Assembly (NCBI RefSeq): GCF_005519465.1
Contig: NZ_CP027858.1
Span: 1,240,001-1,304,000, forward strand
From: Streptomyces clavuligerus
Lineage (GTDB): Bacteria > Actinomycetota > Actinomycetes > Streptomycetales > Streptomycetaceae
Reading direction: 5' to 3'
Length of the DNA stretch: 64,000 bases
In this document: one piece after another, positions 1 to 64,000 of the stretch
How the letters are laid out: each line of letters starts with the position of its first letter
Numbering within the stretch: position 1 is the stretch's first letter
The notes under the pieces: model-generated
What the model saw: only the letters and a program-made list of their open reading frames with translations
The model's database searches: none
Told to the model about the DNA's origin: nothing
Program-made: the position numbers and the translations under genes

Positions 1-1
1 C

Positions 2-262
2 GAGGACGTCCGTTTCGGAACGATCTACTCGAACCCGCCGATCCGCATCGGCAAGGCCGAGATGCACGCCATGCTGCTGCGCTGGCTCCCGCTGCTCCAG
101 GACGGCGGCACCGCCTATCTGGTGGTGCAGAAGCACCTCGGCTCCGACTCCCTGGCGAAGTGGCTGGACGCGCAGGGCCTCCCGGCGGCCCGGCTGCTGT
201 CCCACCGCGGTTACCGGCTGCTTGAGGTCCAGAAGTCATCCGACCGCTCCTCACAGGATTGA
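2..262 (+). CDS. Class I SAM-dependent methyltransferase, C-terminal part (RsmC-like)
   Basis: Only the last 86 codons lie in the window; the start is upstream. The fragment carries an NPPI motif at residues 11-14, which is motif IV of methyltransferases that modify the exocyclic amino group of guanine or adenine. The text after it (leader ending 'GGTAYLVVQKHLGS') resembles the RsmC/RlmG group of small-molecule-fold rRNA guanine-N2 methyltransferases, so the likely role is methylation of a ribosomal RNA guanine with S-adenosylmethionine. The stop sits 5 bases before the ATG of the next RNA methyltransferase, so the two are probably one operon. The SAM-binding half is not visible, so substrate is inferred. 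Confidence 0.7.
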   Translation, partial: EDVRFGTIYSNPPIRIGKAEMHAMLLRWLPLLQDGGTAYLVVQKHLGSDSLAKWLDAQGLPAARLLSHRGYRLLEVQKSSDRSSQD

Positions 263-267
263 GAGAC

Positions 268-807
268 ATGCACCAGCTCAGGGGAACCGAACTCAAGCGA
301 CTGCACCGGTCCTGGAAGCGGCAGAGCTCGGCGGAGGTCGCGCTGCTGCTGGAGAACGTCCAGTCGCCGTTCAACGTGGGCTCGATCGTGCGCACCGCCG
401 CCGCGCTGGGCGTCGGACGGCTCTACCTCGCCGGGAACACCGCCTCCCCCCGCAACGCCAAGGCCCAGAAGATCTGCATGGGCACGGACCGTTATCTGGA
501 CGTCCAGACCTTCGAGACCCTGCCCGAGGCGGTGGAGCGGGTCCGGGCCGACGGCTATCGGCTCGTGGGCCTCGAACTGGCCGACGAGGCCGTGCCGCTG
601 CACGAGGCGGACCTCTCCGGGGCCACGTGCATCGCCGTCGGGAACGAGGACCACGGCATCTCGCCCCAGGCCCTGGGGATGTGCGACGCGGTGGCCTTCA
701 TCCCGCAGCTCGGCCGGGTCGGTTCGCTGAACGTGGCCACCGCGCTCGCCGTCGCCTGCTACGAGGTCCGCCGCCAGGACTGGGCGGGGCTCCCGGCCGA
801 CGCCTGA
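268..807 (+). CDS. TrmH-family (SPOUT) RNA 2'-O-methyltransferase
   Basis: A 179-residue SPOUT methyltransferase. The three family motifs are present: NVGSIVRTA near residue 34 (motif 1, arginine for ribose methylation), VGNEDHGIS near residue 127 (motif 2) and the knot segment with LGRVGSLNVATA near residue 152 (motif 3). The family transfers methyl from SAM to a ribose 2'-OH of tRNA or rRNA. Length fits a bare catalytic SPOUT domain without the N-terminal L30e-type RNA-binding domain of RlmB. I chose ATG 268 rather than TTG 259 because AGGA at 255-258 is correctly spaced. It follows the upstream methyltransferase by 5 bases. The exact RNA position cannot be read from the sequence. Confidence 0.85.
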   Translation: MHQLRGTELKRLHRSWKRQSSAEVALLLENVQSPFNVGSIVRTAAALGVGRLYLAGNTASPRNAKAQKICMGTDRYLDVQTFETLPEAVERVRADGYRLVGLELADEAVPLHEADLSGATCIAVGNEDHGISPQALGMCDAVAFIPQLGRVGSLNVATALAVACYEVRRQDWAGLPADA

Positions 808-828
808 GCCCGGCGCGGCCCGGCCTCC

Positions 829-854
829 TCGGCGCGTGGGAACGTTCCCGCGCC
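829..854. terminator. Weak hairpin after the TrmH gene
   Basis: A short inverted repeat centred on GGGAAC/GTTCCC with flanking G+C pairs lies 20 bases after the TrmH stop. No T-run follows. It is a plausible but weak terminator. Confidence 0.3.
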
Positions 855-1010
855 TGAGGCCCCGCCCCGTCCGTCCCTTCCCCATCTCCTCGGGTCGTCC
901 CCGTCGGTCCCGTCCGCCCCGCGCAGGAGTGGGCGCCCCGGACCGGGGTAGGCGAGCCCCGTCGTACGGCGGAACGCGTGCGGCGGGATCGACAACGGGG
1001 TGTGGAACGG

Positions 1011-1466
1011 ATGGATCATCGGACCGGACTGATCGACCGGCACGGCGGCGCACAGGGGTGGCACACCGTGCCCTGGGCCGCCGTCTGCTACGAGGGAGCG
1101 CCGTCGAGCATCGCCGACGCGCGCCGGTTCACCGGGGACTTCCTGCGGCGGACACGGGCCCGGCCGGGCGTGGCCGTGCCCGCGGACGCGGTGCGGACCG
1201 CGCAGCTCGTGGTGAGCGAACTGGTCACCAACGCCTGCAAGTACGCGCCCGGCCCCTGTCTGCTGGAGCTGGAGGTGAGCCGCGGGGTGCTGGAGATCAC
1301 CGTGCGGGACGCCAGTCCCGCGCTGCCGGTGGTCGGTGCCGCGGGCGGCCCCGAGCGGATCGGGCGGCACGGTCTGGAGATCGTGCTGGCGCTCAGCGAG
1401 AGTTTCGAGGCACGGCGCGAACCGGTGGGCAAGCGGGTCCTGGCGCGGCTCGCGCTGCGCGCCTGA
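1011..1466 (+). CDS. Anti-sigma/RsbW-type histidine-kinase-like ATPase
   Basis: About 151 residues, the size of the stand-alone HATPase_c proteins that are abundant in Streptomyces. The N-box is seen as SELVTNACKYAP and a glycine-containing G-box as GRHGLEIVL. No histidine phosphorylation domain, membrane segment or receiver is present, so this is a soluble GHKL ATPase of the RsbW/SpoIIAB type that could bind or phosphorylate an anti-anti-sigma factor. No sigma or STAS gene is adjacent, so its partner is unknown. The start is uncertain: GTG 978 is in frame and would add 11 residues; ATG 1011 was chosen because family similarity begins well after it. Confidence 0.7.
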   Translation: MDHRTGLIDRHGGAQGWHTVPWAAVCYEGAPSSIADARRFTGDFLRRTRARPGVAVPADAVRTAQLVVSELVTNACKYAPGPCLLELEVSRGVLEITVRDASPALPVVGAAGGPERIGRHGLEIVLALSESFEARREPVGKRVLARLALRA

Positions 1467-1506
1467 CACCGCCGGACGGCCGCCGGTCAGCCGCCGGTCA
1501 GCGGTG

Positions 1507-3030
1507 TCAGGCTCCCTCCCCGCGTCTGACGGCCGCGCGGGCGATGTTGCGGGCCATCCCGCCGAAGACGACCGAGTGGAACGGGGCCACGCTCCACCAG
1601 TAGGCGTGCCCCAGCAGCCCCCGGGGGTGGAAGAGCGCGCGCTGCCGGTAGCGGGTGCGGCCCTCGGCGTCCCGGTCGGCGTACAGCTCCAGCCAGGCCA
1701 GGCCGGGCAGCCGCATCTCGGCGCGCAGCCGCAGCAGCCGGCCCGGTTCGATCTCCTCCACCCGCCAGAAGTCGAGCGAGTCGCCGACCCGCAGCCGCTG
1801 GGCGTCCCGCCGTCCGCGCCGCAGCCCGACCCCGCCCGCGAAGCGGTCCAGCCAGCCGCGCACGGCCCAGGCGAGCGGGAAGGAGTACCAGCCGTTGTCG
1901 CCGCCGATGCCCTCGATGACCCGCCAGAGCGCCTGCGGCGAGGCGTCGACGGGCAGTTCCCTGCGGTCGGTGTAGAGGCTGCCGCCCGCCCAGTCGGGGT
2001 CGGTGGGCAGGGGGTCGCTGGGCGCGCCGGGCACGGCGGCGGAGGACCAGCGGGTGACGACGTTCGCCTCCCGGACCCGTTGGACCGCCAGGGTGAGCGC
2101 GCCCCGGAAGCCGAGCGGACGCCCCGGGCCGTCGGGGGCCCAGCGGGCGATGTCGTGCTCGCGGCAGACCACCTCGTACCGCAGTGACTCGGTGAGCGGG
2201 CGGGCCACGGAGTGCGGGACGGGGGTGACGAGGCCCACCCAGTGGCTGGACAGCCGGGGGGTGAGCACCGGGACCGGCACGATCAGCCTGCGGGGCAGCC
2301 CGGCGACGGCCGCGTAGCCGCGCATCATCTCCCGGTAGGTGAGGACGTCGGCGCCGCCGATGTCGAAGGCGCGGTGCACGTCGTCGGGGAGCGTGGCGCA
2401 GACGAGGAGGTAGCGCAGCACGTCGCGGACGCCGATGGGCTGGACGCGGGTGCGCACCCAGCTCGGGGTGACCATGACCGGCAGCCGTTCGGTGAGGTAG
2501 CGCAGCATCTCGAAGGAGGCGGAGCCGGAGCCGATGATGACGGCGGCGCGCAGCACCGCGGTGGGGACCTCCCCGTCGAGGAAGATCCTGCCGACCTCGG
2601 CGCGGGAGCGCAGATGCGGGGAGAGCCGGTGCTCGGGCACCCCCGCGGGGGTGAGTCCGCCGAGGTAGACGATGCGCCGCACCCCGGCGGCGCGGGCCTC
2701 CGCCGCGAAGATCCGCGCGGCCTCGCGGTCGGTGCGCTCGAAGTCCCGGCCGGTGTTGAGGGAGTGGACGAGGTAGTAGGCGACGTCGACACCGGTGAGG
2801 GCGGTGCGGACGGAACGGGCGTCGAGGACGTCGCCGCGGACGCTCTCCACGTCCGCGGCCCAGGGGTGGTCCCGCAGTTTCTCGGGGCTGCGGGCGAGGG
2901 TGCGCACCCGGTGGCCCGCGGCGAGCAGTTCCGGCACCAGTCGGCCGCCGATGTAGCCGGTCGCTCCGGTGACGAGGCAGCGCGGCCGCTGTCCGGGGGG
3001 CCGCCCGGCGACGGGGGTGTCCGCCGTCAT
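1507..3030 (-). CDS. SDR-family NAD(P)-binding protein with C-terminal DUF2867 domain
   Basis: 507 residues. The N-terminal half is an atypical short-chain dehydrogenase fold with the dinucleotide-binding motif TGATGYIGG near residues 21-29 and homology to NmrA/complex I assembly-type sugar epimerases (DVAYYLVHSL). From about residue 340 a second domain begins (LPVDASPQALWRVIEGIGGDNGWY), the DUF2867 signature, related to START/SRPBCC-type ligand pockets. This two-domain architecture is common in actinobacteria, and no reaction has been assigned that I know of. Start ATG 3030 has a good GGAG-type ribosome binding site. It is transcribed alone, head to tail with the rhodanese gene 485 bases upstream. 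Confidence 0.8.
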   Translation of the reverse strand: MTADTPVAGRPPGQRPRCLVTGATGYIGGRLVPELLAAGHRVRTLARSPEKLRDHPWAADVESVRGDVLDARSVRTALTGVDVAYYLVHSLNTGRDFERTDREAARIFAAEARAAGVRRIVYLGGLTPAGVPEHRLSPHLRSRAEVGRIFLDGEVPTAVLRAAVIIGSGSASFEMLRYLTERLPVMVTPSWVRTRVQPIGVRDVLRYLLVCATLPDDVHRAFDIGGADVLTYREMMRGYAAVAGLPRRLIVPVPVLTPRLSSHWVGLVTPVPHSVARPLTESLRYEVVCREHDIARWAPDGPGRPLGFRGALTLAVQRVREANVVTRWSSAAVPGAPSDPLPTDPDWAGGSLYTDRRELPVDASPQALWRVIEGIGGDNGWYSFPLAWAVRGWLDRFAGGVGLRRGRRDAQRLRVGDSLDFWRVEEIEPGRLLRLRAEMRLPGLAWLELYADRDAEGRTRYRQRALFHPRGLLGHAYWWSVAPFHSVVFGGMARNIARAAVRRGEGA

Positions 3031-3515
3031 CGTCGTCTCCGCCTTCCTCTCCGTCGGTCCGTGTGGTCCCCATCCTCCGCGATCACCGGGGCCGCGGCGC
3101 GGCGGGCCCGGCGACGGGAGGGTGAACCGGCGGCGGCCCGCGGTCCGTGTGCCGGCCGTACGGACCTGTCCGCGGGCCGCCGGGGGGCACGGGGAACCGG
3201 CGGCCGGACGGCGGCCGGACGATCCGGGAGGGGTACGGATCATCGCCCGCCGGCGGGAGCGGTGACCGCGCCGGGTGGGAGGGCTCGACATGTCGTCACC
3301 CCCTCCCACCCGGCGGCACAGGACCGGGCCGGGACACGCAGGCGGGGCGGCCGGACGACGGGCCGGGATGCCGGACCGGGACGTCCGTGCGCACACGGCC
3401 CCGGGGCACCGGGCCGGGCAGGCCCGGCTGCCGGGCCCGGCGCACGGACGACGGCACCACCCGTGCCGCGCGTCCGGCCCGGAACCGGCCGCAGCACGGC
3501 GGACGCGCGGCCGGA
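3031..3515. other. Non-coding gap with a G+C-rich hairpin
   Basis: 485 bases between the rhodanese stop and the SDR start. A perfect 12-bp inverted repeat has arms at 3132-3143 (GGCGGCCCGCGG) and 3170-3181. It could terminate the rhodanese transcript, or shape the leader of the SDR gene. I see no convincing gene here. Confidence 0.5.
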
Positions 3516-4352
3516 TCAGCCCGGCAGGGGACCCGTCGCCACCGGGCGGGCGGGGTCGCGGGACCACTCGGACCAGGAGCCCGCGTAGAGCGCGGGGACG
3601 AAGCCCGCCAGTTCCAGGGCGATGGCCTGCTGGGCGGCCGATACGCCCGAGCCGCAGTAGACGGCCACCTCGTCGCTCTCGGCGCCCAGCGCCGTGAACC
3701 GCTCGCGCAGGGTCGCGGGAGGCAGGAACCGTCCGTGCTCGTCCAGGTTCCCGTCGGTCGGCGCCGACACGGAGCCGGGGATGTGACCGGCCACCGCGTC
3801 GATCGGCTCGACCTCGCCCCGGTAGCGTTCGCCCGCCCGCGCGTCGAGGAGCAGCCCCTCGCGCGCCCACGCGGCGGCGGTGTCCGCGGTGAGCAGCGGC
3901 AGCGCGCCCGGCGCGGGGGTGAAGTCGCCCTCGTCGGACCGTCGTCCCGTCCCGGTCTCCAGCGGTCCGGTCCAGGCGCCGAGGCCGCCGTCCAGGACCC
4001 GGACGTCCCGGTGTCCCGCCCAGCGCAGCAGCCACCAGGCACGGGCCGCGCCCCACCCCTTGTCCGCGTCGTGGACGACCACGGGCGAGTCGGCGCGGAC
4101 CCCGGCCCGGCGCATCGCGGCCCCGAACACCTCCGGGTCCGGCAGGGGGTGCCGGCCGCCCGCGCCGGGCGGTGCGGCCAGTTCCTTGTCCAGGTCGACG
4201 AAGACCGCGCCGGGGATGTGCCCGGCCTCGTACTCGGGGCGGCCGTTCGGCCCGCCGAGCCGGTAGCGGACGTCGAGGAGGACCGGTGGCCGGGGCCCCG
4301 CGAGCGCGTCGGCGAGTTCGTCGGCGGAGATGATCGGGCTGATGGCGTTCAT
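3516..4352 (-). CDS. Sulfurtransferase, tandem rhodanese (thiosulfate/3-mercaptopyruvate type)
   Basis: 278 residues with two rhodanese domains, the usual size of the TST/MST family. The first domain (DVRYRLGG, AGHIPGAVFVDLDKEL) is the inactive structural one. The second (LLDARAGERYRGEVEPIDAVAGHIPGS) carries the catalytic loop CGSGVSA with Cys233 as the sulfur acceptor. The enzyme moves sulfane sulfur from thiosulfate or 3-mercaptopyruvate to a thiophilic acceptor. The CGSGV loop is closer to the mercaptopyruvate type than to the CRKGVT loop of classical rhodanese, but the donor preference remains inference. ATG 4352 is the natural start of the conserved domain. Confidence 0.9.
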   Translation of the reverse strand: MNAISPIISADELADALAGPRPPVLLDVRYRLGGPNGRPEYEAGHIPGAVFVDLDKELAAPPGAGGRHPLPDPEVFGAAMRRAGVRADSPVVVHDADKGWGAARAWWLLRWAGHRDVRVLDGGLGAWTGPLETGTGRRSDEGDFTPAPGALPLLTADTAAAWAREGLLLDARAGERYRGEVEPIDAVAGHIPGSVSAPTDGNLDEHGRFLPPATLRERFTALGAESDEVAVYCGSGVSAAQQAIALELAGFVPALYAGSWSEWSRDPARPVATGPLPG

Positions 4353-4711
4353 GGCCCCATCCTCGCCCACGCCGCCCCGGCCGGGGACCCGGGCGACCGG
4401 TTCTCGTCCGTCCGTGCCCGCCCCGGGCCACCCCTCGCGGGAGTGCCGCCGTGCGGCCGGTGCACCGCCGTGACCACGGGGTCCGCGGGGTCCGCCGCCC
4501 GCCCTGAGCCGGCCCGTTCCCCTGAATCTCCCGCCTGTGCCGCCGTGAGACCCGCACCGCTCAACGGGAACCCGCCAAAAACGGCGCGGCCGGGGCGCGC
4601 CGGACGTCGGCGGCATGGAAGCATGCGGCTCGGGGGCGCACGGCCCGCACGACGGCACGCGCACCCCGTCCCCCCGCACGGCCACCACGATGGTCCGAGG
4701 AGAGAGTGACG

Positions 4712-5491
4712 ATGACCGAGGCGACTCGGCACACCCCCGGCACGCCTTGCTGGGCGAGCCTGATGGTGCACCGCCTGGAAGCTACCCAGTCCTTCTACCA
4801 CGAGCTGTTCGGCTGGGATTTCAGCCCCGGTCCCCAACCGCTCGGCCCCTATGTGCGCGCCCGGCTCGACGGCAAGGACGTCGCCGGTCTCGGGCAGCTT
4901 CCCCGGGGGCGGCAGGCCCCGATGTCCTGGACCCCGTATCTGGCCACCGACTCCACGGACTCCTGCGCGGAGACGGCCCGGTGCAGCGGTGCCACCGTCG
5001 CGGTCGGTCCGCTGGACGCGGGGGACGCGGGCCGGCTGGCGATCGTCGCCGACCCGGTGGGCGCGATCTTCGGGATGTGGCAGCAGGGGGCGCTCCCGGG
5101 CACGGCGGTGCGCGGCGCCCATGGCACCCCGGTCTGGCACGAGTTGCTGACGGTGGAGTCCGCCGCGGTGCGCAAGTTCTATGAGACGGCGTTCGGCTAC
5201 GAGGTGGAGGAGGCCCGTTCCCCCGGGGGCGGTTCGGGCGCGGACCGGGTGACGCTGCGGATCGACGGGCGTCCGGTGGCGGTGGTGCACGGGCTCGGGC
5301 GGCTGCCCCAGGGGCGGGGCAGCCACTGGATGATCTCGTTCGAGGTCGACGACGCCGACCGGGCCGCGCGCCGGGTGACCGAGCTGGGGGGACGGGTGGT
5401 CGACGCGCCGGAGGACGGGCCGCGCGGGCGGACGGCGACGGTGGCCGACCGGGAGGGCGCGATGTTCAGGATCGTACGGTCGGGCGGCTGA
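4712..5491 (+). CDS. VOC-family protein with two glyoxalase-like domains
   Basis: 259 residues made of two VOC modules: CWASLMVHRLEATQSFYHELFGW at the N-terminus and VWHELLTVESAAVRKFYETAFGY from about residue 137. The family includes glyoxalases, extradiol dioxygenases and drug-binding resistance proteins; this pattern resembles the Streptomyces hydroxylase/27-kDa antigen CFP30B group, whose function is unclear. ATG 4712 was preferred to GTG 4706 because GGAGAG at 4699-4704 is ideally spaced for it. Its 3' end overlaps the convergent thymidine kinase gene by 26 bases. Confidence 0.8.
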   Translation: MTEATRHTPGTPCWASLMVHRLEATQSFYHELFGWDFSPGPQPLGPYVRARLDGKDVAGLGQLPRGRQAPMSWTPYLATDSTDSCAETARCSGATVAVGPLDAGDAGRLAIVADPVGAIFGMWQQGALPGTAVRGAHGTPVWHELLTVESAAVRKFYETAFGYEVEEARSPGGGSGADRVTLRIDGRPVAVVHGLGRLPQGRGSHWMISFEVDDADRAARRVTELGGRVVDAPEDGPRGRTATVADREGAMFRIVRSGG

Positions 5492-6206
5492 CGGAGCCGA
5501 CGGGGCCGCCGGAGGTGGCGGCGACGGACCGGACCGCACCGGACGCGGCGGCGACCGGGGCCGGGGCGTCGACCGGGAGCACATCGGGCGAGAGGGCCGC
5601 CGCACGCGCGCTCGCGGCGGTCATCCTCCGGCGGTGGTGACGCCGGCACAGCACCTCGTACCCCACCTCGTCAATGGCGTCGACGTCGCCGATCACGACC
5701 TGGGCCCCTTCGACGACCATCATCCCGCCGACGGTACGGGCGTTGTGGGTGGCGCGCGCCCCGCACCAGCACAGCGCCTCCACCTGGAGCACCTCGATCC
5801 GGTCGGCCAGCTCCACCAGCCGCTGCGACCCGGGGAAGAGCTTGGAGCGGAAGTCGGTGGTGATACCGAAGGCGAAGACGTCCAGACCGAGATCGTCGAC
5901 GACCCGCGCGAGCTGGTCTATCTGCTCGGGCGCGAAGAACTGGGCCTCGTCGGCGATGACGTAGTCGCAGCGCCCGCCCTGGGAGAGCCGGTCCACGAGA
6001 TGGGCGTACACGTCGAAGCTCTCCCCGGCCTCGACGGCGTCGGTGACCAGGCCGAGCCGGGAGGACAGCTTGCCCTCGCCCGCGCGGTCGTCCCGGGTGA
6101 AGATCACTCCCTGGAGGCCCCGGGCGGAGCGGTTGTGCTCGATCTGAAGAGCGAGGGTGCTCTTTCCGCAGTCCATCGTTCCGGAGAAGAACACCAGCTC
6201 GGACAT
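5466..6206 (-). CDS. tdk: Thymidine kinase
   Basis: Type II thymidine kinase, phosphorylating thymidine to dTMP with ATP in the salvage pathway. Visible features are the P-loop GTMDCGKST at residues 9-17, the Walker B segment DEAQFF near residue 88, and the zinc-binding cysteines of the lasso domain (CWCG and a downstream CRRHH in place of the usual CxxC/H pattern). At 246 residues it is longer than the usual 190-215; the extra is an Ala/Val/Pro-rich tail of about 40 residues with no recognisable motif. The tail is the part that overlaps the convergent VOC gene. ATG 6206 begins the conserved domain. Confidence 0.93.
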   Translation of the reverse strand: MSELVFFSGTMDCGKSTLALQIEHNRSARGLQGVIFTRDDRAGEGKLSSRLGLVTDAVEAGESFDVYAHLVDRLSQGGRCDYVIADEAQFFAPEQIDQLARVVDDLGLDVFAFGITTDFRSKLFPGSQRLVELADRIEVLQVEALCWCGARATHNARTVGGMMVVEGAQVVIGDVDAIDEVGYEVLCRRHHRRRMTAASARAAALSPDVLPVDAPAPVAAASGAVRSVAATSGGPVGSVSRPTVRS

Positions 6207-6330
6207 GGGGGGTTGAGACCTTTCGGGGTCAGGGGGCGGTGCGGACGGACAGCACGGAACGGCGGGCGGACGACAGCGGGCGACGGACAGCGGGCGGCGC
6301 GGTGCGGGCCTAGGAACGGACGGTGGACAC

Positions 6331-7536
6331 CTAAGCGCGGACCTCAAGCAGCGGCACCAACTGCTCGGCCGGGGTCATGGAGCCGTGCAGCCCGACCATC
6401 GCGGACTCATGGCGCTCGGAGACGGAGGCGGTGATCGCCACGTCGTCCCGGGCGGCGGCGATCACATCGCCGATCCGGCCGTGGACCCGCTCGTCCACGG
6501 AGGGCCCGAACCAGCCCGCGGCGATGGCCTCCGCCCGGCTCGCGACCCAGAAGCGGTCGCCCAGGACCTCCCGCCAGACCGCCAGCACATCGGACTCGGC
6601 GCCGGGGACCGCGTACACATGCCGGGCCCGGCCCTCACCGCCGAGGAGGGCGACGCCCGCCCGCAGCTCCCAGTCCTCGTCGAAGTCGATCCGCGACTCC
6701 TCGTCGAAGGGGACGTCGACCATGCCGTGGTCGGCGGTGACATAGAGCGCGGAACGGGGCGGCAACTGCTCGGCGAGCCGCTGCACCAGCCGGTCGACAT
6801 ACGCGAGCTGGCCCCGCCAGGCGTCCGAGTCGACACCGAACCGGTGCCCCTTGCCGTCGACCTCGCTGTAGTACGTATAGACGAGGGAACGATCCCCCGC
6901 GGCCAGTTGCTCGGCGGCGAGGTCCATGCGTTCCTCGCCGCCGAGGCGCCCGAGAAACGTTCCGCCACTGAGGGCGATCTGGGTGAGCGGGGTGTCCTCG
7001 AAGATCGGGGACGAGACCTGCGCGGTGTGCACCCCGGCCGCGTGGGCGAGCCGGAAGACGGTCGGGTACGGCTGCCAGGTGTGCGGATCGGTCCACGGCC
7101 GCCAGCGGAGCTGGTTCATCAGCTCCCCGGTGGCCGGGTCGCGGACGGTGTACCCGGCGAGACCGTGGGCGCCGGGGTGCTGCCCCGTGCCGACGGAGGC
7201 GAGCGAGGTGGCCGTGGTGGCGGGGAACCCGGCGGTGATCGGCCGCCCGGTGCCGCCGCACGAGGTGGGCAGCAGCGAGGTGAGATAGGGCGCGTCGGCG
7301 GGGTGGTTCCTGATCTGCTCCCAGCCGAGGCCGTCGATCAGGAAGACGCAGTTGCGGTCGGCGGGGGTCAGCTCGCCGATGAGCGGCTCCAGGCCGGGGA
7401 CGCCGAGTCCGGCCGCGAGGGTCGGCAGCAGATCGGCGAGCGAGCCCCGTCCGTACGCGGGTACGGGGGCGCTGCCGACGGCGAGCGGTTCGGGCTCGTC
7501 CGGCCAGACGGCGGCGGGGGTGGCGGGCTGGACCAT
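6331..7536 (-). CDS. Alkaline phosphatase-superfamily nucleotide pyrophosphatase/phosphodiesterase
   Basis: 401 residues of the AP-superfamily phosphodiesterase fold. Metal and nucleophile positions are readable: Asp in FLIDGLGW, the Thr nucleophile in FPATTATSLASVG, the Asp/His pair in SEVDGKGHRFG and the DH pair in VTADHGM. Such enzymes hydrolyse phosphodiesters or nucleotide pyrophosphates with two zinc ions. No signal peptide is seen, so it is likely cytoplasmic. Its start overlaps the stop of the upstream DUF5998 gene by one base (TGATG), implying translational coupling, so these two proteins are probably made together. Confidence 0.85.
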   Translation of the reverse strand: MVQPATPAAVWPDEPEPLAVGSAPVPAYGRGSLADLLPTLAAGLGVPGLEPLIGELTPADRNCVFLIDGLGWEQIRNHPADAPYLTSLLPTSCGGTGRPITAGFPATTATSLASVGTGQHPGAHGLAGYTVRDPATGELMNQLRWRPWTDPHTWQPYPTVFRLAHAAGVHTAQVSSPIFEDTPLTQIALSGGTFLGRLGGEERMDLAAEQLAAGDRSLVYTYYSEVDGKGHRFGVDSDAWRGQLAYVDRLVQRLAEQLPPRSALYVTADHGMVDVPFDEESRIDFDEDWELRAGVALLGGEGRARHVYAVPGAESDVLAVWREVLGDRFWVASRAEAIAAGWFGPSVDERVHGRIGDVIAAARDDVAITASVSERHESAMVGLHGSMTPAEQLVPLLEVRA

Positions 7537-8141
7537 CAGCGGGTGGCGCCGGACGGGGTCGCCGTGGCCGCCGTGGCTTCGGAGAGCGCCTGGGCGAAGG
7601 CGAGGGTCTGCCGGACGGTGTCGGGGCCGTCGCCGGCCTCGCTGACCCGCAGGCTCAGATCGTCGGCGGTGGAGCTGCCGGTGTAGCCGTGGTCGGCCTC
7701 GCAGTTCGGGTCGCCGCAGGCGGCGGGCTCCAGGTCGAGCCGGGAGACCGCGCCCCAGCCGATGGTGAGCACGACCTCACGGGGCAGGGTGCCGGGTGTG
7801 TACGCCTCGGGGTTGGCCACGACTCTGCTGACGACGACGGAGGAGATCCGGTCCAGCTTCACCGATTCGGTGGAGGTGGTGGCGTACGGGGTCGGGGAGC
7901 TGGAGTCGGCGGCCTGCTCATCGGTGTGGCTGACGATGAAGCGGTTGCCGGTGAGGACGAGGACGGTCACATGGCGGCGTACCTCGTTGGCGTCGAAGGT
8001 GGTCTCCTGGTGCACCAGGTACGACCCGATCTGCTCTCCGCCGACAGCGGCCTCCACCGCCTCGGCCACCAGAGCCGGGTAGTAGCCGCTGCGCTCGATC
8101 GCCGCGCGCAGCCCCTGGGTCGTCGTACCGGTCTTCGCCAT
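7536..8141 (-). CDS. DUF5998 family protein
   Basis: 201 residues, matching an actinobacterial family of unknown function (DUF5998). The central part is beta-rich (VTVLVLTGNRFIVSHTDE, then DRISSVVVSRVV) and a pair of cysteines occurs in ACGDPNCEADHG, which might bind a metal. An in-frame ATG nine bases upstream (8150) exists, but the GGA of GTAGGATGG is spaced correctly only for ATG 8141. It is directly coupled to the phosphodiesterase gene downstream and lies 56 bases after the protein acyltransferase stop on the same strand. Function unknown. Confidence 0.75.
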   Translation of the reverse strand: MAKTGTTTQGLRAAIERSGYYPALVAEAVEAAVGGEQIGSYLVHQETTFDANEVRRHVTVLVLTGNRFIVSHTDEQAADSSSPTPYATTSTESVKLDRISSVVVSRVVANPEAYTPGTLPREVVLTIGWGAVSRLDLEPAACGDPNCEADHGYTGSSTADDLSLRVSEAGDGPDTVRQTLAFAQALSEATAATATPSGATR

Positions 8142-8197
8142 GCGGTCCATCCTACGGGGCCCCGGGGGCGCCGGGCGCTCACATCGCCCAGGAGTGC

Positions 8198-11100
8198 TCA
8201 GTAGCTCGGGAGACGGCGCGGCCCCAGGTCAGTGAAGGTGGCGGCGGGGGCCAGCCGGACGGAGGCACCGAGCACGGAGAGTCCGCGTTGCGCCACGACG
8301 ACGGGTTCAAGACTGATCGAGACCACTTCCGGGTGGCCGTCCACCAGTCGTGATACCCGCAACAGCAGCTCTTCGAGCGCGGGGGTGTCGACGGGGGCGG
8401 AGCCGCGCCAGCCGAAGAGGAGGGGAGCCGTCCGGATGCCCCGGACGAGTTCGGCGGCGTCCCGGACGGTGGCGGGGACGAGCCGGTGGGAGGTGTCCCC
8501 CAGCAGCTCGGACGCGGCTCCCGCGAGACCGAAGGAGAGGACGGCGCCCACGGCGGGATCGACGGCCGCGCGGACCACGGTGTCGACGCCCCGGGGGGCC
8601 ATGGACTGGACCACGGGGCGCAGCGCGTCGGGCGGGCCGAGCTGTTCGGTCAGCTCGCGGTAGGCGAGGCGGAGCTGTGCCTCGTCGGCGAGGTCGAGGC
8701 GGACGCCGCCGAGGTCGGGGCGGTGGCGGAGCTGGGGCGCGGTGGTCTTGAGCGCGACGGGGTAGCCGAGCCGGGCCGCCGCCCCGGCGGCGTCGTCGGG
8801 GCCGGGGGCGGGCAGGGCGGCGCGGACGCGGATGCCGTACCGGCCGAGGAGGGCGTGGGCGTCCGCCGCGGGGAGGGTGCCGCTGCCGTCCTCGTCGAGC
8901 AGCCGCTCGATGAGCGCCGCCGCGCCCACCTCGTCGATGTCCTCGAACTCGGGCACCCGCCCCGGCTCGGCCGCCTGCCGCCGCCAGCGGGCGTACCGCA
9001 CCGCCTCGGACAGCGCCCGGACGGCCCGCTCGGCCGCCGGATACCCGGGAATCCGCCCGCCGCCGTCCCACTCGCCCGGCCCGGCGCCGGCCTCCGGCAC
9101 GGACCCGCCCGACGACAGACCGGAACCGCCACCGGACGGGGCGGACGACCGGACCTCCCGCACCGGGCCGCCGTCACCGCGCGCGGCGGACGCACCGGGC
9201 GGCACAGGGCCGCCGCCGGGAACGGACACCGCCCCGCCATCCCCCGTCGACCGGGCATCCGCCCCGTGCACCGACCCCTCGGAGGAACCGGACACCGGGA
9301 CGCCTTCTCCGCCGCCCCGCGGAGACCCGCCCGACAGCGGACCGGAACCATCACCGGGCGGCACGGACGGCCCGGCACCGGGAGCGGACGACGGCAGACC
9401 GGAGCCGCGAGCCTCCGGGGCGGATGCCGGAGCGCCCGGCGCGGCGGACACCGGAACCTCCGGACCGGTCGGCACCGGCCCACCGCCGGGAACGGACACC
9501 GCCGCGCCACCCGACGGGGTGTCCGCCCCGTGCACCGGCTCCCCGGGGACCCCGGACACCGGGACGCCTTCCCCGCCGCCCCGCGGAGACCCGCCCGACA
9601 ACGGACCGGGACCGCCACCGGACGACCGGACCTCCCGCACCGGGCCGCCGTCACCGCGCGCCGAGGACACCGGCGCGGCCGCCCCGCCCGACCGGGCGTC
9701 CGCTCCGGGCACGGACCCGTCCGACGACGGAGCGGGACCGCCACCGGGCGGCACGGACGGCCGGGCACCGGGAGCGGACGGCACCGGGCCACCGGGAGCG
9801 GGAGCCCGTCCCGCGGCCGACGGCAGGCCGGAGCCACGGGCCTCCGGGGCGGATACCGAAGCACCGGGGGCACCCGACCGCCGCACCTCCCCCACCAAGC
9901 CGCCGTCACCGGGCGGGGCGGGCGCGTCGTCGGTGGAGCCGCGGACGGCCGCCAGGGCTTCGGCGAGGCCGCGGAGTTCCACGTGGACCACCGCGACCGG
10001 CTTCGTCCGGCCCGACTCCGCGACCGCGGCCCGCAGCGCCCGCGCCAGCACTTCGCCGTCGCCCGACTCCGTCGCCCCGTGCTCGCCCACCCAGGGGATC
10101 GCGGTCACCACGACCGCGTCGCAGCCGTCGTCGGCGAGGGCCCGGGCGAGCGCCGCCCGGAAGTCCGCCGGGGTGGCGTCCGTGGTCAGGTCGAGCGGCG
10201 GCTGCGGACGCAGTCCTTCCGTCAGACAGGCGTCATAGGTGAGCAGCCCCAGCGACTCGGAGTTCCCGAGGATCGCCACCCTCGGCCCGGCCGGCAGCGG
10301 CTGACCGGCGAGCAGCAGTCCCACGTCGATGAGTTCCGTGACCGTGTCCACACGGATCACCCCGGCCTGCCGCAGCAGCGCCCCGACCGCCGCGTCCGGG
10401 ATCCGGGTGGCCGGGACGGCGTGCCCGGGCGGCTCGCTGCCGCTGTGCCGGGCGCCCTTGACGACCACGAGCGGCTTGACCGCCGCCGTACGCCGGGCGA
10501 GCCGGGTGAACTTGCGCGGGTTGCCGATCGACTCCAGGTACATCAGGACCACATCGGTGTCGGGGTCGTCGTACCAGTACTGGAGGAAGTCGTTGCCGGA
10601 GACGTCGGCGCGGTTCCCCGACGAGATGAACGTCGAGAGCCCGGCGCCCCGGCGGTGCAGCTCCGACAGGAGCGCGATCCCGATCGCACCGGACTGGGTG
10701 AAGAGCCCGATCCGCCCCGGCGCGGGCGACCCGGGGGCGAGCGAGGCGTTCAGCCGTACCGCGTCGGCGGTGCTGATGATGCCGAGCGAGTTGGGGCCGA
10801 TGATCCGCATCCCGTACGAGCGGGCGCGGCGGACGAGTTCCCGCTGCCGCCGCCGTCCCTCCGCGCCGCTCTCGGCGTACCCGGCGGTGAGCACCACCAG
10901 TCCGCGCACCCCGTGCTCACCGCAGTCCGCGACGGCCTCGGGCACCCGCTCCACCGGTACGGCGACCACGGCGAGGTCGACGGCCTCCCCCGTCGCGGCG
11001 GCGATCTCCGCGACGGAACGGAACGCGGGCACGCCCTCCACCTCGGTCCGGCCGCCGCCGAAGGCGCGGTTCACCGCGTAGAGACGGCCTCTGTAGCCGG

Positions 11101-11809
11101 AGTCCAGGATGTTGCGCAGGACGGTGCGGCCCATGCCGCCGGAGGCGCGGCCGGTGCCGATGACCGCCACCGAGCCGGGTGCGAGCAGCCGCTGCACGGA
11201 GCGGGCCTCGGCGCGCTGCTCCCGGCCCCGCTGGACGGCGAGCGACTTCTCGGTGGGCTCCAGATCGAGCGTCAGATGGACGGAGCCGTCCTCGAAGCTG
11301 CGCCGCTGGGTGTACCCGGCGTCCCGGAACACCTTGATCATCTTGGTGTTGGCGGGCAGCACCTCCGCCACGAACCGCCGCACCCCCCGCTCCCGTGCCA
11401 CCGCCGCGATGTGTTCGAGCAGCGCCGACGCGACCCCGCGCCCCTGGTGCGCGTCCTGGACGAGGAAGGCGACCTCGGCCTCTTCGGCGGGGGCGGAAGC
11501 GGGGCGTCCGAGGCCGTCGATCCGGTCGTAGCGGACGGTGGCGATGATCTCCCCGCCGACGGTGACGGCGAGTCCCACGCGGTCCACGTAGTCGTGGTGG
11601 GTGAAGCGGTGGACGTCCCTGTCGGTCAGCCGGGGGTAGGGCGCGAAGAACCGGTAGTACTTGGACTCGTCCGAGACCTGTTCATAGAAGCTGACCAGCC
11701 GCCCGGCGTCATCGGGCGTGATCGGCCGGATACGCGCGGTGCTGCCGTCGCGCAGCACCACATCGGCCTCCCAGTGGTCGGGATAGGTCTGTTCCGGCCG
11801 GGTGCGCAT
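8198..11809 (-). CDS. Bifunctional GNAT acyltransferase / acyl-CoA synthetase (NDP-forming)-like protein, Pat family
   Basis: 1203 residues. Order of domains: GNAT acetyltransferase (about 15-190, with the acetyl-CoA loop VQDAHQGRGVASALL), CoA-binding Rossmann domain (about 205-330), succinyl-CoA-ligase-like domains (about 345-625), and an ATP-grasp domain at the C-terminus (about 970-1200). Streptomyces proteins with this order acetylate lysines, including acetyl-CoA synthetase, using acetyl-CoA; the ligase part is usually a sensor and not catalytic. Residues about 630-925 are an unusually long Gly/Pro/Ser/Ala linker built from repeats (see the repeat entry), and the protein is longer than family members I know (near 950-1000). 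ATG 11809 starts the GNAT domain. Confidence 0.88.
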   Translation of the reverse strand: MRTRPEQTYPDHWEADVVLRDGSTARIRPITPDDAGRLVSFYEQVSDESKYYRFFAPYPRLTDRDVHRFTHHDYVDRVGLAVTVGGEIIATVRYDRIDGLGRPASAPAEEAEVAFLVQDAHQGRGVASALLEHIAAVARERGVRRFVAEVLPANTKMIKVFRDAGYTQRRSFEDGSVHLTLDLEPTEKSLAVQRGREQRAEARSVQRLLAPGSVAVIGTGRASGGMGRTVLRNILDSGYRGRLYAVNRAFGGGRTEVEGVPAFRSVAEIAAATGEAVDLAVVAVPVERVPEAVADCGEHGVRGLVVLTAGYAESGAEGRRRQRELVRRARSYGMRIIGPNSLGIISTADAVRLNASLAPGSPAPGRIGLFTQSGAIGIALLSELHRRGAGLSTFISSGNRADVSGNDFLQYWYDDPDTDVVLMYLESIGNPRKFTRLARRTAAVKPLVVVKGARHSGSEPPGHAVPATRIPDAAVGALLRQAGVIRVDTVTELIDVGLLLAGQPLPAGPRVAILGNSESLGLLTYDACLTEGLRPQPPLDLTTDATPADFRAALARALADDGCDAVVVTAIPWVGEHGATESGDGEVLARALRAAVAESGRTKPVAVVHVELRGLAEALAAVRGSTDDAPAPPGDGGLVGEVRRSGAPGASVSAPEARGSGLPSAAGRAPAPGGPVPSAPGARPSVPPGGGPAPSSDGSVPGADARSGGAAAPVSSARGDGGPVREVRSSGGGPGPLSGGSPRGGGEGVPVSGVPGEPVHGADTPSGGAAVSVPGGGPVPTGPEVPVSAAPGAPASAPEARGSGLPSSAPGAGPSVPPGDGSGPLSGGSPRGGGEGVPVSGSSEGSVHGADARSTGDGGAVSVPGGGPVPPGASAARGDGGPVREVRSSAPSGGGSGLSSGGSVPEAGAGPGEWDGGGRIPGYPAAERAVRALSEAVRYARWRRQAAEPGRVPEFEDIDEVGAAALIERLLDEDGSGTLPAADAHALLGRYGIRVRAALPAPGPDDAAGAAARLGYPVALKTTAPQLRHRPDLGGVRLDLADEAQLRLAYRELTEQLGPPDALRPVVQSMAPRGVDTVVRAAVDPAVGAVLSFGLAGAASELLGDTSHRLVPATVRDAAELVRGIRTAPLLFGWRGSAPVDTPALEELLLRVSRLVDGHPEVVSISLEPVVVAQRGLSVLGASVRLAPAATFTDLGPRRLPSY
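9076..9900. repeat. In-frame duplicated segments in the acyltransferase linker
   Basis: The linker-coding DNA contains long direct repeats. A 58-base unit at 9288-9345 recurs at 9552-9609 with two mismatches, an offset of 264 bases (88 codons). A 40-base unit at 9144-9183 recurs exactly at 9621-9660, an offset of 477 bases (159 codons). A shorter unit beginning GGGAACGGACACCGCC occurs near 9217 and again near 9487. All offsets are multiples of three, so the reading frame survives. This is direct evidence of expansion by duplication within the gene. Confidence 0.9.
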
Positions 11810-11977
11810 GGCGAAAGCGTACGGCGGTCGGAGCGGTCACGAAGCTCTGCGGGAGGAGAAAGGCGAGGTCGGAACGGCCGGCCGGGGTGGCGGGGGCCAT
11901 CCGGGGCTCCCTGGGGGCCCCGTCGGCGCGGCTGGTTCGCCCCCGGACGGCACGGGGCGGGGCCCGTACCATGGCAC

Positions 11978-11993
11978 ACTGGTCTAGACAACC
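11978..11993. promoter_or_regulatory. DasR-responsive element (dre) upstream of ptsH
   Basis: ACTGGTCTAGACAACC matches the dre consensus AGTGGTCTAGACCACT at 13 of 16 positions and keeps the TGGTCTAGAC core intact. It lies 24 bases before the ptsH start. DasR is a GntR-family repressor released by glucosamine-6-phosphate that controls the PTS phosphotransferase genes in Streptomyces, so a site here is expected. Confidence 0.85.
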
Positions 11994-12017
11994 CATTTCC
12001 CCCCGAAGGGCACCACC

Positions 12018-12299
12018 ATGGCTGAGCGCCGTGTCAACGTCGGCTGGGCCGAGGGCCTGCACGCCCGACCCGCTTCCCTGTTCGTCCGCGCCGCCGCCGC
12101 GTCCGGCGTGCCGGTGACCATCGCCAAGGCCGACGGCAACCCCGTCAACGCCGCCTCCATGCTGGCGGTGCTCGGCCTGGGCGCCCGGGGTGGCGAGGAG
12201 ATCGTGCTGGCCTCCGAGGCCGAGGGCGCGGACGCCGCGCTCGACCGCCTGGCCAAGCTGGTGGCCGAGGGCCTGGAGGAGCTGCCGGAGACGGTCTGA
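12018..12299 (+). CDS. ptsH: Phosphocarrier protein HPr
   Basis: 93 residues. The phosphate-accepting histidine is His15 in GLHARPAS, and the regulatory serine region is NAASML with Ser47. HPr carries phosphate from EI to the EIIA proteins of the sugar phosphotransferase system, which in Streptomyces serves N-acetylglucosamine and fructose uptake. The actinobacterial HPr has the Ser47 position but HPr kinase is normally absent in this group, so its use as a regulatory site is doubtful. It is monocistronic, followed by a strong terminator, and preceded by a dre operator. Confidence 0.96.
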   Translation: MAERRVNVGWAEGLHARPASLFVRAAAASGVPVTIAKADGNPVNAASMLAVLGLGARGGEEIVLASEAEGADAALDRLAKLVAEGLEELPETV

Positions 12300-12319
12300 C
12301 CCGTCCGGCACCGCTCAGG

Positions 12320-12367
12320 GGCCGCGGACTTCCCGTGACGACACGACACCGGGGTCCGCGGCCTTTT
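12320..12367 (+). terminator. Intrinsic terminator of ptsH
   Basis: Arms GGCCGCGGAC (12320-12329) and GTCCGCGGCC (12354-12363) are perfectly complementary and are followed by TTTT. Confidence 0.9.
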
Positions 12368-12538
12368 CGTGTCTCCGCGACGATCCGTGCGCGGGCCCGG
12401 GGCGGCAGGCGGCGAGGTTCCGCGGCCTCTCGCGCCTCCGCCGCCCGCCTTCCGCGCCTCGGCCCACCCCTTCGCGGCGCGGTTCCATGCCGCCGCGACC
12501 CGCCCGCGCCACCGTTTCCCCGTTCCCCTCTCCCCGCC

Positions 12539-13210
12539 TCAGGGGCGGGCGGGCGCCAGCCCGCGGCGGGGCGGGCGGACCGGGTGGGAGGTCCGCAGCC
12601 GGTGCGCCCCGGCGTTCCGCTCGGCGTGCAGCGCGGTCAGGGCCCGCGCCCGCTCCGCGTCCCCCCGGGCCACCGCGTCCAGGATCGCGCCGTGCTCCGC
12701 CCAGTACGCGACGGGCTCGGCGGGCTGCTCCACCGCGTACATCCACGCGATCTTGTGCCGCAACTGGGTGAGCAGGGCGATCAGCCCCGGGCTGACGGAC
12801 GCCTGCGCCAGGGTCTCGTGGAACCAGCCGCCCAGCGCCCGCAGATCCTCCGCCTGGCCCCGGCGGGCCCGCTCCTGCCCGAGCCGCACCAGGCCACGCA
12901 GCACCCGCAGATGGGCCTCGGTGCGCCGCCGGGCCGCGCGGGCCGCGCCCAGGGGCTCCAGCAGCATCCGCACCTCCAGCAGATCCGCGGCCTCCTGCTC
13001 GCTCAGCTCCGCGACATGCGCACCGGCGTGCCGCTGCGTCACCACGAACCCCTCGGCCTCCAGGGTCCGCAGGGCCTCGCGCACGGGGATACGGGAGACG
13101 CCGTAGCGGCGGGCGAGCTGCTCCTCGGTGAGTTTGGCGCCGCGCGGGAAGACCCCGGAGACGATGTCGTCGCGGATCGCCGTGCAGACCGAGTGCGCGG
13201 GGACGCGCAT
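12539..13210 (-). CDS. GntR-family (FadR/FCD) transcriptional regulator
   Basis: 223 residues. An N-terminal winged helix with EEQLARRYGVSRIPVREALRTLEAEGFV near residues 29-56 is followed by an all-helical FCD ligand domain (about 80-200) with its metal-binding histidines partly visible (FHETLA; EHGAILDAV; LHAERN). The family responds to organic acids or amino acid-like ligands. It is convergent with ptsH across the terminator and is alone on its strand, so no target can be assigned from context. The ligand is unknown. ATG 13210 fits the family start. Confidence 0.88.
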   Translation of the reverse strand: MRVPAHSVCTAIRDDIVSGVFPRGAKLTEEQLARRYGVSRIPVREALRTLEAEGFVVTQRHAGAHVAELSEQEAADLLEVRMLLEPLGAARAARRRTEAHLRVLRGLVRLGQERARRGQAEDLRALGGWFHETLAQASVSPGLIALLTQLRHKIAWMYAVEQPAEPVAYWAEHGAILDAVARGDAERARALTALHAERNAGAHRLRTSHPVRPPRRGLAPARP

Positions 13211-13459
13211 GACCGAACCTCCGCTGTGATCCGCCGCTCGCGCCCCGGGCCGGACGGCTGCCGGGGGCCGCACGGCGCCTGTGCCGCGCGTCCGGCGACT
13301 CTATTGCAGCGGAGCCCCTTTCCCCGTGGGACGGCGTGCGGCGTCGCTCGCTTCCGGCCAGTGCCCGGGACACGTGCCAGCGGCCGGATGCCACCGGGTC
13401 CGGCGGCACCCGGGGCCAGGAGCGCCGCACGGGCCCGCGCGACGGCGGCCGGAGGACGG

Positions 13460-13497
13460 CCGGGGCCCCGCCGCGTGGATACGCGACGGGGCCCCGG
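13460..13497 (-). terminator. Terminator of the M23 peptidase gene
   Basis: Arms at 13460-13476 and 13481-13497 (17 bases, one mismatch, very G+C-rich) form a hairpin 30 bases past the stop of the M23 gene. Confidence 0.75.
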
Positions 13498-13526
13498 GCG
13501 CGCGCCGCACGGCGCGCGGAGAGATG

Positions 13527-14306
13527 TCAGACGTGCACGCCGTGGGAACGGAGATACGCGACCGGGTCGACGTCGGACCCGTACTCGGCGCCGGTGCGGG
13601 CCTCGAAGTGGAGGTGCGCGCCGGTGGAGTTGCCGGTGGACCCGGCGAGACCGATCTGCTGGCCCGGCAGCACGCTCTGCCCGGCGGCGACATGGACCGC
13701 CGCCAGATGGCCGTACTGGGTGTACGAGCCGTCGTTCATCCGGATCACGACGTTGTTGCCGTAGGCACCGCCCCAGCCGGCCTCGACGACGGTGCCCGCG
13801 CCCACGGAGACCACGGAGGTTCCGTAGGAGGCGTGGAAGTCGATGCCGGAGTGGCTGCCGGAGGACCAGTAGGCGCCGCCGGTCTGGTACGCGGTGGAGA
13901 CCCCGCCGCTGACGGGCGCCTGATACGTGTTCATCAGACGCTCGCGCTCGGCCTCGCGGGCGGCGCGCTCCCGGGCCTCCTGGGCCTCCCGCTCACGGGC
14001 CTCGGCCTTGCGGCGGGCCTCCTCGGCGGCCTCCTCGCGGGCGATGGCCTCGCGCTTCTGGGTGACGGCCTGGTCGGCGACCTCGTCGGCGAGCGAGTCG
14101 GCCTCGGCGTCCGCGGCGAGGATCATGAAGGTGCCGGTGTCCTCGGAGGACGCGGCCGGTGCCGTGCTCTCCGCGGCCAGGGCCGGGGTGGCGAGGGAGC
14201 CGCAGACGCCCGTGGTGGCGAGCGTGGCCGCGCGGGCGATGTTGGCGCCTCGGAGGGTCGCACGGCTCGGGGCGCGGTGCTTCCCGGTGGAGCGGGTCAA
14301 CGCCAT
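13527..14306 (-). CDS. Secreted M23-family cell-wall endopeptidase
   Basis: 259 residues. An N-terminal signal peptide with a basic start and a cleavable TPALA|AES near residue 44, then a charged coiled-coil segment rich in E, A, R and K (about 70-125), then an M23 zinc peptidase domain (about 130-255). The metal ligands are readable as HSGIDF (H, D) and HLHFE (H). The enzyme would cut peptide crossbridges of peptidoglycan outside the cell. The coiled coil resembles EnvC/RipA-type regulatory necks. A c-di-AMP riboswitch precedes it, so its expression responds to c-di-AMP, which in Streptomyces is linked to osmotic balance, germination and development. ATG 14306 has GGAAAGGA upstream. Confidence 0.93.
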   Translation of the reverse strand: MALTRSTGKHRAPSRATLRGANIARAATLATTGVCGSLATPALAAESTAPAASSEDTGTFMILAADAEADSLADEVADQAVTQKREAIAREEAAEEARRKAEAREREAQEARERAAREAERERLMNTYQAPVSGGVSTAYQTGGAYWSSGSHSGIDFHASYGTSVVSVGAGTVVEAGWGGAYGNNVVIRMNDGSYTQYGHLAAVHVAAGQSVLPGQQIGLAGSTGNSTGAHLHFEARTGAEYGSDVDPVAYLRSHGVHV

Positions 14307-14332
14307 GAAGAGGCTGATCCTTTCCTTCCTTC

Positions 14333-14474
14333 TCGCCTACCGGGTTAGCTGACGGGTTCGGAGCAGGAAGGTCTCCTACGGACCCCTCCGCGGTGCGAAG
14401 GCGCCCGATTCACCCCTGGGGACGGTGGGTCCCCGGCTCCCCTGGGCTCGCACCCGGTGGGGACTCGGCGATGG
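14333..14474 (-). promoter_or_regulatory. c-di-AMP riboswitch (ydaO/yuaA type)
   Basis: Read on the minus strand, this leader has the family's conserved blocks in order: GGGGAGCCGGGGACCCA, then CCAGGGGTGAATCGGGC, then GTAGGAGACCTTCC, and finally TCCGAACCCGTCAGCTAACC followed by GGTAGGCGA, which closes a P1 helix with TCGCC near the 5' end. It lies 27 bases upstream of the M23 peptidase start. ydaO elements that bind cyclic di-AMP are found upstream of secreted cell-wall hydrolases in actinobacteria, usually as OFF switches. Whether this copy ends in a terminator helix or blocks the ribosome site is not clear; the sequence just before the ATG holds the Shine-Dalgarno. Confidence 0.93.
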
Positions 14475-14644
14475 CTGTCCGTGCCGCGGACGCGGCGTGG
14501 AGCGGGCGAACAGCCGCGTCGACGCTACGGGCGTCACCTCCGGTTCGCCAAACAGACGACGGATTTTGTTGGCTATGCCACAGCCCAGACAGGAGAAGCC
14601 CCATGACATTTCCTCAAAACCGGGCAAATGTAGAGCAAGTACAG

Positions 14645-14680
14645 CGGAACCCCGGCGGTCAGAGCACCGCCGGGGTTCCG
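14645..14680 (-). terminator. Terminator of the M16 peptidase operon
   Basis: A perfect 15-bp stem: CGGAACCCCGGCGGT at 14645-14659 and its complement at 14666-14680 with a six-base loop. It follows the M16 stop by 130 bases on the minus strand and may also stop transcription coming from the right. Confidence 0.8.
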
Positions 14681-14714
14681 TCCACGCGTCGCGGAGCCGG
14701 TCGCACAGCCGGGC

Positions 14715-14803
14715 GCACGGCCGGTCACGGGAGTCCGGCCGGTCACGGGGTCCGGCCGCCGTACGTCCGTACGCCGCACGGCCGGTCACGGGGTCCGGCC
14801 GCC
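14715..14803. repeat. Short direct repeats GGCCGGTCACGGG
   Basis: A 24-base block at 14737-14760 recurs exactly at 14780-14803, and a related unit lies at 14715-14731. The copies sit 43 bases apart between the M16 stop and the operon terminator. They overlap no gene that I can support. Confidence 0.7.
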
Positions 14804-14810
14804 CGGGAGG

Positions 14811-16205
14811 TCAGCCCGTGACGACCGTGACCTTGCCGATGCCCAGCGCCTCCACGGGCGCCGCGATCTGCGCGGCGTCCCCGACGAGCACCGTGACCAG
14901 CCGGTCCACCGGGAAGGCGCTGACGACGGCCGCCGTCGCCTCCACGGTCCCCGTCTCCGCCAGCCGCGCGTACAGCCGCGCCTGGTAGTCGTCGGGCAGA
15001 TACTGCTCGACCTGGTCGGCCAGCGTGCCCGCGACGGAGGCGGCCGTCTCGTAGCGCAGCGGTGCGACACCCACCAGGTTCTGCACGGCGGCGTCCCGCT
15101 CGGCGTCGGTCAGCCCCTCGGCGGCCAGCACCCGCAGCACCTGCCACAGGTCCTCCAGCGCCGGGCCCGTGTTGGGGGTGTCCACCGAGCCGCTGATGGC
15201 GAGCAGCGAGGCGCCCGAGCCGTCGGGCGCGGACCGCAGCACCTGCCCGAAGGCGCGGACGCCGTAGGTGTAGCCCTTCTCCTCGCGCAGCACCCGGTCG
15301 AGCCGTGAGGTGAGGGTGCCGCCGAGGCAGTACGCGCCGAGCACCTGGGCCGCCCAGACACGGTCGTGGCGGTCCGGGCCCACCCGGCCGATGAGGAGCT
15401 GGGTCTGCACCGCGCCGGGGCGGTCCACGACGATCACCCGTCCGGCGTCGTCCGCGGAGACCGCCGGCACGGGACGGAGCGCGCCCGCCTCGCCCGTCCA
15501 CTCCCCGAGGGTGTCGGCGAGCACCGCGTCCAGGTCGATCCCGGTGAAGTCGCCGACGACGACCAGGGTCGCGGTCGCCGGGCGGACATGGGTCTCGAAG
15601 AACGCCCGCACGGCCGTGGAGTCGATCCGGGCGACGGTCTCCTCGCTGCCCTGGCGCGGCCGGGACATCCGCAGCGAGGCCGGGAAGAGCTGCTTGTACA
15701 GCTCCTTGGCGGCGCGCCGGGACGGGTTGGCCGTCTCGTGGGGGATCTCGTCCAGCCGGTTGCGCACCAGCCGCTCGATCTCGGTGTCGAGGAACGCGGG
15801 CGCGCGCAGGGCCTCGGCGAGCAGCCCGAGGCCCTTGGGCAGCCGGGAGGCGGGGACCTCCAGCGAGATCCGTACACCGGAGTGGTCGGCGTGCGCGTCG
15901 AGGGTGGCCCCGCAGCGCTCCAGCTCGGCGGCGAACTCCTCGGCGGAGCGCTTGTCGGTGCCCTCGGACAGCGCACGGGCCATGATCGTGGCGATGCCGT
16001 CGAGTCCTTCGGGCTCCGCGTCGAGCGGGGCGTCGAGCAGGATCTCCACGGCCACGACCTGCTGGCCGGGGCGGTGGCAGTGCAGCACCGTCAGCCCGTT
16101 GTCCAGCGCGCCGCGCTCGGGCGCGGGGAAGGCCCACGGCCTGGCCCGGCCCGCCTGCGGCTGGGGGTGGAACTCCATGGTGGTCAGCGGCTCGGCGTCG
16201 GTCAC
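14811..16205 (-). CDS. M16-family peptidase, non-catalytic partner subunit
   Basis: 464 residues with the two-lobed M16 fold (ALDNGLTVLHCHRPGQQ; Ser/Arg-rich RPATATLVVVGDFTG near residue 210). It lacks the HXXEH zinc motif, which is normal for the non-catalytic subunit of bacterial two-subunit M16 peptidases. The start is GTG 16205, overlapping the upstream gene's stop by four bases (GTGA), so the two subunits are translationally coupled and probably form a heterodimer. Substrate unknown. Confidence 0.88.
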   Translation of the reverse strand: MTDAEPLTTMEFHPQPQAGRARPWAFPAPERGALDNGLTVLHCHRPGQQVVAVEILLDAPLDAEPEGLDGIATIMARALSEGTDKRSAEEFAAELERCGATLDAHADHSGVRISLEVPASRLPKGLGLLAEALRAPAFLDTEIERLVRNRLDEIPHETANPSRRAAKELYKQLFPASLRMSRPRQGSEETVARIDSTAVRAFFETHVRPATATLVVVGDFTGIDLDAVLADTLGEWTGEAGALRPVPAVSADDAGRVIVVDRPGAVQTQLLIGRVGPDRHDRVWAAQVLGAYCLGGTLTSRLDRVLREEKGYTYGVRAFGQVLRSAPDGSGASLLAISGSVDTPNTGPALEDLWQVLRVLAAEGLTDAERDAAVQNLVGVAPLRYETAASVAGTLADQVEQYLPDDYQARLYARLAETGTVEATAAVVSAFPVDRLVTVLVGDAAQIAAPVEALGIGKVTVVTG

Positions 16206-17557
16206 TGGCCCGCCCCTTCTTCGTCGGTCTCGTCACTCTGCCCGGCCGCCTCGGCGGCGAGCGGCTCGTACACCAGCACCGCGCGGTTGTCCGGCCGCAG
16301 CCGGGCCGCGGCGGCCTCGCGCACCTCGTCGGCGGTGACCGTGAGGATGCGCTCGACGGCGGTGAGCGCGAGCTGCGGGTCACCGAAGAGCACCGCGTAC
16401 CGGCAGAGTTCGTCGGCGCGGCCGGCGACGGTGGAGAGCCGGTCCAGCCATTCGCGCTCCAGCTGGGCCTGGGCCCGCTCCATCTCCTCGGGGGTGGGGC
16501 CGTCCGCGGCGAACCGGGCCAGCTCCTCGTCGACGGCGACCTCGATCGTCCCGACCTCGACCCCGCCGGAGATCTTCACGTCCAGCCAGCCCAGGGAGGG
16601 CGCCCCGGCCAGCCGCAGCAGGCCGAAGCCGGCCCCCACGGCCGTCCGGTCGCGGCGCACCAGCCGGTTGTGCAGCCGGGAGGACTCGCCGCCGCCGAGG
16701 ACGGTGAGCGCCAGGTCGACGGCGTCGCACTCACGGGTGCCGTCGTGCGGCAGCCGGTAGGCGGCCATCAGGGCGCGCGCGGGCACGTCCTCCTCGACGA
16801 CCTCGCGGAGCTGCTCCCCGATGACGTCCGGGAGGGAGCCGTCGCGCGGCGCGGGCTTGCCGTCGTGGCCGGGGATGGAGCCGAAGTACTTCTCCACCCA
16901 GGCGAGGGTCTGCTCCGGGTCGATGTCGCCGACGACCGAGAGCACCGCGTTGTTCGGCGCGTAGTACGTACGGAAGAACGCGCGGGCGTCCTCCAGCGTG
17001 GCGGCGTCCAGGTCGGCCATGGAGCCGATGGGCGTGTGGTGGTACGGGTGGCCCTCGGGGTAGGCGAGGGCGGTCAGCTTCTCGAACGCGGTGCCGTAGG
17101 GCACGTTGTCGTAGCGCTGGCGGCGCTCGTTCTTGACCACGTCGCGCTGGTTCTCCATCGACTCGTCGTCGAGGGCGGCCAGCAGGGAGCCCATGCGGTC
17201 GGCCTCCAGCCAGAGCGCCAGCTCAAGCTGGTGGGCGGGCATGGTCTCGAAGTAGTTCGTGCGCTCGAAGCTGGTCGTGCCGTTCAGCGAGCCGCCCGCG
17301 CCCTGCACCAGTTCGAAGTGGCCGTTGCCGTGGACCTGCTTGGAGCCCTGGAACATGAGGTGCTCGAAGAGGTGGGCGAGCCCGGTACGGCCCTTGACCT
17401 CGTGGCGCGATCCCACGTCGTACCAGAGGCAGACCGCGGCGACCGGAGCCAGATGGTCCTCGGAGAGCACCACGCGCAGGCCATTGGCCAGCCGGTGCTC
17501 CGTCGCTGTCAGACCGCCCGAACCGGCCCGCGCTGTGGCCGTGTGACCCATGGGCAT
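16202..17557 (-). CDS. M16-family zinc peptidase, catalytic subunit
   Basis: 451 residues. The inverted zinc motif HLFEH is at residues 62-66, and the downstream glutamate region is ALDDESMENQRDVVKNE. The C-terminal lobe (RALMAAYRLPH, GGGESSRLHNRLV) completes the clamshell. It belongs to the pitrilysin/processing-peptidase family that degrades or processes short unfolded peptides in the cytoplasm. I used ATG 17557, with GAAGGGAC a few bases before it; an in-frame ATG six bases later also exists. The gene is divergent from parC, 302 bases away. Confidence 0.9.
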   Translation of the reverse strand: MPMGHTATARAGSGGLTATEHRLANGLRVVLSEDHLAPVAAVCLWYDVGSRHEVKGRTGLAHLFEHLMFQGSKQVHGNGHFELVQGAGGSLNGTTSFERTNYFETMPAHQLELALWLEADRMGSLLAALDDESMENQRDVVKNERRQRYDNVPYGTAFEKLTALAYPEGHPYHHTPIGSMADLDAATLEDARAFFRTYYAPNNAVLSVVGDIDPEQTLAWVEKYFGSIPGHDGKPAPRDGSLPDVIGEQLREVVEEDVPARALMAAYRLPHDGTRECDAVDLALTVLGGGESSRLHNRLVRRDRTAVGAGFGLLRLAGAPSLGWLDVKISGGVEVGTIEVAVDEELARFAADGPTPEEMERAQAQLEREWLDRLSTVAGRADELCRYAVLFGDPQLALTAVERILTVTADEVREAAAARLRPDNRAVLVYEPLAAEAAGQSDETDEEGAGQ

Positions 17558-17859
17558 GTACGTCCCTTCGATCGCGATGCTTAAGGGGTGTTGTTTTCCC
17601 AGCACCGCCACTGTATGCAAGCGGGACGACCGCTGGCGAAGTCCTTACGCGTCCTCCGGTGTCCTTCCGTGTCCTTCCGTGGCACGGCACCCGTGCGCGG
17701 TCTCCGCCGGGGCGGACACCGCGCCGGTCCGCGCCCCGCGGGGGCTCCCCGGGGGGTCACCCGAAGTCGTTCACCGGGTCGCGGTCGGTGTTGTCAGTGC
17801 GACGGGCCACAATGGTCGGCGTCAGTTCCCGATCCGGTCGTGAAGGAGCAGCAGCCTCG
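17558..17859. promoter_or_regulatory. Divergent M16/parC promoter region
   Basis: 302 bases separate the divergent starts. A GAAGGAG ribosome binding site precedes parC. No clear consensus promoter pair is evident on either strand to me, so I assign no -10/-35. Confidence 0.5.
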
Positions 17860-20307
17860 ATGGCCCGCCGCAGCACGAAAACCCCGCAGCCCGATTTCGA
17901 GGAGAAGATCCTCGACATCGACGTCGTCGACGAGATGCAGGGCTCCTTCCTCGAATACGCCTACTCCGTCATCTACTCGCGCGCCCTGCCGGACGCGCGG
18001 GACGGGATGAAGCCGGTCCAGCGCCGCATCGTCTATCAGATGAACGAGATGGGCCTGCGCCCCGACCGCGGCTATGTGAAGTGCGCCCGGGTCGTGGGCG
18101 AGGTCATGGGCAAGCTGCACCCGCACGGCGACGCGTCGATCTACGACGCCCTGGTGCGGATGGCGCAGCCGTTCTCGATGCGGGTCCCGCTCGTCGACGG
18201 GCACGGGAATTTCGGTTCGCTGGGCAATGACGACCCGCCCGCGGCGATGCGGTACACCGAGTGCCGGATGGCGGACGCCACCTCGCTGATGACGGAGTCC
18301 ATCGACGAGGACACGGTCGACTTCGCCCCCAACTACGACGGCCAGGAGCAGGAGCCGGTGGCCCTCCCGGCGGCCTATCCGAACCTTCTGGTCAATGGCT
18401 CGTCCGGCATCGCGGTCGGCATGGCGACCAATATGCCGCCGCACAATCTGGGCGAGGTCATCGCCGCCGCGCGGCATCTGATCCGGTACCCGGGCGCGGA
18501 CCTGGAGGCGCTGATGCGCTTCGTCCCGGGTCCCGATCTGCCCACGGGCGGCAGGGTCGTGGGCCTCTCGGGCATCAGGGACGCCTATGAGACGGGCCGG
18601 GGCACCTTCAAGATCCGCGCCACCACGTCGGTGGAGGACGTGACGGCCCGCCGCAAGGGGATCGTCGTCACGGAGCTGCCGTTCTCGGTGGGCCCGGAGA
18701 AGGTGATCTCCAAGATCAAGGATCTGGTCGGGTCGAAGAAGCTCCAGGGCATCGCCGATGTCAAGGACCTCACGGACCGTGCCCACGGACTGCGGCTGGT
18801 CATCGAGATCAAGAACGGTTTCGTCCCCGAGGCCGTCCTGGAGCAGCTCTACAAGCTGACCCCCATGGAGGAGTCCTTCGGGATCAACAATGTGGCGCTG
18901 GTGGACGGCCAGCCGCTCACGCTGGGGCTGAAGGAGCTGCTGGAGGTCTACCTCGACCACCGCTTCACCGTGGTCCGCCGCCGCAGCGAGTTCCGGCGCG
19001 GCAGGCGCAGGGACCGGCTGCACCTCGTGGAGGGGCTGCTCGTCGCGCTCGTCGACATCGACGAGGTGATCCGTCTGATCCGCTCCAGCGAGAACTCGGC
19101 GCAGGCGAAGCAGCGGCTGATCGAGCGCTTCGGCCTCTCCGAGGTGCAGACGCAGTACATCCTGGACACCCCGCTGCGCCGGCTCACCAAGTTCGACCGG
19201 ATCGAGCTGGAGAGCGAGCGCGACCGGCTCATGGACGAGATCGCGGCGCTGACGCGCATCCTGGAGTCCGACGCGGAGCTGCGCAAGCTGGTCTCCGGCG
19301 AACTGGCGTCGGTGGCGAAGAAGTTCGGCACCGAGCGGCGCACGGTCCTGCTGGAGTCGGGGGCGGTCCCGGCCCCCGCGGTCGCCCTGGAGGTCGCGGA
19401 CGACCCCTGCCGGGTGCTGCTGTCCTCCACCGGGCTGCTGGCGCGGACGGTCACCGGGGACCCGCTGCCGGAGCCGGGCCCCAAGCGGGCGCGGCACGAT
19501 CTGGTCGTGTCCTCGGTCACGGCCACCGCACGCGGCGACATCGGCGCCGTGACCTCGGCGGGACGGCTGCTGCGGGTCGCGGTGATCGATCTGCCGCAGC
19601 TCCCGCAGACGGCCACCGCGCCGACGCTGTCCGGCGGCGCGCCGCTGTCGGAGTTCCTGTCGCTGGAGGCGGACGAGACGGTGATCTGCCTCACCACGCT
19701 GGACGAGTCCTCGCAGGGGCTGGCGCTGGGCACGCTCCAGGGCGTCGTCAAGCGGGTGGTGCCGGACTATCCGGCCAACAAGGACGAGCTGGAGGTCTTC
19801 TCGCTGAAGGAGGGCGACCGGATCGTCGGCGGGGCCGAGCTGCGCACCGGCGAGGAGGATCTGGTCTTCATCACCTCCGACGCACAGCTCCTGCGCTACC
19901 CGGCGGCCCAGGTCCGGCCGCAGGGCCGGGCGGCGGGCGGTATGGCGGGCGTCAAGCTGGCGGACGGCGCCCGGGTGCTGTCGTTCACGGCGGTCGACCC
20001 GGCGGCGGAAGCGGTGGTGTTCACGGCGGCGGGCTCCACGGGCGCGCTGGACGACTCGGTCACGACGGTGAAGCTCACCCCGTTCGACCAGTACCCGCGC
20101 AAGGGGCGGGCCACCGGCGGGGTGCGCTGTCAGCGCTTCCTCAAGGGGGAGGACGTGCTGCTCCTCGCCTGGGCGGGCGAGGCCCCGGCCAGGGCGGCGC
20201 AGGCCAATGGCGTCCCGGCGGAGCTGCCGGAGCAGGACCCCCGGCGGGACGGCTCGGGTACGCCGCCGGTCTCCGCGGTCGCGGTCCTGGCGGGCCCGCC
20301 GCGCTGA
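17860..20307 (+). CDS. parC: DNA topoisomerase IV subunit A
   Basis: 815 residues of type IIA topoisomerase subunit A, which with ParE decatenates replicated chromosomes. The breakage-reunion Tyr132 is in AAMRYTECR, preceded by HPHGDASIYDAL and GHGNFGSLGNDDPPAA. The N-terminal part to about 500 is the cleavage/coiled-coil gate, followed by beta-pinwheel repeats (LLRVAVIDLP, LVFITSDAQLLRYPAAQVRPQGR, VLSFTAVDP). The pinwheel shows no clear QRRGGKG GyrA box, which fits ParC rather than GyrA. Start ATG 17860 has GAAGGAG at 17842-17848. Its partner parE lies about 7 kb downstream on the other strand, an arrangement known in Streptomyces. Confidence 0.95.
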   Translation: MARRSTKTPQPDFEEKILDIDVVDEMQGSFLEYAYSVIYSRALPDARDGMKPVQRRIVYQMNEMGLRPDRGYVKCARVVGEVMGKLHPHGDASIYDALVRMAQPFSMRVPLVDGHGNFGSLGNDDPPAAMRYTECRMADATSLMTESIDEDTVDFAPNYDGQEQEPVALPAAYPNLLVNGSSGIAVGMATNMPPHNLGEVIAAARHLIRYPGADLEALMRFVPGPDLPTGGRVVGLSGIRDAYETGRGTFKIRATTSVEDVTARRKGIVVTELPFSVGPEKVISKIKDLVGSKKLQGIADVKDLTDRAHGLRLVIEIKNGFVPEAVLEQLYKLTPMEESFGINNVALVDGQPLTLGLKELLEVYLDHRFTVVRRRSEFRRGRRRDRLHLVEGLLVALVDIDEVIRLIRSSENSAQAKQRLIERFGLSEVQTQYILDTPLRRLTKFDRIELESERDRLMDEIAALTRILESDAELRKLVSGELASVAKKFGTERRTVLLESGAVPAPAVALEVADDPCRVLLSSTGLLARTVTGDPLPEPGPKRARHDLVVSSVTATARGDIGAVTSAGRLLRVAVIDLPQLPQTATAPTLSGGAPLSEFLSLEADETVICLTTLDESSQGLALGTLQGVVKRVVPDYPANKDELEVFSLKEGDRIVGGAELRTGEEDLVFITSDAQLLRYPAAQVRPQGRAAGGMAGVKLADGARVLSFTAVDPAAEAVVFTAAGSTGALDDSVTTVKLTPFDQYPRKGRATGGVRCQRFLKGEDVLLLAWAGEAPARAAQANGVPAELPEQDPRRDGSGTPPVSAVAVLAGPPR

Positions 20308-20333
20308 GCCGCTCGTCCGCGCACGTCGTCCAT

Positions 20334-20380
20334 CGGGGCGGGCCGGTGTCGGGGTCCGTCCCCGGCGCGGGCCCGCCCCG
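20334..20380. terminator. Bidirectional terminator between parC and the CobW gene
   Basis: Arms CGGGGCGGGCC (20334-20344) and GGCCCGCCCCG (20370-20380) are perfectly complementary. It lies between convergent stops. Confidence 0.6.
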
Positions 20381-20425
20381 GCGGTTTCCGCGCCCACGGT
20401 TTCCGCGGGCGGGGCGGGCGGGGGG

Positions 20426-21646
20426 TCAGCCGCCGGGCACGGTCTCCCCGGTCCACTCCCCGGTCCATTCCGCGGCCGGTTCCGCCATGGCCGGTTCCGC
20501 CGCCGCCGGGCCGGGGGCTCCGGAGGCGTCGGGAACATCGGGAACATCGGGAACATCGGCGACATAGCGCAGGACGCCCCACATGCTCCGCTCGTCGGGG
20601 AGGTCCGCGGGGTCGTCGGTGACCGGGGTGCGGTCGAGCGCGGTCCGCAGGGCGGGGGCGTCGATGCCGGAGCCGATGAGGACGAGGTCGGTGCGGCGCT
20701 CGGCACCGGCGGGCCACGGCTCGGGGAGGAAGCGCAGAAAGCGGCCGACGGCGTGGACGGCGTACCGGTTGCGGGGGTCGGCCGCGCCGAAGTCGACGAA
20801 GCCCTTGATCCGGTAGAGCCCCTCGGGCCGGGAGTCGAGGAAGTCCAGCAGCCGCCGGGGGTGCAGGGGCCGCCCGGCGGTGAAGGCGACGCTGTCGTAG
20901 GACGCGTGCGGATGGCCCGCTCCCGCGTCGCAGCTCCCCGTACAGCTCCCGTCGCAGGTCCCGGCTCCGGGATGGGCGTCGTCCGCCGTCAGCAGATCGT
21001 CGAAGGCGAGCTGTCCCACCCGTTCCCCGGCGGGTCGGCGGTCGAAGAACAGCTCCGGGTCGACCCTCCCGTACACCGACTCCACGGCCGCGGCCCCGGG
21101 GGCGAGCGCGGCCAGCGCGGAGCGCAGCCGGGCCCGCGCGGCCCCGTCCACGCGGTCGGTCTTGTTGAGGACCACCAGGTCGGCGATGGCCAGATGGCGG
21201 TCGATCTCGGGGTGCCGCTCCCGGGTGGCGTCGAACTCGGCCGCGTCGACGACCTCGACGAGTCCTCCGTACACCACCCGTTCGTTCGCGGCGGCGAGCA
21301 CCATCCGCACCAGTTCCCGCGGCTCGGCCAGACCGCTCGCCTCGATCACGATCACATCGAGACGGGCGGCGGGCCGGGCCAGCTTCTCCAGGAAGACATC
21401 CAGCTCGGAGGCGTCGACGGCGCAGCACAGACAGCCGTTGCCGAGGGAGACCGTGGAGTCGCCGAGCTGGCCCGCGACCGTCATGGCGTCGATCTCGATG
21501 GAGCCGAAGTCGTTGACGATCGCGCCGATGCGGGTGCCCCGGCAGGCCCGCAGCAGATGGTTGAGCAGGGTGGTCTTGCCCGAGCCGAGGAAGCCCGCGA
21601 GGACGATGACGGGGATCTGCTTGCTCGGCGGGGGGACGGGACTCAC
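20426..21646 (-). CDS. CobW/YjiA-type GTPase, putative metal chaperone
   Basis: 406 residues. Walker A GFLGSGKTTLLN starts at residue 18; the metal-site CxCC motif is GNGCLCCAV; the guanine-specificity NKTD motif is VVLNKTDRV. The C-terminal CobW_C domain begins near LHPRRLLDFLDS. Between the domains sits an insert with three cysteines and two histidines (TCDGSCTGSCDAGAGHPH), which is a likely additional metal site. The family hands zinc or cobalt to client enzymes. Start GTG 21646 follows the citrate synthase stop by 12 bases, so it is probably the second gene of that operon. A short run of VPD repeats near residues 365-374 is encoded by three tandem GGGAACATC units. The client metal is inference. 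Confidence 0.88.
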   Translation of the reverse strand: MSPVPPPSKQIPVIVLAGFLGSGKTTLLNHLLRACRGTRIGAIVNDFGSIEIDAMTVAGQLGDSTVSLGNGCLCCAVDASELDVFLEKLARPAARLDVIVIEASGLAEPRELVRMVLAAANERVVYGGLVEVVDAAEFDATRERHPEIDRHLAIADLVVLNKTDRVDGAARARLRSALAALAPGAAAVESVYGRVDPELFFDRRPAGERVGQLAFDDLLTADDAHPGAGTCDGSCTGSCDAGAGHPHASYDSVAFTAGRPLHPRRLLDFLDSRPEGLYRIKGFVDFGAADPRNRYAVHAVGRFLRFLPEPWPAGAERRTDLVLIGSGIDAPALRTALDRTPVTDDPADLPDERSMWGVLRYVADVPDVPDVPDASGAPGPAAAEPAMAEPAAEWTGEWTGETVPGG

Positions 21647-21658
21647 CTGGGGCCTCTC

Positions 21659-22867
21659 TCAGACGGCGGGCACGGGCTGCGGCGGGGGCGGGCCGACATA
21701 GCGGGCCGCCGGGCGGATGATCTTCGAGTCCGCCGCCTGCTCCAGGATATTGGCGCTCCAGCCGACCACCCGGGCCGCGCAGAAGGTGGGGGTGAACATC
21801 TCCCGGGGCAGCCCGCACAGCTCCATGACCACACCGGCGTAGAACTCCACGTTGGTGTGCAGCTCGCGCCCCGGCTTCAGCTCGGCGAGGATCGCGACGA
21901 CCTCCTTCTCCACCTGGACGGCGAACTCCACCAGCGGTCCGCCGAAGCCCTCCGCGACGGAGCGCAGCATCCGGGAGCGGGGGTCCTCGGTGCGGTAGAC
22001 GGGGTGGCCGAAGCCCATGATGCGGCTTCCCGCGAGGACCCGTTCGGTGATCCAGGGGCGAATCCGGTCGGGGGTGCCGATGGCGTCGAGGGTGTCGAGG
22101 GCACGGCTGGGGGCGCCGCCGTGGAGGGGTCCCGAGAGCGCGCCGATCGCACCGGTCAGACCGGCCACGACATCGGCGCCGGTGGACGCGATCACCCGGC
22201 CGGTGAAGGTGGAGGCGTTGAACCCGTGGTCCACCGTGGAGACGAGATAGCGCTCGACCGCCCGTGCCCGGGCGGGCTCCGGCTCGGTGCCGCTGAGCAT
22301 GTACAGATAGTTGGCGGCGTACGGCAGGTCGGTGCGCGGCTCGACCGGCTCCAGGCCGCGGGACAGCCGGTGGAGCGCGGTGAGCAGGGTGGGGACGGCG
22401 GCGCAGGCGGTGAGCGCGTCGGCGCGGCGGGCGTCCGGGTCCAGGTCGTACACGGGGCGCATACCGGTGGCCGCGCCGAGCAGGGAGAGCGCGGTGCGCA
22501 GCCCGGCGAGGGGCCCGGAGGCCGGCCCGGCGTGCGCGATCGCGGGGAGCGCGGCCCGTACCGCGTCGGGCAGACGGCGCAGCCGGGCGGTGTGCGCGAG
22601 GAAGGCGGCCCCTTCGGCGGCGTCCGGGAGCCGGCCGTGGAACATCAGGTGCCAGACGTCCTCGAACGTCCGGCTCTCGGCCAGTTCGACGGCCGAGTAC
22701 TGGCGGTAGTGGTAGAAGCCCTCGCGGCCCCGGACGTCCCCCAGCCCGGTGTCGGTGACGACGACACCCGCGAGCCCGCGCGGCACGGCCCTGACACCTC
22801 CGGCGGCCGGTGTTGCTTCTGTGGTCGGTGTCGTCCCTGTGGTCGGCGTTCCTTCGGCGCTCTGCAT
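21659..22867 (-). CDS. Citrate synthase-family protein (type II, small form)
   Basis: 402 residues. Citrate synthase landmarks are present: GPLHGGAPSRALD with the first catalytic His, GFGHPVYRTEDPRS with the second, and NVEFYAGVVM where the third catalytic residue is usually Asp but is Glu here. The CoA/oxaloacetate arginines fall in the last third (EQAADSKIIRPAARYVG). The protein may be a citrate synthase or 2-methylcitrate synthase; the Asp-to-Glu change could lower or alter activity. The start ATG 22867 has GGAGGAGG exactly positioned. The first 20-odd residues are Thr-rich and poorly conserved. It shares a 103-base divergent promoter with the HTH-citrate synthase gene. Confidence 0.88.
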   Translation of the reverse strand: MQSAEGTPTTGTTPTTEATPAAGGVRAVPRGLAGVVVTDTGLGDVRGREGFYHYRQYSAVELAESRTFEDVWHLMFHGRLPDAAEGAAFLAHTARLRRLPDAVRAALPAIAHAGPASGPLAGLRTALSLLGAATGMRPVYDLDPDARRADALTACAAVPTLLTALHRLSRGLEPVEPRTDLPYAANYLYMLSGTEPEPARARAVERYLVSTVDHGFNASTFTGRVIASTGADVVAGLTGAIGALSGPLHGGAPSRALDTLDAIGTPDRIRPWITERVLAGSRIMGFGHPVYRTEDPRSRMLRSVAEGFGGPLVEFAVQVEKEVVAILAELKPGRELHTNVEFYAGVVMELCGLPREMFTPTFCAARVVGWSANILEQAADSKIIRPAARYVGPPPPQPVPAV

Positions 22868-22970
22868 GGCGGCCTCCTCCATCAAAGATTGATTTGACTG
22901 TCCATGCTTGAATCTCCAGGTGTCAATGTTGATTGAATCAATATGCATGGGGGGTGTGTACGGTGTCCTC
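22868..22970. promoter_or_regulatory. Divergent promoter with AT-rich palindromes
   Basis: This 103-base intergenic region is strikingly AT-rich for this genome. It holds a perfect 6-bp inverted repeat TTGATT-G-AATCAA at 22929-22941, and an imperfect one, TCAAA/TTTGA, at 22882-22897 around GATTGA. The first lies close to the expected promoter of the right gene and the second next to the ATG of the left gene. They look like operators for a dimeric regulator; the helix-turn-helix/citrate synthase fusion next door is the obvious candidate. Confidence 0.55.
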
Positions 22971-24269
22971 ATGACGGATCACGCGGCCGAGGCGGAGCGG
23001 CTGACCACCCGTGAGGCGGCCGAGCGGCTGGGGGTGAAGCCCGCGACGCTGTACGCGTATGTCAGCCGGGGACTGCTCACCAGCCGCCGCGGCCCCGGCG
23101 GCCGGGGCAGCACCTTCGATCCCCAGGAGGTCGACGCGCTGGTGCGCCGCAACCGCCGGGAGGCCGCGTCCGGCGGCGAGCCGACCCAGCGCATCCGCAC
23201 CGGCCTCACGCTGATCGACGCGGACCGCTACTGGTTCCGCGGCGTCGACGCCGTCGAGCTGGCCCGCCGGTACCCGTACGAGACGGTCGCGGAGTGGCTC
23301 TGGACGGGGACCCTGCGGCCCTCGGTCCGTTTCACCGCCCCGCCCGACGCGCTCGCGGCGGCCCGGCGCGCGGTCGCGGCGCTCCCCGCGAACAGCGGCT
23401 CCACGGACCGGCTGCGGGTCGCGGCCATCGCCGCCGCCGTCACCGACCCGGTCCGCTTCGACCTCGGGCGGGACGCGGTCCTCGGCAGCGCCCGGATGCT
23501 GATCCCCACCCTCGTGGAGGCCCTGCCGCCGACCGGGGCCGCGGCACGGGCGGGTACGGCCGCGGAGGCGGCCGGTCCGGAGACCGGCGGGCCCTCGGAC
23601 GGGGCCGTACCGATCGCCCGGCGGCTGTGGCCCCGGCTGACCGCCGCGGAGCCCGGTCCGGCGGCGGTCCGGGTACTGGACCTGGCGCTGGCGCTCCTCG
23701 CCGACCACGACCTGGCCGCGTCGACGCTCGCCGTCCGGGTCGCGGCCTCGGCCCGTGCCCATCCCTACGCCGTCGTCTCGGCCGGGCTCGGCGCCCTGGA
23801 CGGGCCGCTGCACGGCGCCGCCAGCGGCCTCACCCACCGGATGCTCACCGAGGTGCTGGAACGCGGCAGCGCGGCGGCGGTCGTCGCCGACCATCTGCGG
23901 GCGGGCCGCCGGGTGCCCGGCCTCGGACACCGGCTCTACCCGGGCCGCGACCCCCGCGCCGAGGCGCTCCTCGCCGCCCTGGAGCCCCTTCCCGAGGCCC
24001 GCGCGGCACTGGAGGCGGCCCGCGAGGTGGAGGCCGTCACCGCCCGGCAGATGGCGCTGAACGCCAATGTCGACCTGGCGCTGGGCGTGCTCTCGGTCTC
24101 CTTCGGCATGCCAGCCGAGGCCGGTGAGACCGTGTTCGCGGTGGCGCGCACGGCGGGGTGGATCGCCCACGCCCTGGAGGAGTACGAGGAACGCCCCCTG
24201 CGGCTGCGCCCCAGCGGGCAGTACACGGGGCCCCGCCCACCGCGCCCGCTGCCCGAGCCGGAGCACTGA
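22971..24269 (+). CDS. Helix-turn-helix / citrate synthase fusion protein
   Basis: 432 residues. The N-terminus (about 8-60) is a MerR/HTH_17-type DNA-binding domain, with LTTREAAERLGVKPATLYAYVSRGLLTSRR. The rest is a citrate synthase fold: GPLHGAASGLTH (catalytic His), GLGHRLYPGRDPR (second His) and NANVDLALGVLSVSFG (Asp present here). The linker region around 190-225 is Ala/Gly/Pro-rich. No good Shine-Dalgarno precedes ATG 22971 (TGTCCTCATG), so it may be translated from a leaderless mRNA. It is divergent from another citrate synthase. Whether it is an enzyme, a ligand-sensing repressor with an unused active site, or both, cannot be settled here. Confidence 0.88.
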   Translation: MTDHAAEAERLTTREAAERLGVKPATLYAYVSRGLLTSRRGPGGRGSTFDPQEVDALVRRNRREAASGGEPTQRIRTGLTLIDADRYWFRGVDAVELARRYPYETVAEWLWTGTLRPSVRFTAPPDALAAARRAVAALPANSGSTDRLRVAAIAAAVTDPVRFDLGRDAVLGSARMLIPTLVEALPPTGAAARAGTAAEAAGPETGGPSDGAVPIARRLWPRLTAAEPGPAAVRVLDLALALLADHDLAASTLAVRVAASARAHPYAVVSAGLGALDGPLHGAASGLTHRMLTEVLERGSAAAVVADHLRAGRRVPGLGHRLYPGRDPRAEALLAALEPLPEARAALEAAREVEAVTARQMALNANVDLALGVLSVSFGMPAEAGETVFAVARTAGWIAHALEEYEERPLRLRPSGQYTGPRPPRPLPEPEH

Positions 24270-24876
24270 GGCCCGGCGTATCCCTGCGGCGGGCCTGAGC
24301 CCGGCATACCCGTACGGCGGGAACACGCCGGAGGGACCCGTCACACCCGACTCGGGGCGCGAACCCGGGGCCCGGCGGCATCCGGGCAAGGTCACACAGG
24401 TCCCACGGGCACCGCCGACGGGCTGGGGAGCCCGCCCGCTCCAGGCCGCGCCGTCACCGTCCCGTCCGGTCGGCGGCGCCCTGCGCGCTCCCCTCCCCCG
24501 GCCTGGCGGGCACAGGGAGGTGCCCCCGATCCCCGGTGCGGCGCGAGGGGAGCGCTCCACCGCAGGGCCCTCTCCGCCCCGCGATCGCCCGCACCGGGCG
24601 GACGACGCCGACGCCGTCCCGACGGCGCTCCCCGGCCAGAGCCGGTGGGGGCCACCGGGACGGCACACCCGGACCGGACCGTTCCGTACAGCCACCCCGG
24701 GCGGGGCGGCTGTACGGCGGCGGACCCGTCCGGCACGCGGGCCCGGCCTCCGGAGCCACCGGGCCCGGGCCGGCATCCGGGCAGATCACCGGCGTCGCGG
24801 GGCCGCCCGCTCCGCCCCGGGCCCGGCACAGGGGCGGATTTCGGAAAGCACCCCTGTCCGTTTACCGTTCATAGAC
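24270..24876. other. Non-coding gap before the citrate-type sensor kinase
   Basis: 607 bases with no supported gene. It is G+C-rich apart from the last 30 bases and contains only open frames that look like composition artefacts. The promoter of the sensor kinase must lie here, but I see no confident consensus and no inverted repeat comparable to those in the citrate synthase promoter. Confidence 0.5.
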
Positions 24877-26592
24877 ATGAGCCCGGAACCGACCGCACCG
24901 CCCCGCCGTCGGCGGATCGGCTGGCCCCAGCGGGTCTTCTCCCAGGTCCTGCTGATGCAGCTCGCCATCGCCACCGGTGTGACCGTGCTGGCCACCGGCT
25001 TCTTCCTGGCGCCGCTCTCCGCGCAACTCGACGACCAGGCCATGCGCAGGGCCCTGGCCATCGCCCAGACCGCCGCCTCCCCCCAGGTCGCCGACGGGCT
25101 CGCCACCACCCGGCCCACCGCCACCGGCCCGGTCCAGACGGAGGCCGAGCGGATTCGCCGGACCACCGGCGCCGAATATGTCGTGATCATGGACATGACC
25201 GGGGTGCGCTGGTCCCACACCTCCCCCGAGCAGATCGGACGGCTGGTCTCCACCGACCCCAGCGCCGCCCTCGCGGGCCGGGAGGTCATGGAGATCGACG
25301 ACGGCACCCTGGGCCGCTCCGCCCGGGGCAAGGTCCCGCTCCGGGACGACGCGGGACGGATCATCGGCGCGGTCTCCGTCGGCATCGAGTACGACAGCGT
25401 CCGGGACCGTCTGTTCTCCGCCATCCCCGGGATGCTCCTGTACGCGGGCGGCGCGCTGGCCGCCGGGGCGATCGCCGCCTATCTGATCTCCCGCCGGCTC
25501 CAGCGCCAAACCCATGACCTGGCCTTCTCCGATATCTCCGCCCTGCTGGCGGAGCGCGAGGCCATGCTGCACGGCATCCGTGAAGGTGTCGTGGCGCTCG
25601 ACGCGACCGGCCGGATCCGGCTGATGAACGACGAGGCCCAGCGCCTCCTGGGACTGGAGTCCGACGGCCGCGGACTGCCCCTCGACGAGGTGCTGGGCGC
25701 GGGCCGCACCGCCGATGTCCTGGCGGGCCGGGTCACCGGCGAGGACCTGCTCGCCGTGCGCGGCCACCGGGTGCTGATCACCAACCGGATGCCGACCGAC
25801 GACGGCGGCGCCGTCGCCACCCTGCGCGACCGCACCGAACTGGAACGGCTCGGCCGGGAGCTGGACTCCACCCGCGGGCTCATCGACGCCCTGCGCGCCC
25901 AGGACCACGAGCACGCCAACCGGATGCACACCCTGCTCGGCCTGCTGGAGCTGGAGATGCACGACGAGGCGGTCTCCTTCGTCACCGAGGTGGTCGGGGT
26001 GCACCGGGCCACCGCCGAACAGGTCACCGAGAAGATCCACGACCCGCTGCTGGCCTCCCTGCTCGTCGGCAAGGCGACGGTGGCCGCCGAGCGCGGTGTC
26101 TCACTGCGGATCGCGCCGGGCACCCTGCTCCCCGACCGGGTCGTGGACCCGCGCGGGCTGGTCACGGTCCTGGGCAACCTCGTCGACAACGCGATGGACG
26201 CGGCGGCCGGATCGGCGGAGCCGGGGATCGAGGTCGAGCTGTCGTCCGAGGGCCGCACGGCGGTACTGCGGGTCGCCGACACCGGCCCCGGGGTCCCGCC
26301 GGAGCAGCGCGAGCAGATCTTCACCGAGGGCTGGACCACCAAGGAGCTGCCCGCGCACGGCAAGCGCGGGCTGGGCCTCGCCCTGGTGCGCAGACTCGCC
26401 GAGCGGCAGGGCGGCAGCGCCCTGGTGCGCGAGGCCGAGGGCGGCGGCGCCGAGTTCGTCGTGGTCCTGCCCGAGGCCCTGGCACCCGAGGCGCTGACGG
26501 ACGGGACACCGACGGACGAGGGCCACGAGGGCTCCCCGGACGGCACGACGGCCCATGAGCCGAAGACCGCGACCGCGGCGGAGGCACGATGA
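24877..26592 (+). CDS. CitA/DcuS-type sensor histidine kinase
   Basis: 571 residues. Two membrane segments (about 20-45 and 180-205) flank a periplasmic-side PAS/Cache domain with YVVIMDMTGVRWSHTSPEQIG and VPLRDDAGRIIGAVSVGIEYD, which is the CitA/DcuS/DctB ligand fold for C4-dicarboxylates or citrate. A cytoplasmic PAS region (about 230-320) follows, then the phosphoacceptor box DHEHANRMHTLLGLLELE, then HATPase_c with NLVDNAMDAA and DTGPGVP and GLGLALVRRL. The family reports extracellular carboxylates. Downstream of two citrate synthases, citrate or a related acid is the likely signal, which is inference. The ATG has no strong Shine-Dalgarno (preceded by TTCATAGAC). The response regulator overlaps the stop. 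Confidence 0.92.
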   Translation: MSPEPTAPPRRRRIGWPQRVFSQVLLMQLAIATGVTVLATGFFLAPLSAQLDDQAMRRALAIAQTAASPQVADGLATTRPTATGPVQTEAERIRRTTGAEYVVIMDMTGVRWSHTSPEQIGRLVSTDPSAALAGREVMEIDDGTLGRSARGKVPLRDDAGRIIGAVSVGIEYDSVRDRLFSAIPGMLLYAGGALAAGAIAAYLISRRLQRQTHDLAFSDISALLAEREAMLHGIREGVVALDATGRIRLMNDEAQRLLGLESDGRGLPLDEVLGAGRTADVLAGRVTGEDLLAVRGHRVLITNRMPTDDGGAVATLRDRTELERLGRELDSTRGLIDALRAQDHEHANRMHTLLGLLELEMHDEAVSFVTEVVGVHRATAEQVTEKIHDPLLASLLVGKATVAAERGVSLRIAPGTLLPDRVVDPRGLVTVLGNLVDNAMDAAAGSAEPGIEVELSSEGRTAVLRVADTGPGVPPEQREQIFTEGWTTKELPAHGKRGLGLALVRRLAERQGGSALVREAEGGGAEFVVVLPEALAPEALTDGTPTDEGHEGSPDGTTAHEPKTATAAEAR

Positions 26593-27368
26593 CGAACGGC
26601 AGCACGGTCGGCAACGGCAGGGTCGGCACCCCCGCCACGGACCCCACCGGCGCGGGCGGACCGCCGGGGCGTCCGGCGCCGGAGGGCATGATCGACGTCC
26701 TGGTGGTCGACGACGACATCAGGGTCGCGGGGATCAACGCCGCCTATGTCGCCAAGGTGCCCGGCTTCCGGGTCAGCGCCGAGGCCCACTCGGCCGCCGA
26801 GGCACTGGCCCGGATCGCCGACTCCCCCGCCGACCTCGTCCTCATGGACCACTATCTGCCGGACGGCAACGGCCTGGCGGTCGTCCGCGAGCTGCGCAGA
26901 CTCGGCCACCAGACCGACGTGATCATGGTGACGGCCGCCCGTGACGTGGCCACCGTGCAGGCGGCCATGCGCCACGGCGCCCTCCAGTACCTGGTGAAGC
27001 CGTTCAACTTCGCCGGACTGCGGACCAAGCTGGAGGCGTACGCGGGGCTGCGCCGCACCCTCGGCGGCGGGGGCGAGGCCGAACAGGCCGAGGTGGACCG
27101 GATCTTCGGGGCCCTCTCGGCCGGGGCCGCCGCCCCGGACCTGCCCAAGGGCCACTCCCCGACCACCGCCGAAGTGGTCCGCCAGGTGCTGCTGACGGCC
27201 GAGGGCCCGCTCTCCACACAGCTCATCGCGGAGCGCGCGGGGGTCAGCCGGCAGACCGCGCAGCGCTATCTCAAGCTGCTGGAACGGACGGGCCGGGTGC
27301 GGCTCAGCCTCAAGTACGGCGAGACGGGCCGCCCCGAGCACCGCTACCTCTGGTCGGCCCGGCCCTGA
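26589..27368 (+). CDS. CitB/DcuR-type response regulator
   Basis: 259 residues. A receiver domain holds the phosphorylatable Asp in LVLMDHYLPDG (about residue 87), with the acidic pocket VVDDD before it. The C-terminal half has a winged helix-turn-helix with GPLSTQLIAERAGVSRQTAQRYLKLLERTGRVRL, typical of the CitB/DcuR group. The first 33 residues are a Gly/Pro/Thr-rich extension without clear function, so a downstream start (MIDVLVVDD) is possible. ATG 26589 overlaps the kinase stop in ATGA, coupling the pair. Target genes are unknown; nearby citrate synthase promoters are candidates. Confidence 0.93.
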   Translation: MTNGSTVGNGRVGTPATDPTGAGGPPGRPAPEGMIDVLVVDDDIRVAGINAAYVAKVPGFRVSAEAHSAAEALARIADSPADLVLMDHYLPDGNGLAVVRELRRLGHQTDVIMVTAARDVATVQAAMRHGALQYLVKPFNFAGLRTKLEAYAGLRRTLGGGGEAEQAEVDRIFGALSAGAAAPDLPKGHSPTTAEVVRQVLLTAEGPLSTQLIAERAGVSRQTAQRYLKLLERTGRVRLSLKYGETGRPEHRYLWSARP

Positions 27369-27402
27369 GCCCCGCCCACCGCCCGCGGCCGGTGGCCTGA
27401 GC

Positions 27403-27438
27403 CCTCCCGCCCCGGCCCGTGGACCGGAAGGCGGGAGG
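27403..27438. terminator. Hairpin between convergent response regulator and parE
   Basis: Perfect 9-bp arms CCTCCCGCC (27403-27411) and GGCGGGAGG (27430-27438) lie between the two stops. Confidence 0.55.
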
Positions 27439-27453
27439 CCGCGGCCGGGCCCG

Positions 27454-29571
27454 TCAGGCGTCGATACGGGAGCGGTCCAGCGTGGCGGCCGAGCTGGTGA
27501 TGAACTCCTTGCGGGGCGCCACCTCGTTGCCCATCAGCAGATCGAAGACCTGCTCGGCGGCGTCCAGATCACCGATGTTGATCCGGCGCAGGGTGCGGTG
27601 GCGGGGGTCCATCGTCGTCTCCGCGAGCTGGTCGGCGTCCATCTCACCGAGACCCTTGTAGCGCTGGATGGAGTCCTTGTACCGCACACCCTTGCGCTGG
27701 AACTCCAGCAGGGTCTGGCGGAGTTCGTTGTCCGAGTAGGTGTAGACGTACTTGTCCTGGCCCTTCTTGGGCTGGACCAGCTCGATCCGGTGCAGCGGCG
27801 GCACGGCCGCGAAGACCCGGCCCGCCTCCACCATCGGGCGCATGTAGCGCTGGAAGAGGGTGAGCAGCAGACAGCGGATGTGTGCGCCGTCGACATCGGC
27901 GTCGACCAGCAGCACGATCTTGCCGTAGCGCGCGGCGTCGAGGTCGAAGGTCCGGCCGGACCCGGCACCTATGACCTGGATGATCGCTCCGCACTCGGCG
28001 TTCTTCAGCATGTCGGACACGGACGACTTCTGAACGTTCAGGATCTTGCCGCGGATCGGCAGTAGCGCCTGGAACTCGCTGTTGCGCGCGAGCTTGGCGG
28101 TGCCGAGCGCGGAGTCCCCCTCGACGATGAACAGCTCGCTGCGCTCGACGTCGTCGCTGCGGCAGTCGGCCAGCTTGGCGGGGAGGGACGAGGTCTCCAG
28201 GGCCGTCTTGCGGCGCTGCGCCTCCTTGTGCTGACGGGCGGCGATCCGGGTGCGCGCGGCGGCGACGGCCTTCTCCAGCACGGCGCGGGCCTGGGCCTTC
28301 GCGTCGCGCTTGGTGGAGGTGAGGAACGCCTTCAGCTCGCGGGCGACGACGTTGGACACGATCCGGTTGGCCGCCGACGTGCCCAGCACCTCCTTGGTCT
28401 GCCCCTCGAACTGCGGCTCCGCGAGCCGTACGGTGACGACGGCGGTCAGCCCCTCCAGGGCGTCGTCCTTGACGATGTCGTCCTCGGCGACCCGCAGCAG
28501 CTTGGCCGAGCGCAGTACCTCGTTGACCGTCTTGGTGACGGAGCGCTCGAAGCCGGTGACGTGGGTGCCCCCCTTGGGGGTGGCGATGATGTTGACGAAG
28601 GACCGGACGGCGGTGTCGTAGCCGGTGCCCCAGCGCAGGGCGATGTCGACGCCCAGCTCCCGGGTGACCTCGGTCGGGGTCATATGGCCGCGGTCGTCCA
28701 GGACGGGGACGGTCTCCTTGAAGGTGCCCTGGCCGGTCAGCCGCAGCACGTCGCAGACGGCCTTGTCCTGCGCCAGGTACTCGCAGAACTCGCTGATGCC
28801 GCCGTCGAAGCGGAAGATCTCCTGGCTCTTGCCCTCGCCCGCGAGGTCGCGCTCATCCCGTACCACGATGGTGAGACCGGGCACCAGGAACGCGGTCTGC
28901 CGGGCCCGCTGGTGCAGGGTCTCCAGGGCGAGCCTGGCCTCCTTGAGGAAGATCTGCCGGTCCGTCCAGTACCGCACGCGGGTGCCGGTGCGCGTCTTGG
29001 GCACCCGCTTGCCCTTGCGCAGTCCGTTCGCCGGGTCGAACGGGGCGTCGGGGCCCTGCTCGGTGAAGATGCCGGGGACACCGCGGCGGAAGCTGATCGC
29101 GTGCGTGGAGCCGTTCCGGTCGACCTCGACGTCGAGGCGGGCGGAGAGGGCGTTGACCACGGAGGCGCCGACGCCGTGGAGACCGCCGGACGCGGCGTAG
29201 GAGCCGCCGCCGAACTTTCCTCCGGCGTGCAGCTTGGTCATCACGACCTCGACGCCGGAGAGACCCGTCTTGGGCTCCACGTCCACCGGGATGCCGCGGC
29301 CGTTGTCCCGCACCTCGACGGAGCCGTCGTCGTGCAGGATCACCTCGATGTGGTCGCAGTAGCCGCCCAGCGCCTCGTCGACGGAGTTGTCGATGATTTC
29401 CCAGAGGCAGTGCATCAGACCGCGGCTGTCGGTCGATCCGATGTACATACCGGGGCGCTTGCGGACCGCTTCCAGGCCCTCAAGGACGAGCAGGTGCCGC
29501 GCGGTGTAGTTGGAACCGTCACGCTCTGCGGTCAGCAGTGTTGTCGACGGCACAGACGTTTCGGCGGTCAC
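27454..29571 (-). CDS. parE: DNA topoisomerase IV subunit B
   Basis: 705 residues. The GHKL ATPase domain shows IDNSVDEALGGYCDHIEV and DNGRGIPVD, with GGLHGVGASVVNALS as the ATP lid. The transducer and TOPRIM domains follow (ELFIVEGDSALGTAKLARNSEFQA; DADVDGAHIRCLLL with metal-binding Asp residues), ending with GLGEMDADQLAETTMDP. The 'parE' rather than 'gyrB' call rests on the partner parC in this window and on the absence of gyrA next to it. The start is GTG 29571 with GAGGAGCG upstream. It lies 437 bases from the divergent small Cys-rich gene. Confidence 0.93.
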   Translation of the reverse strand: MTAETSVPSTTLLTAERDGSNYTARHLLVLEGLEAVRKRPGMYIGSTDSRGLMHCLWEIIDNSVDEALGGYCDHIEVILHDDGSVEVRDNGRGIPVDVEPKTGLSGVEVVMTKLHAGGKFGGGSYAASGGLHGVGASVVNALSARLDVEVDRNGSTHAISFRRGVPGIFTEQGPDAPFDPANGLRKGKRVPKTRTGTRVRYWTDRQIFLKEARLALETLHQRARQTAFLVPGLTIVVRDERDLAGEGKSQEIFRFDGGISEFCEYLAQDKAVCDVLRLTGQGTFKETVPVLDDRGHMTPTEVTRELGVDIALRWGTGYDTAVRSFVNIIATPKGGTHVTGFERSVTKTVNEVLRSAKLLRVAEDDIVKDDALEGLTAVVTVRLAEPQFEGQTKEVLGTSAANRIVSNVVARELKAFLTSTKRDAKAQARAVLEKAVAAARTRIAARQHKEAQRRKTALETSSLPAKLADCRSDDVERSELFIVEGDSALGTAKLARNSEFQALLPIRGKILNVQKSSVSDMLKNAECGAIIQVIGAGSGRTFDLDAARYGKIVLLVDADVDGAHIRCLLLTLFQRYMRPMVEAGRVFAAVPPLHRIELVQPKKGQDKYVYTYSDNELRQTLLEFQRKGVRYKDSIQRYKGLGEMDADQLAETTMDPRHRTLRRINIGDLDAAEQVFDLLMGNEVAPRKEFITSSAATLDRSRIDA

Positions 29572-30008
29572 GCGGTTCGCTCCTCGCTGAATTTCAGATG
29601 TGGCCCGGTGGGGTAGGGCCCGGCGTCGGTCGCCCGGTGAGAGGGTACCGAGCCCTGGTAGAGCCGTTGTCACGCCACCCTGGTTGATTCTCCATGCTAG
29701 TCCAGCGTCGCATGCTTGTTCGATACCTCGATGGAGTGACGCGAACATCACGTTCCCTTCGGCGCATGAACCATTTAGGCTCCGGGCACGTCCTCAAGAA
29801 CAACCGGCAAGCCAGCCGGGAGGGCCCCAACAAGACAAGCAACGCGAAACCCGTAAAGCCCAGCAATACGGCCCATTCGCCGCCACCCGGAAGCAGCCGG
29901 CCCCCTTGGGGAGAAATCTTCAAGGAATAAGTCCCGAGCGGGAACGATTTGGGACTGGTTGGATGTTGACCCTGGTACGACAGCTCGTCGAGCTAGAGAA
30001 GAGGCGAC
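29572..30008. other. Divergent promoter region of parE and the DUF7455 gene
   Basis: A 437-base intergenic region, lower in G+C than its flanks. It has AT-rich stretches (AACATCACG, ATAAGTCCCG) but I could not match a -10/-35 pair to consensus with convincing spacing on either strand. GAGAAGAGGCGAC before 30009 is the ribosome binding site for the small gene. Confidence 0.45.
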
Positions 30009-30239
30009 GTGACTACTGTTCTGACCCCCGCGAGCCCGCTGACGGCCGCTGACAGGTGCGACCGCTGCGGCGCCCAGGCGTATCTGCGCGTCGTCCTGAC
30101 CAGCGGCGGTGAGCTGCTCTTCTGTGCCCACCACGGGCGCAAGTTCGAGCCGGAACTCAAGAAGATCGCCGCGGAAATACAGGATGAGACCGACCGACTG
30201 ACGGCCGTCCCGGCCGGAGCCGGTCACGAGGACCACTGA
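30009..30239 (+). CDS. Small DUF7455-type Cys-rich protein
   Basis: 76 residues starting at GTG 30009. The core reads DRCDRCGAQAYLRVVL followed by LLFCAHHGRKFEPEL: a pair of cysteines and a later Cys-His-His group that could bind one zinc ion in a small ribbon. The tail is acidic. Conserved in actinobacteria as DUF7455; no function is known. In Streptomyces it commonly sits beside hrdB and parE, as here. The size and spacing exclude an enzyme; a role as a zinc-dependent adaptor is plausible but unsupported. Confidence 0.8.
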   Translation: MTTVLTPASPLTAADRCDRCGAQAYLRVVLTSGGELLFCAHHGRKFEPELKKIAAEIQDETDRLTAVPAGAGHEDH

Positions 30240-30285
30240 CGCCTCGCATCCACGACGAGCGATGGCCGGTCGAGGACCGGCACAC

Positions 30286-30313
30286 GGGCGACCGTCTCCC
30301 GAGGCGGTCGCCC
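30286..30313 (+). terminator. Hairpin after the DUF7455 gene
   Basis: Perfect 9-bp arms GGGCGACCG (30286-30294) and CGGTCGCCC (30305-30313), 46 bases past the stop; no T-run. Confidence 0.6.
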
Positions 30314-30465
30314 GCTCGTGTCCCGGAACGCCCCACGCCGGGCGTCAGGGCCCGCGCGGTAGGTCCCGGAGCCCTGGGGGCCGGGTCACCGCCGTCCGGG
30401 CCGCACACCCCCTCCAGGGCCGTGGAGAGCGCTCCGGCGAGGGCGGGCACCCCGGGAGCGGGGAG

Positions 30466-31320
30466 TCAGACCCTCGTGGCCTCCTGAGCGCCCCTGACGG
30501 CCCCGTGGGGCAGCTCCACCGCCGAGACCCGCGTATAGACCCCGGGGCTCTGCGCGAGGCCGCAGCCGCTGCCCCAGGAGACCAGGCCGATGAGCCTGCC
30601 CTTCGCCACCAGGGGACCGCCGCTGTCCCCCTGGCACGCGTCCCGCCCGCCCCGGGAGTCTCCCGCGCAGAGCATCGTCGCGGCGATGTAACGGCCGTCG
30701 AGCCCACCGGGATAGGCCCGGTGACAGGTGGTGTCCGACAACACGCTCACCTGGGCCGCCCGCAGTGAGGTCGCGTACGCCCCCTCCCCCGTCGTATCGC
30801 CCCAGCCGTATACGGACGCCGTCGTACCGGGGGTGTACGCGGGGTCACCGACCGGCGCCACGGTGATGACCCTGGACGCGGGCAGCGGGTCCGCCAGGGT
30901 CAGCAGCGCCAGGTCGGCACTGTTGGTGACGGGGTCGTACTGCGGTGAGACCCAGGTGTCCGTGACCGCGACCTCCACCCCGCCGGAGCCCGTCAGCTCC
31001 GTACGGCCGGAGATGATCCGCAGATCCGGCACGTCCCGCACCTCCTCGCCCAGCACCGCCCGGCTCAGACAGTGGGCGGCCGTCATCACCCGGTCCGGCG
31101 CCACCACGACCCCGCCGCAGAACTGGCCCCCGCGGGTTCCCCCGAACCGGTCACGGCTGGACAGGGCGACCACCCAGGGGCTCTCCGCGGTCCGTACCGG
31201 CCGGCCGCCCACGACGACGCTGTCGGCCGCCGCGGGGGCGGGCACGGCCAGCGGGGCCACCAGGCCCGCGGGCAGCAGGGCCAGCGCCCCGGCCAGGGCT
31301 CGGACGAGAGGACGGCGCAT
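30466..31320 (-). CDS. Secreted trypsin-like serine protease (S1 family)
   Basis: 284 residues. The signal peptide ends in PAPAAA; the mature part starts near DSVVVGGRPV, the classical trypsin N-terminus, so it should be activated by processing. The triad is readable: His in TAAHC, Asp in SADLALL, Ser in GDSGGPL. Two of the disulfide cysteines of chymotrypsin-type proteases are also present (FCGGVVV/HCL). The protein is likely extracellular. ATG 31320 has AGGAGA at a good distance. It lies downstream of hrdB on the same strand but is separated by a strong terminator, so it is probably transcribed on its own. Confidence 0.93.
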   Translation of the reverse strand: MRRPLVRALAGALALLPAGLVAPLAVPAPAAADSVVVGGRPVRTAESPWVVALSSRDRFGGTRGGQFCGGVVVAPDRVMTAAHCLSRAVLGEEVRDVPDLRIISGRTELTGSGGVEVAVTDTWVSPQYDPVTNSADLALLTLADPLPASRVITVAPVGDPAYTPGTTASVYGWGDTTGEGAYATSLRAAQVSVLSDTTCHRAYPGGLDGRYIAATMLCAGDSRGGRDACQGDSGGPLVAKGRLIGLVSWGSGCGLAQSPGVYTRVSAVELPHGAVRGAQEATRV

Positions 31321-31395
31321 CAGTTCTCCTGACTCTTGGCAATGACAAGTGCACTCAGAGTCATTCAGTACAGCGTCATCCGCACCCCCGGACAC

Positions 31396-31435
31396 GACGA
31401 AGGCCCGGATTCCTCACGCGATCCGGGCCTTCGTC
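31396..31435 (-). terminator. Terminator of hrdB
   Basis: A perfect 15-bp stem, left arm GACGAAGGCCCGGAT at 31396-31410 and right arm at 31421-31435 with a ten-base loop. It lies 45 bases after the hrdB stop. Confidence 0.88.
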
Positions 31436-31479
31436 ACGCCTTCGACACGCGTCGCACGCACGACACGAGGGGCGGTCCT

Positions 31480-33024
<1,545 letters not shown>

Positions 33025-33193
33025 GAACAACCTCTCGGAACGATGGAAACGGCTTCCGGCTCCGCCCATGATCGGGCCGGAGCCGACGACCACCGGGCTT
33101 CGGATGCCGGTGGCGCGGGGCGGAACCGTGGCTGGAACATGAACAGCGCCGAAAACGGCTGCCGTATTCCCTCCTCGGCTGTCACCTCTTAGG

Positions 33194-33220
33194 TCATCGC
33201 ACTGTTTCGAGGAGTGTTAC
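33194..33220 (-). promoter_or_regulatory. Candidate ECF-type promoter of hrdB
   Basis: On the minus strand, GTAACA (33220-33215), 15 bases, then CGATGA (33199-33194). This resembles the ShbA-dependent hrdB promoter pattern of Streptomyces (from memory; a GTAAC box and CGATGA). It would place transcription start near 33186, giving a leader of roughly 160 bases. A second promoter is not evident. Confidence 0.45.
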
Positions 33221-33386
33221 GCCCAATCCACGTGGCCCGAGTCACACCCCATCGGGCACTAATCGGACAGAGTGGATATTCCACACCCAAATGTCGCACC
33301 CATCCGTGCCGCCGGACCCCCAGGGTGCCCGGCGACACTCGGCGTGCGCGCCTCGACGCCCCCGGCCGCGCGCCGGGGCCCGGGAC

Positions 33387-34274
33387 TCAGTGCTCGCGGG
33401 GCGCGGGGACGACCCGCTCCACCTCCGGGTGCACGGTCAGGAGCTGTCGCATGGCGGACTCGGCCGCGTGCGCGTCGCCCGCGGCGAGGGCGTCGACGAT
33501 CCGCGCGTGATGGGCCAGGGAGGTCTCGTGGGGGCGTTCGCATCCGGTGACCGGCCCGCCGGAGACCTGGAGGGCGGCGGAGACGATGCCGGACAGGTGC
33601 TCCAGCATCCGGTTGCCCGCGAGCTGGATCAGCAGGGTGTGGAACTCGGCGTCGGCGCGCGAGAAGGTGATCCCGTCGCCCTGGGCCAGGGAGTGGCCCA
33701 TGATCTCGACCATGTCGCCGAGCCGCTGCTGGATGTCCTCGCGGCCGTGCCCGGCGGCGAGCCGGGCGGCGAGCGGTTCGATCGTCCAGCGCAGCTCGCA
33801 CAGCTCGCGCCGCTGGTCGTCGCGCTGCGGACCGAAGGCCCGCCATTCGATGATGTCGGGGTCCAGCAGATTCCAGTCGCTCACCGGACGGACCCGGGTG
33901 CCGACGTTGGGGCGGGCGCTGACCAGGCCCTTGGCCTCCAGTACACGCAGGGATTCACGCACGACGGTGCGGGAGACCTCGAAGCGCTGGCCGATCTCCT
34001 CGGGAACGAGTGGCCGGTCGGCGCCGAGATCGCCCGAGACGATCATCTGGCCGAGCTGCTGGACCAGTTGGCCGTGGAGGCCGCGGCCCCGGCTGCCCGC
34101 GGCGCGGCGGCCGACCCGGCCCAGCTCCGTATCGGACCCCTCCCACGCGGGAGGTCCCACCCGGTCGCCTCCGGGCGACTCCGGGTAGGGGTATCGATCG
34201 AGTTCGCCCGGACCGGCGAGGCCGGAATCGGTGGGGCGGGCGGCGGTCATCATGGTGTGCGCAAGGGTACTCAC
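33387..34274 (-). CDS. whiH: Sporulation transcription factor WhiH (GntR/FadR family)
   Basis: 295 residues. The first 60 are Pro/Gly/Asp-rich; the winged helix (about 65-130) has GRGLHGQLVQQLGQMIVSGDL and EEIGQRFEVSRTVVRESLRVLEAKGLV, and FCD-like ligand sensing follows. The N-terminus STLAHTMMTAAR and C-terminus EVERVVPAPREH match the WhiH sequences I remember, and the position next to hrdB is conserved. WhiH acts in aerial hyphae and is needed for correct septation during sporulation; its ligand is unknown. The start is GTG 34274 with AAAGGATGC close before it. It is downstream of the ABC transporter on the same strand, 153 bases away. Confidence 0.93.
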   Translation of the reverse strand: MSTLAHTMMTAARPTDSGLAGPGELDRYPYPESPGGDRVGPPAWEGSDTELGRVGRRAAGSRGRGLHGQLVQQLGQMIVSGDLGADRPLVPEEIGQRFEVSRTVVRESLRVLEAKGLVSARPNVGTRVRPVSDWNLLDPDIIEWRAFGPQRDDQRRELCELRWTIEPLAARLAAGHGREDIQQRLGDMVEIMGHSLAQGDGITFSRADAEFHTLLIQLAGNRMLEHLSGIVSAALQVSGGPVTGCERPHETSLAHHARIVDALAAGDAHAAESAMRQLLTVHPEVERVVPAPREH

Positions 34275-34427
34275 GCATCCTTTGTCGGCCCGGCTCACAC
34301 GGCCCTTGAGGTCTTTGGTGAAAAGCACACGAAAGGGTGATCGGCGCTTCCCCCACAATTGACGACTTATCGCAAAGAATCGGGCAGTCTCCACCGCGTG
34401 ATGACCAGATCGGCGCACCCGGCCCGC

Positions 34428-36599
34428 TCAGGGGCGCCGAGGGGCCTCACGGCGGCCGTCGCTGACCATATAAGCGCAGATCAGAACGGCGAGCGACAAC
34501 ATCAGTGCGACGCCCACGGGTTGGGCGAACAGACGTGTTCCGGACGTCAGCCAGTCGTCCGCCCGTTCCGGGAGCGCCGTGCGGGACAGGTCATGGAGCC
34601 TGCCGGGCAGGCCCGCCGCCGAGCGCGGCCCGGCGTCCCCGGGGGCTCCGGGGGCTCCGGAGCCGCCGGGGACATCGACCAGGTCCCGGACCAGGGGGAC
34701 GACGACCACCGGGACGGCGAGCACGGCCGCGAACCCGGCCGCCGTGACCCGGCCGATCCCCGCCCCGAGCAGCCCGGCCCAGGCGCTGCCGACGGCCAGG
34801 GCGCACCAGCCGACGAGGAGGGCGGCCCGGTCCCCCGGCGCCGGAAGCACCTCTGTGCCGACGCCGTAGACCAGCGCCAGCGCGGGAATGGCGGCGGCGA
34901 GGGCGAGCAGCGCGGTCAGGACGGCGGCGCCCCCGGTCACGAGCAGCTTGGCGGCGAGGAGTGCGAGCCGCCGGGAGAGCGGGCCGCGCAGGGGCGCCAG
35001 CGCGGGGAAGCGGTGCTCGTCGCCGAAGGAGAGCGCTCCGATCAGCCCGGCGGCGAGGACGGCGGGCGGCAGCGGCAGGGTGGCGGGCCACCCGGCGAGT
35101 GCCAGGGCCGGGGGTGTGGCCCGGGACCGGCCCAGCAGGACGCACAGCAGCAGCGAGGCGAGTACACCGCCTGCCATCACCAGGGGCACCGTCCGCACCC
35201 CGAACATCCTCAGCACCTCGTACCGCACGGGGCGTACCGGGCCGTGCACCAGCGGCCCCGGCCCCCGTCCTGCCGGACGGGCGGTCCGGGCGCCTGGGCG
35301 GCCGCTCCGGCGGGCGGCCCACCGGAGGCCGCGCCGGGTGCTCGGCACGGCGCTCCCCGGGGCACTCCGCCGGGGTGGGCCGGGCGGGCCGCCACCGTCA
35401 CCGGGTCCCCCGGTACGGGCGCTGTCGGCGGCGACCCGCGCGGGAGGGGCGTCGAGGACGGGGGCGAATGGGTCCGGGCCCTCGGCCGGTGCGGCGGGAG
35501 CGTCGAGGGCGGGGCTCAGGCCCGCTGTCGCCGCCGCGGGCCCAGCGGCGGCAGCGGGCGCGGAGGGGTCCGGGCCGTCGGCCGGTGCGGGGGAAGCGTC
35601 GGCGGCAGCGGACGGCGCGGCCACGGAGGGGGCCGGGGCCCGGCCGTCGGCCGACGCGGGCGCGGGCCGGGGGGTCTCCGGCGCCCGGGGCGGGAGGGGG
35701 GCCGCGGCTGGGGCGGCGCACGCCGGTGGGGCGTCCCCGGTCTCCTCGGCGAGGCGGTGGAGCAGCACGCGGTGCCGGAACGCCGTCTCCCCGACCTCGG
35801 CACAACTGCTTCCGTAGACGGAGAGCAGCCCGCCCCCCTCGGCGACGGCCTCCACCCCGCGCCGCCCGGCGCGCGCCTCGCGGTGGATCAGTTCGGCGAG
35901 CCGGGCGGCGTGCGGGGTGCGGACGGCGACCCGGGGGCGCAGTCTGGCGCGGGAGAACACGGCGGCGTCCTGGTCGGCGACGAGGCGGCCCGCGTCGATG
36001 GCGAGCACCCGGTCGGCGAACCGGGCCGCCTCCTTCGGCTCGGCGGTGGTGCACAGCACCGTTCCCCCGCGCCCGGCGTGTGCCCGCAGCAGTCCGTACC
36101 ACCAGGCGCGCTCCCCGGGGGGAAGGCCGCGGAAGGGCTCGTCCAGGAGGAGCGTCCGGGGGTCCGCGAGCAGTGCGCAGCCGATGCCGAGTCTGCGGTC
36201 CATGCCGAGGGAGAGGGCGTCGAGCCGCCGGTCGGCGAGGGCGGCGAGGCCGACGGCGCGGAGCACCTCGTCGGCGCGGCCCGGCGGCGCCCCGACAGCG
36301 GCGCCGAGCATCCGGAGCTGTCCGCGCACCGTCCGGGCGGGGTGGCCGGGCACATCGCCGAGGAGCGCCCCCACTTCGCGGGCGGGGAGGGCCGCGCGGT
36401 CGAGGGGGCCGCCCTGGAAACAGGTGACGCCCCGGCCCGGTTCGAGCCCCAGCAGCAGGCGCAGCACGGTGGACTTGCCCGCGCCCCCGGGGCCGAGGAG
36501 AGCGGTGACCTGGCCCGGCCGTGCCTCGAAGGACAGTTCACGGACGGCGGGCGGGCGGCCGTGCCGGGGGCGGCTGGACAACCCGATGGCCTGGAGCAT
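34428..36599 (-). CDS. ABC transporter, ATPase and permease in one polypeptide
   Basis: 723 residues. The N-terminal ATPase has Walker A GPGGAGKST at 36-44 and Walker B TLLLDEPF. The signature is LSLGM instead of LSGGQ, and the switch-histidine position reads CTTAEP (no His), so the ATPase is degenerate. A 200-residue Ala/Pro/Gly/Asp-rich linker (about 290-500) follows, then six or so hydrophobic segments (VMAGGVLASLLLCVL, LLAAKLLVTGGAAVLTALLALAAAIPAL, FAAVLAVPVVVVPLV and VALMLSLAVLICAYMV). This resembles small ABC-2 type exporters. ATG 36599 has GGGGAG upstream. It sits immediately before whiH, so a link to sporulation is possible. Substrate unknown. Confidence 0.85.
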   Translation of the reverse strand: MLQAIGLSSRPRHGRPPAVRELSFEARPGQVTALLGPGGAGKSTVLRLLLGLEPGRGVTCFQGGPLDRAALPAREVGALLGDVPGHPARTVRGQLRMLGAAVGAPPGRADEVLRAVGLAALADRRLDALSLGMDRRLGIGCALLADPRTLLLDEPFRGLPPGERAWWYGLLRAHAGRGGTVLCTTAEPKEAARFADRVLAIDAGRLVADQDAAVFSRARLRPRVAVRTPHAARLAELIHREARAGRRGVEAVAEGGGLLSVYGSSCAEVGETAFRHRVLLHRLAEETGDAPPACAAPAAAPLPPRAPETPRPAPASADGRAPAPSVAAPSAAADASPAPADGPDPSAPAAAAGPAAATAGLSPALDAPAAPAEGPDPFAPVLDAPPARVAADSARTGGPGDGGGPPGPPRRSAPGSAVPSTRRGLRWAARRSGRPGARTARPAGRGPGPLVHGPVRPVRYEVLRMFGVRTVPLVMAGGVLASLLLCVLLGRSRATPPALALAGWPATLPLPPAVLAAGLIGALSFGDEHRFPALAPLRGPLSRRLALLAAKLLVTGGAAVLTALLALAAAIPALALVYGVGTEVLPAPGDRAALLVGWCALAVGSAWAGLLGAGIGRVTAAGFAAVLAVPVVVVPLVRDLVDVPGGSGAPGAPGDAGPRSAAGLPGRLHDLSRTALPERADDWLTSGTRLFAQPVGVALMLSLAVLICAYMVSDGRREAPRRP

Positions 36600-36816
36600 C
36601 GCATCTCTCCCCGAGCGCGGACGGGAGGCCCCCCGGCGGCGGGCGGGCAGCAGCACGATAACCCGATCTTCCGAACTTTCCCCGCATATCGGACAGGGTC
36701 CGGGTGTCACCCCGCCGATACCCCGTCCCGGCCGGACGGCGTGCGGCGGCGACCACCGTCATCCGGCCCGCCCGGGGGCGGACCCGTCCGGCTCCCCGGT
36801 GGTCCCGGGCGTCCCG
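36600..36816. other. Intergenic gap
   Basis: 217 bases between the ABC transporter start and the NUDIX stop. It should hold the transporter promoter; I see no clear consensus or repeat. Confidence 0.45.
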
Positions 36817-37593
36817 TCAGACCTCGGGGCGCAGCATCGGCGGGTTGAGCACCGTCGCGCCACCCGCCCGGAAGAGCTGTGCGGGACGGCCGCCCTGACG
36901 CGTCGTCGTCCCCCCGGACGGCACCAGGAAGCCGGGGGTGCCGGTGACCTTCCGGTGGAAGTTCCGCGGATCGAGGGCGACCCCCCACACCGCCTCGTAC
37001 ACCCGGCGCAGCTCGCCGACGGTGAACTCCGGCGGGCAGAACGCGGTGGCCAGCGAGGAGTACTCGATCTTGGAGCGGGCCCGCTCCACCCCGTCCGCGA
37101 GAATCCGGGCGTGGTCGAAGGCGAGCGGGTCCGCGAGGCCGTCCTCGCGGGCGGCCCCTCCCTCCTGGGCGAGCAGATCCTCCACGGTCGCCCATCGCAC
37201 GCTGTTCGCGTCGCCTCCCGCCCGGGGCGCCGGAAGGTCGGGGGCCAGCACCAGATGAGCCACGCTGACCACCCGCATCCGGGGGTCCCGCCGCGGATCG
37301 CCGTATGTGGCGAGCTGTTCGAGGTGCGCCGCCCCGGCGAGCTGAGGCGCCGCCGGGTCATGGGCGCACAGGCCGGTCTCCTCGACCAGCTCCCTGGCCG
37401 CCGCCTCGGCCAGATCCTCGTCGGTTCGGACGAAACCCCCGGGCAGCGCCCACCGGCCCTGGAAGGGCGGCTCCCCACGGCGGACGACGAGCGCGCACAG
37501 CGCATGCCGCCGCACGGTGAGCACGACCAGATCGACGGTGACGGCGAAGGGAGGGAAGGCCGACGGGTCGTAGGGAGACATGACGGTGATCAT
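36817..37593 (-). CDS. NrtR-like NUDIX domain protein with C-terminal winged helix
   Basis: 258 residues. The NUDIX box is readable as GGFVRTDEDLAEAAARELVEETGL (positions of G, E, RE and EE preserved). The C-terminal 90 residues have PPEFTVGELRRVYEAVWGVALDPRNFHRKV, which matches the winged helix of NrtR-family regulators of NAD metabolism. NrtR binds ADP-ribose-type ligands through its NUDIX domain. Starts are ambiguous: ATG 37593 (chosen), ATG 37581, or GTG 37626 which overlaps the upstream DUF4192 stop (GTGA) and would couple the two. It may be an enzyme, a repressor of NAD genes, or both; no NAD gene is adjacent. Confidence 0.8.
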   Translation of the reverse strand: MITVMSPYDPSAFPPFAVTVDLVVLTVRRHALCALVVRRGEPPFQGRWALPGGFVRTDEDLAEAAARELVEETGLCAHDPAAPQLAGAAHLEQLATYGDPRRDPRMRVVSVAHLVLAPDLPAPRAGGDANSVRWATVEDLLAQEGGAAREDGLADPLAFDHARILADGVERARSKIEYSSLATAFCPPEFTVGELRRVYEAVWGVALDPRNFHRKVTGTPGFLVPSGGTTTRQGGRPAQLFRAGGATVLNPPMLRPEV

Positions 37594-37622
37594 AGTCGTC
37601 TGCCTGACGATAAACACGCCTT

Positions 37623-38969
37623 TCACCCAGGCGCACCGCTCCCTCCCCCCTCGCCCGTCCCGGCCCGGTCCGCTCCCCGGCGCCGGGCTCCCGCGCTCCG
37701 GCCGGGGGTGCCGGGAGCCGGGCCGGAGCGCGGCGGGCGGGCCGCCCCGCGCCCGGTGCGTGCGACGGGCCGGAGCGGGGCACGCGCCCGCGGGGCCGGA
37801 CGGTCCGGCGGGCCGCCGGGGCGGTGCACCGCCGTCTCCCGGGCCGCCCGTTCCTCACGGAGCACACCGCGCACGGCCTCGGGCTCCAGGCCCGCGTTGC
37901 ACGCCTGGTGCAGCAGCAGGGCGAAGACGTACTCCGGGTCCCTGCTCAGGGCGAGCCCCAGCGCCACCCGGGCCGCGGGCTGGTCGCCGAGGGACCAGGA
38001 GACCCAGCCCGCGAGCGTCAGGGGCGCCGCCGCGTGCTCCGCGTAGGGGCCGACGCAGCGGCGGGACAGGACCCGCCAGAGCCTGAGCGCGGGCTCCCCC
38101 TCGGACCCTTCCATCCATTCGGCGGCCCGGTCCCTGGTCACCCGGTCCTGGAGGCCGAGGATCAGAGCGGCGGCCTCGTCCTGGCCGACCAGGGCGTCGT
38201 CGGCGGCGTCCGGGCCGACCAGGCCCCGGGGCGGGCGGACCGCGGCGGCCAGCCGCTCCAGCAGGGCCCGCGCGAGCGCGATGGTCTCCTCGGTGACCCG
38301 GACGCGCCCCTCGCGGTCCAGAATCCGGGGGACGAGGGCGGCGGCGGCCCGGTCCAGGGCCCGTTCCTGCTCGGCCGCGCGGGTCCCCGTCCAGGGCGCC
38401 AGCCGGACCTCCATGTCACGGAGCGAGCCGCGGACCTGGACCCCCGCGTACGCCGCGGCGGCGGCCATCACGGAGGTCCCGGACGCGGCGAGCCGATGCC
38501 CCTCGGGCGGGCAGCAGCGCGGGTCCGGGCAGCAGTAGGACCAGAAGCGGCCGCCGGAGATGCACAGCGCCTCGTACACGGGCACGTCGAGCGCGCCGCA
38601 CGCGGTGCGCAACCAGTGGGACAGGGGCCTCAACCGCTCCATGACGGCTCTGCCGGACTCCTCGGATCCGGGGTCCTGGCAGAGGAAGAGAGCCACGCCG
38701 TCGGGCTGGTCGCCGCGCGCCCTGCTGCCCTCGATCAGGCACTCCGCGAGCTGTCGGGCGACGGGCCGCCACTCGGCGGGCGAGCGCGGGATGCCCAGCC
38801 GGACCCGGCCGCCGAAGGCACCGCGACTGCCGTGGAGGGCGACCAGGACGACCGAGTCGGTGGGGTGGTAGCCCAGCACATAGGGCAGGGCGTCGGCCAG
38901 CTCGGCGGGGCCCCGCAGGGTCACCTGGGTCCGGTCGGTGGCGCCGGTGTGTTCGTGGTGTTCGCTCAT
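37623..38969 (-). CDS. DUF4192 domain-containing protein
   Basis: 448 residues. The DUF4192 core spans about 15-370, beginning TQVTLRGPAELADALPYVLGYHPTDSVVLVALHG. A cluster of five cysteines and a histidine (WSYCCPDPRCCPPEGH) near residue 135 may bind metal. The last 60 residues are Arg/Pro/Gly-rich and probably disordered. This family is conserved in actinobacteria and has no known function. Start ATG 38969. The gene diverges from recQ across three DnaA boxes. Confidence 0.82.
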   Translation of the reverse strand: MSEHHEHTGATDRTQVTLRGPAELADALPYVLGYHPTDSVVLVALHGSRGAFGGRVRLGIPRSPAEWRPVARQLAECLIEGSRARGDQPDGVALFLCQDPGSEESGRAVMERLRPLSHWLRTACGALDVPVYEALCISGGRFWSYCCPDPRCCPPEGHRLAASGTSVMAAAAAYAGVQVRGSLRDMEVRLAPWTGTRAAEQERALDRAAAALVPRILDREGRVRVTEETIALARALLERLAAAVRPPRGLVGPDAADDALVGQDEAAALILGLQDRVTRDRAAEWMEGSEGEPALRLWRVLSRRCVGPYAEHAAAPLTLAGWVSWSLGDQPAARVALGLALSRDPEYVFALLLHQACNAGLEPEAVRGVLREERAARETAVHRPGGPPDRPAPRARAPLRPVARTGRGAARPPRSGPAPGTPGRSAGARRRGADRAGTGEGGGSGAPG

Positions 38970-39005
38970 GGCCTCGACGGTCCCGGGTCCGGCCCGGGAG
39001 CGCGA

Positions 39006-39074
39006 CCCCTGTGGACAACGCCCGGGTGACGGAGTTGTCCACAGGGGCGGCGCGCCGCCGGTTGTCCACAGGAG
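39006..39074. promoter_or_regulatory. Cluster of three DnaA boxes in the divergent DUF4192/recQ promoter
   Basis: TTGTCCACA, the Streptomyces-preferred DnaA box, occurs at 39035-39043 and 39062-39070, and inverted as TGTGGACAA at 39010-39018. The first and second form a perfect 14-bp inverted repeat: CCCCTGTGGACAAC (39006-39019) against GTTGTCCACAGGGG (39034-39047). The third repeat unit (39061-39074) shares 13 of 14 bases. Three matches within 61 bases is far above chance even in this genome. They sit 36-110 bases before the recQ start. Confidence 0.85.
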
Positions 39075-39121
39075 CGGCGCCTCATTCGCGCGGTGTCGGT
39101 GGCATCGGGTTGCATGGGGGC

Positions 39122-41338
39122 ATGACCAACGCAGATCTTCCGGACTCCGCTCCCGCCCCGGCCGCGGCCGATCCCCGTGATCGGGCCGCGCTGCGCGCCG
39201 ACGCCGACGCGGTGCTCGCCCGTCTCGTCCCCTCGGGCGGCGCCCCGGCCCGGCTCCGGGAGGACCAGTGGCGGGCGATCGAGGCACTGGTCGCGGAGCA
39301 CCGACGGGCGCTGGTGGTCCAGCGGACCGGTTGGGGCAAGTCAGCGGTGTACTTCGTGGCCACCGCGCTGTTGCGGCAGCGGGGCAGCGGCCCCACGGTG
39401 ATCGTCTCCCCGCTGCTCGCGCTGATGCGCAATCAGGTCGAGGCGGCGGCCCGGGCCGGTATCCACGCCCGCACGATCAACTCGGCCAACCCCGAGGAGT
39501 GGGAGACGATCCAGGCCGAGGTCGCCGCCGGGACCGTGGATGTGCTGCTCGTCAGCCCGGAGCGGTTGAACAATCCGGACTTCCGCGATCATGTCCTGCC
39601 CCGGCTGGCCGCCGCGACCGGACTGCTCGTGGTCGACGAGGCGCACTGCATCTCCGACTGGGGCCATGACTTCCGCCCGGACTACCGCAGGCTGCGCACG
39701 ATGCTGGCGGAGCTGTCCCCGGACGTCCCGGTGCTGGCGACCACGGCGACGGCGAACGCGCGGGTGACGGCCGATGTCGCCGAGCAGCTCGGCACGGGGA
39801 CGGACGGCGACGCGCTGGTGCTGCGCGGCCCGCTGGACCGGGAGAGCCTGGGCCTCGGGGTGATCCGGCTGCCCGACGCGGCCACCCGGCTGGCCTGGCT
39901 CGCCGACCACCTGGACGAGCTGCCCGGGTCGGGGATCATCTACACCCTCACCGTGGCCGCCGCCGAGGAGGTCGCCGCCCATCTGCGGCAGCGCGGGCAC
40001 GCCGTCGCCTCCTACACGGGGCGCACGGAGGACGCGGACCGGCGGCAGGCCGAGGAGGATCTGCTCGGCAACCGGGTCAAGGCGCTGGTCGCCACGTCCG
40101 CGCTGGGCATGGGTTTCGACAAGCCGGATCTCGGCTTCGTGGTCCATCTGGGCTGCCCCTCCTCCCCCATCGCCTACTACCAGCAGGTCGGCCGCGCGGG
40201 CCGCGGGGTGCGCCACGCCGAGGTGCTGCTGCTGCCGGGCCCGGAGGACGAGGCGATCTGGAAGTACTTCGCCTCGGCGGCCTTCCCCCCGGAGGATCTG
40301 GTGCGGCGCACGCTCGATGTGCTGGCCCGGTCGGAGCGCCCGCTGTCGCTGCCCGCGCTCGAACCCCTGGTGGAGCTGCGCCGCACCCGGCTGGAGACCA
40401 TGCTCAAGGTCCTCGACGTGGACGGGGCGGTGCGCCGGGTCAAGGGCGGCTGGACCGCGACCGGCATGCCGTGGGAGTACGACACCGAGCGGTACGCGTG
40501 GGTGGCGCGGCAGCGGGAGGCGGAGCAGCAGGCCATGCGGGAGTACGTCGCACTGACGGGCTGCCGGATGGAGTTTCTGCGGCGGCAGCTCGACGACGAG
40601 GCGGCGGCGCCCTGCGGGCGCTGTGACAACTGCGCGGGAGGCCGGTTCACCACGGCCGTCTCCGAAGCGGCGCTGGCCGCCGCGCGCGGGGAGCTGAGCC
40701 GCCCGGGGGTGGAGGTCGAGCCGCGCAGGATGTGGCCGACGGGGCTCGCGGCGGTCGGGGTGGCGCTCAAGGGCCGCATCCCCGAGGGGGAGCAGGCGTT
40801 CACCGGGCGGGCGCTGGGGCGGCTCTCCGACATCGGCTGGGGCAATCGGCTGCGCCCGATGCTGGCGGCGCAGGCGCCGGACGGTCCCGTTCCCGACGAT
40901 GTGGTGGACGCCGTGGTGCATGTGCTCGCCGACTGGGCGAAGGGGCCCGGCGGCTGGGCCTCGGGAACGGCGGACGCCCCGGCCCGGCCGGTCGGCGTGG
41001 TCACCGTGGCCTCCCGGCGCCGCCCCCTGCTGACGGGGTCCCTCGGGGCACGGATCGCCGAGGTGGGCCGGATGCCGCTGCTCGGCTCGGTGGAATACGT
41101 CCCCGAGGCACTGGAGGCGGGCTTCTCCCGGACCAACAGCGCCCAGCGGGTACGGTCGTTGCACACCGCGCTGACCGTCCCGGCCGATCTGTCCGCGGCG
41201 CTCACGGAGGCGGGCGGCCCGGTGCTGCTCGTCGACGACCTGTCGGACAGTGGCTGGACTCTGGCGGTCGCGGCGCGGCTGCTGCGCAGAGCGGGGGCCC
41301 GGGGGGTCTACCCCCTGGTTCTCGCGGTGCAGGCGTGA
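39122..41338 (+). CDS. recQ: RecQ-family DNA helicase fused to a C-terminal phosphoribosyltransferase-type domain
   Basis: 738 residues. Helicase motifs: QRTGWGKSAVY (Walker A), VVDEAHCISDWGHDFRPDYRRL (DEAH and RecQ aromatic loop), TTATAN (motif III), ALVATSALGMGFDKPDLGFVVHLG (motif V) and QQVGRAGRG (VI). The zinc-binding subdomain is seen as C.. CGRCDNC at about 480-505. The last 40 residues (VLLVDDLSDSGWTL near 701-714) form the PRPP-binding motif of a phosphoribosyltransferase, following ASRRRPLLTGSLGARIAEVGRMP. This fusion is seen in actinobacterial RecQ; what the PRTase part does is not known. There is no HRDC domain. ATG 39122 is the start. Confidence 0.9.
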   Translation: MTNADLPDSAPAPAAADPRDRAALRADADAVLARLVPSGGAPARLREDQWRAIEALVAEHRRALVVQRTGWGKSAVYFVATALLRQRGSGPTVIVSPLLALMRNQVEAAARAGIHARTINSANPEEWETIQAEVAAGTVDVLLVSPERLNNPDFRDHVLPRLAAATGLLVVDEAHCISDWGHDFRPDYRRLRTMLAELSPDVPVLATTATANARVTADVAEQLGTGTDGDALVLRGPLDRESLGLGVIRLPDAATRLAWLADHLDELPGSGIIYTLTVAAAEEVAAHLRQRGHAVASYTGRTEDADRRQAEEDLLGNRVKALVATSALGMGFDKPDLGFVVHLGCPSSPIAYYQQVGRAGRGVRHAEVLLLPGPEDEAIWKYFASAAFPPEDLVRRTLDVLARSERPLSLPALEPLVELRRTRLETMLKVLDVDGAVRRVKGGWTATGMPWEYDTERYAWVARQREAEQQAMREYVALTGCRMEFLRRQLDDEAAAPCGRCDNCAGGRFTTAVSEAALAAARGELSRPGVEVEPRRMWPTGLAAVGVALKGRIPEGEQAFTGRALGRLSDIGWGNRLRPMLAAQAPDGPVPDDVVDAVVHVLADWAKGPGGWASGTADAPARPVGVVTVASRRRPLLTGSLGARIAEVGRMPLLGSVEYVPEALEAGFSRTNSAQRVRSLHTALTVPADLSAALTEAGGPVLLVDDLSDSGWTLAVAARLLRRAGARGVYPLVLAVQA

Positions 41339-41572
41339 CCTCGGGGAGACCGGTTCTGCCGGGTGCCGAAGACATCCACGGGAAGGGAAAAGAGCCCCAT
41401 ACCCACCGATTCCTGCCGGTGGCGTCAAATTGCTCGTTGCCGCACGCCGGTGGGACAGCAAGAATTGGAACGCTCCCCACACGGCCCGTCGGCGGTACGG
41501 AAGGGCTGTGTCGCGGTGCGCCCCCTCACCCGACCCTGCCCGCACTGTGGGCGCGTATGCGAAGGGAGGACT

Positions 41573-42196
41573 GTGACCTTCGGATTCGCTTCGTCCGCAG
41601 CCTCGATGGGCCAAGCGGCCAACTCCGCCGGCCGCCTCAGGACGCTGGAGCCCGCCGAGTGGGCCACGGCAGGAATACCCCTGCTGCGCAATCCCCGAGA
41701 GGTGGTCAGCGGGCTGCACGCCCGCCATCGACCCACTCCGACGACAGCGGTCGTCGCGGTGCTCGATCCCGAGGAACGGCTGACGGCCAGCGCCTCGTTC
41801 GCCCGGCGCTCGGCCCCCGTGGACGGTTGGGACTTCCGCAACGCGCTGCTGGCGCATCTGCGCCGGGTGATCCCGCACGATCTGCGCCGCCGCACTCCCG
41901 TGCGCACCGCCATCCTTCTCTACTGCCGCGACGGCGACGAACGGTGGACGGAGGAGGACGGCGCCTGGATGTGGGGGCTGCGGGACGCGTGCACCCTGCA
42001 CGGGCTGCGCTGCGGCGCGTACATCACGCTGACCCGCGGCGGCTGGCAGGTGCTGGGCGAGGGCCGGGGCGGGCGCAGACCCAATCTCACCTCGTCCCCC
42101 GGCGATCTCGCCGACATGGCGACCGTGATGCAGCCCAGGGAGCTGCGAACCGCCAGTGGCGCTCCGGAGGCCCTGCGCCGTACCGCGGCCCGCTGA
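41573..42196 (+). CDS. Conserved Streptomyces hypothetical protein
   Basis: 207 residues from GTG 41573, which has AGGGAGGA immediately upstream. It contains TTAVVAVLDPEERLTASASFARR and LLYCRDGDERWTEEDGAWMWGLRDACTLHGLRCGAYITLTRGGWQVLGEG. I recognise no domain; the beta strand pattern VVAVLDP...ILLYCRDGDERW is suggestive of an alpha/beta fold. No membrane segments or signal peptide. It lies 235 bases after recQ on the same strand but a separate transcript is likely. No function can be assigned. Confidence 0.7.
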   Translation: MTFGFASSAASMGQAANSAGRLRTLEPAEWATAGIPLLRNPREVVSGLHARHRPTPTTAVVAVLDPEERLTASASFARRSAPVDGWDFRNALLAHLRRVIPHDLRRRTPVRTAILLYCRDGDERWTEEDGAWMWGLRDACTLHGLRCGAYITLTRGGWQVLGEGRGGRRPNLTSSPGDLADMATVMQPRELRTASGAPEALRRTAAR

Positions 42197-42527
42197 CACC
42201 GCGCACCGCGGCGGGACGGCTCCCGAGGGCTCCCGGTCCGGGGGCCGGACCACCGAGCGCCCGGCCCCGCGCCGGGCGGCGGACCCTCGGCGCGGCCGGG
42301 AGCCGTCGAGCCACCCTTTGCCCGGACGCCGACGGACCCGGACGCCGACGGACCCGAAAGACAGCGCCCGGGCCCGTGGACAGACCCCGTACCGGCCCGC
42401 CCTCCGGACGGCGCGGACCGTACGCGGACATACGGAGGCGGTCCGGCCGGCCGGGGCTACGGGAGACCGGACCGGAGCGTCCGTGGGCGCGGGCCCACCG
42501 GGGCACGGCCCCGGTGGCGGAAGCGGC
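42197..42527. other. Non-coding gap between convergent hypotheticals
   Basis: 331 bases. No open frame that I can support and no clear terminator hairpin. Tandem GGACCCGGACGCCGACG-like units near 42322-42355 (a 16-base unit occurring twice, 'CGGACGCCGACGGACC') are short direct repeats. Confidence 0.4.
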
Positions 42528-43178
42528 TCAGGCGCTGACGCCGAGGGCGGCGGTGATCCGCTGCGGGTCGCCGCAGACGATCAGCAGCGCTTCGGCCTTC
42601 TCCAGCGCCTGGGGAAGGCGGCTGCCCGCGGCCCCGTCGCTGCCGCCGTTGAGCGCGACCACGACCACCGGCCGGGACGCGGCCCGGGACAGCACGGCGG
42701 CGTCGGCGTAGAAGACGTCGTCCCGCGCGTCGTGCTGGGCCCAGTAGGCGGCCTCGCCGAAGGACAGCTCGTGCGCGGCCCACGGGTGCTGCTCACCGGT
42801 GGTCAGGACGAGTACGTCGCTCGGGGTGCGTCCGCTGTCGAGCAGCAGGTCCACCGCTTCCTCGGCGGCGTCGAGCGCGCCGTCCACCGGGGCGGGGATG
42901 AGCTGGATCTGCGGCCGGGAACGATCTTCCGTGGCCGTCTCGCGCGCCGGGGCTGCGGCGCTCCGGGGCTGCGGAGGCGCGGGCCTGGCCGGTCCGGGGC
43001 CCGGGTTTCCGGGACGCGGCACGGCCACGGAACGCGGACCGGGTACGGGGCGGGGGGTCGGCACGGGTCGGCCGGCGGCCGGAGCGACGCGGGGACCCTG
43101 GGCACTCTCGTGAATCTGAGGCTCCTCGGGAAGGAGAGGCATGAGTGGATGTCTATCAAATACAGGTTCGAACGGCAT
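42528..43178 (-). CDS. Conserved hypothetical protein, Pro/Ala-rich N-terminus
   Basis: 216 residues. The first 90 are Pro/Arg/Gly-rich and probably disordered. The C-terminal part has VDLLLDSGRTPSDVLVLTTGEQHP, YADAAVLSRAASRPVVVVALNGGSDG and EALLIVCGDPQRITAALG, which resemble the last motifs of helicases such as the UvrD family (VLTRARHQL/IVGD) but without the catalytic half. It may be a non-enzymatic remnant or a binding partner. The nearby RecQ gene adds interest. Start choice (43178 or 43142) is uncertain. Confidence 0.6.
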   Translation of the reverse strand: MPFEPVFDRHPLMPLLPEEPQIHESAQGPRVAPAAGRPVPTPRPVPGPRSVAVPRPGNPGPGPARPAPPQPRSAAAPARETATEDRSRPQIQLIPAPVDGALDAAEEAVDLLLDSGRTPSDVLVLTTGEQHPWAAHELSFGEAAYWAQHDARDDVFYADAAVLSRAASRPVVVVALNGGSDGAAGSRLPQALEKAEALLIVCGDPQRITAALGVSA

Positions 43179-43233
43179 AGGCGGGTGGGCACTTTCGTAC
43201 GATCGCCCGGTGGGCGGAGCGGTGCCGCGAGAA

Positions 43234-43941
43234 TCAGAAGTCGAAGCCGAGCTGGCCCCCGCTCTCCAGCGCCGCCGCTTCGGCCGAGACGGGCACCCGC
43301 GTCCTCTTGAGGTGCCGCCACCGGGGCAGAGCGTCAAGATACGCCCAGGACAGCCGGTGGTAGGGAGTGGGGCCCCGCTCCTCCAGAACCGCCTTGTGGA
43401 CGGGCGAGGGGTAGCCCGCGTTGTCGGCGAAGGCGAAGTCGGCGAACTCCTGCGGCAGTTCGGCCATGAGCGCGTCCCGGCGCACCTTGGCGATGACCGA
43501 GGCGGCGGCGACCGCGACACAGCTCCGGTCGCCCTTGATCACCGTACGCACGGTCCAGGGCGCGCCGAGGTAGTCGTGCTTGCCGTCGAGGATGACGGCC
43601 TCCGGGCGCACGGGCAGTCCGTCGAGCGCGCGACAGGCGGCGAGCCGCAGCGCGGCCGTCATGCCCAGGTCGTCGATCTCCTGGGGGGAGGCGTGTCCCA
43701 GCGCGTGCGCGGTGACCCAGCGCTCCAGTTCGGCGGCGAGTTCGTCCCGGCGTCTGGGGCTGATGAGCTTGGAGTCGGTGAGTCCTTCGGGCGGGCGGCG
43801 CAGACCGGTGATCGCGGCGCACACCGTGACGGGACCGGCCCACGCCCCGCGGCCGACCTCGTCGACCCCGGCGATGATCCTGGCGCCGGTGCGGGCCCGG
43901 ATCGAGCGCTCGACTGTGTGGGTGGGTGGTTCGTAGGGCAT
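43234..43941 (-). CDS. rnhB: Ribonuclease HII
   Basis: 235 residues. The catalytic acidic residues are visible: [12 protein letters not shown] (Asp and Glu), [13 protein letters not shown], the third Asp in [11 protein letters not shown], and the fourth acidic position in [12 protein letters not shown]. RNase HII removes ribonucleotides and RNA primers from RNA-DNA hybrids. The C-terminal extension ends in GFDF. Start ATG 43941. It ends 55 bases before the gene of the hypothetical Pro-rich protein, on the same strand, so the two could be co-transcribed. Confidence 0.95.
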
Positions 43942-44627
43942 GGCGCCAGCAAGCGTACGCCGCCCGACCCCCTGGGCGACAACCGGATTCCCCTCATGGT
44001 TCCCGGCGGATTCCGACAGCGGTCCGGACGGTCCGCCGCGAGCGCCGCGGACGGTCTCCGTCCGGTTTCCCGGGGCCGGTTCGGGGCGGTCCGGGCGGGC
44101 ACCGGAGCGCCGCCCCGGCCCAGTCCACGCGCCCGGCCGATTCGCTTCCGCACACCTGGGCGGGGTATCCGGGCCCTCCCCACCGGAGGGCCCGGAGAGC
44201 CCGGGAGAGCCCGGAGCCGCCGGGAACCCCCACCGGGCCACCGCGGGACCGTCGCCCGAGCCCCCACCGAACCACGGCCGGGCCGCCGGGCCTCGCACCA
44301 CAGCACCCCCGCCCCGGCCCCGTTCCCGTGCACCAGCTCCCGACGGAGCGGCCCGTACGGCGCCCCGTACCGCACGGGACCATCGACCGGCCCCAGGGAG
44401 CCCGCGCAGATCGGCCCTCCGGCTCCGCACGGCCGCCGGAGCCCGGCATCACACCCGCGAATCTGTGAACGCCCTATGTCGACCTTGTGAACAAACTGTG
44501 CCCACGGTCCGCGCGCGAGGCGTGCGGGTCCCGCCCCGCAACGGCACACCCGCCGCGATGGCGGGATTCCGACAGCGCGACCCGGGCGGTCCGGGCAAGC
44601 CGTCCGGGCAGGAGACCGGGGCTCCGG
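43942..44627. other. Non-coding gap upstream of rnhB
   Basis: 686 bases without a convincing gene. Near its right end is an AT-rich spot with two copies of TGTGAAC 22 bases apart (44464-44470 and 44486-44492), the second inside the palindrome TTGTGAACAA. This could be a regulatory site or the promoter of something to the left; the gene it would serve is rnhB, more than 500 bases away. The rest is G+C-rich low-complexity sequence. Confidence 0.5.
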
Positions 44628-45545
44628 CTAGACGGCCCGGGGCAGCCACTCCGGCAGCTCCTCGGCGGAGCCGAGCCAGTCCGCGGGCGGCCTGCCCGCC
44701 GCTCCCGCCGCGACCACCCCGCAGGCGATCGCACAGGTGGTGTCCACGTCACCGCCCACCTGCGCGGTCGTCCAGAAGGCCCGCGCGAAGTCGTCCAGCG
44801 AACGCGCCGCGGACCACAGTGCGAAGGGCACCGTGTCATGGGCGCTCGTCCGCCGCCCGCTGCCGAGGACGGCGGCGACGGTGGTGGCGTCGTCGTAGTC
44901 CAGCATGTCCCGGGCCCGCCGCAGCCCGGCCCCCACGGCGCTGCGCGGCACCAGCGCGATGACACCGTCCAGCAGTTCCCCGGGCCGCGGGGTCCCCGAG
45001 GGGTCGGCGGCGATGGCCGCGGCGGCGGCCACGGCCATCGCGCCGACGACGGCCTCCCGGTGCTGGTGGGTGGTGTACGAGGAGATCTCGGCCTGATGGG
45101 TGGCCTGCTCGGGGTCGTCCGCGTACCAGGCGCCGAGCGGGGCGATCCGCATCGCGGACCCGTTGCCCCAGGACCCCTGGCCGTTGAAGAGGGCGGCGGC
45201 GAGTTCTCGCCAGTCCCCGCCCTCCCTGATCAGCCGGAGCATACGGTTCACGGCGGGACCGTAGCCCCGGTCGAAGTCGTGGCGCTCGGCGAAGGAGCGG
45301 GCCAGGGCGTCCTGGTCGATCCGGCCGTGGTCCGCGAGCACGGCCAGCACCGAGCAGGCCATCTCGGTGTCGTCGGTCCACTGCCAGATCCCGGGCGGCA
45401 GCTCGCGCCGCTTCAGCAGGGGGTGGTGGGCGGGCACGAAGAACTGGGAGCCGAGGGCGTCTCCCACGGACAGCCCGCGCAGGCTGTCGAGAGCACGTGC
45501 GAAGCGCCTCGCGTCGCCGGAGGCGGAGGTGGTGTCGGGGGTCAT
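44628..45545 (-). CDS. ADP-ribosylglycohydrolase family protein
   Basis: 305 residues. Conserved motifs: SVGDALGSQFF near the N-terminus, WTDDTEMACSVL (metal-binding T-D-D-T), WGNGSAMRIAPLG (G-N-G-A-A-M/R type), and TAQVGGDVDTTCAIACGVVAA, with the late Asp/Thr metal ligands. The family removes ADP-ribose from proteins or nucleotides using Mg. Its start ATG 45545 lies 13 bases after the histidine phosphatase stop, so the two are one operon. Upstream in-frame GTG/ATG exists at 45575 but begins within the preceding gene. The substrate is not determinable. Confidence 0.9.
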   Translation of the reverse strand: MTPDTTSASGDARRFARALDSLRGLSVGDALGSQFFVPAHHPLLKRRELPPGIWQWTDDTEMACSVLAVLADHGRIDQDALARSFAERHDFDRGYGPAVNRMLRLIREGGDWRELAAALFNGQGSWGNGSAMRIAPLGAWYADDPEQATHQAEISSYTTHQHREAVVGAMAVAAAAAIAADPSGTPRPGELLDGVIALVPRSAVGAGLRRARDMLDYDDATTVAAVLGSGRRTSAHDTVPFALWSAARSLDDFARAFWTTAQVGGDVDTTCAIACGVVAAGAAGRPPADWLGSAEELPEWLPRAV

Positions 45546-45558
45546 CTCCCTGCCCACT

Positions 45559-46218
45559 CTATCCGGTGGCCCCATACGGTTCGGGGGTACGCCACCGCTC
45601 GAAGGGCCGGTCGAGGGTGTAGCGGCCGTCGTCGCCGAGGGTCAGTACCCGCGTCTCGCCGTTGCCCGGGTTCGACAGCGACTCGAACTCGGCGACCGTC
45701 CAGTGGAACCAGCGCATGCAGAACAGCCGCATCGTCAGTCCATGGGTCACGAGCAGGACGTTCGGCGGGTGGTCGGGGGATTCGAAGCTGCGGTGCAGGC
45801 TCTCCAGGAAGGCGCCCACCCGGTCGTAGACATCCGCTCCGGACTCGCCCTGGGCGAAGCGGTAGAAGAAGTGGCCGTAGGCGTCGCGGTACGCCTTCTG
45901 CAACCGTACGTCCTCGCGGTCCTGCCAGTTCCCCCAGTCCTGTTCCCGCAGCCGGGGTTCCTCGCGCACCCGGACCCGGGCGGGGTCGAGGCCGAAGGCG
46001 CGGAAGGTCTGATGGGTGCGCCGGTAGGGCGACACATAGACGCTCACGGACTCCCGGCCGAACAGCTCGCGCAGCCGGGCCCCGGTCTCCTCCGCCTGGG
46101 ACAGCCCCCGCCCCGTCAGCCGCAGCGCGTGGTCGGGCTCCCGTTCGTACACCGTGTCATCGGCGTTCCCCTCCGACTCGCCGTGCCGGACGAGGACGAT
46201 ACGCCGCGGTCTTCCCAT
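45559..46218 (-). CDS. Histidine phosphatase (phosphoglycerate mutase-like) protein
   Basis: 219 residues. Catalytic RHGE is in VLVRHGESEGNADD near residue 11, and the second His in LLVTHGLTMRL near residue 155. The family includes phosphoglycerate mutases and broad phosphatases; this sequence resembles the YbdD/GpmB-like bacterial group with RPRRIVLVRHGE at the N-terminus and is likely a phosphatase. Start ATG 46218. First gene of an operon with the ADP-ribosylglycohydrolase, an interesting pairing but of unknown meaning. Confidence 0.9.
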   Translation of the reverse strand: MGRPRRIVLVRHGESEGNADDTVYEREPDHALRLTGRGLSQAEETGARLRELFGRESVSVYVSPYRRTHQTFRAFGLDPARVRVREEPRLREQDWGNWQDREDVRLQKAYRDAYGHFFYRFAQGESGADVYDRVGAFLESLHRSFESPDHPPNVLLVTHGLTMRLFCMRWFHWTVAEFESLSNPGNGETRVLTLGDDGRYTLDRPFERWRTPEPYGATG

Positions 46219-46356
46219 GACCCGACCCTAGATCGGGGGCGGCGGGCCGGGGCGGTCGGGTCGGCTCCATCCGGCGTATCGGACGTCGGCACCGGACGCC
46301 CCGCCGCCGATGTCACCAGGCCACCCGGAGTCCTGGAGCCCCGGAGTCAGGGTGGG

Positions 46357-46962
46357 TCACACCGTCCAGGACGGTTCGAGCACCACCACATCCCCGGCGA
46401 GCGCGGCGACATCCGCCTCGGTCTGGGTGCGCAGCAGCAGCCGTTCCACCCGCTCCCTGCGGTACTTCCCGTGCTCGGCCTCGGACTGCCACATGGACAT
46501 CACCAGGAACTCGTTCTCGGGAGCCGCGCCGAAGAGCCCGCGCACCATCCCGGGCGACCCCGCCATCGCGGGGTTCCACACCTTCTCCTGCATCCGGGTG
46601 TAGTGCTCGACGCGCTCCTCGCGGACCGTGCAGTGGGCGACGCGCACCACGTCGGCGCCGGTGAAGCGGGGCTCGAAGCCCGTCTTCACATCGAAGCGGT
46701 GGTCGAACAGCCGGACCTGGGCGTCGCGGTACGTCCCCGCCTGCCCGGAGGCCAGCCGGTCGTGGGAGCGGGCCATGAAGGAGTCGTAGAACGCCCGGCT
46801 CTCCCAGAACGCGAAGACATGGGCGACATGGGGGAGCGCTCTGCTCCACCCACCGCCCTGTCCCCGGAATCCCGGTTCACCCGGCAGCCCCGCCCATTTC
46901 CGCTGCCCCCGTTCAAAACCACGACGGTCCACGACGGTGCAACGCGTCCACTTGACCAGCAC
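46357..46962 (-). CDS. DUF4937/YdbC-like antibiotic biosynthesis monooxygenase-fold protein
   Basis: 201 residues. The N-terminal part (LVKWTRCTVVDRRGFERGQRKWAGLPGEPGFRGQGGGW) and a second copy of the ferredoxin-like fold in the C-terminal half (VVRVAHCTVREERVEHYTRMQ, FLVMSMWQSEAEHGKYRRERV) resemble DUF4937/ABM-like small beta-alpha proteins. Such proteins bind hydrophobic or heme-like ligands, but no function is established for this one. Start GTG 46962 is chosen by the fold; an ATG at 46970 is in another frame. Single transcription unit. Confidence 0.7.
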   Translation of the reverse strand: MLVKWTRCTVVDRRGFERGQRKWAGLPGEPGFRGQGGGWSRALPHVAHVFAFWESRAFYDSFMARSHDRLASGQAGTYRDAQVRLFDHRFDVKTGFEPRFTGADVVRVAHCTVREERVEHYTRMQEKVWNPAMAGSPGMVRGLFGAAPENEFLVMSMWQSEAEHGKYRRERVERLLLRTQTEADVAALAGDVVVLEPSWTV

Positions 46963-47188
46963 CGCGCCATCGTACGGCCCTCCTCCGGCCGGACGTCACT
47001 CCCGACGGCGGCGCCTTCCGCCGTCGGCACGCACCTGGAGACCCTGTGGCGGGGGATGCCCAGGTGACCCATGGTGCTTGAGAAGACCGGAACTGGAGTG
47101 CGTCCGCCAACTCCTCGCCGTGGGCCGGGCCGAGCCGATACGGTCGGATCAGGGAGAAGTTCCGGCGATCACGGGGAAGGGGTGTCGG

Positions 47189-47716
47189 GTGAGCAGCCTG
47201 AGCAAGGGGGTCGGCAGGGTCGAGGTGGCGCTGCGGTGGGACCCGAGCCCGATGGGGTCCGATCCGCACGATCTCGACCTCGTCGCGGCGACCTACCCGG
47301 CGGAGGCACCGCAGGGCGAACCGGCGTATGTCGTGCACTTCGACAGCCGCTCCCCCGACGGGACGATCGCGCTGACACGGGACAGCAGAACCGGTCAGGG
47401 CTTCGGTTTCGACGAGGTGATGACGCTGGAGCTGTCCCGGCTGGCGCCCCGCTACGGCCGGGTCGTGGTGGGTGTGGTGATCCAGCAGAACCACGGCAGG
47501 CGGACCTTCGGCGAGGTGGCGAAGACCCTGGTCCGGGTCGGTGAGGGCGTGGCCGAGCTGTGGAAGGACGATCTGGCGTCGGTCGCCGGGTCCACGGCCG
47601 CGGTGCTCGCGGAGTTCGTCCGCACCGCGCCGGGGGTGTGGGAGCACCGGCCGCTGCTGCGCGGTTTCGACACCGATCCGCAGAGCTTTCCTGCCCTGAT
47701 GGGCCGCTCCGGCTGA
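47189..47716 (+). CDS. TerD-family protein
   Basis: 175 residues, a single TerD domain. The calcium-binding motif is seen as GSDPHDLDLVAATYP, and the second half has FDSRSPDGTIALTRDSRTGQGFGFDEV. TerD proteins are linked to tellurite resistance, colicin tolerance and phage defence, and in Streptomyces several paralogs act in development. This copy stands alone without TerZABC neighbours. Start GTG 47189 is preceded by GGGGAAGGGG. A GTG at 47182 is in a different frame. The actual role is uncertain. Confidence 0.85.
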   Translation: MSSLSKGVGRVEVALRWDPSPMGSDPHDLDLVAATYPAEAPQGEPAYVVHFDSRSPDGTIALTRDSRTGQGFGFDEVMTLELSRLAPRYGRVVVGVVIQQNHGRRTFGEVAKTLVRVGEGVAELWKDDLASVAGSTAAVLAEFVRTAPGVWEHRPLLRGFDTDPQSFPALMGRSG

Positions 47717-47775
47717 GGCCCTTGATGGGCCCTTCGGGCTGAGGCACGGAACGCCGGACACCGGCGCCGGACACG

Positions 47776-47811
47776 GCGCGGGGCGCCGACCCTGAGGTCG
47801 GCGCCCCGCGC
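47776..47811. terminator. Bidirectional terminator between terD-like gene and nrdJ
   Basis: A perfect 16-bp stem: GCGCGGGGCGCCGACC (47776-47791), loop CTGA, right arm 47796-47811. It lies between the convergent stops. Confidence 0.88.
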
Positions 47812-47843
47812 TGTCGCCACGGCGGGGCCGCGGCGGTGTCCAA

Positions 47844-50729
47844 TCAGCTACAGCCGCTGGTGGAGCCGCAGCCCTCGCAGATGTAGCAGGACCCGGCGCG
47901 CTGCATCTTGGTGCCGCAGGAGAAGCAGAGCGGGGCGTCGGCGCTGATGCCGAGCTGCATCTCGACCAGCTCGGCCGAGGTGTGCGCCTGCTTCGGGGCC
48001 GGGATCTCGGCCGGGGCGGCCGGGACCGCCGGGATCTGCTGCCGCGGCGCGGACTGGGCCAGCCCCTCGACGTCGAGCTCGTCCTCCTCGATGACCTGCT
48101 CGTACGAGCCGGTGTCCAGGTGGCGCTGACGCTCCTCGGCGGAGTGGATGCCGAGCGCCGAGCGGGTCTCGAAGGGCAGGAAGTCCAGCGCCAGCCTGCG
48201 GAAGATGTAGTCGACGATCGACTGCGCCATCCGCACATCCGGGTCGTCCGTCATACCGGCCGGCTCGAAACGCATGTTGGTGAACTTGGAGACATAGGTC
48301 TCCAGCGGCACGCCGTACTGGAGGCCGACCGAGACGGCGATCGAGAAGGCGTCCATCATGCCCGCGAGGGTGGAACCCTGCTTGGACATCTTGAGGAAGA
48401 CCTCGCCGAGACCGTCGTCCGGGTAGGAGTTGGCGGTCATGTAGCCCTCGGCGCCACCGACGGTGAACGAGGTGGTGATGCCGGGACGGCCCTTGGGGAG
48501 GCGCTTGCGGACCGGGCGGTACTCGATCACCTTCTCGACCGCGGCACGGATGGTGTCCTCGGTCTTCTCGGCGATCCCGTCCTGCTCCTTCTCCTTGGTC
48601 TTGGCGGAGAGGGGCTGGCCGACCTTGCAGTTGTCGCGGTAGATGGCGAGCGCCTTGACGCCCATCTTCCACGCCTCGAAGTAGATCTCCTCGACCTCCT
48701 CGACGGTCGCCGACTCCGGCATGTTGACCGTCTTGGAGAGGGCGCCGGAGATCCACGGCTGGATCGCGGCCATCATGCGGACGTGGCCCATCGCGGAGAT
48801 GGAGCGCTCGCCCATGGCGCAGTCGAACACCTCGTAGTGCTCGGTCTTGAGGCCGGGGGCGTCGAGCACATTGCCGTGCTCGGCGATGTGCTCGACGATC
48901 GCCTCGATCTGCTCGGCCTGGTAGCCGAGACGGCGCAGGGCCTGCGGCACCGTGCCGTTGACGATCTGCATCGAGCCGCCGCCGACCAGCTTCTTGAACT
49001 TGACCAGCGCGAGGTCGGGCTCCAGGCCGGTGGTGTCGCAGGACATCGCGAGACCGATGGTGCCGGTGGGGGCGATGACCGACGCCTGGGCGTTGCGGAA
49101 ACCGTTCTTCTCACCGAGGCGGAGCACGTCCTGCCAGGTCTCCGTGGCGGCGGCCCAGATCGGGGTGTCCAGGTCGTCCATGCGGACGGCCGTGTCGTTG
49201 GCGTCGGCGTGCTGCCGCATGACCTGGTTGTGGGGGGCCGCGTTGCGGGCGTAGCCGTCGTACGGGCCGACCACGGCGGCCAGCTCGGCGGAGCGCCGGT
49301 AGGAGGTACCGGTCATCAGCGAGCTGATGGCGCCCGCGATGGCCCGGCCGCCGTCGCTGTCGTAGGCGTGGCCGGTGGCCATGAGCAGCGCGCCGAGGTT
49401 GGCGTAGCCGATGCCGAGCTGGCGGAAGGCGCGGGTGTTCTCGCCGATCTTCTGGGTGGGGAAGTCGGCGAAGCAGATGGAGATGTCCATCGCGGTGATG
49501 ACCAGCTCGACGACCTTCGCGAAGCGCTCGACGTCGAAGGACTGGTTGCCCTCACCGTCGTCCGTGAGGAACTTCATCAGGTTGAGCGAGGCGAGGTTGC
49601 AGGACGTGTTGTCCAGGTGCATGTACTCGCTGCACGGGTTCGAGCCGTTGATCCGGCCGGACTCGGGGCAGGTGTGCCAGCGGTTGATCGTGTCGTCGTA
49701 CTGGATGCCCGGGTCGGCACAGGCCCACGCCGCCTGGGCCATCTTGCGGAAGAGCGCCTTGGCGTCGACCTGCTCGATGATCTCGCCGGTCATCCGGGCG
49801 CGCAGCCCGAAGGCGGAGCCGGATTCGACGGCGCGCATGAACTCGTCGTTCACCCGGACGCTGTTATTGGCGTTCTGGTACTGGACGGACGTGATGTCGT
49901 CGCCGCCGAGGTCCATGTCGAAGCCCGCGTCGCGCAGGGCGCGGATCTTCTCCTCTTCCTTGACCTTGGTCTCGATGAAGCCCTCGATATCGGGGTGGTC
50001 GACATCGAGAATGACCATCTTGGCGGCGCGGCGGGTGGCACCGCCCGACTTGATCGTTCCGGCGGAGGCGTCGGCTCCGCGCATAAAGGAAACGGGGCCG
50101 GAGGCATTGCCGCCGGAGGAGAGCAGTTCCTTGGAGGAACGGATACGGGAAAGGTTCAGACCGGCGCCGGAACCTCCCTTGAAGATCATGCCCTCTTCCT
50201 TGTACCAGTCGAGAATCGACTCCATGGAGTCGTCGACGGAGAGGATGAAGCAGGCGGAGACCTGCTGCGGCTGGGGCGTACCGACGTTGAACCACACCGG
50301 CGAGTTGAAGCTGAAGATCTGGTGGAGCAGGGCGTAGGCCAGCTCGTGCTCAAAGATCTCGGCGTCGGCGGGGGAGGCGAAGTACTTGTACTCCTCGCCG
50401 GCCTTCCGGTACGTCTTCACGATCCGGTCGATGAGCTGCTTCAGACCGGTCTCGCGCTGCGGAGTGCCGACGGCACCGCGGAAGTACTTACTGGTGACGA
50501 TGTTGACCGCGTTGACCGACCAGAAGTCGGGGAACTCGACGCCGCGCTGCTCGAAGTTGACCGAGCCGTCGCGCCAGTTGGTCATGACGACGTCACGGCG
50601 CTCCCAGACCACCTCGTCGTACGGGTGCACGCCGGGAGTGGTGTGGACGCGCTCGATACGCAGGCCCTTGGTGGCCTTGGTTCCCTTGGTGCGGGATCCT
50701 CGTGCCGGACCGCTCGTCGTCTCTGTCAT
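47844..50729 (-). CDS. nrdJ: Adenosylcobalamin-dependent ribonucleotide reductase (class II)
   Basis: 961 residues. Class II RNR converting ribonucleotides to deoxyribonucleotides with B12. The catalytic cluster is NPCSEYMHLDNTSC (Cys, Glu and the second radical-bearing Cys), the first redox Cys is in QVSACFILSVDDSM, and the C-terminus carries the thioredoxin-like pair and zinc ribbon CFSCGTKM...CYICEGCGSTSGCS. Effector-site loops GGSGAGLNLSRIRSSKE and SGGATRRAAKMVILDVDHPDI are visible. Start ATG 50729 with GGGAGGCGGC. It lies 222 bases downstream of nrdR on the same strand, the Streptomyces nrdRJ operon. Confidence 0.96.
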   Translation of the reverse strand: MTETTSGPARGSRTKGTKATKGLRIERVHTTPGVHPYDEVVWERRDVVMTNWRDGSVNFEQRGVEFPDFWSVNAVNIVTSKYFRGAVGTPQRETGLKQLIDRIVKTYRKAGEEYKYFASPADAEIFEHELAYALLHQIFSFNSPVWFNVGTPQPQQVSACFILSVDDSMESILDWYKEEGMIFKGGSGAGLNLSRIRSSKELLSSGGNASGPVSFMRGADASAGTIKSGGATRRAAKMVILDVDHPDIEGFIETKVKEEEKIRALRDAGFDMDLGGDDITSVQYQNANNSVRVNDEFMRAVESGSAFGLRARMTGEIIEQVDAKALFRKMAQAAWACADPGIQYDDTINRWHTCPESGRINGSNPCSEYMHLDNTSCNLASLNLMKFLTDDGEGNQSFDVERFAKVVELVITAMDISICFADFPTQKIGENTRAFRQLGIGYANLGALLMATGHAYDSDGGRAIAGAISSLMTGTSYRRSAELAAVVGPYDGYARNAAPHNQVMRQHADANDTAVRMDDLDTPIWAAATETWQDVLRLGEKNGFRNAQASVIAPTGTIGLAMSCDTTGLEPDLALVKFKKLVGGGSMQIVNGTVPQALRRLGYQAEQIEAIVEHIAEHGNVLDAPGLKTEHYEVFDCAMGERSISAMGHVRMMAAIQPWISGALSKTVNMPESATVEEVEEIYFEAWKMGVKALAIYRDNCKVGQPLSAKTKEKEQDGIAEKTEDTIRAAVEKVIEYRPVRKRLPKGRPGITTSFTVGGAEGYMTANSYPDDGLGEVFLKMSKQGSTLAGMMDAFSIAVSVGLQYGVPLETYVSKFTNMRFEPAGMTDDPDVRMAQSIVDYIFRRLALDFLPFETRSALGIHSAEERQRHLDTGSYEQVIEEDELDVEGLAQSAPRQQIPAVPAAPAEIPAPKQAHTSAELVEMQLGISADAPLCFSCGTKMQRAGSCYICEGCGSTSGCS

Positions 50730-50951
50730 GCCGCCTCCCATATACGGGCAAAAACGCCCTGAAGTGCCCAGATCTTCCCAGGGCACGGTCTGTCTGTGGT
50801 GTCACGGACGCCCCCGAGCGTCCATGAACGATCTCTGTGTATGTACGCCGTCCGGCCGTCGGGCCGCGGCGCTCGTCCGTCCGGCCGAGCAGTCCGCCGG
50901 GGCGGCCCGTCCTCCCAGGGGGGCGGACGGAAGCCCGTCGGCGGAACGCGC

Positions 50952-51470
50952 TCAGTCGGCGGTGCCGGCGGGAACGGGGACCGTACCGGTCCCGCACGTT
51001 CCGCCGCCGCTCCGCTCCGCGGGCAGCCGGTGTTCACGAAGCTCCGCGATGGCCGCCTCGAAGTCCTCCAGCGAGTCGAAGGCCCGGTACACGGAGGCGA
51101 AGCGCAGATAGGCGACCAGGTCCAGCTCCTGCAGCGGGCCGAGTATGGCCAGTCCCACGTCATGGGTGGTCAGCTCGGCACTGCCGGTGGCCCGCACCGC
51201 CTCCTCGACCCGCTGGCCGAGCTGGGCGAGAGCGTCCTCGGTGACCGGTCTCCCCTGGCACGCCTTGCGCACCCCGGAGATGACCTTGGTCCGGCTGAAC
51301 GGCTCGGTGACCCCGCTGCGCTTGATCACCATCAGCGACGCGGTCTCCACCGTCGTGAACCGGCGGGAGCAGTCGGGGCACTGCCGACGGCGTCGGATCG
51401 ACGTCCCGTCATCGGTGGTGCGGCTGTCGACGACCCGACTGTCGGGGTGCCTACAGAAGGGGCAGTGCAC
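50952..51470 (-). CDS. nrdR: Ribonucleotide reductase repressor NrdR
   Basis: 172 residues. The zinc ribbon is [15 protein letters not shown] with [13 protein letters not shown], followed by an ATP-cone (about 46-136; [25 protein letters not shown]...). NrdR senses dATP/ATP and binds paired NrdR boxes to repress RNR operons. The last 35 residues are an unconserved tail. The start is GTG 51470 (MHCPFC). It is in one operon with nrdJ, and candidate NrdR boxes lie 115-158 bases upstream, so it probably represses its own operon. Confidence 0.96.
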
Positions 51471-51584
51471 GGTCCCGAACCCTCCTTCGTGGCACGACTG
51501 ATGCGCTTCGCTCCGCCGGGGCCTTCAAGCCCTTCGGAGCAGTCCCCAGCATAGGCGATGGCCGGAACCGCTCGGGACGGGGGA

Positions 51585-51628
51585 CCACAACTACTGGGCG
51601 ACGCCCACAATCCAACCACTACATCTGG
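51585..51628. promoter_or_regulatory. Candidate tandem NrdR boxes upstream of nrdRJ
   Basis: CCACAACTACTGG (51585-51597) and CCACTACATCTGG (51616-51628) match the NrdR box ACACWATATWTDG at 8 and 10 of 13 positions. Their start-to-start distance is 31 bases, about three helical turns, as known for paired NrdR boxes. They lie upstream of nrdR in the expected place. Confidence 0.6.
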
Positions 51629-52221
51629 GGTTCGACGGCGCTTGGGGCCCTAGAGCGTGTCGTGTGAGCGGCGATGATCGCACAGGGCGTACACGCGGTG
51701 ACGCGGCGGCACCGGGCGCCCTGCGCGAGGGGTGGCCACGGGGTCGCGGAGAGCCACCGGCGGCATCCCCGGCCGGGGCGCGCCCGGCCGTTCGGCACGG
51801 TCGCCGCCACCACTGCGGAGGCCGTTCCGGTTCCGCCCGCTCCGACGACCCACCGGTCACGGAGAGTCGCGTCGAACGGGACGGGCGCGAGCGCGTCGGC
51901 ATGGCGCGGACGGGCGGATGCGCCGACCGCCGCGATTGCGCCGCACGGACGCCCGGGGATCGGCCATGAGGGTACGGGAAAGGCCCGGCGCGGGCTTTCC
52001 CGAGCGGGTATGCCGCGAATCCCTGCCGGGGGATGCAAAACTGAGGACATCCGCCGGTTCGGCACAGCGGGGAACGTTACCGTAAGGGCTCGCATCGCCG
52101 CACAGCGACCGGCGAGTCGCCGCGCCGTACCGCAACAACGCCGTACCGCAACAACAAGGCAAGGTCGCTCACCAATACACCTAATCGCGTGCCCGCGTAA
52201 GGCAATCCGCGAATTTTCACT

Positions 52222-52235
52222 CGAACGTGTGTTTG
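52222..52235. promoter_or_regulatory. LexA-binding SOS box
   Basis: CGAACGTGTGTTTG fits the actinobacterial SOS box CGAACN4GTTYG and is 62 bases upstream of the lexA start. It implies autoregulation by LexA. Confidence 0.88.
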
Positions 52236-52297
52236 GCGCAACCTTTCGAAACCAACTACCGTTGTCCAGCTAGGGAGACCATTCGAGAGGGGCCGAC

Positions 52298-53092
52298 GTG
52301 ACCACCACCGCCGACAGTGCCACCATCACTGCCCAGGACCGCGCCCAGAACCGATTCGAGCCGGTGCATTCCATGACCGAAGCAGCCACAGGCCCCGAAG
52401 GAGCGGACCCCTCCAGGGCCGCACGCTCCCTCCCCGGCCGCCCCCCCGGAATCCGTGCGGACAGCTCCGGGCTCACCGACCGGCAGCGGCGCGTCATCGA
52501 AGTCATCCGCGACTCCGTGCAGCGCCGGGGATACCCCCCGTCGATGCGCGAGATCGGCCAGGCGGTGGGACTCTCCAGCACCTCCTCGGTGGCCCACCAG
52601 CTCATGGCCCTGGAGCGCAAGGGCTTCCTCCGCCGCGACCCCCACCGCCCCCGCGCCTACGAGGTGCGCGGCTCCGACCAGCCCAGCGCACAGCCCGCCG
52701 ACACCAGCGGCAAACCCGCCGCCTCCTATGTCCCCCTGGTCGGCCGGATCGCGGCCGGCGGCCCCATCCTCGCCGAGGAATCCGTCGAGGACGTCTTCCC
52801 CCTCCCCCGCCAGCTCGTCGGCGACGGCGAACTCTTCGTCCTCAAGGTCGTCGGCGACTCCATGATCGAAGCCGCCATCTGCGACGGCGACTGGGTCACC
52901 GTCCGCCGCCAGCCCGTCGCGGAGAACGGCGACATCGTCGCCGCCATGCTCGACGGCGAAGCCACCGTCAAGCGCTTCAAACGGGAGAACGGCCATGTCT
53001 GGCTCCTCCCGCACAACGCCGCCTACCAGCCCATCCCCGGCGACGACGCGACCATCCTCGGCAAGGTCGTCGCCGTGCTGCGCCGGGTCTGA
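52298..53092 (+). CDS. lexA: SOS repressor LexA
   Basis: 264 residues. A disordered 55-residue N-terminus precedes a winged helix ([42 protein letters not shown]). Autocleavage elements are visible: the scissile Ala153-Gly154 in IAAGGPI, the catalytic Ser188 in GDSMIEA and Lys225 in VKRFKR. RecA-triggered self-cleavage derepresses DNA repair genes. Start GTG 52298 ([13 protein letters not shown]) matches other Streptomyces LexA. The convergent dinG is separated by a hairpin. Confidence 0.97.
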
Positions 53093-53116
53093 GACCATCG
53101 GCGCCCTCCGACCGGG

Positions 53117-53146
53117 CCCCGGGACCCCACTGCGCCGGTCCCGGGG
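53117..53146. terminator. Hairpin between lexA and dinG
   Basis: Perfect 10-bp arms CCCCGGGACC (53117-53126) and GGTCCCGGGG (53137-53146). Confidence 0.75.
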
Positions 53147-53230
53147 TCCCGCTGTGTCCGCCGCCCACCCCGGCCGCCAAAGACCGCGACCCCTCCGGCG
53201 GCCGGGCACCGTACCCCGACGGCCCCCGCG

Positions 53231-55201
53231 TCAGCGGCCGTCCGCCCGCGCGGCCGCGTCGATGGCGGCCAGCGAACGCCGCACCTGATTGCGGTCCGTC
53301 GTGTACCAGAAGTCCGGCAGCGACGCCTTCAGAAAACTGCCGTAGCGCGCCGTGGCCAGCCGGGGATCGAGCACCGCCACCACCCCGCGGTCCCCCGTGG
53401 CCCGCACCAGACGGCCCGCGCCCTGCGCCATCAGCAGCGCCGCGTGCGTCGCCGCGACCGCCATGAAGCCATTGCCCCCGGCCTCCTCCACCGCCTTCTG
53501 CCGGGCGCTCATCAGCGGATCGTCCGGCCGGGGGAACGGAATCCGGTCCATGACCACGAGCTGGCAGCTCGGCCCCGGCACATCCACGCCCTGCCACAGG
53601 GAGAGCGTGCCGAACAGACAGGTCGCCGGATCGGCCGCGAACGCCTTGATCAGCTCGCCCAGCGTCTCCTCGCCCTGGAGCAGGATCGGCTGATCGAGAC
53701 GGGACCGCAGCTCCTCCGCCGCCGCCTGCGCCGCCCGCATCGAGGAGAACAGGCCCAGCGTGCGCCCGCCCGCCGCCTGCACCAGCTCCGCCAGCTCGTC
53801 CATCATGTCGCCCCGGGAACCCTCCCGGCCCGGAGTGGCGAGCTGCCGGGCGACATAGAGGATGCCCTGCTTCGGATAGTCGAACGGGGACCCGACATCG
53901 AGGCCCTTCCACTGCGGGACGTCATCACCCCCGGTCCCCTCCGGAGCGAGACCGAGCGAGGCCCCCACCCCGTTGAAGTCCCCGCCGAGCTTCAGCGTCG
54001 CCGACGTCAGCACCACCGAACGCTCCGCGAACAGCTTCTCCCGCAGCAGCCCCGACACATTCATCGGCGCGACCCGCAGCGAGGCGCCGAAGCGGTCGTG
54101 GCGCTCGTACCAGACCACGTCGTACTCGGAGCCCTGAAGAATGCGCTCCGCCACGTCGTGGACGTTCTCCACCGAGGCGAGGGCCTGCTTGCGCACGGCG
54201 TCCTCGTCCTGGACCGAGGAGTCACGGGTCGACCCCAGGGCCGAGATCACCGTCCGCGCGGCGTCCCGCAGCAGCAGCAGGGCATGGCCGAGATCCTCGG
54301 GAAGCTCCTCCAGCCTGCCGGGCAGCGCCAGCTCCATCAGCCGCTCGAAGCCCTCGGCCGCCGACAGCAGGGCGTCCGCCGCCTTCTCGTTCACCAGCTT
54401 CGCCGAACGGCGCACCGCCCGGTTCACCTGCCCCGGGGTCAGCTCGCCGGTGGCCGCGCCCGTCACCCGGGAGACCAGCTCATGCGCCTCGTCGACCACC
54501 AGGACCTCATGCGGCGGCAGCACCGGCGCGCCCTCGATCGCGTCGATCGCGAGCAGCGCGTGATTGGTGACGACCACATCGGCCAGCTTCGCCCGCTCCC
54601 TGGCCTGCTCGGCGAAGCAGTCGGCGCCGTAGGCGCACTTGCTCGCCCCCAGGCACTCCCGGGACGAGACCGAGACCTGGGCCCAGGCCCGGTCGGAGAC
54701 ACCGGGCGTCAGCGCGTCCCGGTCGCCCGTCTCCGTCTCGTCCGCCCAGTCCCGCATCCGCAGCAGATCCTGCCCCAGCCTGCTGGTGGGGGCGGCGGCC
54801 TCGAAGGGGTCGAAAAGGCCCTCCTCCTCTTCCTGCGGCACCCCCTCGTGGAGCCGGTGCAGACAGAGATAGTTCGACCGTCCCTTGAGCATCGCGAACT
54901 CGGGCCGGCGGCGCAGCAGCGGATGCAGCGCCTCCACCGTCCGGGGCAGATCGCGCTCGACGAGCTGGCGCTGGAGCGCCAGCGTCGCCGTCGCGATCAC
55001 GACCCGCTCGCCGTGCGCCACCGACGGCACCAGGTAGCCGAGCGACTTTCCGGTGCCGGTACCGGCCTGGACGAGCAGATGGGACCCGTCGTCGACGGCT
55101 TCGGCGACGGCCTCGGCCATGGCGACCTGGCCAGGCCGCTCCACCCCGCCGACGGCGTCGACGGCGGCATGGAGGAGTTCGGGGAGGGATGGCTTTGTCA
55201 T
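53231..55201 (-). CDS. dinG: DinG-type ATP-dependent DNA helicase (XPD family)
   Basis: 656 residues. Walker A QAGTGTGKSLGY near residue 46; the FeS cluster cysteines are likely in YLCLHRL and in RECLGASKCAYGADCF, giving four Cys; DEAH box VVDEAHELV; C-terminal motifs GLFSSMRAAQAAAEELR and LFGTLSLWQGVDVPG and QGAGRLVRATGDRGV. 5'-to-3' superfamily 2 helicases of this group resolve R-loops and other structures during replication stress. Convergent with lexA; no SOS box is seen before its start (ATG 55201). Confidence 0.92.
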   Translation of the reverse strand: MTKPSLPELLHAAVDAVGGVERPGQVAMAEAVAEAVDDGSHLLVQAGTGTGKSLGYLVPSVAHGERVVIATATLALQRQLVERDLPRTVEALHPLLRRRPEFAMLKGRSNYLCLHRLHEGVPQEEEEGLFDPFEAAAPTSRLGQDLLRMRDWADETETGDRDALTPGVSDRAWAQVSVSSRECLGASKCAYGADCFAEQARERAKLADVVVTNHALLAIDAIEGAPVLPPHEVLVVDEAHELVSRVTGAATGELTPGQVNRAVRRSAKLVNEKAADALLSAAEGFERLMELALPGRLEELPEDLGHALLLLRDAARTVISALGSTRDSSVQDEDAVRKQALASVENVHDVAERILQGSEYDVVWYERHDRFGASLRVAPMNVSGLLREKLFAERSVVLTSATLKLGGDFNGVGASLGLAPEGTGGDDVPQWKGLDVGSPFDYPKQGILYVARQLATPGREGSRGDMMDELAELVQAAGGRTLGLFSSMRAAQAAAEELRSRLDQPILLQGEETLGELIKAFAADPATCLFGTLSLWQGVDVPGPSCQLVVMDRIPFPRPDDPLMSARQKAVEEAGGNGFMAVAATHAALLMAQGAGRLVRATGDRGVVAVLDPRLATARYGSFLKASLPDFWYTTDRNQVRRSLAAIDAAARADGR

Positions 55202-55286
55202 AGGCCGACCACCCTACGGTGCGGCACCGACAGGCCGTCGCGATCCCGCCATGGCCAAACCGCTGCGGCCCCCGGTGCGGCACCGG

Positions 55287-56102
55287 TCACAGCAGCTCCC
55301 GGAGGGCCCGTTCACGGATCATGAGAGCGGCCCGTTTGCCGGGGAGGTCGCACTCGGCGGCGAAACGGAACCCGCCGTTGAGGAACGCGGCGACGGACGG
55401 GGTGTTGCGCAGATCGGGCTCGGCGACGACGCGGGAGCAGCGGGCGCGGTGGTCCAGCACCAGATCGGACACGGCCCGCAGCAGGGCCGAGCCGATGCCC
55501 CGGCCCCGGTGGGCGACCCCTCCGATCAGGACGTGGACACCCGTGTCATGGGGCCGGGCCGGATAGTGGCGGGCCAGCGGGTCGAGATCGGCGCGGTAGA
55601 TCTCGAAGTAGCTCATGGGGACGGAGTCGAGGACGCCGAGGCAGGGGAGGCTGCGGCCGTCGGCGGGCAGCCGGGCCCGCAGATGGTCGGCGGTGACGTC
55701 CTCGGGGCCCGCCAGGTCCCAGAAGGCCGCCACGGCGGGATCGTTCATCCAGTGGCTGATCAGTCCCAGATCGCGGTCGATACGGACCGGGGCCAGCCGG
55801 AAGGTGCCCACCGGGGTCACGACCGCGCCCCAGTCGGCCACGTCGTCCAGCAGATCGGGGCCGTCGCGCCCGTCGCGCCGGTCCCCGCCCGGGGCACCCG
55901 GGTCGCCGGTGCCGCCGGGGACCTCGCGGACGTCCGCGAAGAGGTCGAGGCCCGCGCCCTCGGGGAAGAAGCTGCGGATGTCGTCGGAGAGCAGCAGCTC
56001 CACCGTGTCCACGGCGTCCAGGGGGCAGGAGTCGTCCAGGGGGGCCGACGCGGACCCCGCGAGCCCGGCGGCCGGGCCGGGGCCCGTATCGGTGGGAGGC
56101 AC
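55287..56102 (-). CDS. GNAT acetyltransferase of siderophore biosynthesis
   Basis: 271 residues. The C-terminal GNAT fold has RLAPVRIDRDLGLISHWMNDPAVAAFWDL, SYFEIYRADLDPLARHY, VHVLIGGVAHRGRGIGSALLRAVSDLVL, typical of IucB/RhbD-type acyltransferases that acetylate hydroxylamine or diamine substrates in hydroxamate siderophores. The first 95 residues are Gly/Asp/Pro-rich. It is the last gene of the siderophore operon (29 bases after the NIS synthetase). No monooxygenase is in the window, so the acetyl group may be placed on a primary amine rather than an N-hydroxylamine. Confidence 0.85.
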   Translation of the reverse strand: MPPTDTGPGPAAGLAGSASAPLDDSCPLDAVDTVELLLSDDIRSFFPEGAGLDLFADVREVPGGTGDPGAPGGDRRDGRDGPDLLDDVADWGAVVTPVGTFRLAPVRIDRDLGLISHWMNDPAVAAFWDLAGPEDVTADHLRARLPADGRSLPCLGVLDSVPMSYFEIYRADLDPLARHYPARPHDTGVHVLIGGVAHRGRGIGSALLRAVSDLVLDHRARCSRVVAEPDLRNTPSVAAFLNGGFRFAAECDLPGKRAALMIRERALRELL

Positions 56103-56131
56103 AGCGGCGCTCTCCTCTCGTGTCGGTCGGT

Positions 56132-58183
56132 TCAGCAGTGCAGGGGGTTGGCGACGGTGACATACACGGACTGGGCCTCGACCGGCCCCGCCAGCTCGTC
56201 GAGCCCGTGCAGCCGGGTGAGCAGATTGGCCTTCGTCCGCAGGGTGGGGGCGTCGAGCAGCAGGGCGGGGAGGGGGGAGCCGAGACCCGTGACCGAGGAG
56301 AGGAACACCCGCAGCACGTCGAGCAGGGCCCGCTCGTCCGCCAGGCGCTGCGCCCCGAACGCCCCGATCAGTCCGAGGAGGTTGTTGACGCCGAGGTAGT
56401 AGACGAAGCGCTCGTCGACGACCTCGTCCGGTACGAAGGTGTCACCGGCCCGGCCGACGCCGGGCAGCAGCCCGTCGAGGCGTTCGCGGTGCGAGGCGCG
56501 GAAGTAGTACCCCTGGTTGTCGCGGTAGCGGCCACCGGCGGGCCAGCCGTCGCGGTCCAGGAGGACGAGGGTGTTCTGCTGGTGCGCCTCCAGGGCGATG
56601 CCCGCGGTGGCGTCCAGCCAGAGCACGGGGCGCACCACCTGGTCGAGATAGCGCCGGAACCACTCGGTGGCGACGCCGCCGACGGTCCGGCCGGTGCGGC
56701 GGGCCAGCCGGGCGACGGTCTCGGCGAGCCGGGAGCGCAGCCCGGCCCGGCCGGGCCAGGGCCGCGGTGCGGTGAGCCCGGCGACACAGACGGCGTCGTC
56801 GCCGGGTCCGAAGGGGTTGTGGCGGAGCACGACGTCGAGTCCGGGCACCGGCCCCCCGTGGACGGGGTCGGCGGCGGCGGTGTCGACGGCGAGCCAGGCG
56901 GGGTCGCGCACGATGCCGAACCCGGGGTGGGCGGCGCGCCAGCGCTCGGCGAGCCCGGTGCGGAGCAGCCGGTGGACCTCGACGCCCCGGTGCAGCTCCT
57001 TGCGGAGGTTCTCCCTGCGGGAGTTGGTGATCGACAGGGCGAGGGAGAGTTTGAGCATGACGGGGCAGCCGGGCCGGTACACGGTCCGTACCGAGGAGGT
57101 GGGGTGCCAGTGCTCCCCGTGGGGGCCGAGGTCGCGCAGCAGCCCGGCGCCGAGGAGGGCGGCGACGGCGGGGCGGCGGCGGACCTCGTCCGCCTGCCAG
57201 GGGTGGAGGGGCAGGGCGACCGTGCCGTCGGGGAGGGCGAGGTCCCCGGCCAGCCGGGCGCTCAGGGCGGCGGCGGGCAGCGGACGGCCCCGTTCGGTCC
57301 AGGCGGAGTCGGTGGCGAGGACGGACCGGTCGACCGCCAGCCAGTGCAGCGGGAAGGCCCCGTGCAGCTCGGGCGCGTAGTGACGGTGCTCGGAGTCGGA
57401 GAGTCCGGTACGGCTCTTGGGGGTGGGGTGCAGGGGGTGGCCGAGGACGAGGGCCTGTTCGGCGGTGAGGAAGGCGTCGGCTCCGGGCGGGGCGGGGTGG
57501 TCGCGGCGGTGGGCGATGCACTCGGCGGTCCGGTGCACCGAGTCGGCGACCCGGCCCACGAGGTCGCTGCCCGGCCCGGCGCCCGTCTCCCGGGCGAGGA
57601 GCGCGGCGACGGTGACGGCGTCCGCCGGGGGCGCGGTGGCCGCCGCTCCGTCGAGGGCCGGGGCGGCGAAGCGGTGCGTACCGGTCGGGGACCAGTAGCG
57701 GACGGGTACGAGCAGGGCGGTGCCGCTGGCGGGGAGCGGGATGCGCAGGACCGGGCCGCCGGGGTCGGTGAGGTCGTGTTCCCGTGCCCAGCAGCGGAGC
57801 AGGTTCTCGACGGCCGCGGCGTCGGCGGCCCGCCGGGGGTCGGGGTCGTCGAGAGGGTCGGCGGACGCGGCGGTGCCCGTGCGCGGGTTCCCGGAGGGGA
57901 ACGAGGGCGGCGGGGTGGGGCGGGGGCGGTCCGGCGGGGACGGCTCCCCGGCCGGAGGGCCCGACGCGGAGACACCCGTCCGGGTGAACGCCGGAGGAGG
58001 GGCGTCCGGGGACCGCTCCCCCGGGTGTCCGGGCGCGGGCTCCGGCCGCCCTTCTCCGGTGGGTCCGGCTGCCTGGCGGGGGACCGTCGGCCCGGCCGGG
58101 TGGGCGCCGCCGGAGGGGGCGGGGCCCTCGGCGGCGGGGGAGGTCGGCGGAACAGGTCCGGAGGAAGCGGGGGTGGCGTTCAC
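56132..58183 (-). CDS. IucA/IucC-family NRPS-independent siderophore synthetase
   Basis: 683 residues. The catalytic core (about 115-660) has HPLHPTPKSRTGLSDSE, LPLHPWQADEV, WHPTSSVRTVYRPG with ATP-binding residues and a later ferric-iron reductase-like domain (YLGVNNLLGLIGAFG). Such enzymes condense citric acid or its derivatives with amines or alcohols to build siderophores. The first 115 residues are Pro/Gly/Ser-rich and unlike the family, so the real start could be further in, although GTG 58183 has AAGGACC nearby. It stands between the aminotransferase and the acyltransferase. Only one synthetase occurs, so a simple citrate- or amine-based product is expected. Confidence 0.87.
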   Translation of the reverse strand: MNATPASSGPVPPTSPAAEGPAPSGGAHPAGPTVPRQAAGPTGEGRPEPAPGHPGERSPDAPPPAFTRTGVSASGPPAGEPSPPDRPRPTPPPSFPSGNPRTGTAASADPLDDPDPRRAADAAAVENLLRCWAREHDLTDPGGPVLRIPLPASGTALLVPVRYWSPTGTHRFAAPALDGAAATAPPADAVTVAALLARETGAGPGSDLVGRVADSVHRTAECIAHRRDHPAPPGADAFLTAEQALVLGHPLHPTPKSRTGLSDSEHRHYAPELHGAFPLHWLAVDRSVLATDSAWTERGRPLPAAALSARLAGDLALPDGTVALPLHPWQADEVRRRPAVAALLGAGLLRDLGPHGEHWHPTSSVRTVYRPGCPVMLKLSLALSITNSRRENLRKELHRGVEVHRLLRTGLAERWRAAHPGFGIVRDPAWLAVDTAAADPVHGGPVPGLDVVLRHNPFGPGDDAVCVAGLTAPRPWPGRAGLRSRLAETVARLARRTGRTVGGVATEWFRRYLDQVVRPVLWLDATAGIALEAHQQNTLVLLDRDGWPAGGRYRDNQGYYFRASHRERLDGLLPGVGRAGDTFVPDEVVDERFVYYLGVNNLLGLIGAFGAQRLADERALLDVLRVFLSSVTGLGSPLPALLLDAPTLRTKANLLTRLHGLDELAGPVEAQSVYVTVANPLHC

Positions 58184-58613
58184 GACGAGGTCCTTGGGAG
58201 TTCCGGGGTTCCTGGGGTCTGAGGGTCGGGGGAGGCCGAGAGGGCCGGTCGGCGGGGGCGGGGCGAGGTATCCGGGACGGGACGGGGACGGGAGGAGGGA
58301 CGGGAGGGGCAGCCGAGGTGCGTGGTCCTGTCAGGGCCGTCGAGGCTGCCGGGGCGGCCAGGGCTATCGGGTCTGCTGAGTCTGCTGGATCTGCTGGGAG
58401 CCTTTCGGCCTCGCCCGGCCCCGAAGGCCGTCGGGCCGCCCGAGGAGAGCCGGGACCGGCGGGACCCGGCCGAACACCCCACGCGGCGGACCGGACGGCG
58501 GCGGGGCCTCGATCGGCCGGGCCCCTGGGCCGCGGGGCCTTGAGCCCTCGGGCCCTTGGCCCGCCGGGACCTTGAGCCACCGCGGCCCGCCGCCCGGCGG
58601 CGGACGGCGCGGG
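58184..58613. other. Low-complexity gap inside the siderophore operon
   Basis: 430 bases between the aminotransferase stop and the synthetase start. It is rich in short repeats, such as three tandem units of [A/G]TCTGCTG[A/G] near 58371-58397 and two copies of GGACCTTGAGCC-like text near 58510-58575. No gene is supported. The gap may carry an internal promoter for the synthetase or be a leader expansion, since the synthetase N-terminus is also low-complexity. Confidence 0.55.
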
Positions 58614-60080
58614 TCAGCGGCCCGGATCTCTCCCGGACATCCCCTGGCGCACCGAGCGCTCCGCCGCCGCGAGGCCGTCCGCGAAGCGGTCGAGTACGGC
58701 GACGGCCTGCTCGTCCGTCAGGGTCAGCGGGGGCAGCAGCCGGACGACGGCGGAGTGCCGCCCGCCGAGTTCGATGATCAGACCGCGGTCCAGGCACTCC
58801 CGGCGGACGGCGGCGGCGAGCCCCGGCCACGGCGGAGGCCGCCGCACACCGCCGTCGTCCCCCGCCGCCCCGGCCACCGTCTCCGTCCGCGGTCCGGGGA
58901 CCGTTCCGGACGCCGAGCCGGGCACCGCGCGGCCACCGGCCGTGCCCATCCCCTCGGGGTCGACCAGCTCCACACCGATCATGAGGCCCCGGCCCCGGAC
59001 ATCCCCGACGCACGGGTGCGCGGCGGCCAGGCCCCGCAGGCTCTCCCGCATCCGGGCGCCCAGCACGGCGGCGCGGTCGGCGAGCCGGTGCTCGCGGACA
59101 TGGGCGAGGGTGGCGGCCCCCGCGGCCATGGCGAGCTGGTTGCCGCGGAAGGTCCCGGCGTGCGCCCCGGGCCGCCAGGAGTCCAGACCGGAGCGGTAGA
59201 CGATCACGGCGAGCGGCAGCGAGCCGCCGATCGCCTTCGACAGGACCATCACATCGGGCACGATGCCGCTGTGCTCCACGGCCCAGAACGCGCCCGTGCG
59301 GCCGACACCCGTCTGGATCTCGTCGGCGATCAGCGGAATCGAACGGTCCCGGGTGATCGCGCGCATCCGCCGCATCCAGGCGTCGGGGGCGGGCAGCACC
59401 CCGCCCTCGCCCTGCACGGGTTCGAGGAGCATCCCGGCGGGGGCGGGCACTCCGCTTCTCGGGTCGTCGAGCAGGTTCTCGGTCCAGCGCGCGCCCAGTT
59501 CGGCGCCGTGGGCACCGCCGACGCCGAACGGGCAGCGGTACTCCTGCGGGAAGGGCAACCGGGCGACGCTGACCTCGGGAGCGCCGCCGGAGGCGGCCAG
59601 GGCCCCGGCGGTCATCCCGTGGTACGCGCCGGTGAAGGCGAGCAGCCCGGTGCGTCCCGTCGCCGTGCGGACGAGTTTGATCGCCGCCTCCACCGCGTCG
59701 GTGCCCGCCGGGCCGCAGAACTGGATGCGCGCGTCCGCCGCGAGCGCGGGGGGCAGCGTGGCGTACAGCTCGGTGACGAACGCGTCCTTCACGGGCGTGG
59801 CCAGATCGAGGATGTGCAGGGGCGCGCCGGAGTCGATGACCTTCTTGATGGCTTCGAGGACCACCGGGTGGTTGTGGCCGAGCGCCAGCGTCCCCGCGCC
59901 GGAGAGGCAGTCGAGATAGCGGCGGCCGTCCGCGCCCTCGATGGTCAGCCCCCGGGCCCGGACGGGGACGACGGGGAGCGAACGGGCGTAGGTGCGGGCC
60001 GCGGACTCGCGCAGTGCCTGTCGGCGCAGAATCCCTTCGTGCGCGGCCGGGGCCACGGAAGCGGGTTGGGTCACGGCCAC
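58614..60080 (-). CDS. Diaminobutyrate-2-oxoglutarate aminotransferase family protein (siderophore)
   Basis: 488 residues of class III PLP aminotransferase. PLP Lys is in VLSKAIGGSLPLAV; other landmarks are LDCLSGAGTLALGHNHP, AGTDAVEAAIKLVRTATGR, GAYHGMTAGALAA, EPVQGEGGV and DEIQTGVGRTGAF. The closest type is the DABA/ectoine aminotransferase (RhbA/EctB-like), which makes 2,4-diaminobutyrate or related diamines as siderophore building block. A 45-residue Gly/Ala/Pro-rich insert lies after LMIGVELVDPEGMG. Start GTG 60080 has GGAGGACC at a good distance. It is first of three genes. No DABA decarboxylase is present nearby, so DABA itself could be used. Confidence 0.85.
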   Translation of the reverse strand: MAVTQPASVAPAAHEGILRRQALRESAARTYARSLPVVPVRARGLTIEGADGRRYLDCLSGAGTLALGHNHPVVLEAIKKVIDSGAPLHILDLATPVKDAFVTELYATLPPALAADARIQFCGPAGTDAVEAAIKLVRTATGRTGLLAFTGAYHGMTAGALAASGGAPEVSVARLPFPQEYRCPFGVGGAHGAELGARWTENLLDDPRSGVPAPAGMLLEPVQGEGGVLPAPDAWMRRMRAITRDRSIPLIADEIQTGVGRTGAFWAVEHSGIVPDVMVLSKAIGGSLPLAVIVYRSGLDSWRPGAHAGTFRGNQLAMAAGAATLAHVREHRLADRAAVLGARMRESLRGLAAAHPCVGDVRGRGLMIGVELVDPEGMGTAGGRAVPGSASGTVPGPRTETVAGAAGDDGGVRRPPPWPGLAAAVRRECLDRGLIIELGGRHSAVVRLLPPLTLTDEQAVAVLDRFADGLAAAERSVRQGMSGRDPGR

Positions 60081-60119
60081 GGCTGTCGGTCCTCCACGGG
60101 TCGGTGTCTCGTCTTCGGC

Positions 60120-60205
60120 GGTGCGTCTTCCGGTGGTGCGTTTTCCGTACTGCGATGGTGCGTTTTCCGTACCGGGGTGGTGCGTTGCCGTCCTGCGGTG
60201 GCACG
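60120..60205. repeat. Tandem 22-bp-period repeats of GGTGCGTTTTCCGTAC
   Basis: The unit GGTGCGTTTTCCGTAC begins at 60135 and recurs exactly at 60157; a diverged unit GGTGCGTTGCCGTCC follows at 60179 and a weaker one near 60199; a short copy GGTGCGTCTTCC lies at 60120. Start-to-start spacing of the main units is 22 bases, about two helical turns. They stand 40-120 bases upstream of the aminotransferase start. Confidence 0.8.
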
Positions 60206-60253
60206 TCCCGGCCGGTCCGGGGCGGTCGTACGGAGGTACGGAGGCGTCCGGGC

Positions 60254-60277
60254 GGTACGAGCCGTGCGGCTCGTACC
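60254..60277. promoter_or_regulatory. Perfect inverted repeat upstream of the siderophore operon
   Basis: Arms GGTACGAGCC (60254-60263) and GGCTCGTACC (60268-60277) with a four-base loop. It could be an operator for a dimeric regulator or a leader hairpin. It does not match a known iron or zinc regulator site that I recognise. Confidence 0.5.
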
Positions 60278-60816
60278 GGTGGTACTGGCGGTACCGGTGG
60301 TGCGGATCGTGCGGAAAGGGCGTGCGGGGTACGGGGCCGGGTCCCCCGGCGGCCGGTACGGTCCCGGTCGGCCGGCCCGGGAGGTCGCGGCCCGCGCACC
60401 CGGGCCGGTACGGGCTCCCGCCCGGCCGGACCGGCTGAACGCTCGCGGTCCCCCTTCCGTATCCCCGTGTGTACCAACGACGGCGCGGGCCGGGGATCAC
60501 GGCCGCTCCCCAGATCCTTGCGGTGGGGAAGATCCGCGAAGATCCGCGCGGTGGCGGAACCGTCCGGCCGCCGTGCGCCGTCCCCATCGGCACCGGCGGT
60601 CCGGGGCCGCGTTCCCGCCCGTGCGCGGCCTTGTAGGGTTCGCGGCGGCTCCGGGAAACCGCCCCGGGGCCGAGGACCGGCCGCCCGGGGGCGGCGGCAC
60701 CCGGCGCGAGCGCCGGGGCCGTACGTCCGGGGCCGCGGACGTCCGCGGCCCCGGGCGGACGCCCCGCCCTCACGGTGCGCCGGCGCGGAACGACGAAGCC
60801 CCAGGGGGATCACCAC

Positions 60817-61992
60817 ATGCGAACCGTCCGTCCGGCCCTCACGGCCCTCTCCATAGCCGCCGCGCTCGCGCTGACCGCCACGGCCTGCGGCGCCGACGAC
60901 AGCGGCGGCAAGGAGGAGCAGGCGCAGTCCTCCGACGAGAATCTGCTGGACCGGATCACGATCCCGGAGGAACTGGACAGGCGGCTCAAGGAGCACGGGA
61001 TCGATCTGGACAAGTGGCGCGACGGAGCCTGGCGCGACTGGAACCGGGACAAGTGGCTCCGCGAGGCCCAGGACTTCGTCAACCCGATCATCGAGGATCT
61101 GTGGAACCCGGACCGGATGCGCGGGGCCGAGACCCCGCCGGACCGGCCCGTCGGCCAGGGCATCCCGGACGACGCCGGGGTCACCGACGCGACACCCGTC
61201 CCCGTCCCGGCACGGCCGGTGCAGGCCCCGTACCGCACGGAGGCGCCCGAGGCCGGGAAGGTCTTCTTCGACGGCCCCGAGGGTTCCATGGTCTGCTCCG
61301 CGACGGTGGTGGCGGACCCCGCCAACCCGGGGAAGTCCAATCTCGTCTGGACCGCCGGGCACTGTGTCCACGCCGGGAAGGACGGCGGCTGGTACCGCAA
61401 TATCGCCTTCGTGCCCTCGTACAACGACAGCGCGCGGCCCGGCGCGGAGCTGGAGAGCGCTCCGCAGGACGAGGTCGCGCCGCGCGGGGTGTGGTGGGGC
61501 GACTGGGCGAAGACCTCCGAGCAGTGGATCGGCGAGGGGTCGAAGAACGGCGGCCGGGGCGCGCCCTACGACTACGCCGTCATCCATGTCACGCCCGAGA
61601 AGGGCGGAACGGGCAGGTCGCTGGAGGAGACCGTCGGTTCGGCGCTGCCGGTGGACTTCGACGCCCTGTCGGCGCAGGAGATGGACGCGGTGACGGCGAC
61701 GGGATATCCGGCCGGGGCGCCCTTCGACGGCGAGCGGATGTTCCAGTGCGCGGACGACCCGGGGCGTCTTTCGGTCCGGGAGGACCAGCCCACGATGTAC
61801 CGCGTCGGCTGCACCATGACCGGGGGCTCCTCCGGCGGCGGCTGGGTGGCCGCGGGCCGCGACGGGCGGCCCGCGCTGGTCTCGAACACCTCGATCGGCC
61901 CGGTGCCCGCCGGTTGGCTGGCCGGGCCGCGGCTCGGCTCCGAGGCGAAGGCCGTCTTCGACTCCGTGAGTGAGAAGTTCGCGGGCCGGTAG
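60817..61992 (+). CDS. Trypsin-like peptidase, lipoprotein
   Basis: 391 residues. The N-terminus has a lipobox (LALTATAC with Cys about residue 24), so the protein is anchored to the membrane surface. Between residues 30 and 140 it is charged and Pro-rich (DWNRDKWLREAQDF). The catalytic triad is readable: His in WTAGHCVH, Asp in YDYAVIHV, Ser in GGSSGGGW. This combination resembles the trypsin-like glutamyl endopeptidase group. ATG 60817 with CAGGGGGAT. It diverges from the siderophore operon and is followed by a strong terminator. Substrate unknown. Confidence 0.88.
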   Translation: MRTVRPALTALSIAAALALTATACGADDSGGKEEQAQSSDENLLDRITIPEELDRRLKEHGIDLDKWRDGAWRDWNRDKWLREAQDFVNPIIEDLWNPDRMRGAETPPDRPVGQGIPDDAGVTDATPVPVPARPVQAPYRTEAPEAGKVFFDGPEGSMVCSATVVADPANPGKSNLVWTAGHCVHAGKDGGWYRNIAFVPSYNDSARPGAELESAPQDEVAPRGVWWGDWAKTSEQWIGEGSKNGGRGAPYDYAVIHVTPEKGGTGRSLEETVGSALPVDFDALSAQEMDAVTATGYPAGAPFDGERMFQCADDPGRLSVREDQPTMYRVGCTMTGGSSGGGWVAAGRDGRPALVSNTSIGPVPAGWLAGPRLGSEAKAVFDSVSEKFAGR

Positions 61993-62144
61993 CACCGGTT
62001 CCACGGCTCCGGCCGGATGGCCGACCGGGCGGGGGACGGCCCGACCGGCTCCCGCTCCGGCTCCCGTCGTCGGCGGGCCTCCGGACGGCCACCGACGACG
62101 GGCCCCACGGGTGCGTCTCCGCGCCCGGCCGCTGGAACGACCAC

Positions 62145-62185
62145 GGGGTGGTGCCCGTACCGGCGTCCGGTACGGGCACCACCCC
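62145..62185. terminator. Terminator between the lipoprotein gene and hflX
   Basis: A perfect 17-bp stem: left arm GGGGTGGTGCCCGTACC at 62145-62161 and right arm 62169-62185. It lies between the two convergent stops. Confidence 0.88.
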
Positions 62186-62256
62186 GGTGTGCGAGCGGTG
62201 GACGCGTGGGCCCGGCCCCGAGGCCGCGCCCGTGCGTCAGAGGGTCGAAGCCCGGG

Positions 62257-63747
62257 TCAGGGCGCCACCGGCGCGTACGGTGCGAGCACCGCCGCCAGCT
62301 CCTCGTGGACCCGCGCCTTGAGCAGGGTGCCCTCGGCGCCGTGCTCCTCGGAGACCACCTCGCCCTCGGCGTGCACCCGGGCGACCAGGCCGCCCTGGGT
62401 GTACGGCACCAGCACCTCGATCTCGACCGAGGGCCGGGGCAGCTCGTCGTCGATGAGCCGCAGCAGCTCCTCGATGCCCTCGCCGGTACGGGCGGACACC
62501 GCGATGGAGTGGCGCTCGACCCGCATCAGCCGCTGGAGGACCAGCGGATCGGCCGCGTCCGCCTTGTTGACCACGACGATCTCGGGCACGTCCACCGCGC
62601 CCACATCGCGGATCACCTCGCGTACGGCGGCGAGCTGCTCCTCCGGGGCGGGGTGCGAGCCGTCCACCACATGCAGGATCAGATCGGACTCCCCGACCTC
62701 CTCCATGGTGGAGCGGAACGCCTCGACCAGGTGGTGCGGCAGATGCCGGACGAATCCGACGGTGTCGGCGAGGGTGTAGAGCCGACCGCTGGGCGTCTCG
62801 GCCCGGCGCACCGTGGGGTCCAGGGTGGCGAACAGGGCGTTCTCCACCAGGACTCCGGCGCCGGTGAGCCGGTTCAGCAGCGAGGACTTCCCGGCGTTGG
62901 TGTAACCGGCGATCGCCACCGACGGCACCTTGTGGCGCCTGCGCTCCTGCCGCTTGAGATCCCGGCCGGTCTTCATCTCCGCGATCTCCCGGCGCATCTT
63001 CGCCATCTTCTCGCGAATCCGCCGCCGGTCCGTCTCGATCTTGGTCTCACCGGGGCCTCGGGTGGCCATGCCGCCACCGCCGCCGCCACCCATCTGCCGG
63101 GAGAGCGACTGGCCCCAGCCGCGCAGCCGCGGCAGCATGTACTGCATCTGCGCCAGCGCCACCTGGGCCTTGCCCTCACGGGACTTGGCGTGCTGGGCGA
63201 AGATGTCCAGGATCAGGGCGGTGCGGTCGACCACCTTGACCTTGACGACATCCTCCAGGTGGATGAGCTGGCCGGGGCTCAGCTCACCGTCGCACACCAC
63301 CGTGTCGGCGCCGGACTCCAGGACGATGTCCCGCAGCTCCTGGGCCTTGCCGGAGCCGATGTACGTGGCCGGGTCCGGCTTGTCGCGCCGCTGGATGACA
63401 CCGTCGAGGACCATCGCGCCCGCGGTCTCGGCGAGGGCCGCCAGCTCGGCGAGGGAGTTGTCCGCGTCCTGCACCGTGCCCGAGGTCCACACACCGACCA
63501 GTACCACGCGCTCCAGACGGAGCTGCCGGTACTCGACCTCGGTGACGTCTTCCAGCTCGGTGGAGAGACCGGCCACCCGTCGCAGGGCGGCGCGCTCGGC
63601 ACGGTCGTACTGGGCGCCGTCCCGCTCTCCGTCGATCTCGTGGCTCCAGGCGACGTCCTCTTCCATCAGGGCATCGGCCCGAAGGCTCTCGGTGCGCGTC
63701 CGCTCGAAGCTCTGCTCGTCCTGGGAAGGGGATGAAGAGGAGGTCAT
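62257..63747 (-). CDS. hflX: GTPase HflX
   Basis: 496 residues. The N-terminal HflX domain shows YIGSGKAQELRDIV and DRTALILDIFAQHAKSREGKAQV, followed by a Gly-rich loop and the long helix (GPGETKIETDRRRIREKM). The G domain carries GYTNAGKSSLLNRL (G1), DTVGFVR (G3) and NKADAAD (G4). HflX splits stalled ribosomes and is linked to heat and antibiotic stress. The start ATG 63747 has AAGGACCC directly before it. In actinobacteria hflX often follows dapF, which would lie to the right. Confidence 0.95.
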   Translation of the reverse strand: MTSSSSPSQDEQSFERTRTESLRADALMEEDVAWSHEIDGERDGAQYDRAERAALRRVAGLSTELEDVTEVEYRQLRLERVVLVGVWTSGTVQDADNSLAELAALAETAGAMVLDGVIQRRDKPDPATYIGSGKAQELRDIVLESGADTVVCDGELSPGQLIHLEDVVKVKVVDRTALILDIFAQHAKSREGKAQVALAQMQYMLPRLRGWGQSLSRQMGGGGGGGMATRGPGETKIETDRRRIREKMAKMRREIAEMKTGRDLKRQERRRHKVPSVAIAGYTNAGKSSLLNRLTGAGVLVENALFATLDPTVRRAETPSGRLYTLADTVGFVRHLPHHLVEAFRSTMEEVGESDLILHVVDGSHPAPEEQLAAVREVIRDVGAVDVPEIVVVNKADAADPLVLQRLMRVERHSIAVSARTGEGIEELLRLIDDELPRPSVEIEVLVPYTQGGLVARVHAEGEVVSEEHGAEGTLLKARVHEELAAVLAPYAPVAP

Positions 63748-64000
63748 TGGGTCCTTACGTCGATGGGGTGGATCGCTGAACGGTGCGCTGCGCGCCGAGC
63801 CCGGTCGGGCCGGTCCGGCACGGCGTACATCAGTCACAACGCGTGACGGGGCCGGAAGATTCCCCTCGGGCGATCCCGGGGGAACCGGCCTCGGCGGCGT
63901 CGCCGACCCGTTGATGGTCGCACGCTGCCACTGGCGCCGTCACCCCGGTTTCCCCGGGGTGTCCCGGGCCGCTCCGCGCCGGGGAGCACCGTCCGCCGCC
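63748..64000. other. Upstream region of hflX at the window edge
   Basis: 253 bases. No complete gene visible. It should hold the hflX promoter, or the end of an upstream gene such as dapF outside the window. Confidence 0.4.

Follow-up and report, generated by a model that had tools for sequence, protein, structure and literature searches.

A winged helix-turn-helix (HTH)-citrate synthase fusion protein of Streptomyces clavuligerus is, judging from comparative sequence evidence, very probably the regulator of a short palindrome from which it would control the divergent citrate synthase gene (hereafter left CS) and, in relatives, an unlinked CoA-transferase gene, with its citrate synthase domain as sensor. 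We regard it as most likely a DNA-binding regulator of a small specific regulon, in which the citrate synthase fold would act as effector domain. The window (the whole 64,000-nt stretch of DNA that was analysed) holds the following features around the spacer between the two genes.

21659..22867, minus strand: divergent citrate synthase gene (left CS), start codon 22867-22865, assigned by Pfam, NF009005 and active-site counts.
22873..22880, minus strand: Shine-Dalgarno-like GGAGGAGG of left CS, read from the sequence.
22889..22913, no strand assigned: block A TTGATTTGACTGTCCATGCTTGAAT (consensus TTGATTCGACTGTCCATGCTTGACT), conserved, with two TTGA half-site-like hexamers.
22897..22902, minus strand: GACAGT, putative -10 of the left CS promoter, 18 nt from the -35, in conserved columns.
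22921..22926, minus strand: TTGACA, putative -35 of the left CS promoter, 2 nt from the palindrome, in columns 96-98% conserved across 126 spacers.
22929..22941, no strand assigned: perfect palindrome TTGATTGAATCAA (TTGATT-G-AATCAA), centre 22935, proposed operator.
22959..22964, plus strand: TACGGT, putative -10 of a leaderless fusion promoter, 6 nt to the ATG.
22971..24269, plus strand: HTH-citrate synthase fusion gene, 432 aa, proposed regulator; winged HTH at residues 11-62, disordered linker at about 64-72, citrate synthase fold at 74-432.

The fusion of a MerR/HTH domain to a citrate synthase fold, as claimed in the initial annotation, is real. The open reading frame at 22971-24269 (+) matched MerR/HTH_17 over residues 11-62 and citrate synthase over residues 74-409, all above the Pfam cut-offs. 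The MerR-type winged HTH scored 33.0/28.2 bits with PF00376 and 29.6/21.6 bits with PF13411, and the synthase part reached 211.5 bits with PF00285 against a gathering score of 27. An HTH joined to an enzyme fold was indicated by both Pfam and the structure search: among the best 50 Foldseek matches listed, all were citrate or methylcitrate synthases, the best fold among the matches listed was 6s6f PrpC and the best PDB sequence 6abx, and the 60 PDB matches listed covered the synthase part alone. The HTH segment VKPETVYAYVSRG was nearly invariant among the aligned fusions. None of the NCBIfam synthase profiles searched reached its cut-off with the fusion (TIGR01800, 2-methylcitrate/citrate synthase II, gave 156.9 bits, below the curated 421.3), and the NCBIfam BldC profile stayed below its own (19.7 bits against 77). 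Among the 120 closest database proteins listed, the named ones were called citrate synthase, citrate/2-methylcitrate synthase, citrate synthase family protein or helix-turn-helix protein.

With the citrate/2-methylcitrate synthase family (PF00285) the fusion shares the fold and most active-site residues, to which it adds the N-terminal winged HTH. With the MerR family (PF00376, PF13411) it has in common the N-terminal winged HTH and a short AT-rich palindrome, but the MerR coiled coil and C-terminal effector domain are absent, and the short disordered linker leads instead into a whole enzyme fold. MocR/GabR proteins (aminotransferase fold) and ROK repressors (sugar kinase fold) likewise combine an HTH with a metabolic enzyme fold as sensor. 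They may be the best analogy for the fusion's way of working, although the enzyme folds are unrelated and the likeness is one of analogy.

The divergent citrate synthase gene was also correctly annotated and lies on the minus strand. Its product scored slightly above the NF009005 cut-off and 321.4 bits with TIGR01800, below the cut-off of 421.3. A CobW-type GTPase gene (20426-21646) lies directly downstream of left CS, and directly downstream of the fusion, 24781-27368 encodes a sensor kinase (sCache_3_2, SpoOB-type) and a DcuR/DpiA-like response regulator.

The annotated TTGATT-G-AATCAA is indeed a perfect inverted repeat, and a rare one. TTGATTGAATCAA was the sole match at <=2 mismatches in the window (shuffle mean 0.03; at least one match in 3 of 100 shuffles) and the sole match at <=1 mismatch in the 8.5-Mb genome. 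Its distribution was surveyed in 199 Streptomyces genomes including the window's own, with presence of the fusion set at E <= 1e-40. The fusion was found in 130 genomes, a few fragmentary or split copies included (G102, G112, G137), and a renewed search of the 69 others with more candidates scored gave 0/69. Results showed that the exact palindrome occurred in 95 of the 199 genomes; every one of the 95 has the fusion, and the 69 fusion-less genomes contain no exact copy. The palindrome read backwards, used as control, had no exact match in the 199. The relaxed form ATTGATNNNATCAAT was present in 76/199 genomes, among them one of the 69 fusion-less genomes (G185), and its backwards control matched once (G035). 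At one mismatch the backwards 13-mer was itself found in 2 of 10 genomes, so hits of that quality outside these promoters say little. The 95 genomes held 100 exact copies (five genomes with two), of which 85 lay in the fusion/CS spacer, 14 at a CoA-transferase promoter and one inside a low-GC open reading frame of G079; this stray copy's frame looks like a DNA methylase gene.

Fusion loci were read in 129 of the 130 genomes, 130 loci in all (G152 twice, G102 left out). An exact copy stood <=200 nt upstream of the fusion in 85 of them, and the best site in the spacer had 0 mismatches in 85, 1 in 29, 2 in 9, 3 in 3 and more in 4 (L114, L121 and L122, all without left CS, and L116). Conservation in relatives keeping the gene pair had been set beforehand as the refutation test for the palindrome, and the palindrome withstood it: 114/130 loci carried it at <=1 mismatch. 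The second inverted repeat in the annotation, TCAAA/TTTGA, is present in the window but unconserved, its TTTGA arm occurring in 14/126 spacers and its TCAAA arm at that place in 1/126, and it was rejected as an operator. In G137 (L130) the fusion matched in two pieces and may be broken or frameshifted, with the exact site still there.

To place the palindrome within the spacer, we aligned the 126 spacers with a site at <=3 mismatches. A module of ~56 bp, TTGATTCGACTGTCCATGCTTGACT-N6-CTGTCAATATTGATTGAATCAATAT, ran through them in one register: block A fitted best at that spacing in 119/126 spacers and had <=5 mismatches of 25 there in 101/126. On the minus strand the module reads TTGACA-N18-GACAGT, which would be the left CS promoter; the palindrome lies upstream of its -35, at a distance of 2 nt. 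One group of loci, L020 among them, has a left-gene ATG 6 nt after the GACAGT element. The reported lack of a Shine-Dalgarno sequence holds for the fusion but not for left CS, which has the Shine-Dalgarno-like GGAGGAGG. A leaderless fusion transcript, as proposed, fits the spacer, in which TACGGT ends 6 nt before the ATG; a -10-like hexamer stood 6-7 nt before a start codon in 108/130 fusion loci, by a pattern drawn up after sight of these spacers. The distance from the palindrome to this -10 varied from 6 to 64 nt in 114 loci, with 30 distinct values. Helical phasing between the two was considered and dropped: the raw counts (6, 16-17 and 28-30 nt) were suggestive, but the signal was gone with each distance counted once (R 0.09 at 10.5 bp).

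Natural deletions bear on the further claim that the fusion autoregulates the pair. Left CS (E <= 1e-90) was found in only 1/69 fusion-less genomes (G027, L308), where no site at <=3 mismatches appeared in the 4.1 kb read. At 6/130 fusion loci the divergent left CS is missing. In G095 it lies elsewhere, minus its first 49 residues, and the intact site beside the fusion adjoins a left CS fragment; in G032 it is rearranged close by, and fusion and left CS each have a one-mismatch copy. In this last locus (L147) the two genes are on one strand, each with its own copy of the site. Four genomes (G110, G107, G013 and G181) lack left CS altogether (best match 42-43%). All four retain the fusion and its -10, of the TACGGTG or TACCGTG type, while the fusion-side site has 6, 6, 6 and 3 mismatches, respectively; the CoA-transferase site is exact in G110, G107 and G013 and has one mismatch in G181. 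Loss or decay of the site in 4/4 left-CS-less genomes, with the CoA-transferase site kept, indicates that the site follows left CS and the CoA-transferase more than the fusion promoter.

The site goes with the fusion gene, but the register kept with the left CS promoter and the loss or decay in all four genomes leave autoregulation unestablished. Chances are about even that the site serves as operator of left CS (and the CoA-transferase) alone, the fusion acting in trans and not on itself. The TTGACA-N18-GACAGT register, fixed in 119/126 loci against a fusion -10 distance varying from 6 to 64 nt, argues for this restriction, as does loss or decay of the fusion-side site in 4/4 genomes without left CS, the -10 still being there. 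In the window, however, the site ends 17 nt from the fusion -10, close enough to affect the fusion promoter, and G032 and G095 kept the site beside the fusion despite a rearranged left CS.

The unlinked gene downstream of 14 exact sites encodes a family III (CaiB/BaiF) CoA-transferase of ~458 aa (PF02515, 164 bits). We found this gene (E <= 1e-60) in 122/199 genomes, 73 with the fusion and 49 without; in the window's own genome the search yielded none (best match 37% over 200 residues). Promoters were covered for 96 of the 122 (61 fusion-bearing, 35 fusion-less); 12 fusion-bearing and 4 fusion-less ones were left out, and 10 fusion-less stretches had no match in the short piece. A site at <=1 mismatch was present in 26/61 promoters with the fusion and 0/35 without, and at <=2 mismatches in 30/61 and 1/35, respectively; the promoter had no site at <=1 mismatch in 35/61 fusion-bearing genomes. 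In 21 of the 26 promoters the site ends 17 nt before the CoA-transferase ATG, and these promoters usually have a CATAGT-like -10 ending 6 nt before it. Two fusion-less promoters (G067, G063) contain TTGACTGAGTCAA and TTGACTGAGGCAA, which look like decayed remnants of the site. Kinship was considered on a tree of 86 CoA-transferases (61 fusion-bearing, 25 fusion-less). The contrast of 26/61 with 0/25 gave a Fisher value of 2e-5 in a plain test that ignores kinship, whereas the tree has 14 changes of fusion status and 9 of site status. Of 8 independent pairs, the site agreed with fusion status in 2.9, ran counter to it in 0 and showed no difference in 5.1, which is not significant (median sign-test p 0.25). 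Shared ancestry accounts for part of the co-occurrence.

Three further observations concern these promoters and genes. A more distant CoA-transferase group has another palindrome, TGGCAC-N3-GTGCCA, directly before the start codon, probably another regulator's site, in both fusion-less (L195, L198, L200, L205) and fusion-bearing (L236, L238, L239) loci. In L134, L146, L157 and others the -10 region comes close to an inverted repeat, CTGCA-TAG-TGCAG, kept in fusion-less G067 as well. The CoA-transferase of G101 (L138) and that of G075 each matched in two pieces and may be broken or frameshifted; G101 keeps the exact site.

We propose that the fusion would be a one-component transcription factor in which the citrate synthase fold serves as effector domain. 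Citrate synthases are dimers, and a fusion dimer would put two winged HTHs on ATTGAT-N3-ATCAAT. From the palindrome it would control the divergent left CS gene and, in relatives with the unlinked family III CoA-transferase gene, that gene too. Ligand sensing by the citrate synthase domain is plausible: a substrate or product of citrate synthase (oxaloacetate, acyl-CoA or citrate) would switch DNA binding.

As to the sign of control, the site centre falls at about -45 at left CS and about -24 at the CoA-transferase, counted from putative start points. Because the same site thus occurs at two promoter positions that are both within RNA polymerase reach, ligand-relieved repression is slightly preferred over activation. 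Operators of MerR proteins lie in a lengthened -35/-10 spacer; the left CS spacer, by contrast, is 18 nt with the site outside it, and an inside position is possible at the CoA-transferase. The fusion could be imagined as an activator, bound just upstream of the left -35 and in the CoA-transferase -35/-10 spacer as MerR proteins are, a possibility that we entertain only tentatively. It agrees with the promoter geometry at both genes, with a CoA-transferase promoter in which no -35 consensus was seen, and with the 68/69 fusion-less genomes that are also without left CS. On the other side, the left promoter has the consensus -35 TTGACA, it would be unusual for a single activator to work at both -45 and -24, and CoA-transferase genes persist in 49/69 fusion-less genomes without an exact site.

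The alternative that another regulator binds the palindrome, be it the CitA/CitB-type response regulator (26589-27368), MtrA or a BldC-type protein, the fusion being merely an enzyme, we consider highly improbable. The response regulator recommends itself by its position, encoded with its kinase next to the fusion. When 13 candidates were scored per genome, however, it was present (E <= 1e-90) in 48/69 fusion-less genomes, none with the exact site, and the search at E <= 1e-50 missed it in 6 fusion-bearing genomes, of which 5 have the exact site (G171 is a single contig, but most of these assemblies are fragmented). Its distribution does not explain that of the site, and it was rejected as the DNA-binding partner. 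MtrA and BldC, being general Streptomyces regulators, leave the link between site and fusion unaccounted for. BldC has a MerR-like winged HTH too, but its repeat, AATTXXXX(C), is in direct orientation, against a palindrome here.

For MtrA, the accessible part of PMC12323332 describes binding to a S. coelicolor probe from the same intergenic region, at TTGACTTAACTGTCCA, -92 from SCO5831 and -16 from SCO5832, and a generally negative effect on both genes (citA3/citA4). SCO5831/SCO5832 are probably the same divergent pair, given the gene order in the accessible part of PMC9739823 and the resemblance of TTGACTTAACTGTCCA to block A. That same part of PMC12323332 treats both as putative citrate synthases and reports no HTH, palindrome or CoA-transferase link. 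The MtrA site published there corresponds to block A and not to the palindrome, so block A conservation may have more than one cause. Exact TTGACTTAACTGTCCA occurred in 0/130 fusion loci, where near variants such as TTGACTCAACTGTCCA were found. The TTGA half-site-like repeats lie in block A, but the core site is a palindrome.

The active site bears on whether the fusion, as regulator of this palindrome, would also be a working enzyme. Fusions were aligned in 178 rows (168 distinct sequences; 9/187 loci gave no row). The annotation that all three catalytic residues are present holds for H281, H320 and D368 of the window fusion and, in the pig citrate synthase numbering that we take for the catalytic residues, for His274 in 178/178, His320 in 177/178 and Asp375 in 177/178 rows. 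It leaves out a change seen in every fusion examined and setting them apart from the PF00285 family: Ala replaces the NAST-motif Asn in 178/178 rows. Left CS, counted in 175 of 180 rows (5 were the fusion itself), has the NAST Asn in 175/175 and Glu at the Asp375 position in 175/175. The presence of Ala in all 168 distinct fusions suggests a sensor, and the conserved but altered active site would fit a sensor better than a routine enzyme. A trigger enzyme, with citrate or methylcitrate synthase activity and DNA binding in one protein, we hold to be unlikely. Such an enzyme would account for the kept catalytic His/His/Asp and binding Arg (177-178/178 rows) and for a PF00285 score far above the cut-off; the uniform NAST Ala, set against the Asn of left CS, and the failure to reach any NCBIfam synthase cut-off argue against it.

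With its Glu for the catalytic Asp, left CS resembles B. subtilis CitA (2c6x), its best PDB match, which has Glu at this position too; left CS is possibly a slow or different synthase. The B. subtilis regulator CitR, divergent from CitA, is LysR-type and not a citrate synthase fusion, unlike the regulator proposed here.

The arrangement also extends beyond Streptomyces. Fusions of 40-60% identity are divergent from a left CS homologue in Rhodococcus, Mycobacterium sp. OTB74, a Microbacterium MAG, Jiangella, Phytoactinopolyspora, Allorhizocola, Actinoplanes and several Acidimicrobiia, and likewise in Actinacidiphila, whose fusion has 71% identity. Among 19 spacers outside Streptomyces (L297, L301, L302, L304 and L306, with a partial fusion only, and L273 being left out of the count), 18 had a site within one mismatch of TTGAT-N0-4-ATCAA, and 17 of the 19 gave p < 0.05 against first-order shuffles (exceptions L290 and L291). 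Pfam searches of 19 flanking open reading frames, taken from eight loci that lie outside the genus or in its distant members, otherwise gave unrelated families or no match. Because the flanking genes differ among loci, the conserved unit looks like the pair alone. In the Microbacterium MAG (L288) an aconitase gene adjoins left CS, the sole TCA-cycle neighbour among the flanking genes tested, and one Acidimicrobiales MAG has P450 and MeaB among them. Tandem sites occur in some Acidimicrobiia spacers; in two MAGs (L283, Actinomycetes; L289, Acidimicrobiales) the two palindromes are 15 bp apart, start to start, near the fusion start codon.

On balance we lean towards the view that these fusions form an undescribed class of one-component regulators, in which a catalytically altered citrate synthase fold (NAST Asn to Ala) would serve as metabolite sensor, inherited with an ATTGAT-N3-ATCAAT operator across Actinomycetota classes and coupling a dedicated minor citrate synthase and a family III CoA-transferase in one small regulon. 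Among the papers listed from one open-access library, which lacks most subscription papers, we found none presented as a description of this HTH-citrate synthase protein as regulator, and the string TTGATTGAATCAA occurred in no paper there. Given the names of the closest listed database proteins, the regulator may be misfiled as an enzyme. With the proposed operator and targets, a direct test needs one protein and two short DNA fragments. The TCA cycle begins with citrate synthase; if the proposal is true, a DNA-binding citrate synthase would sense its own substrates or products directly and thereby govern how a partner citrate synthase and a CoA-transferase are expressed.
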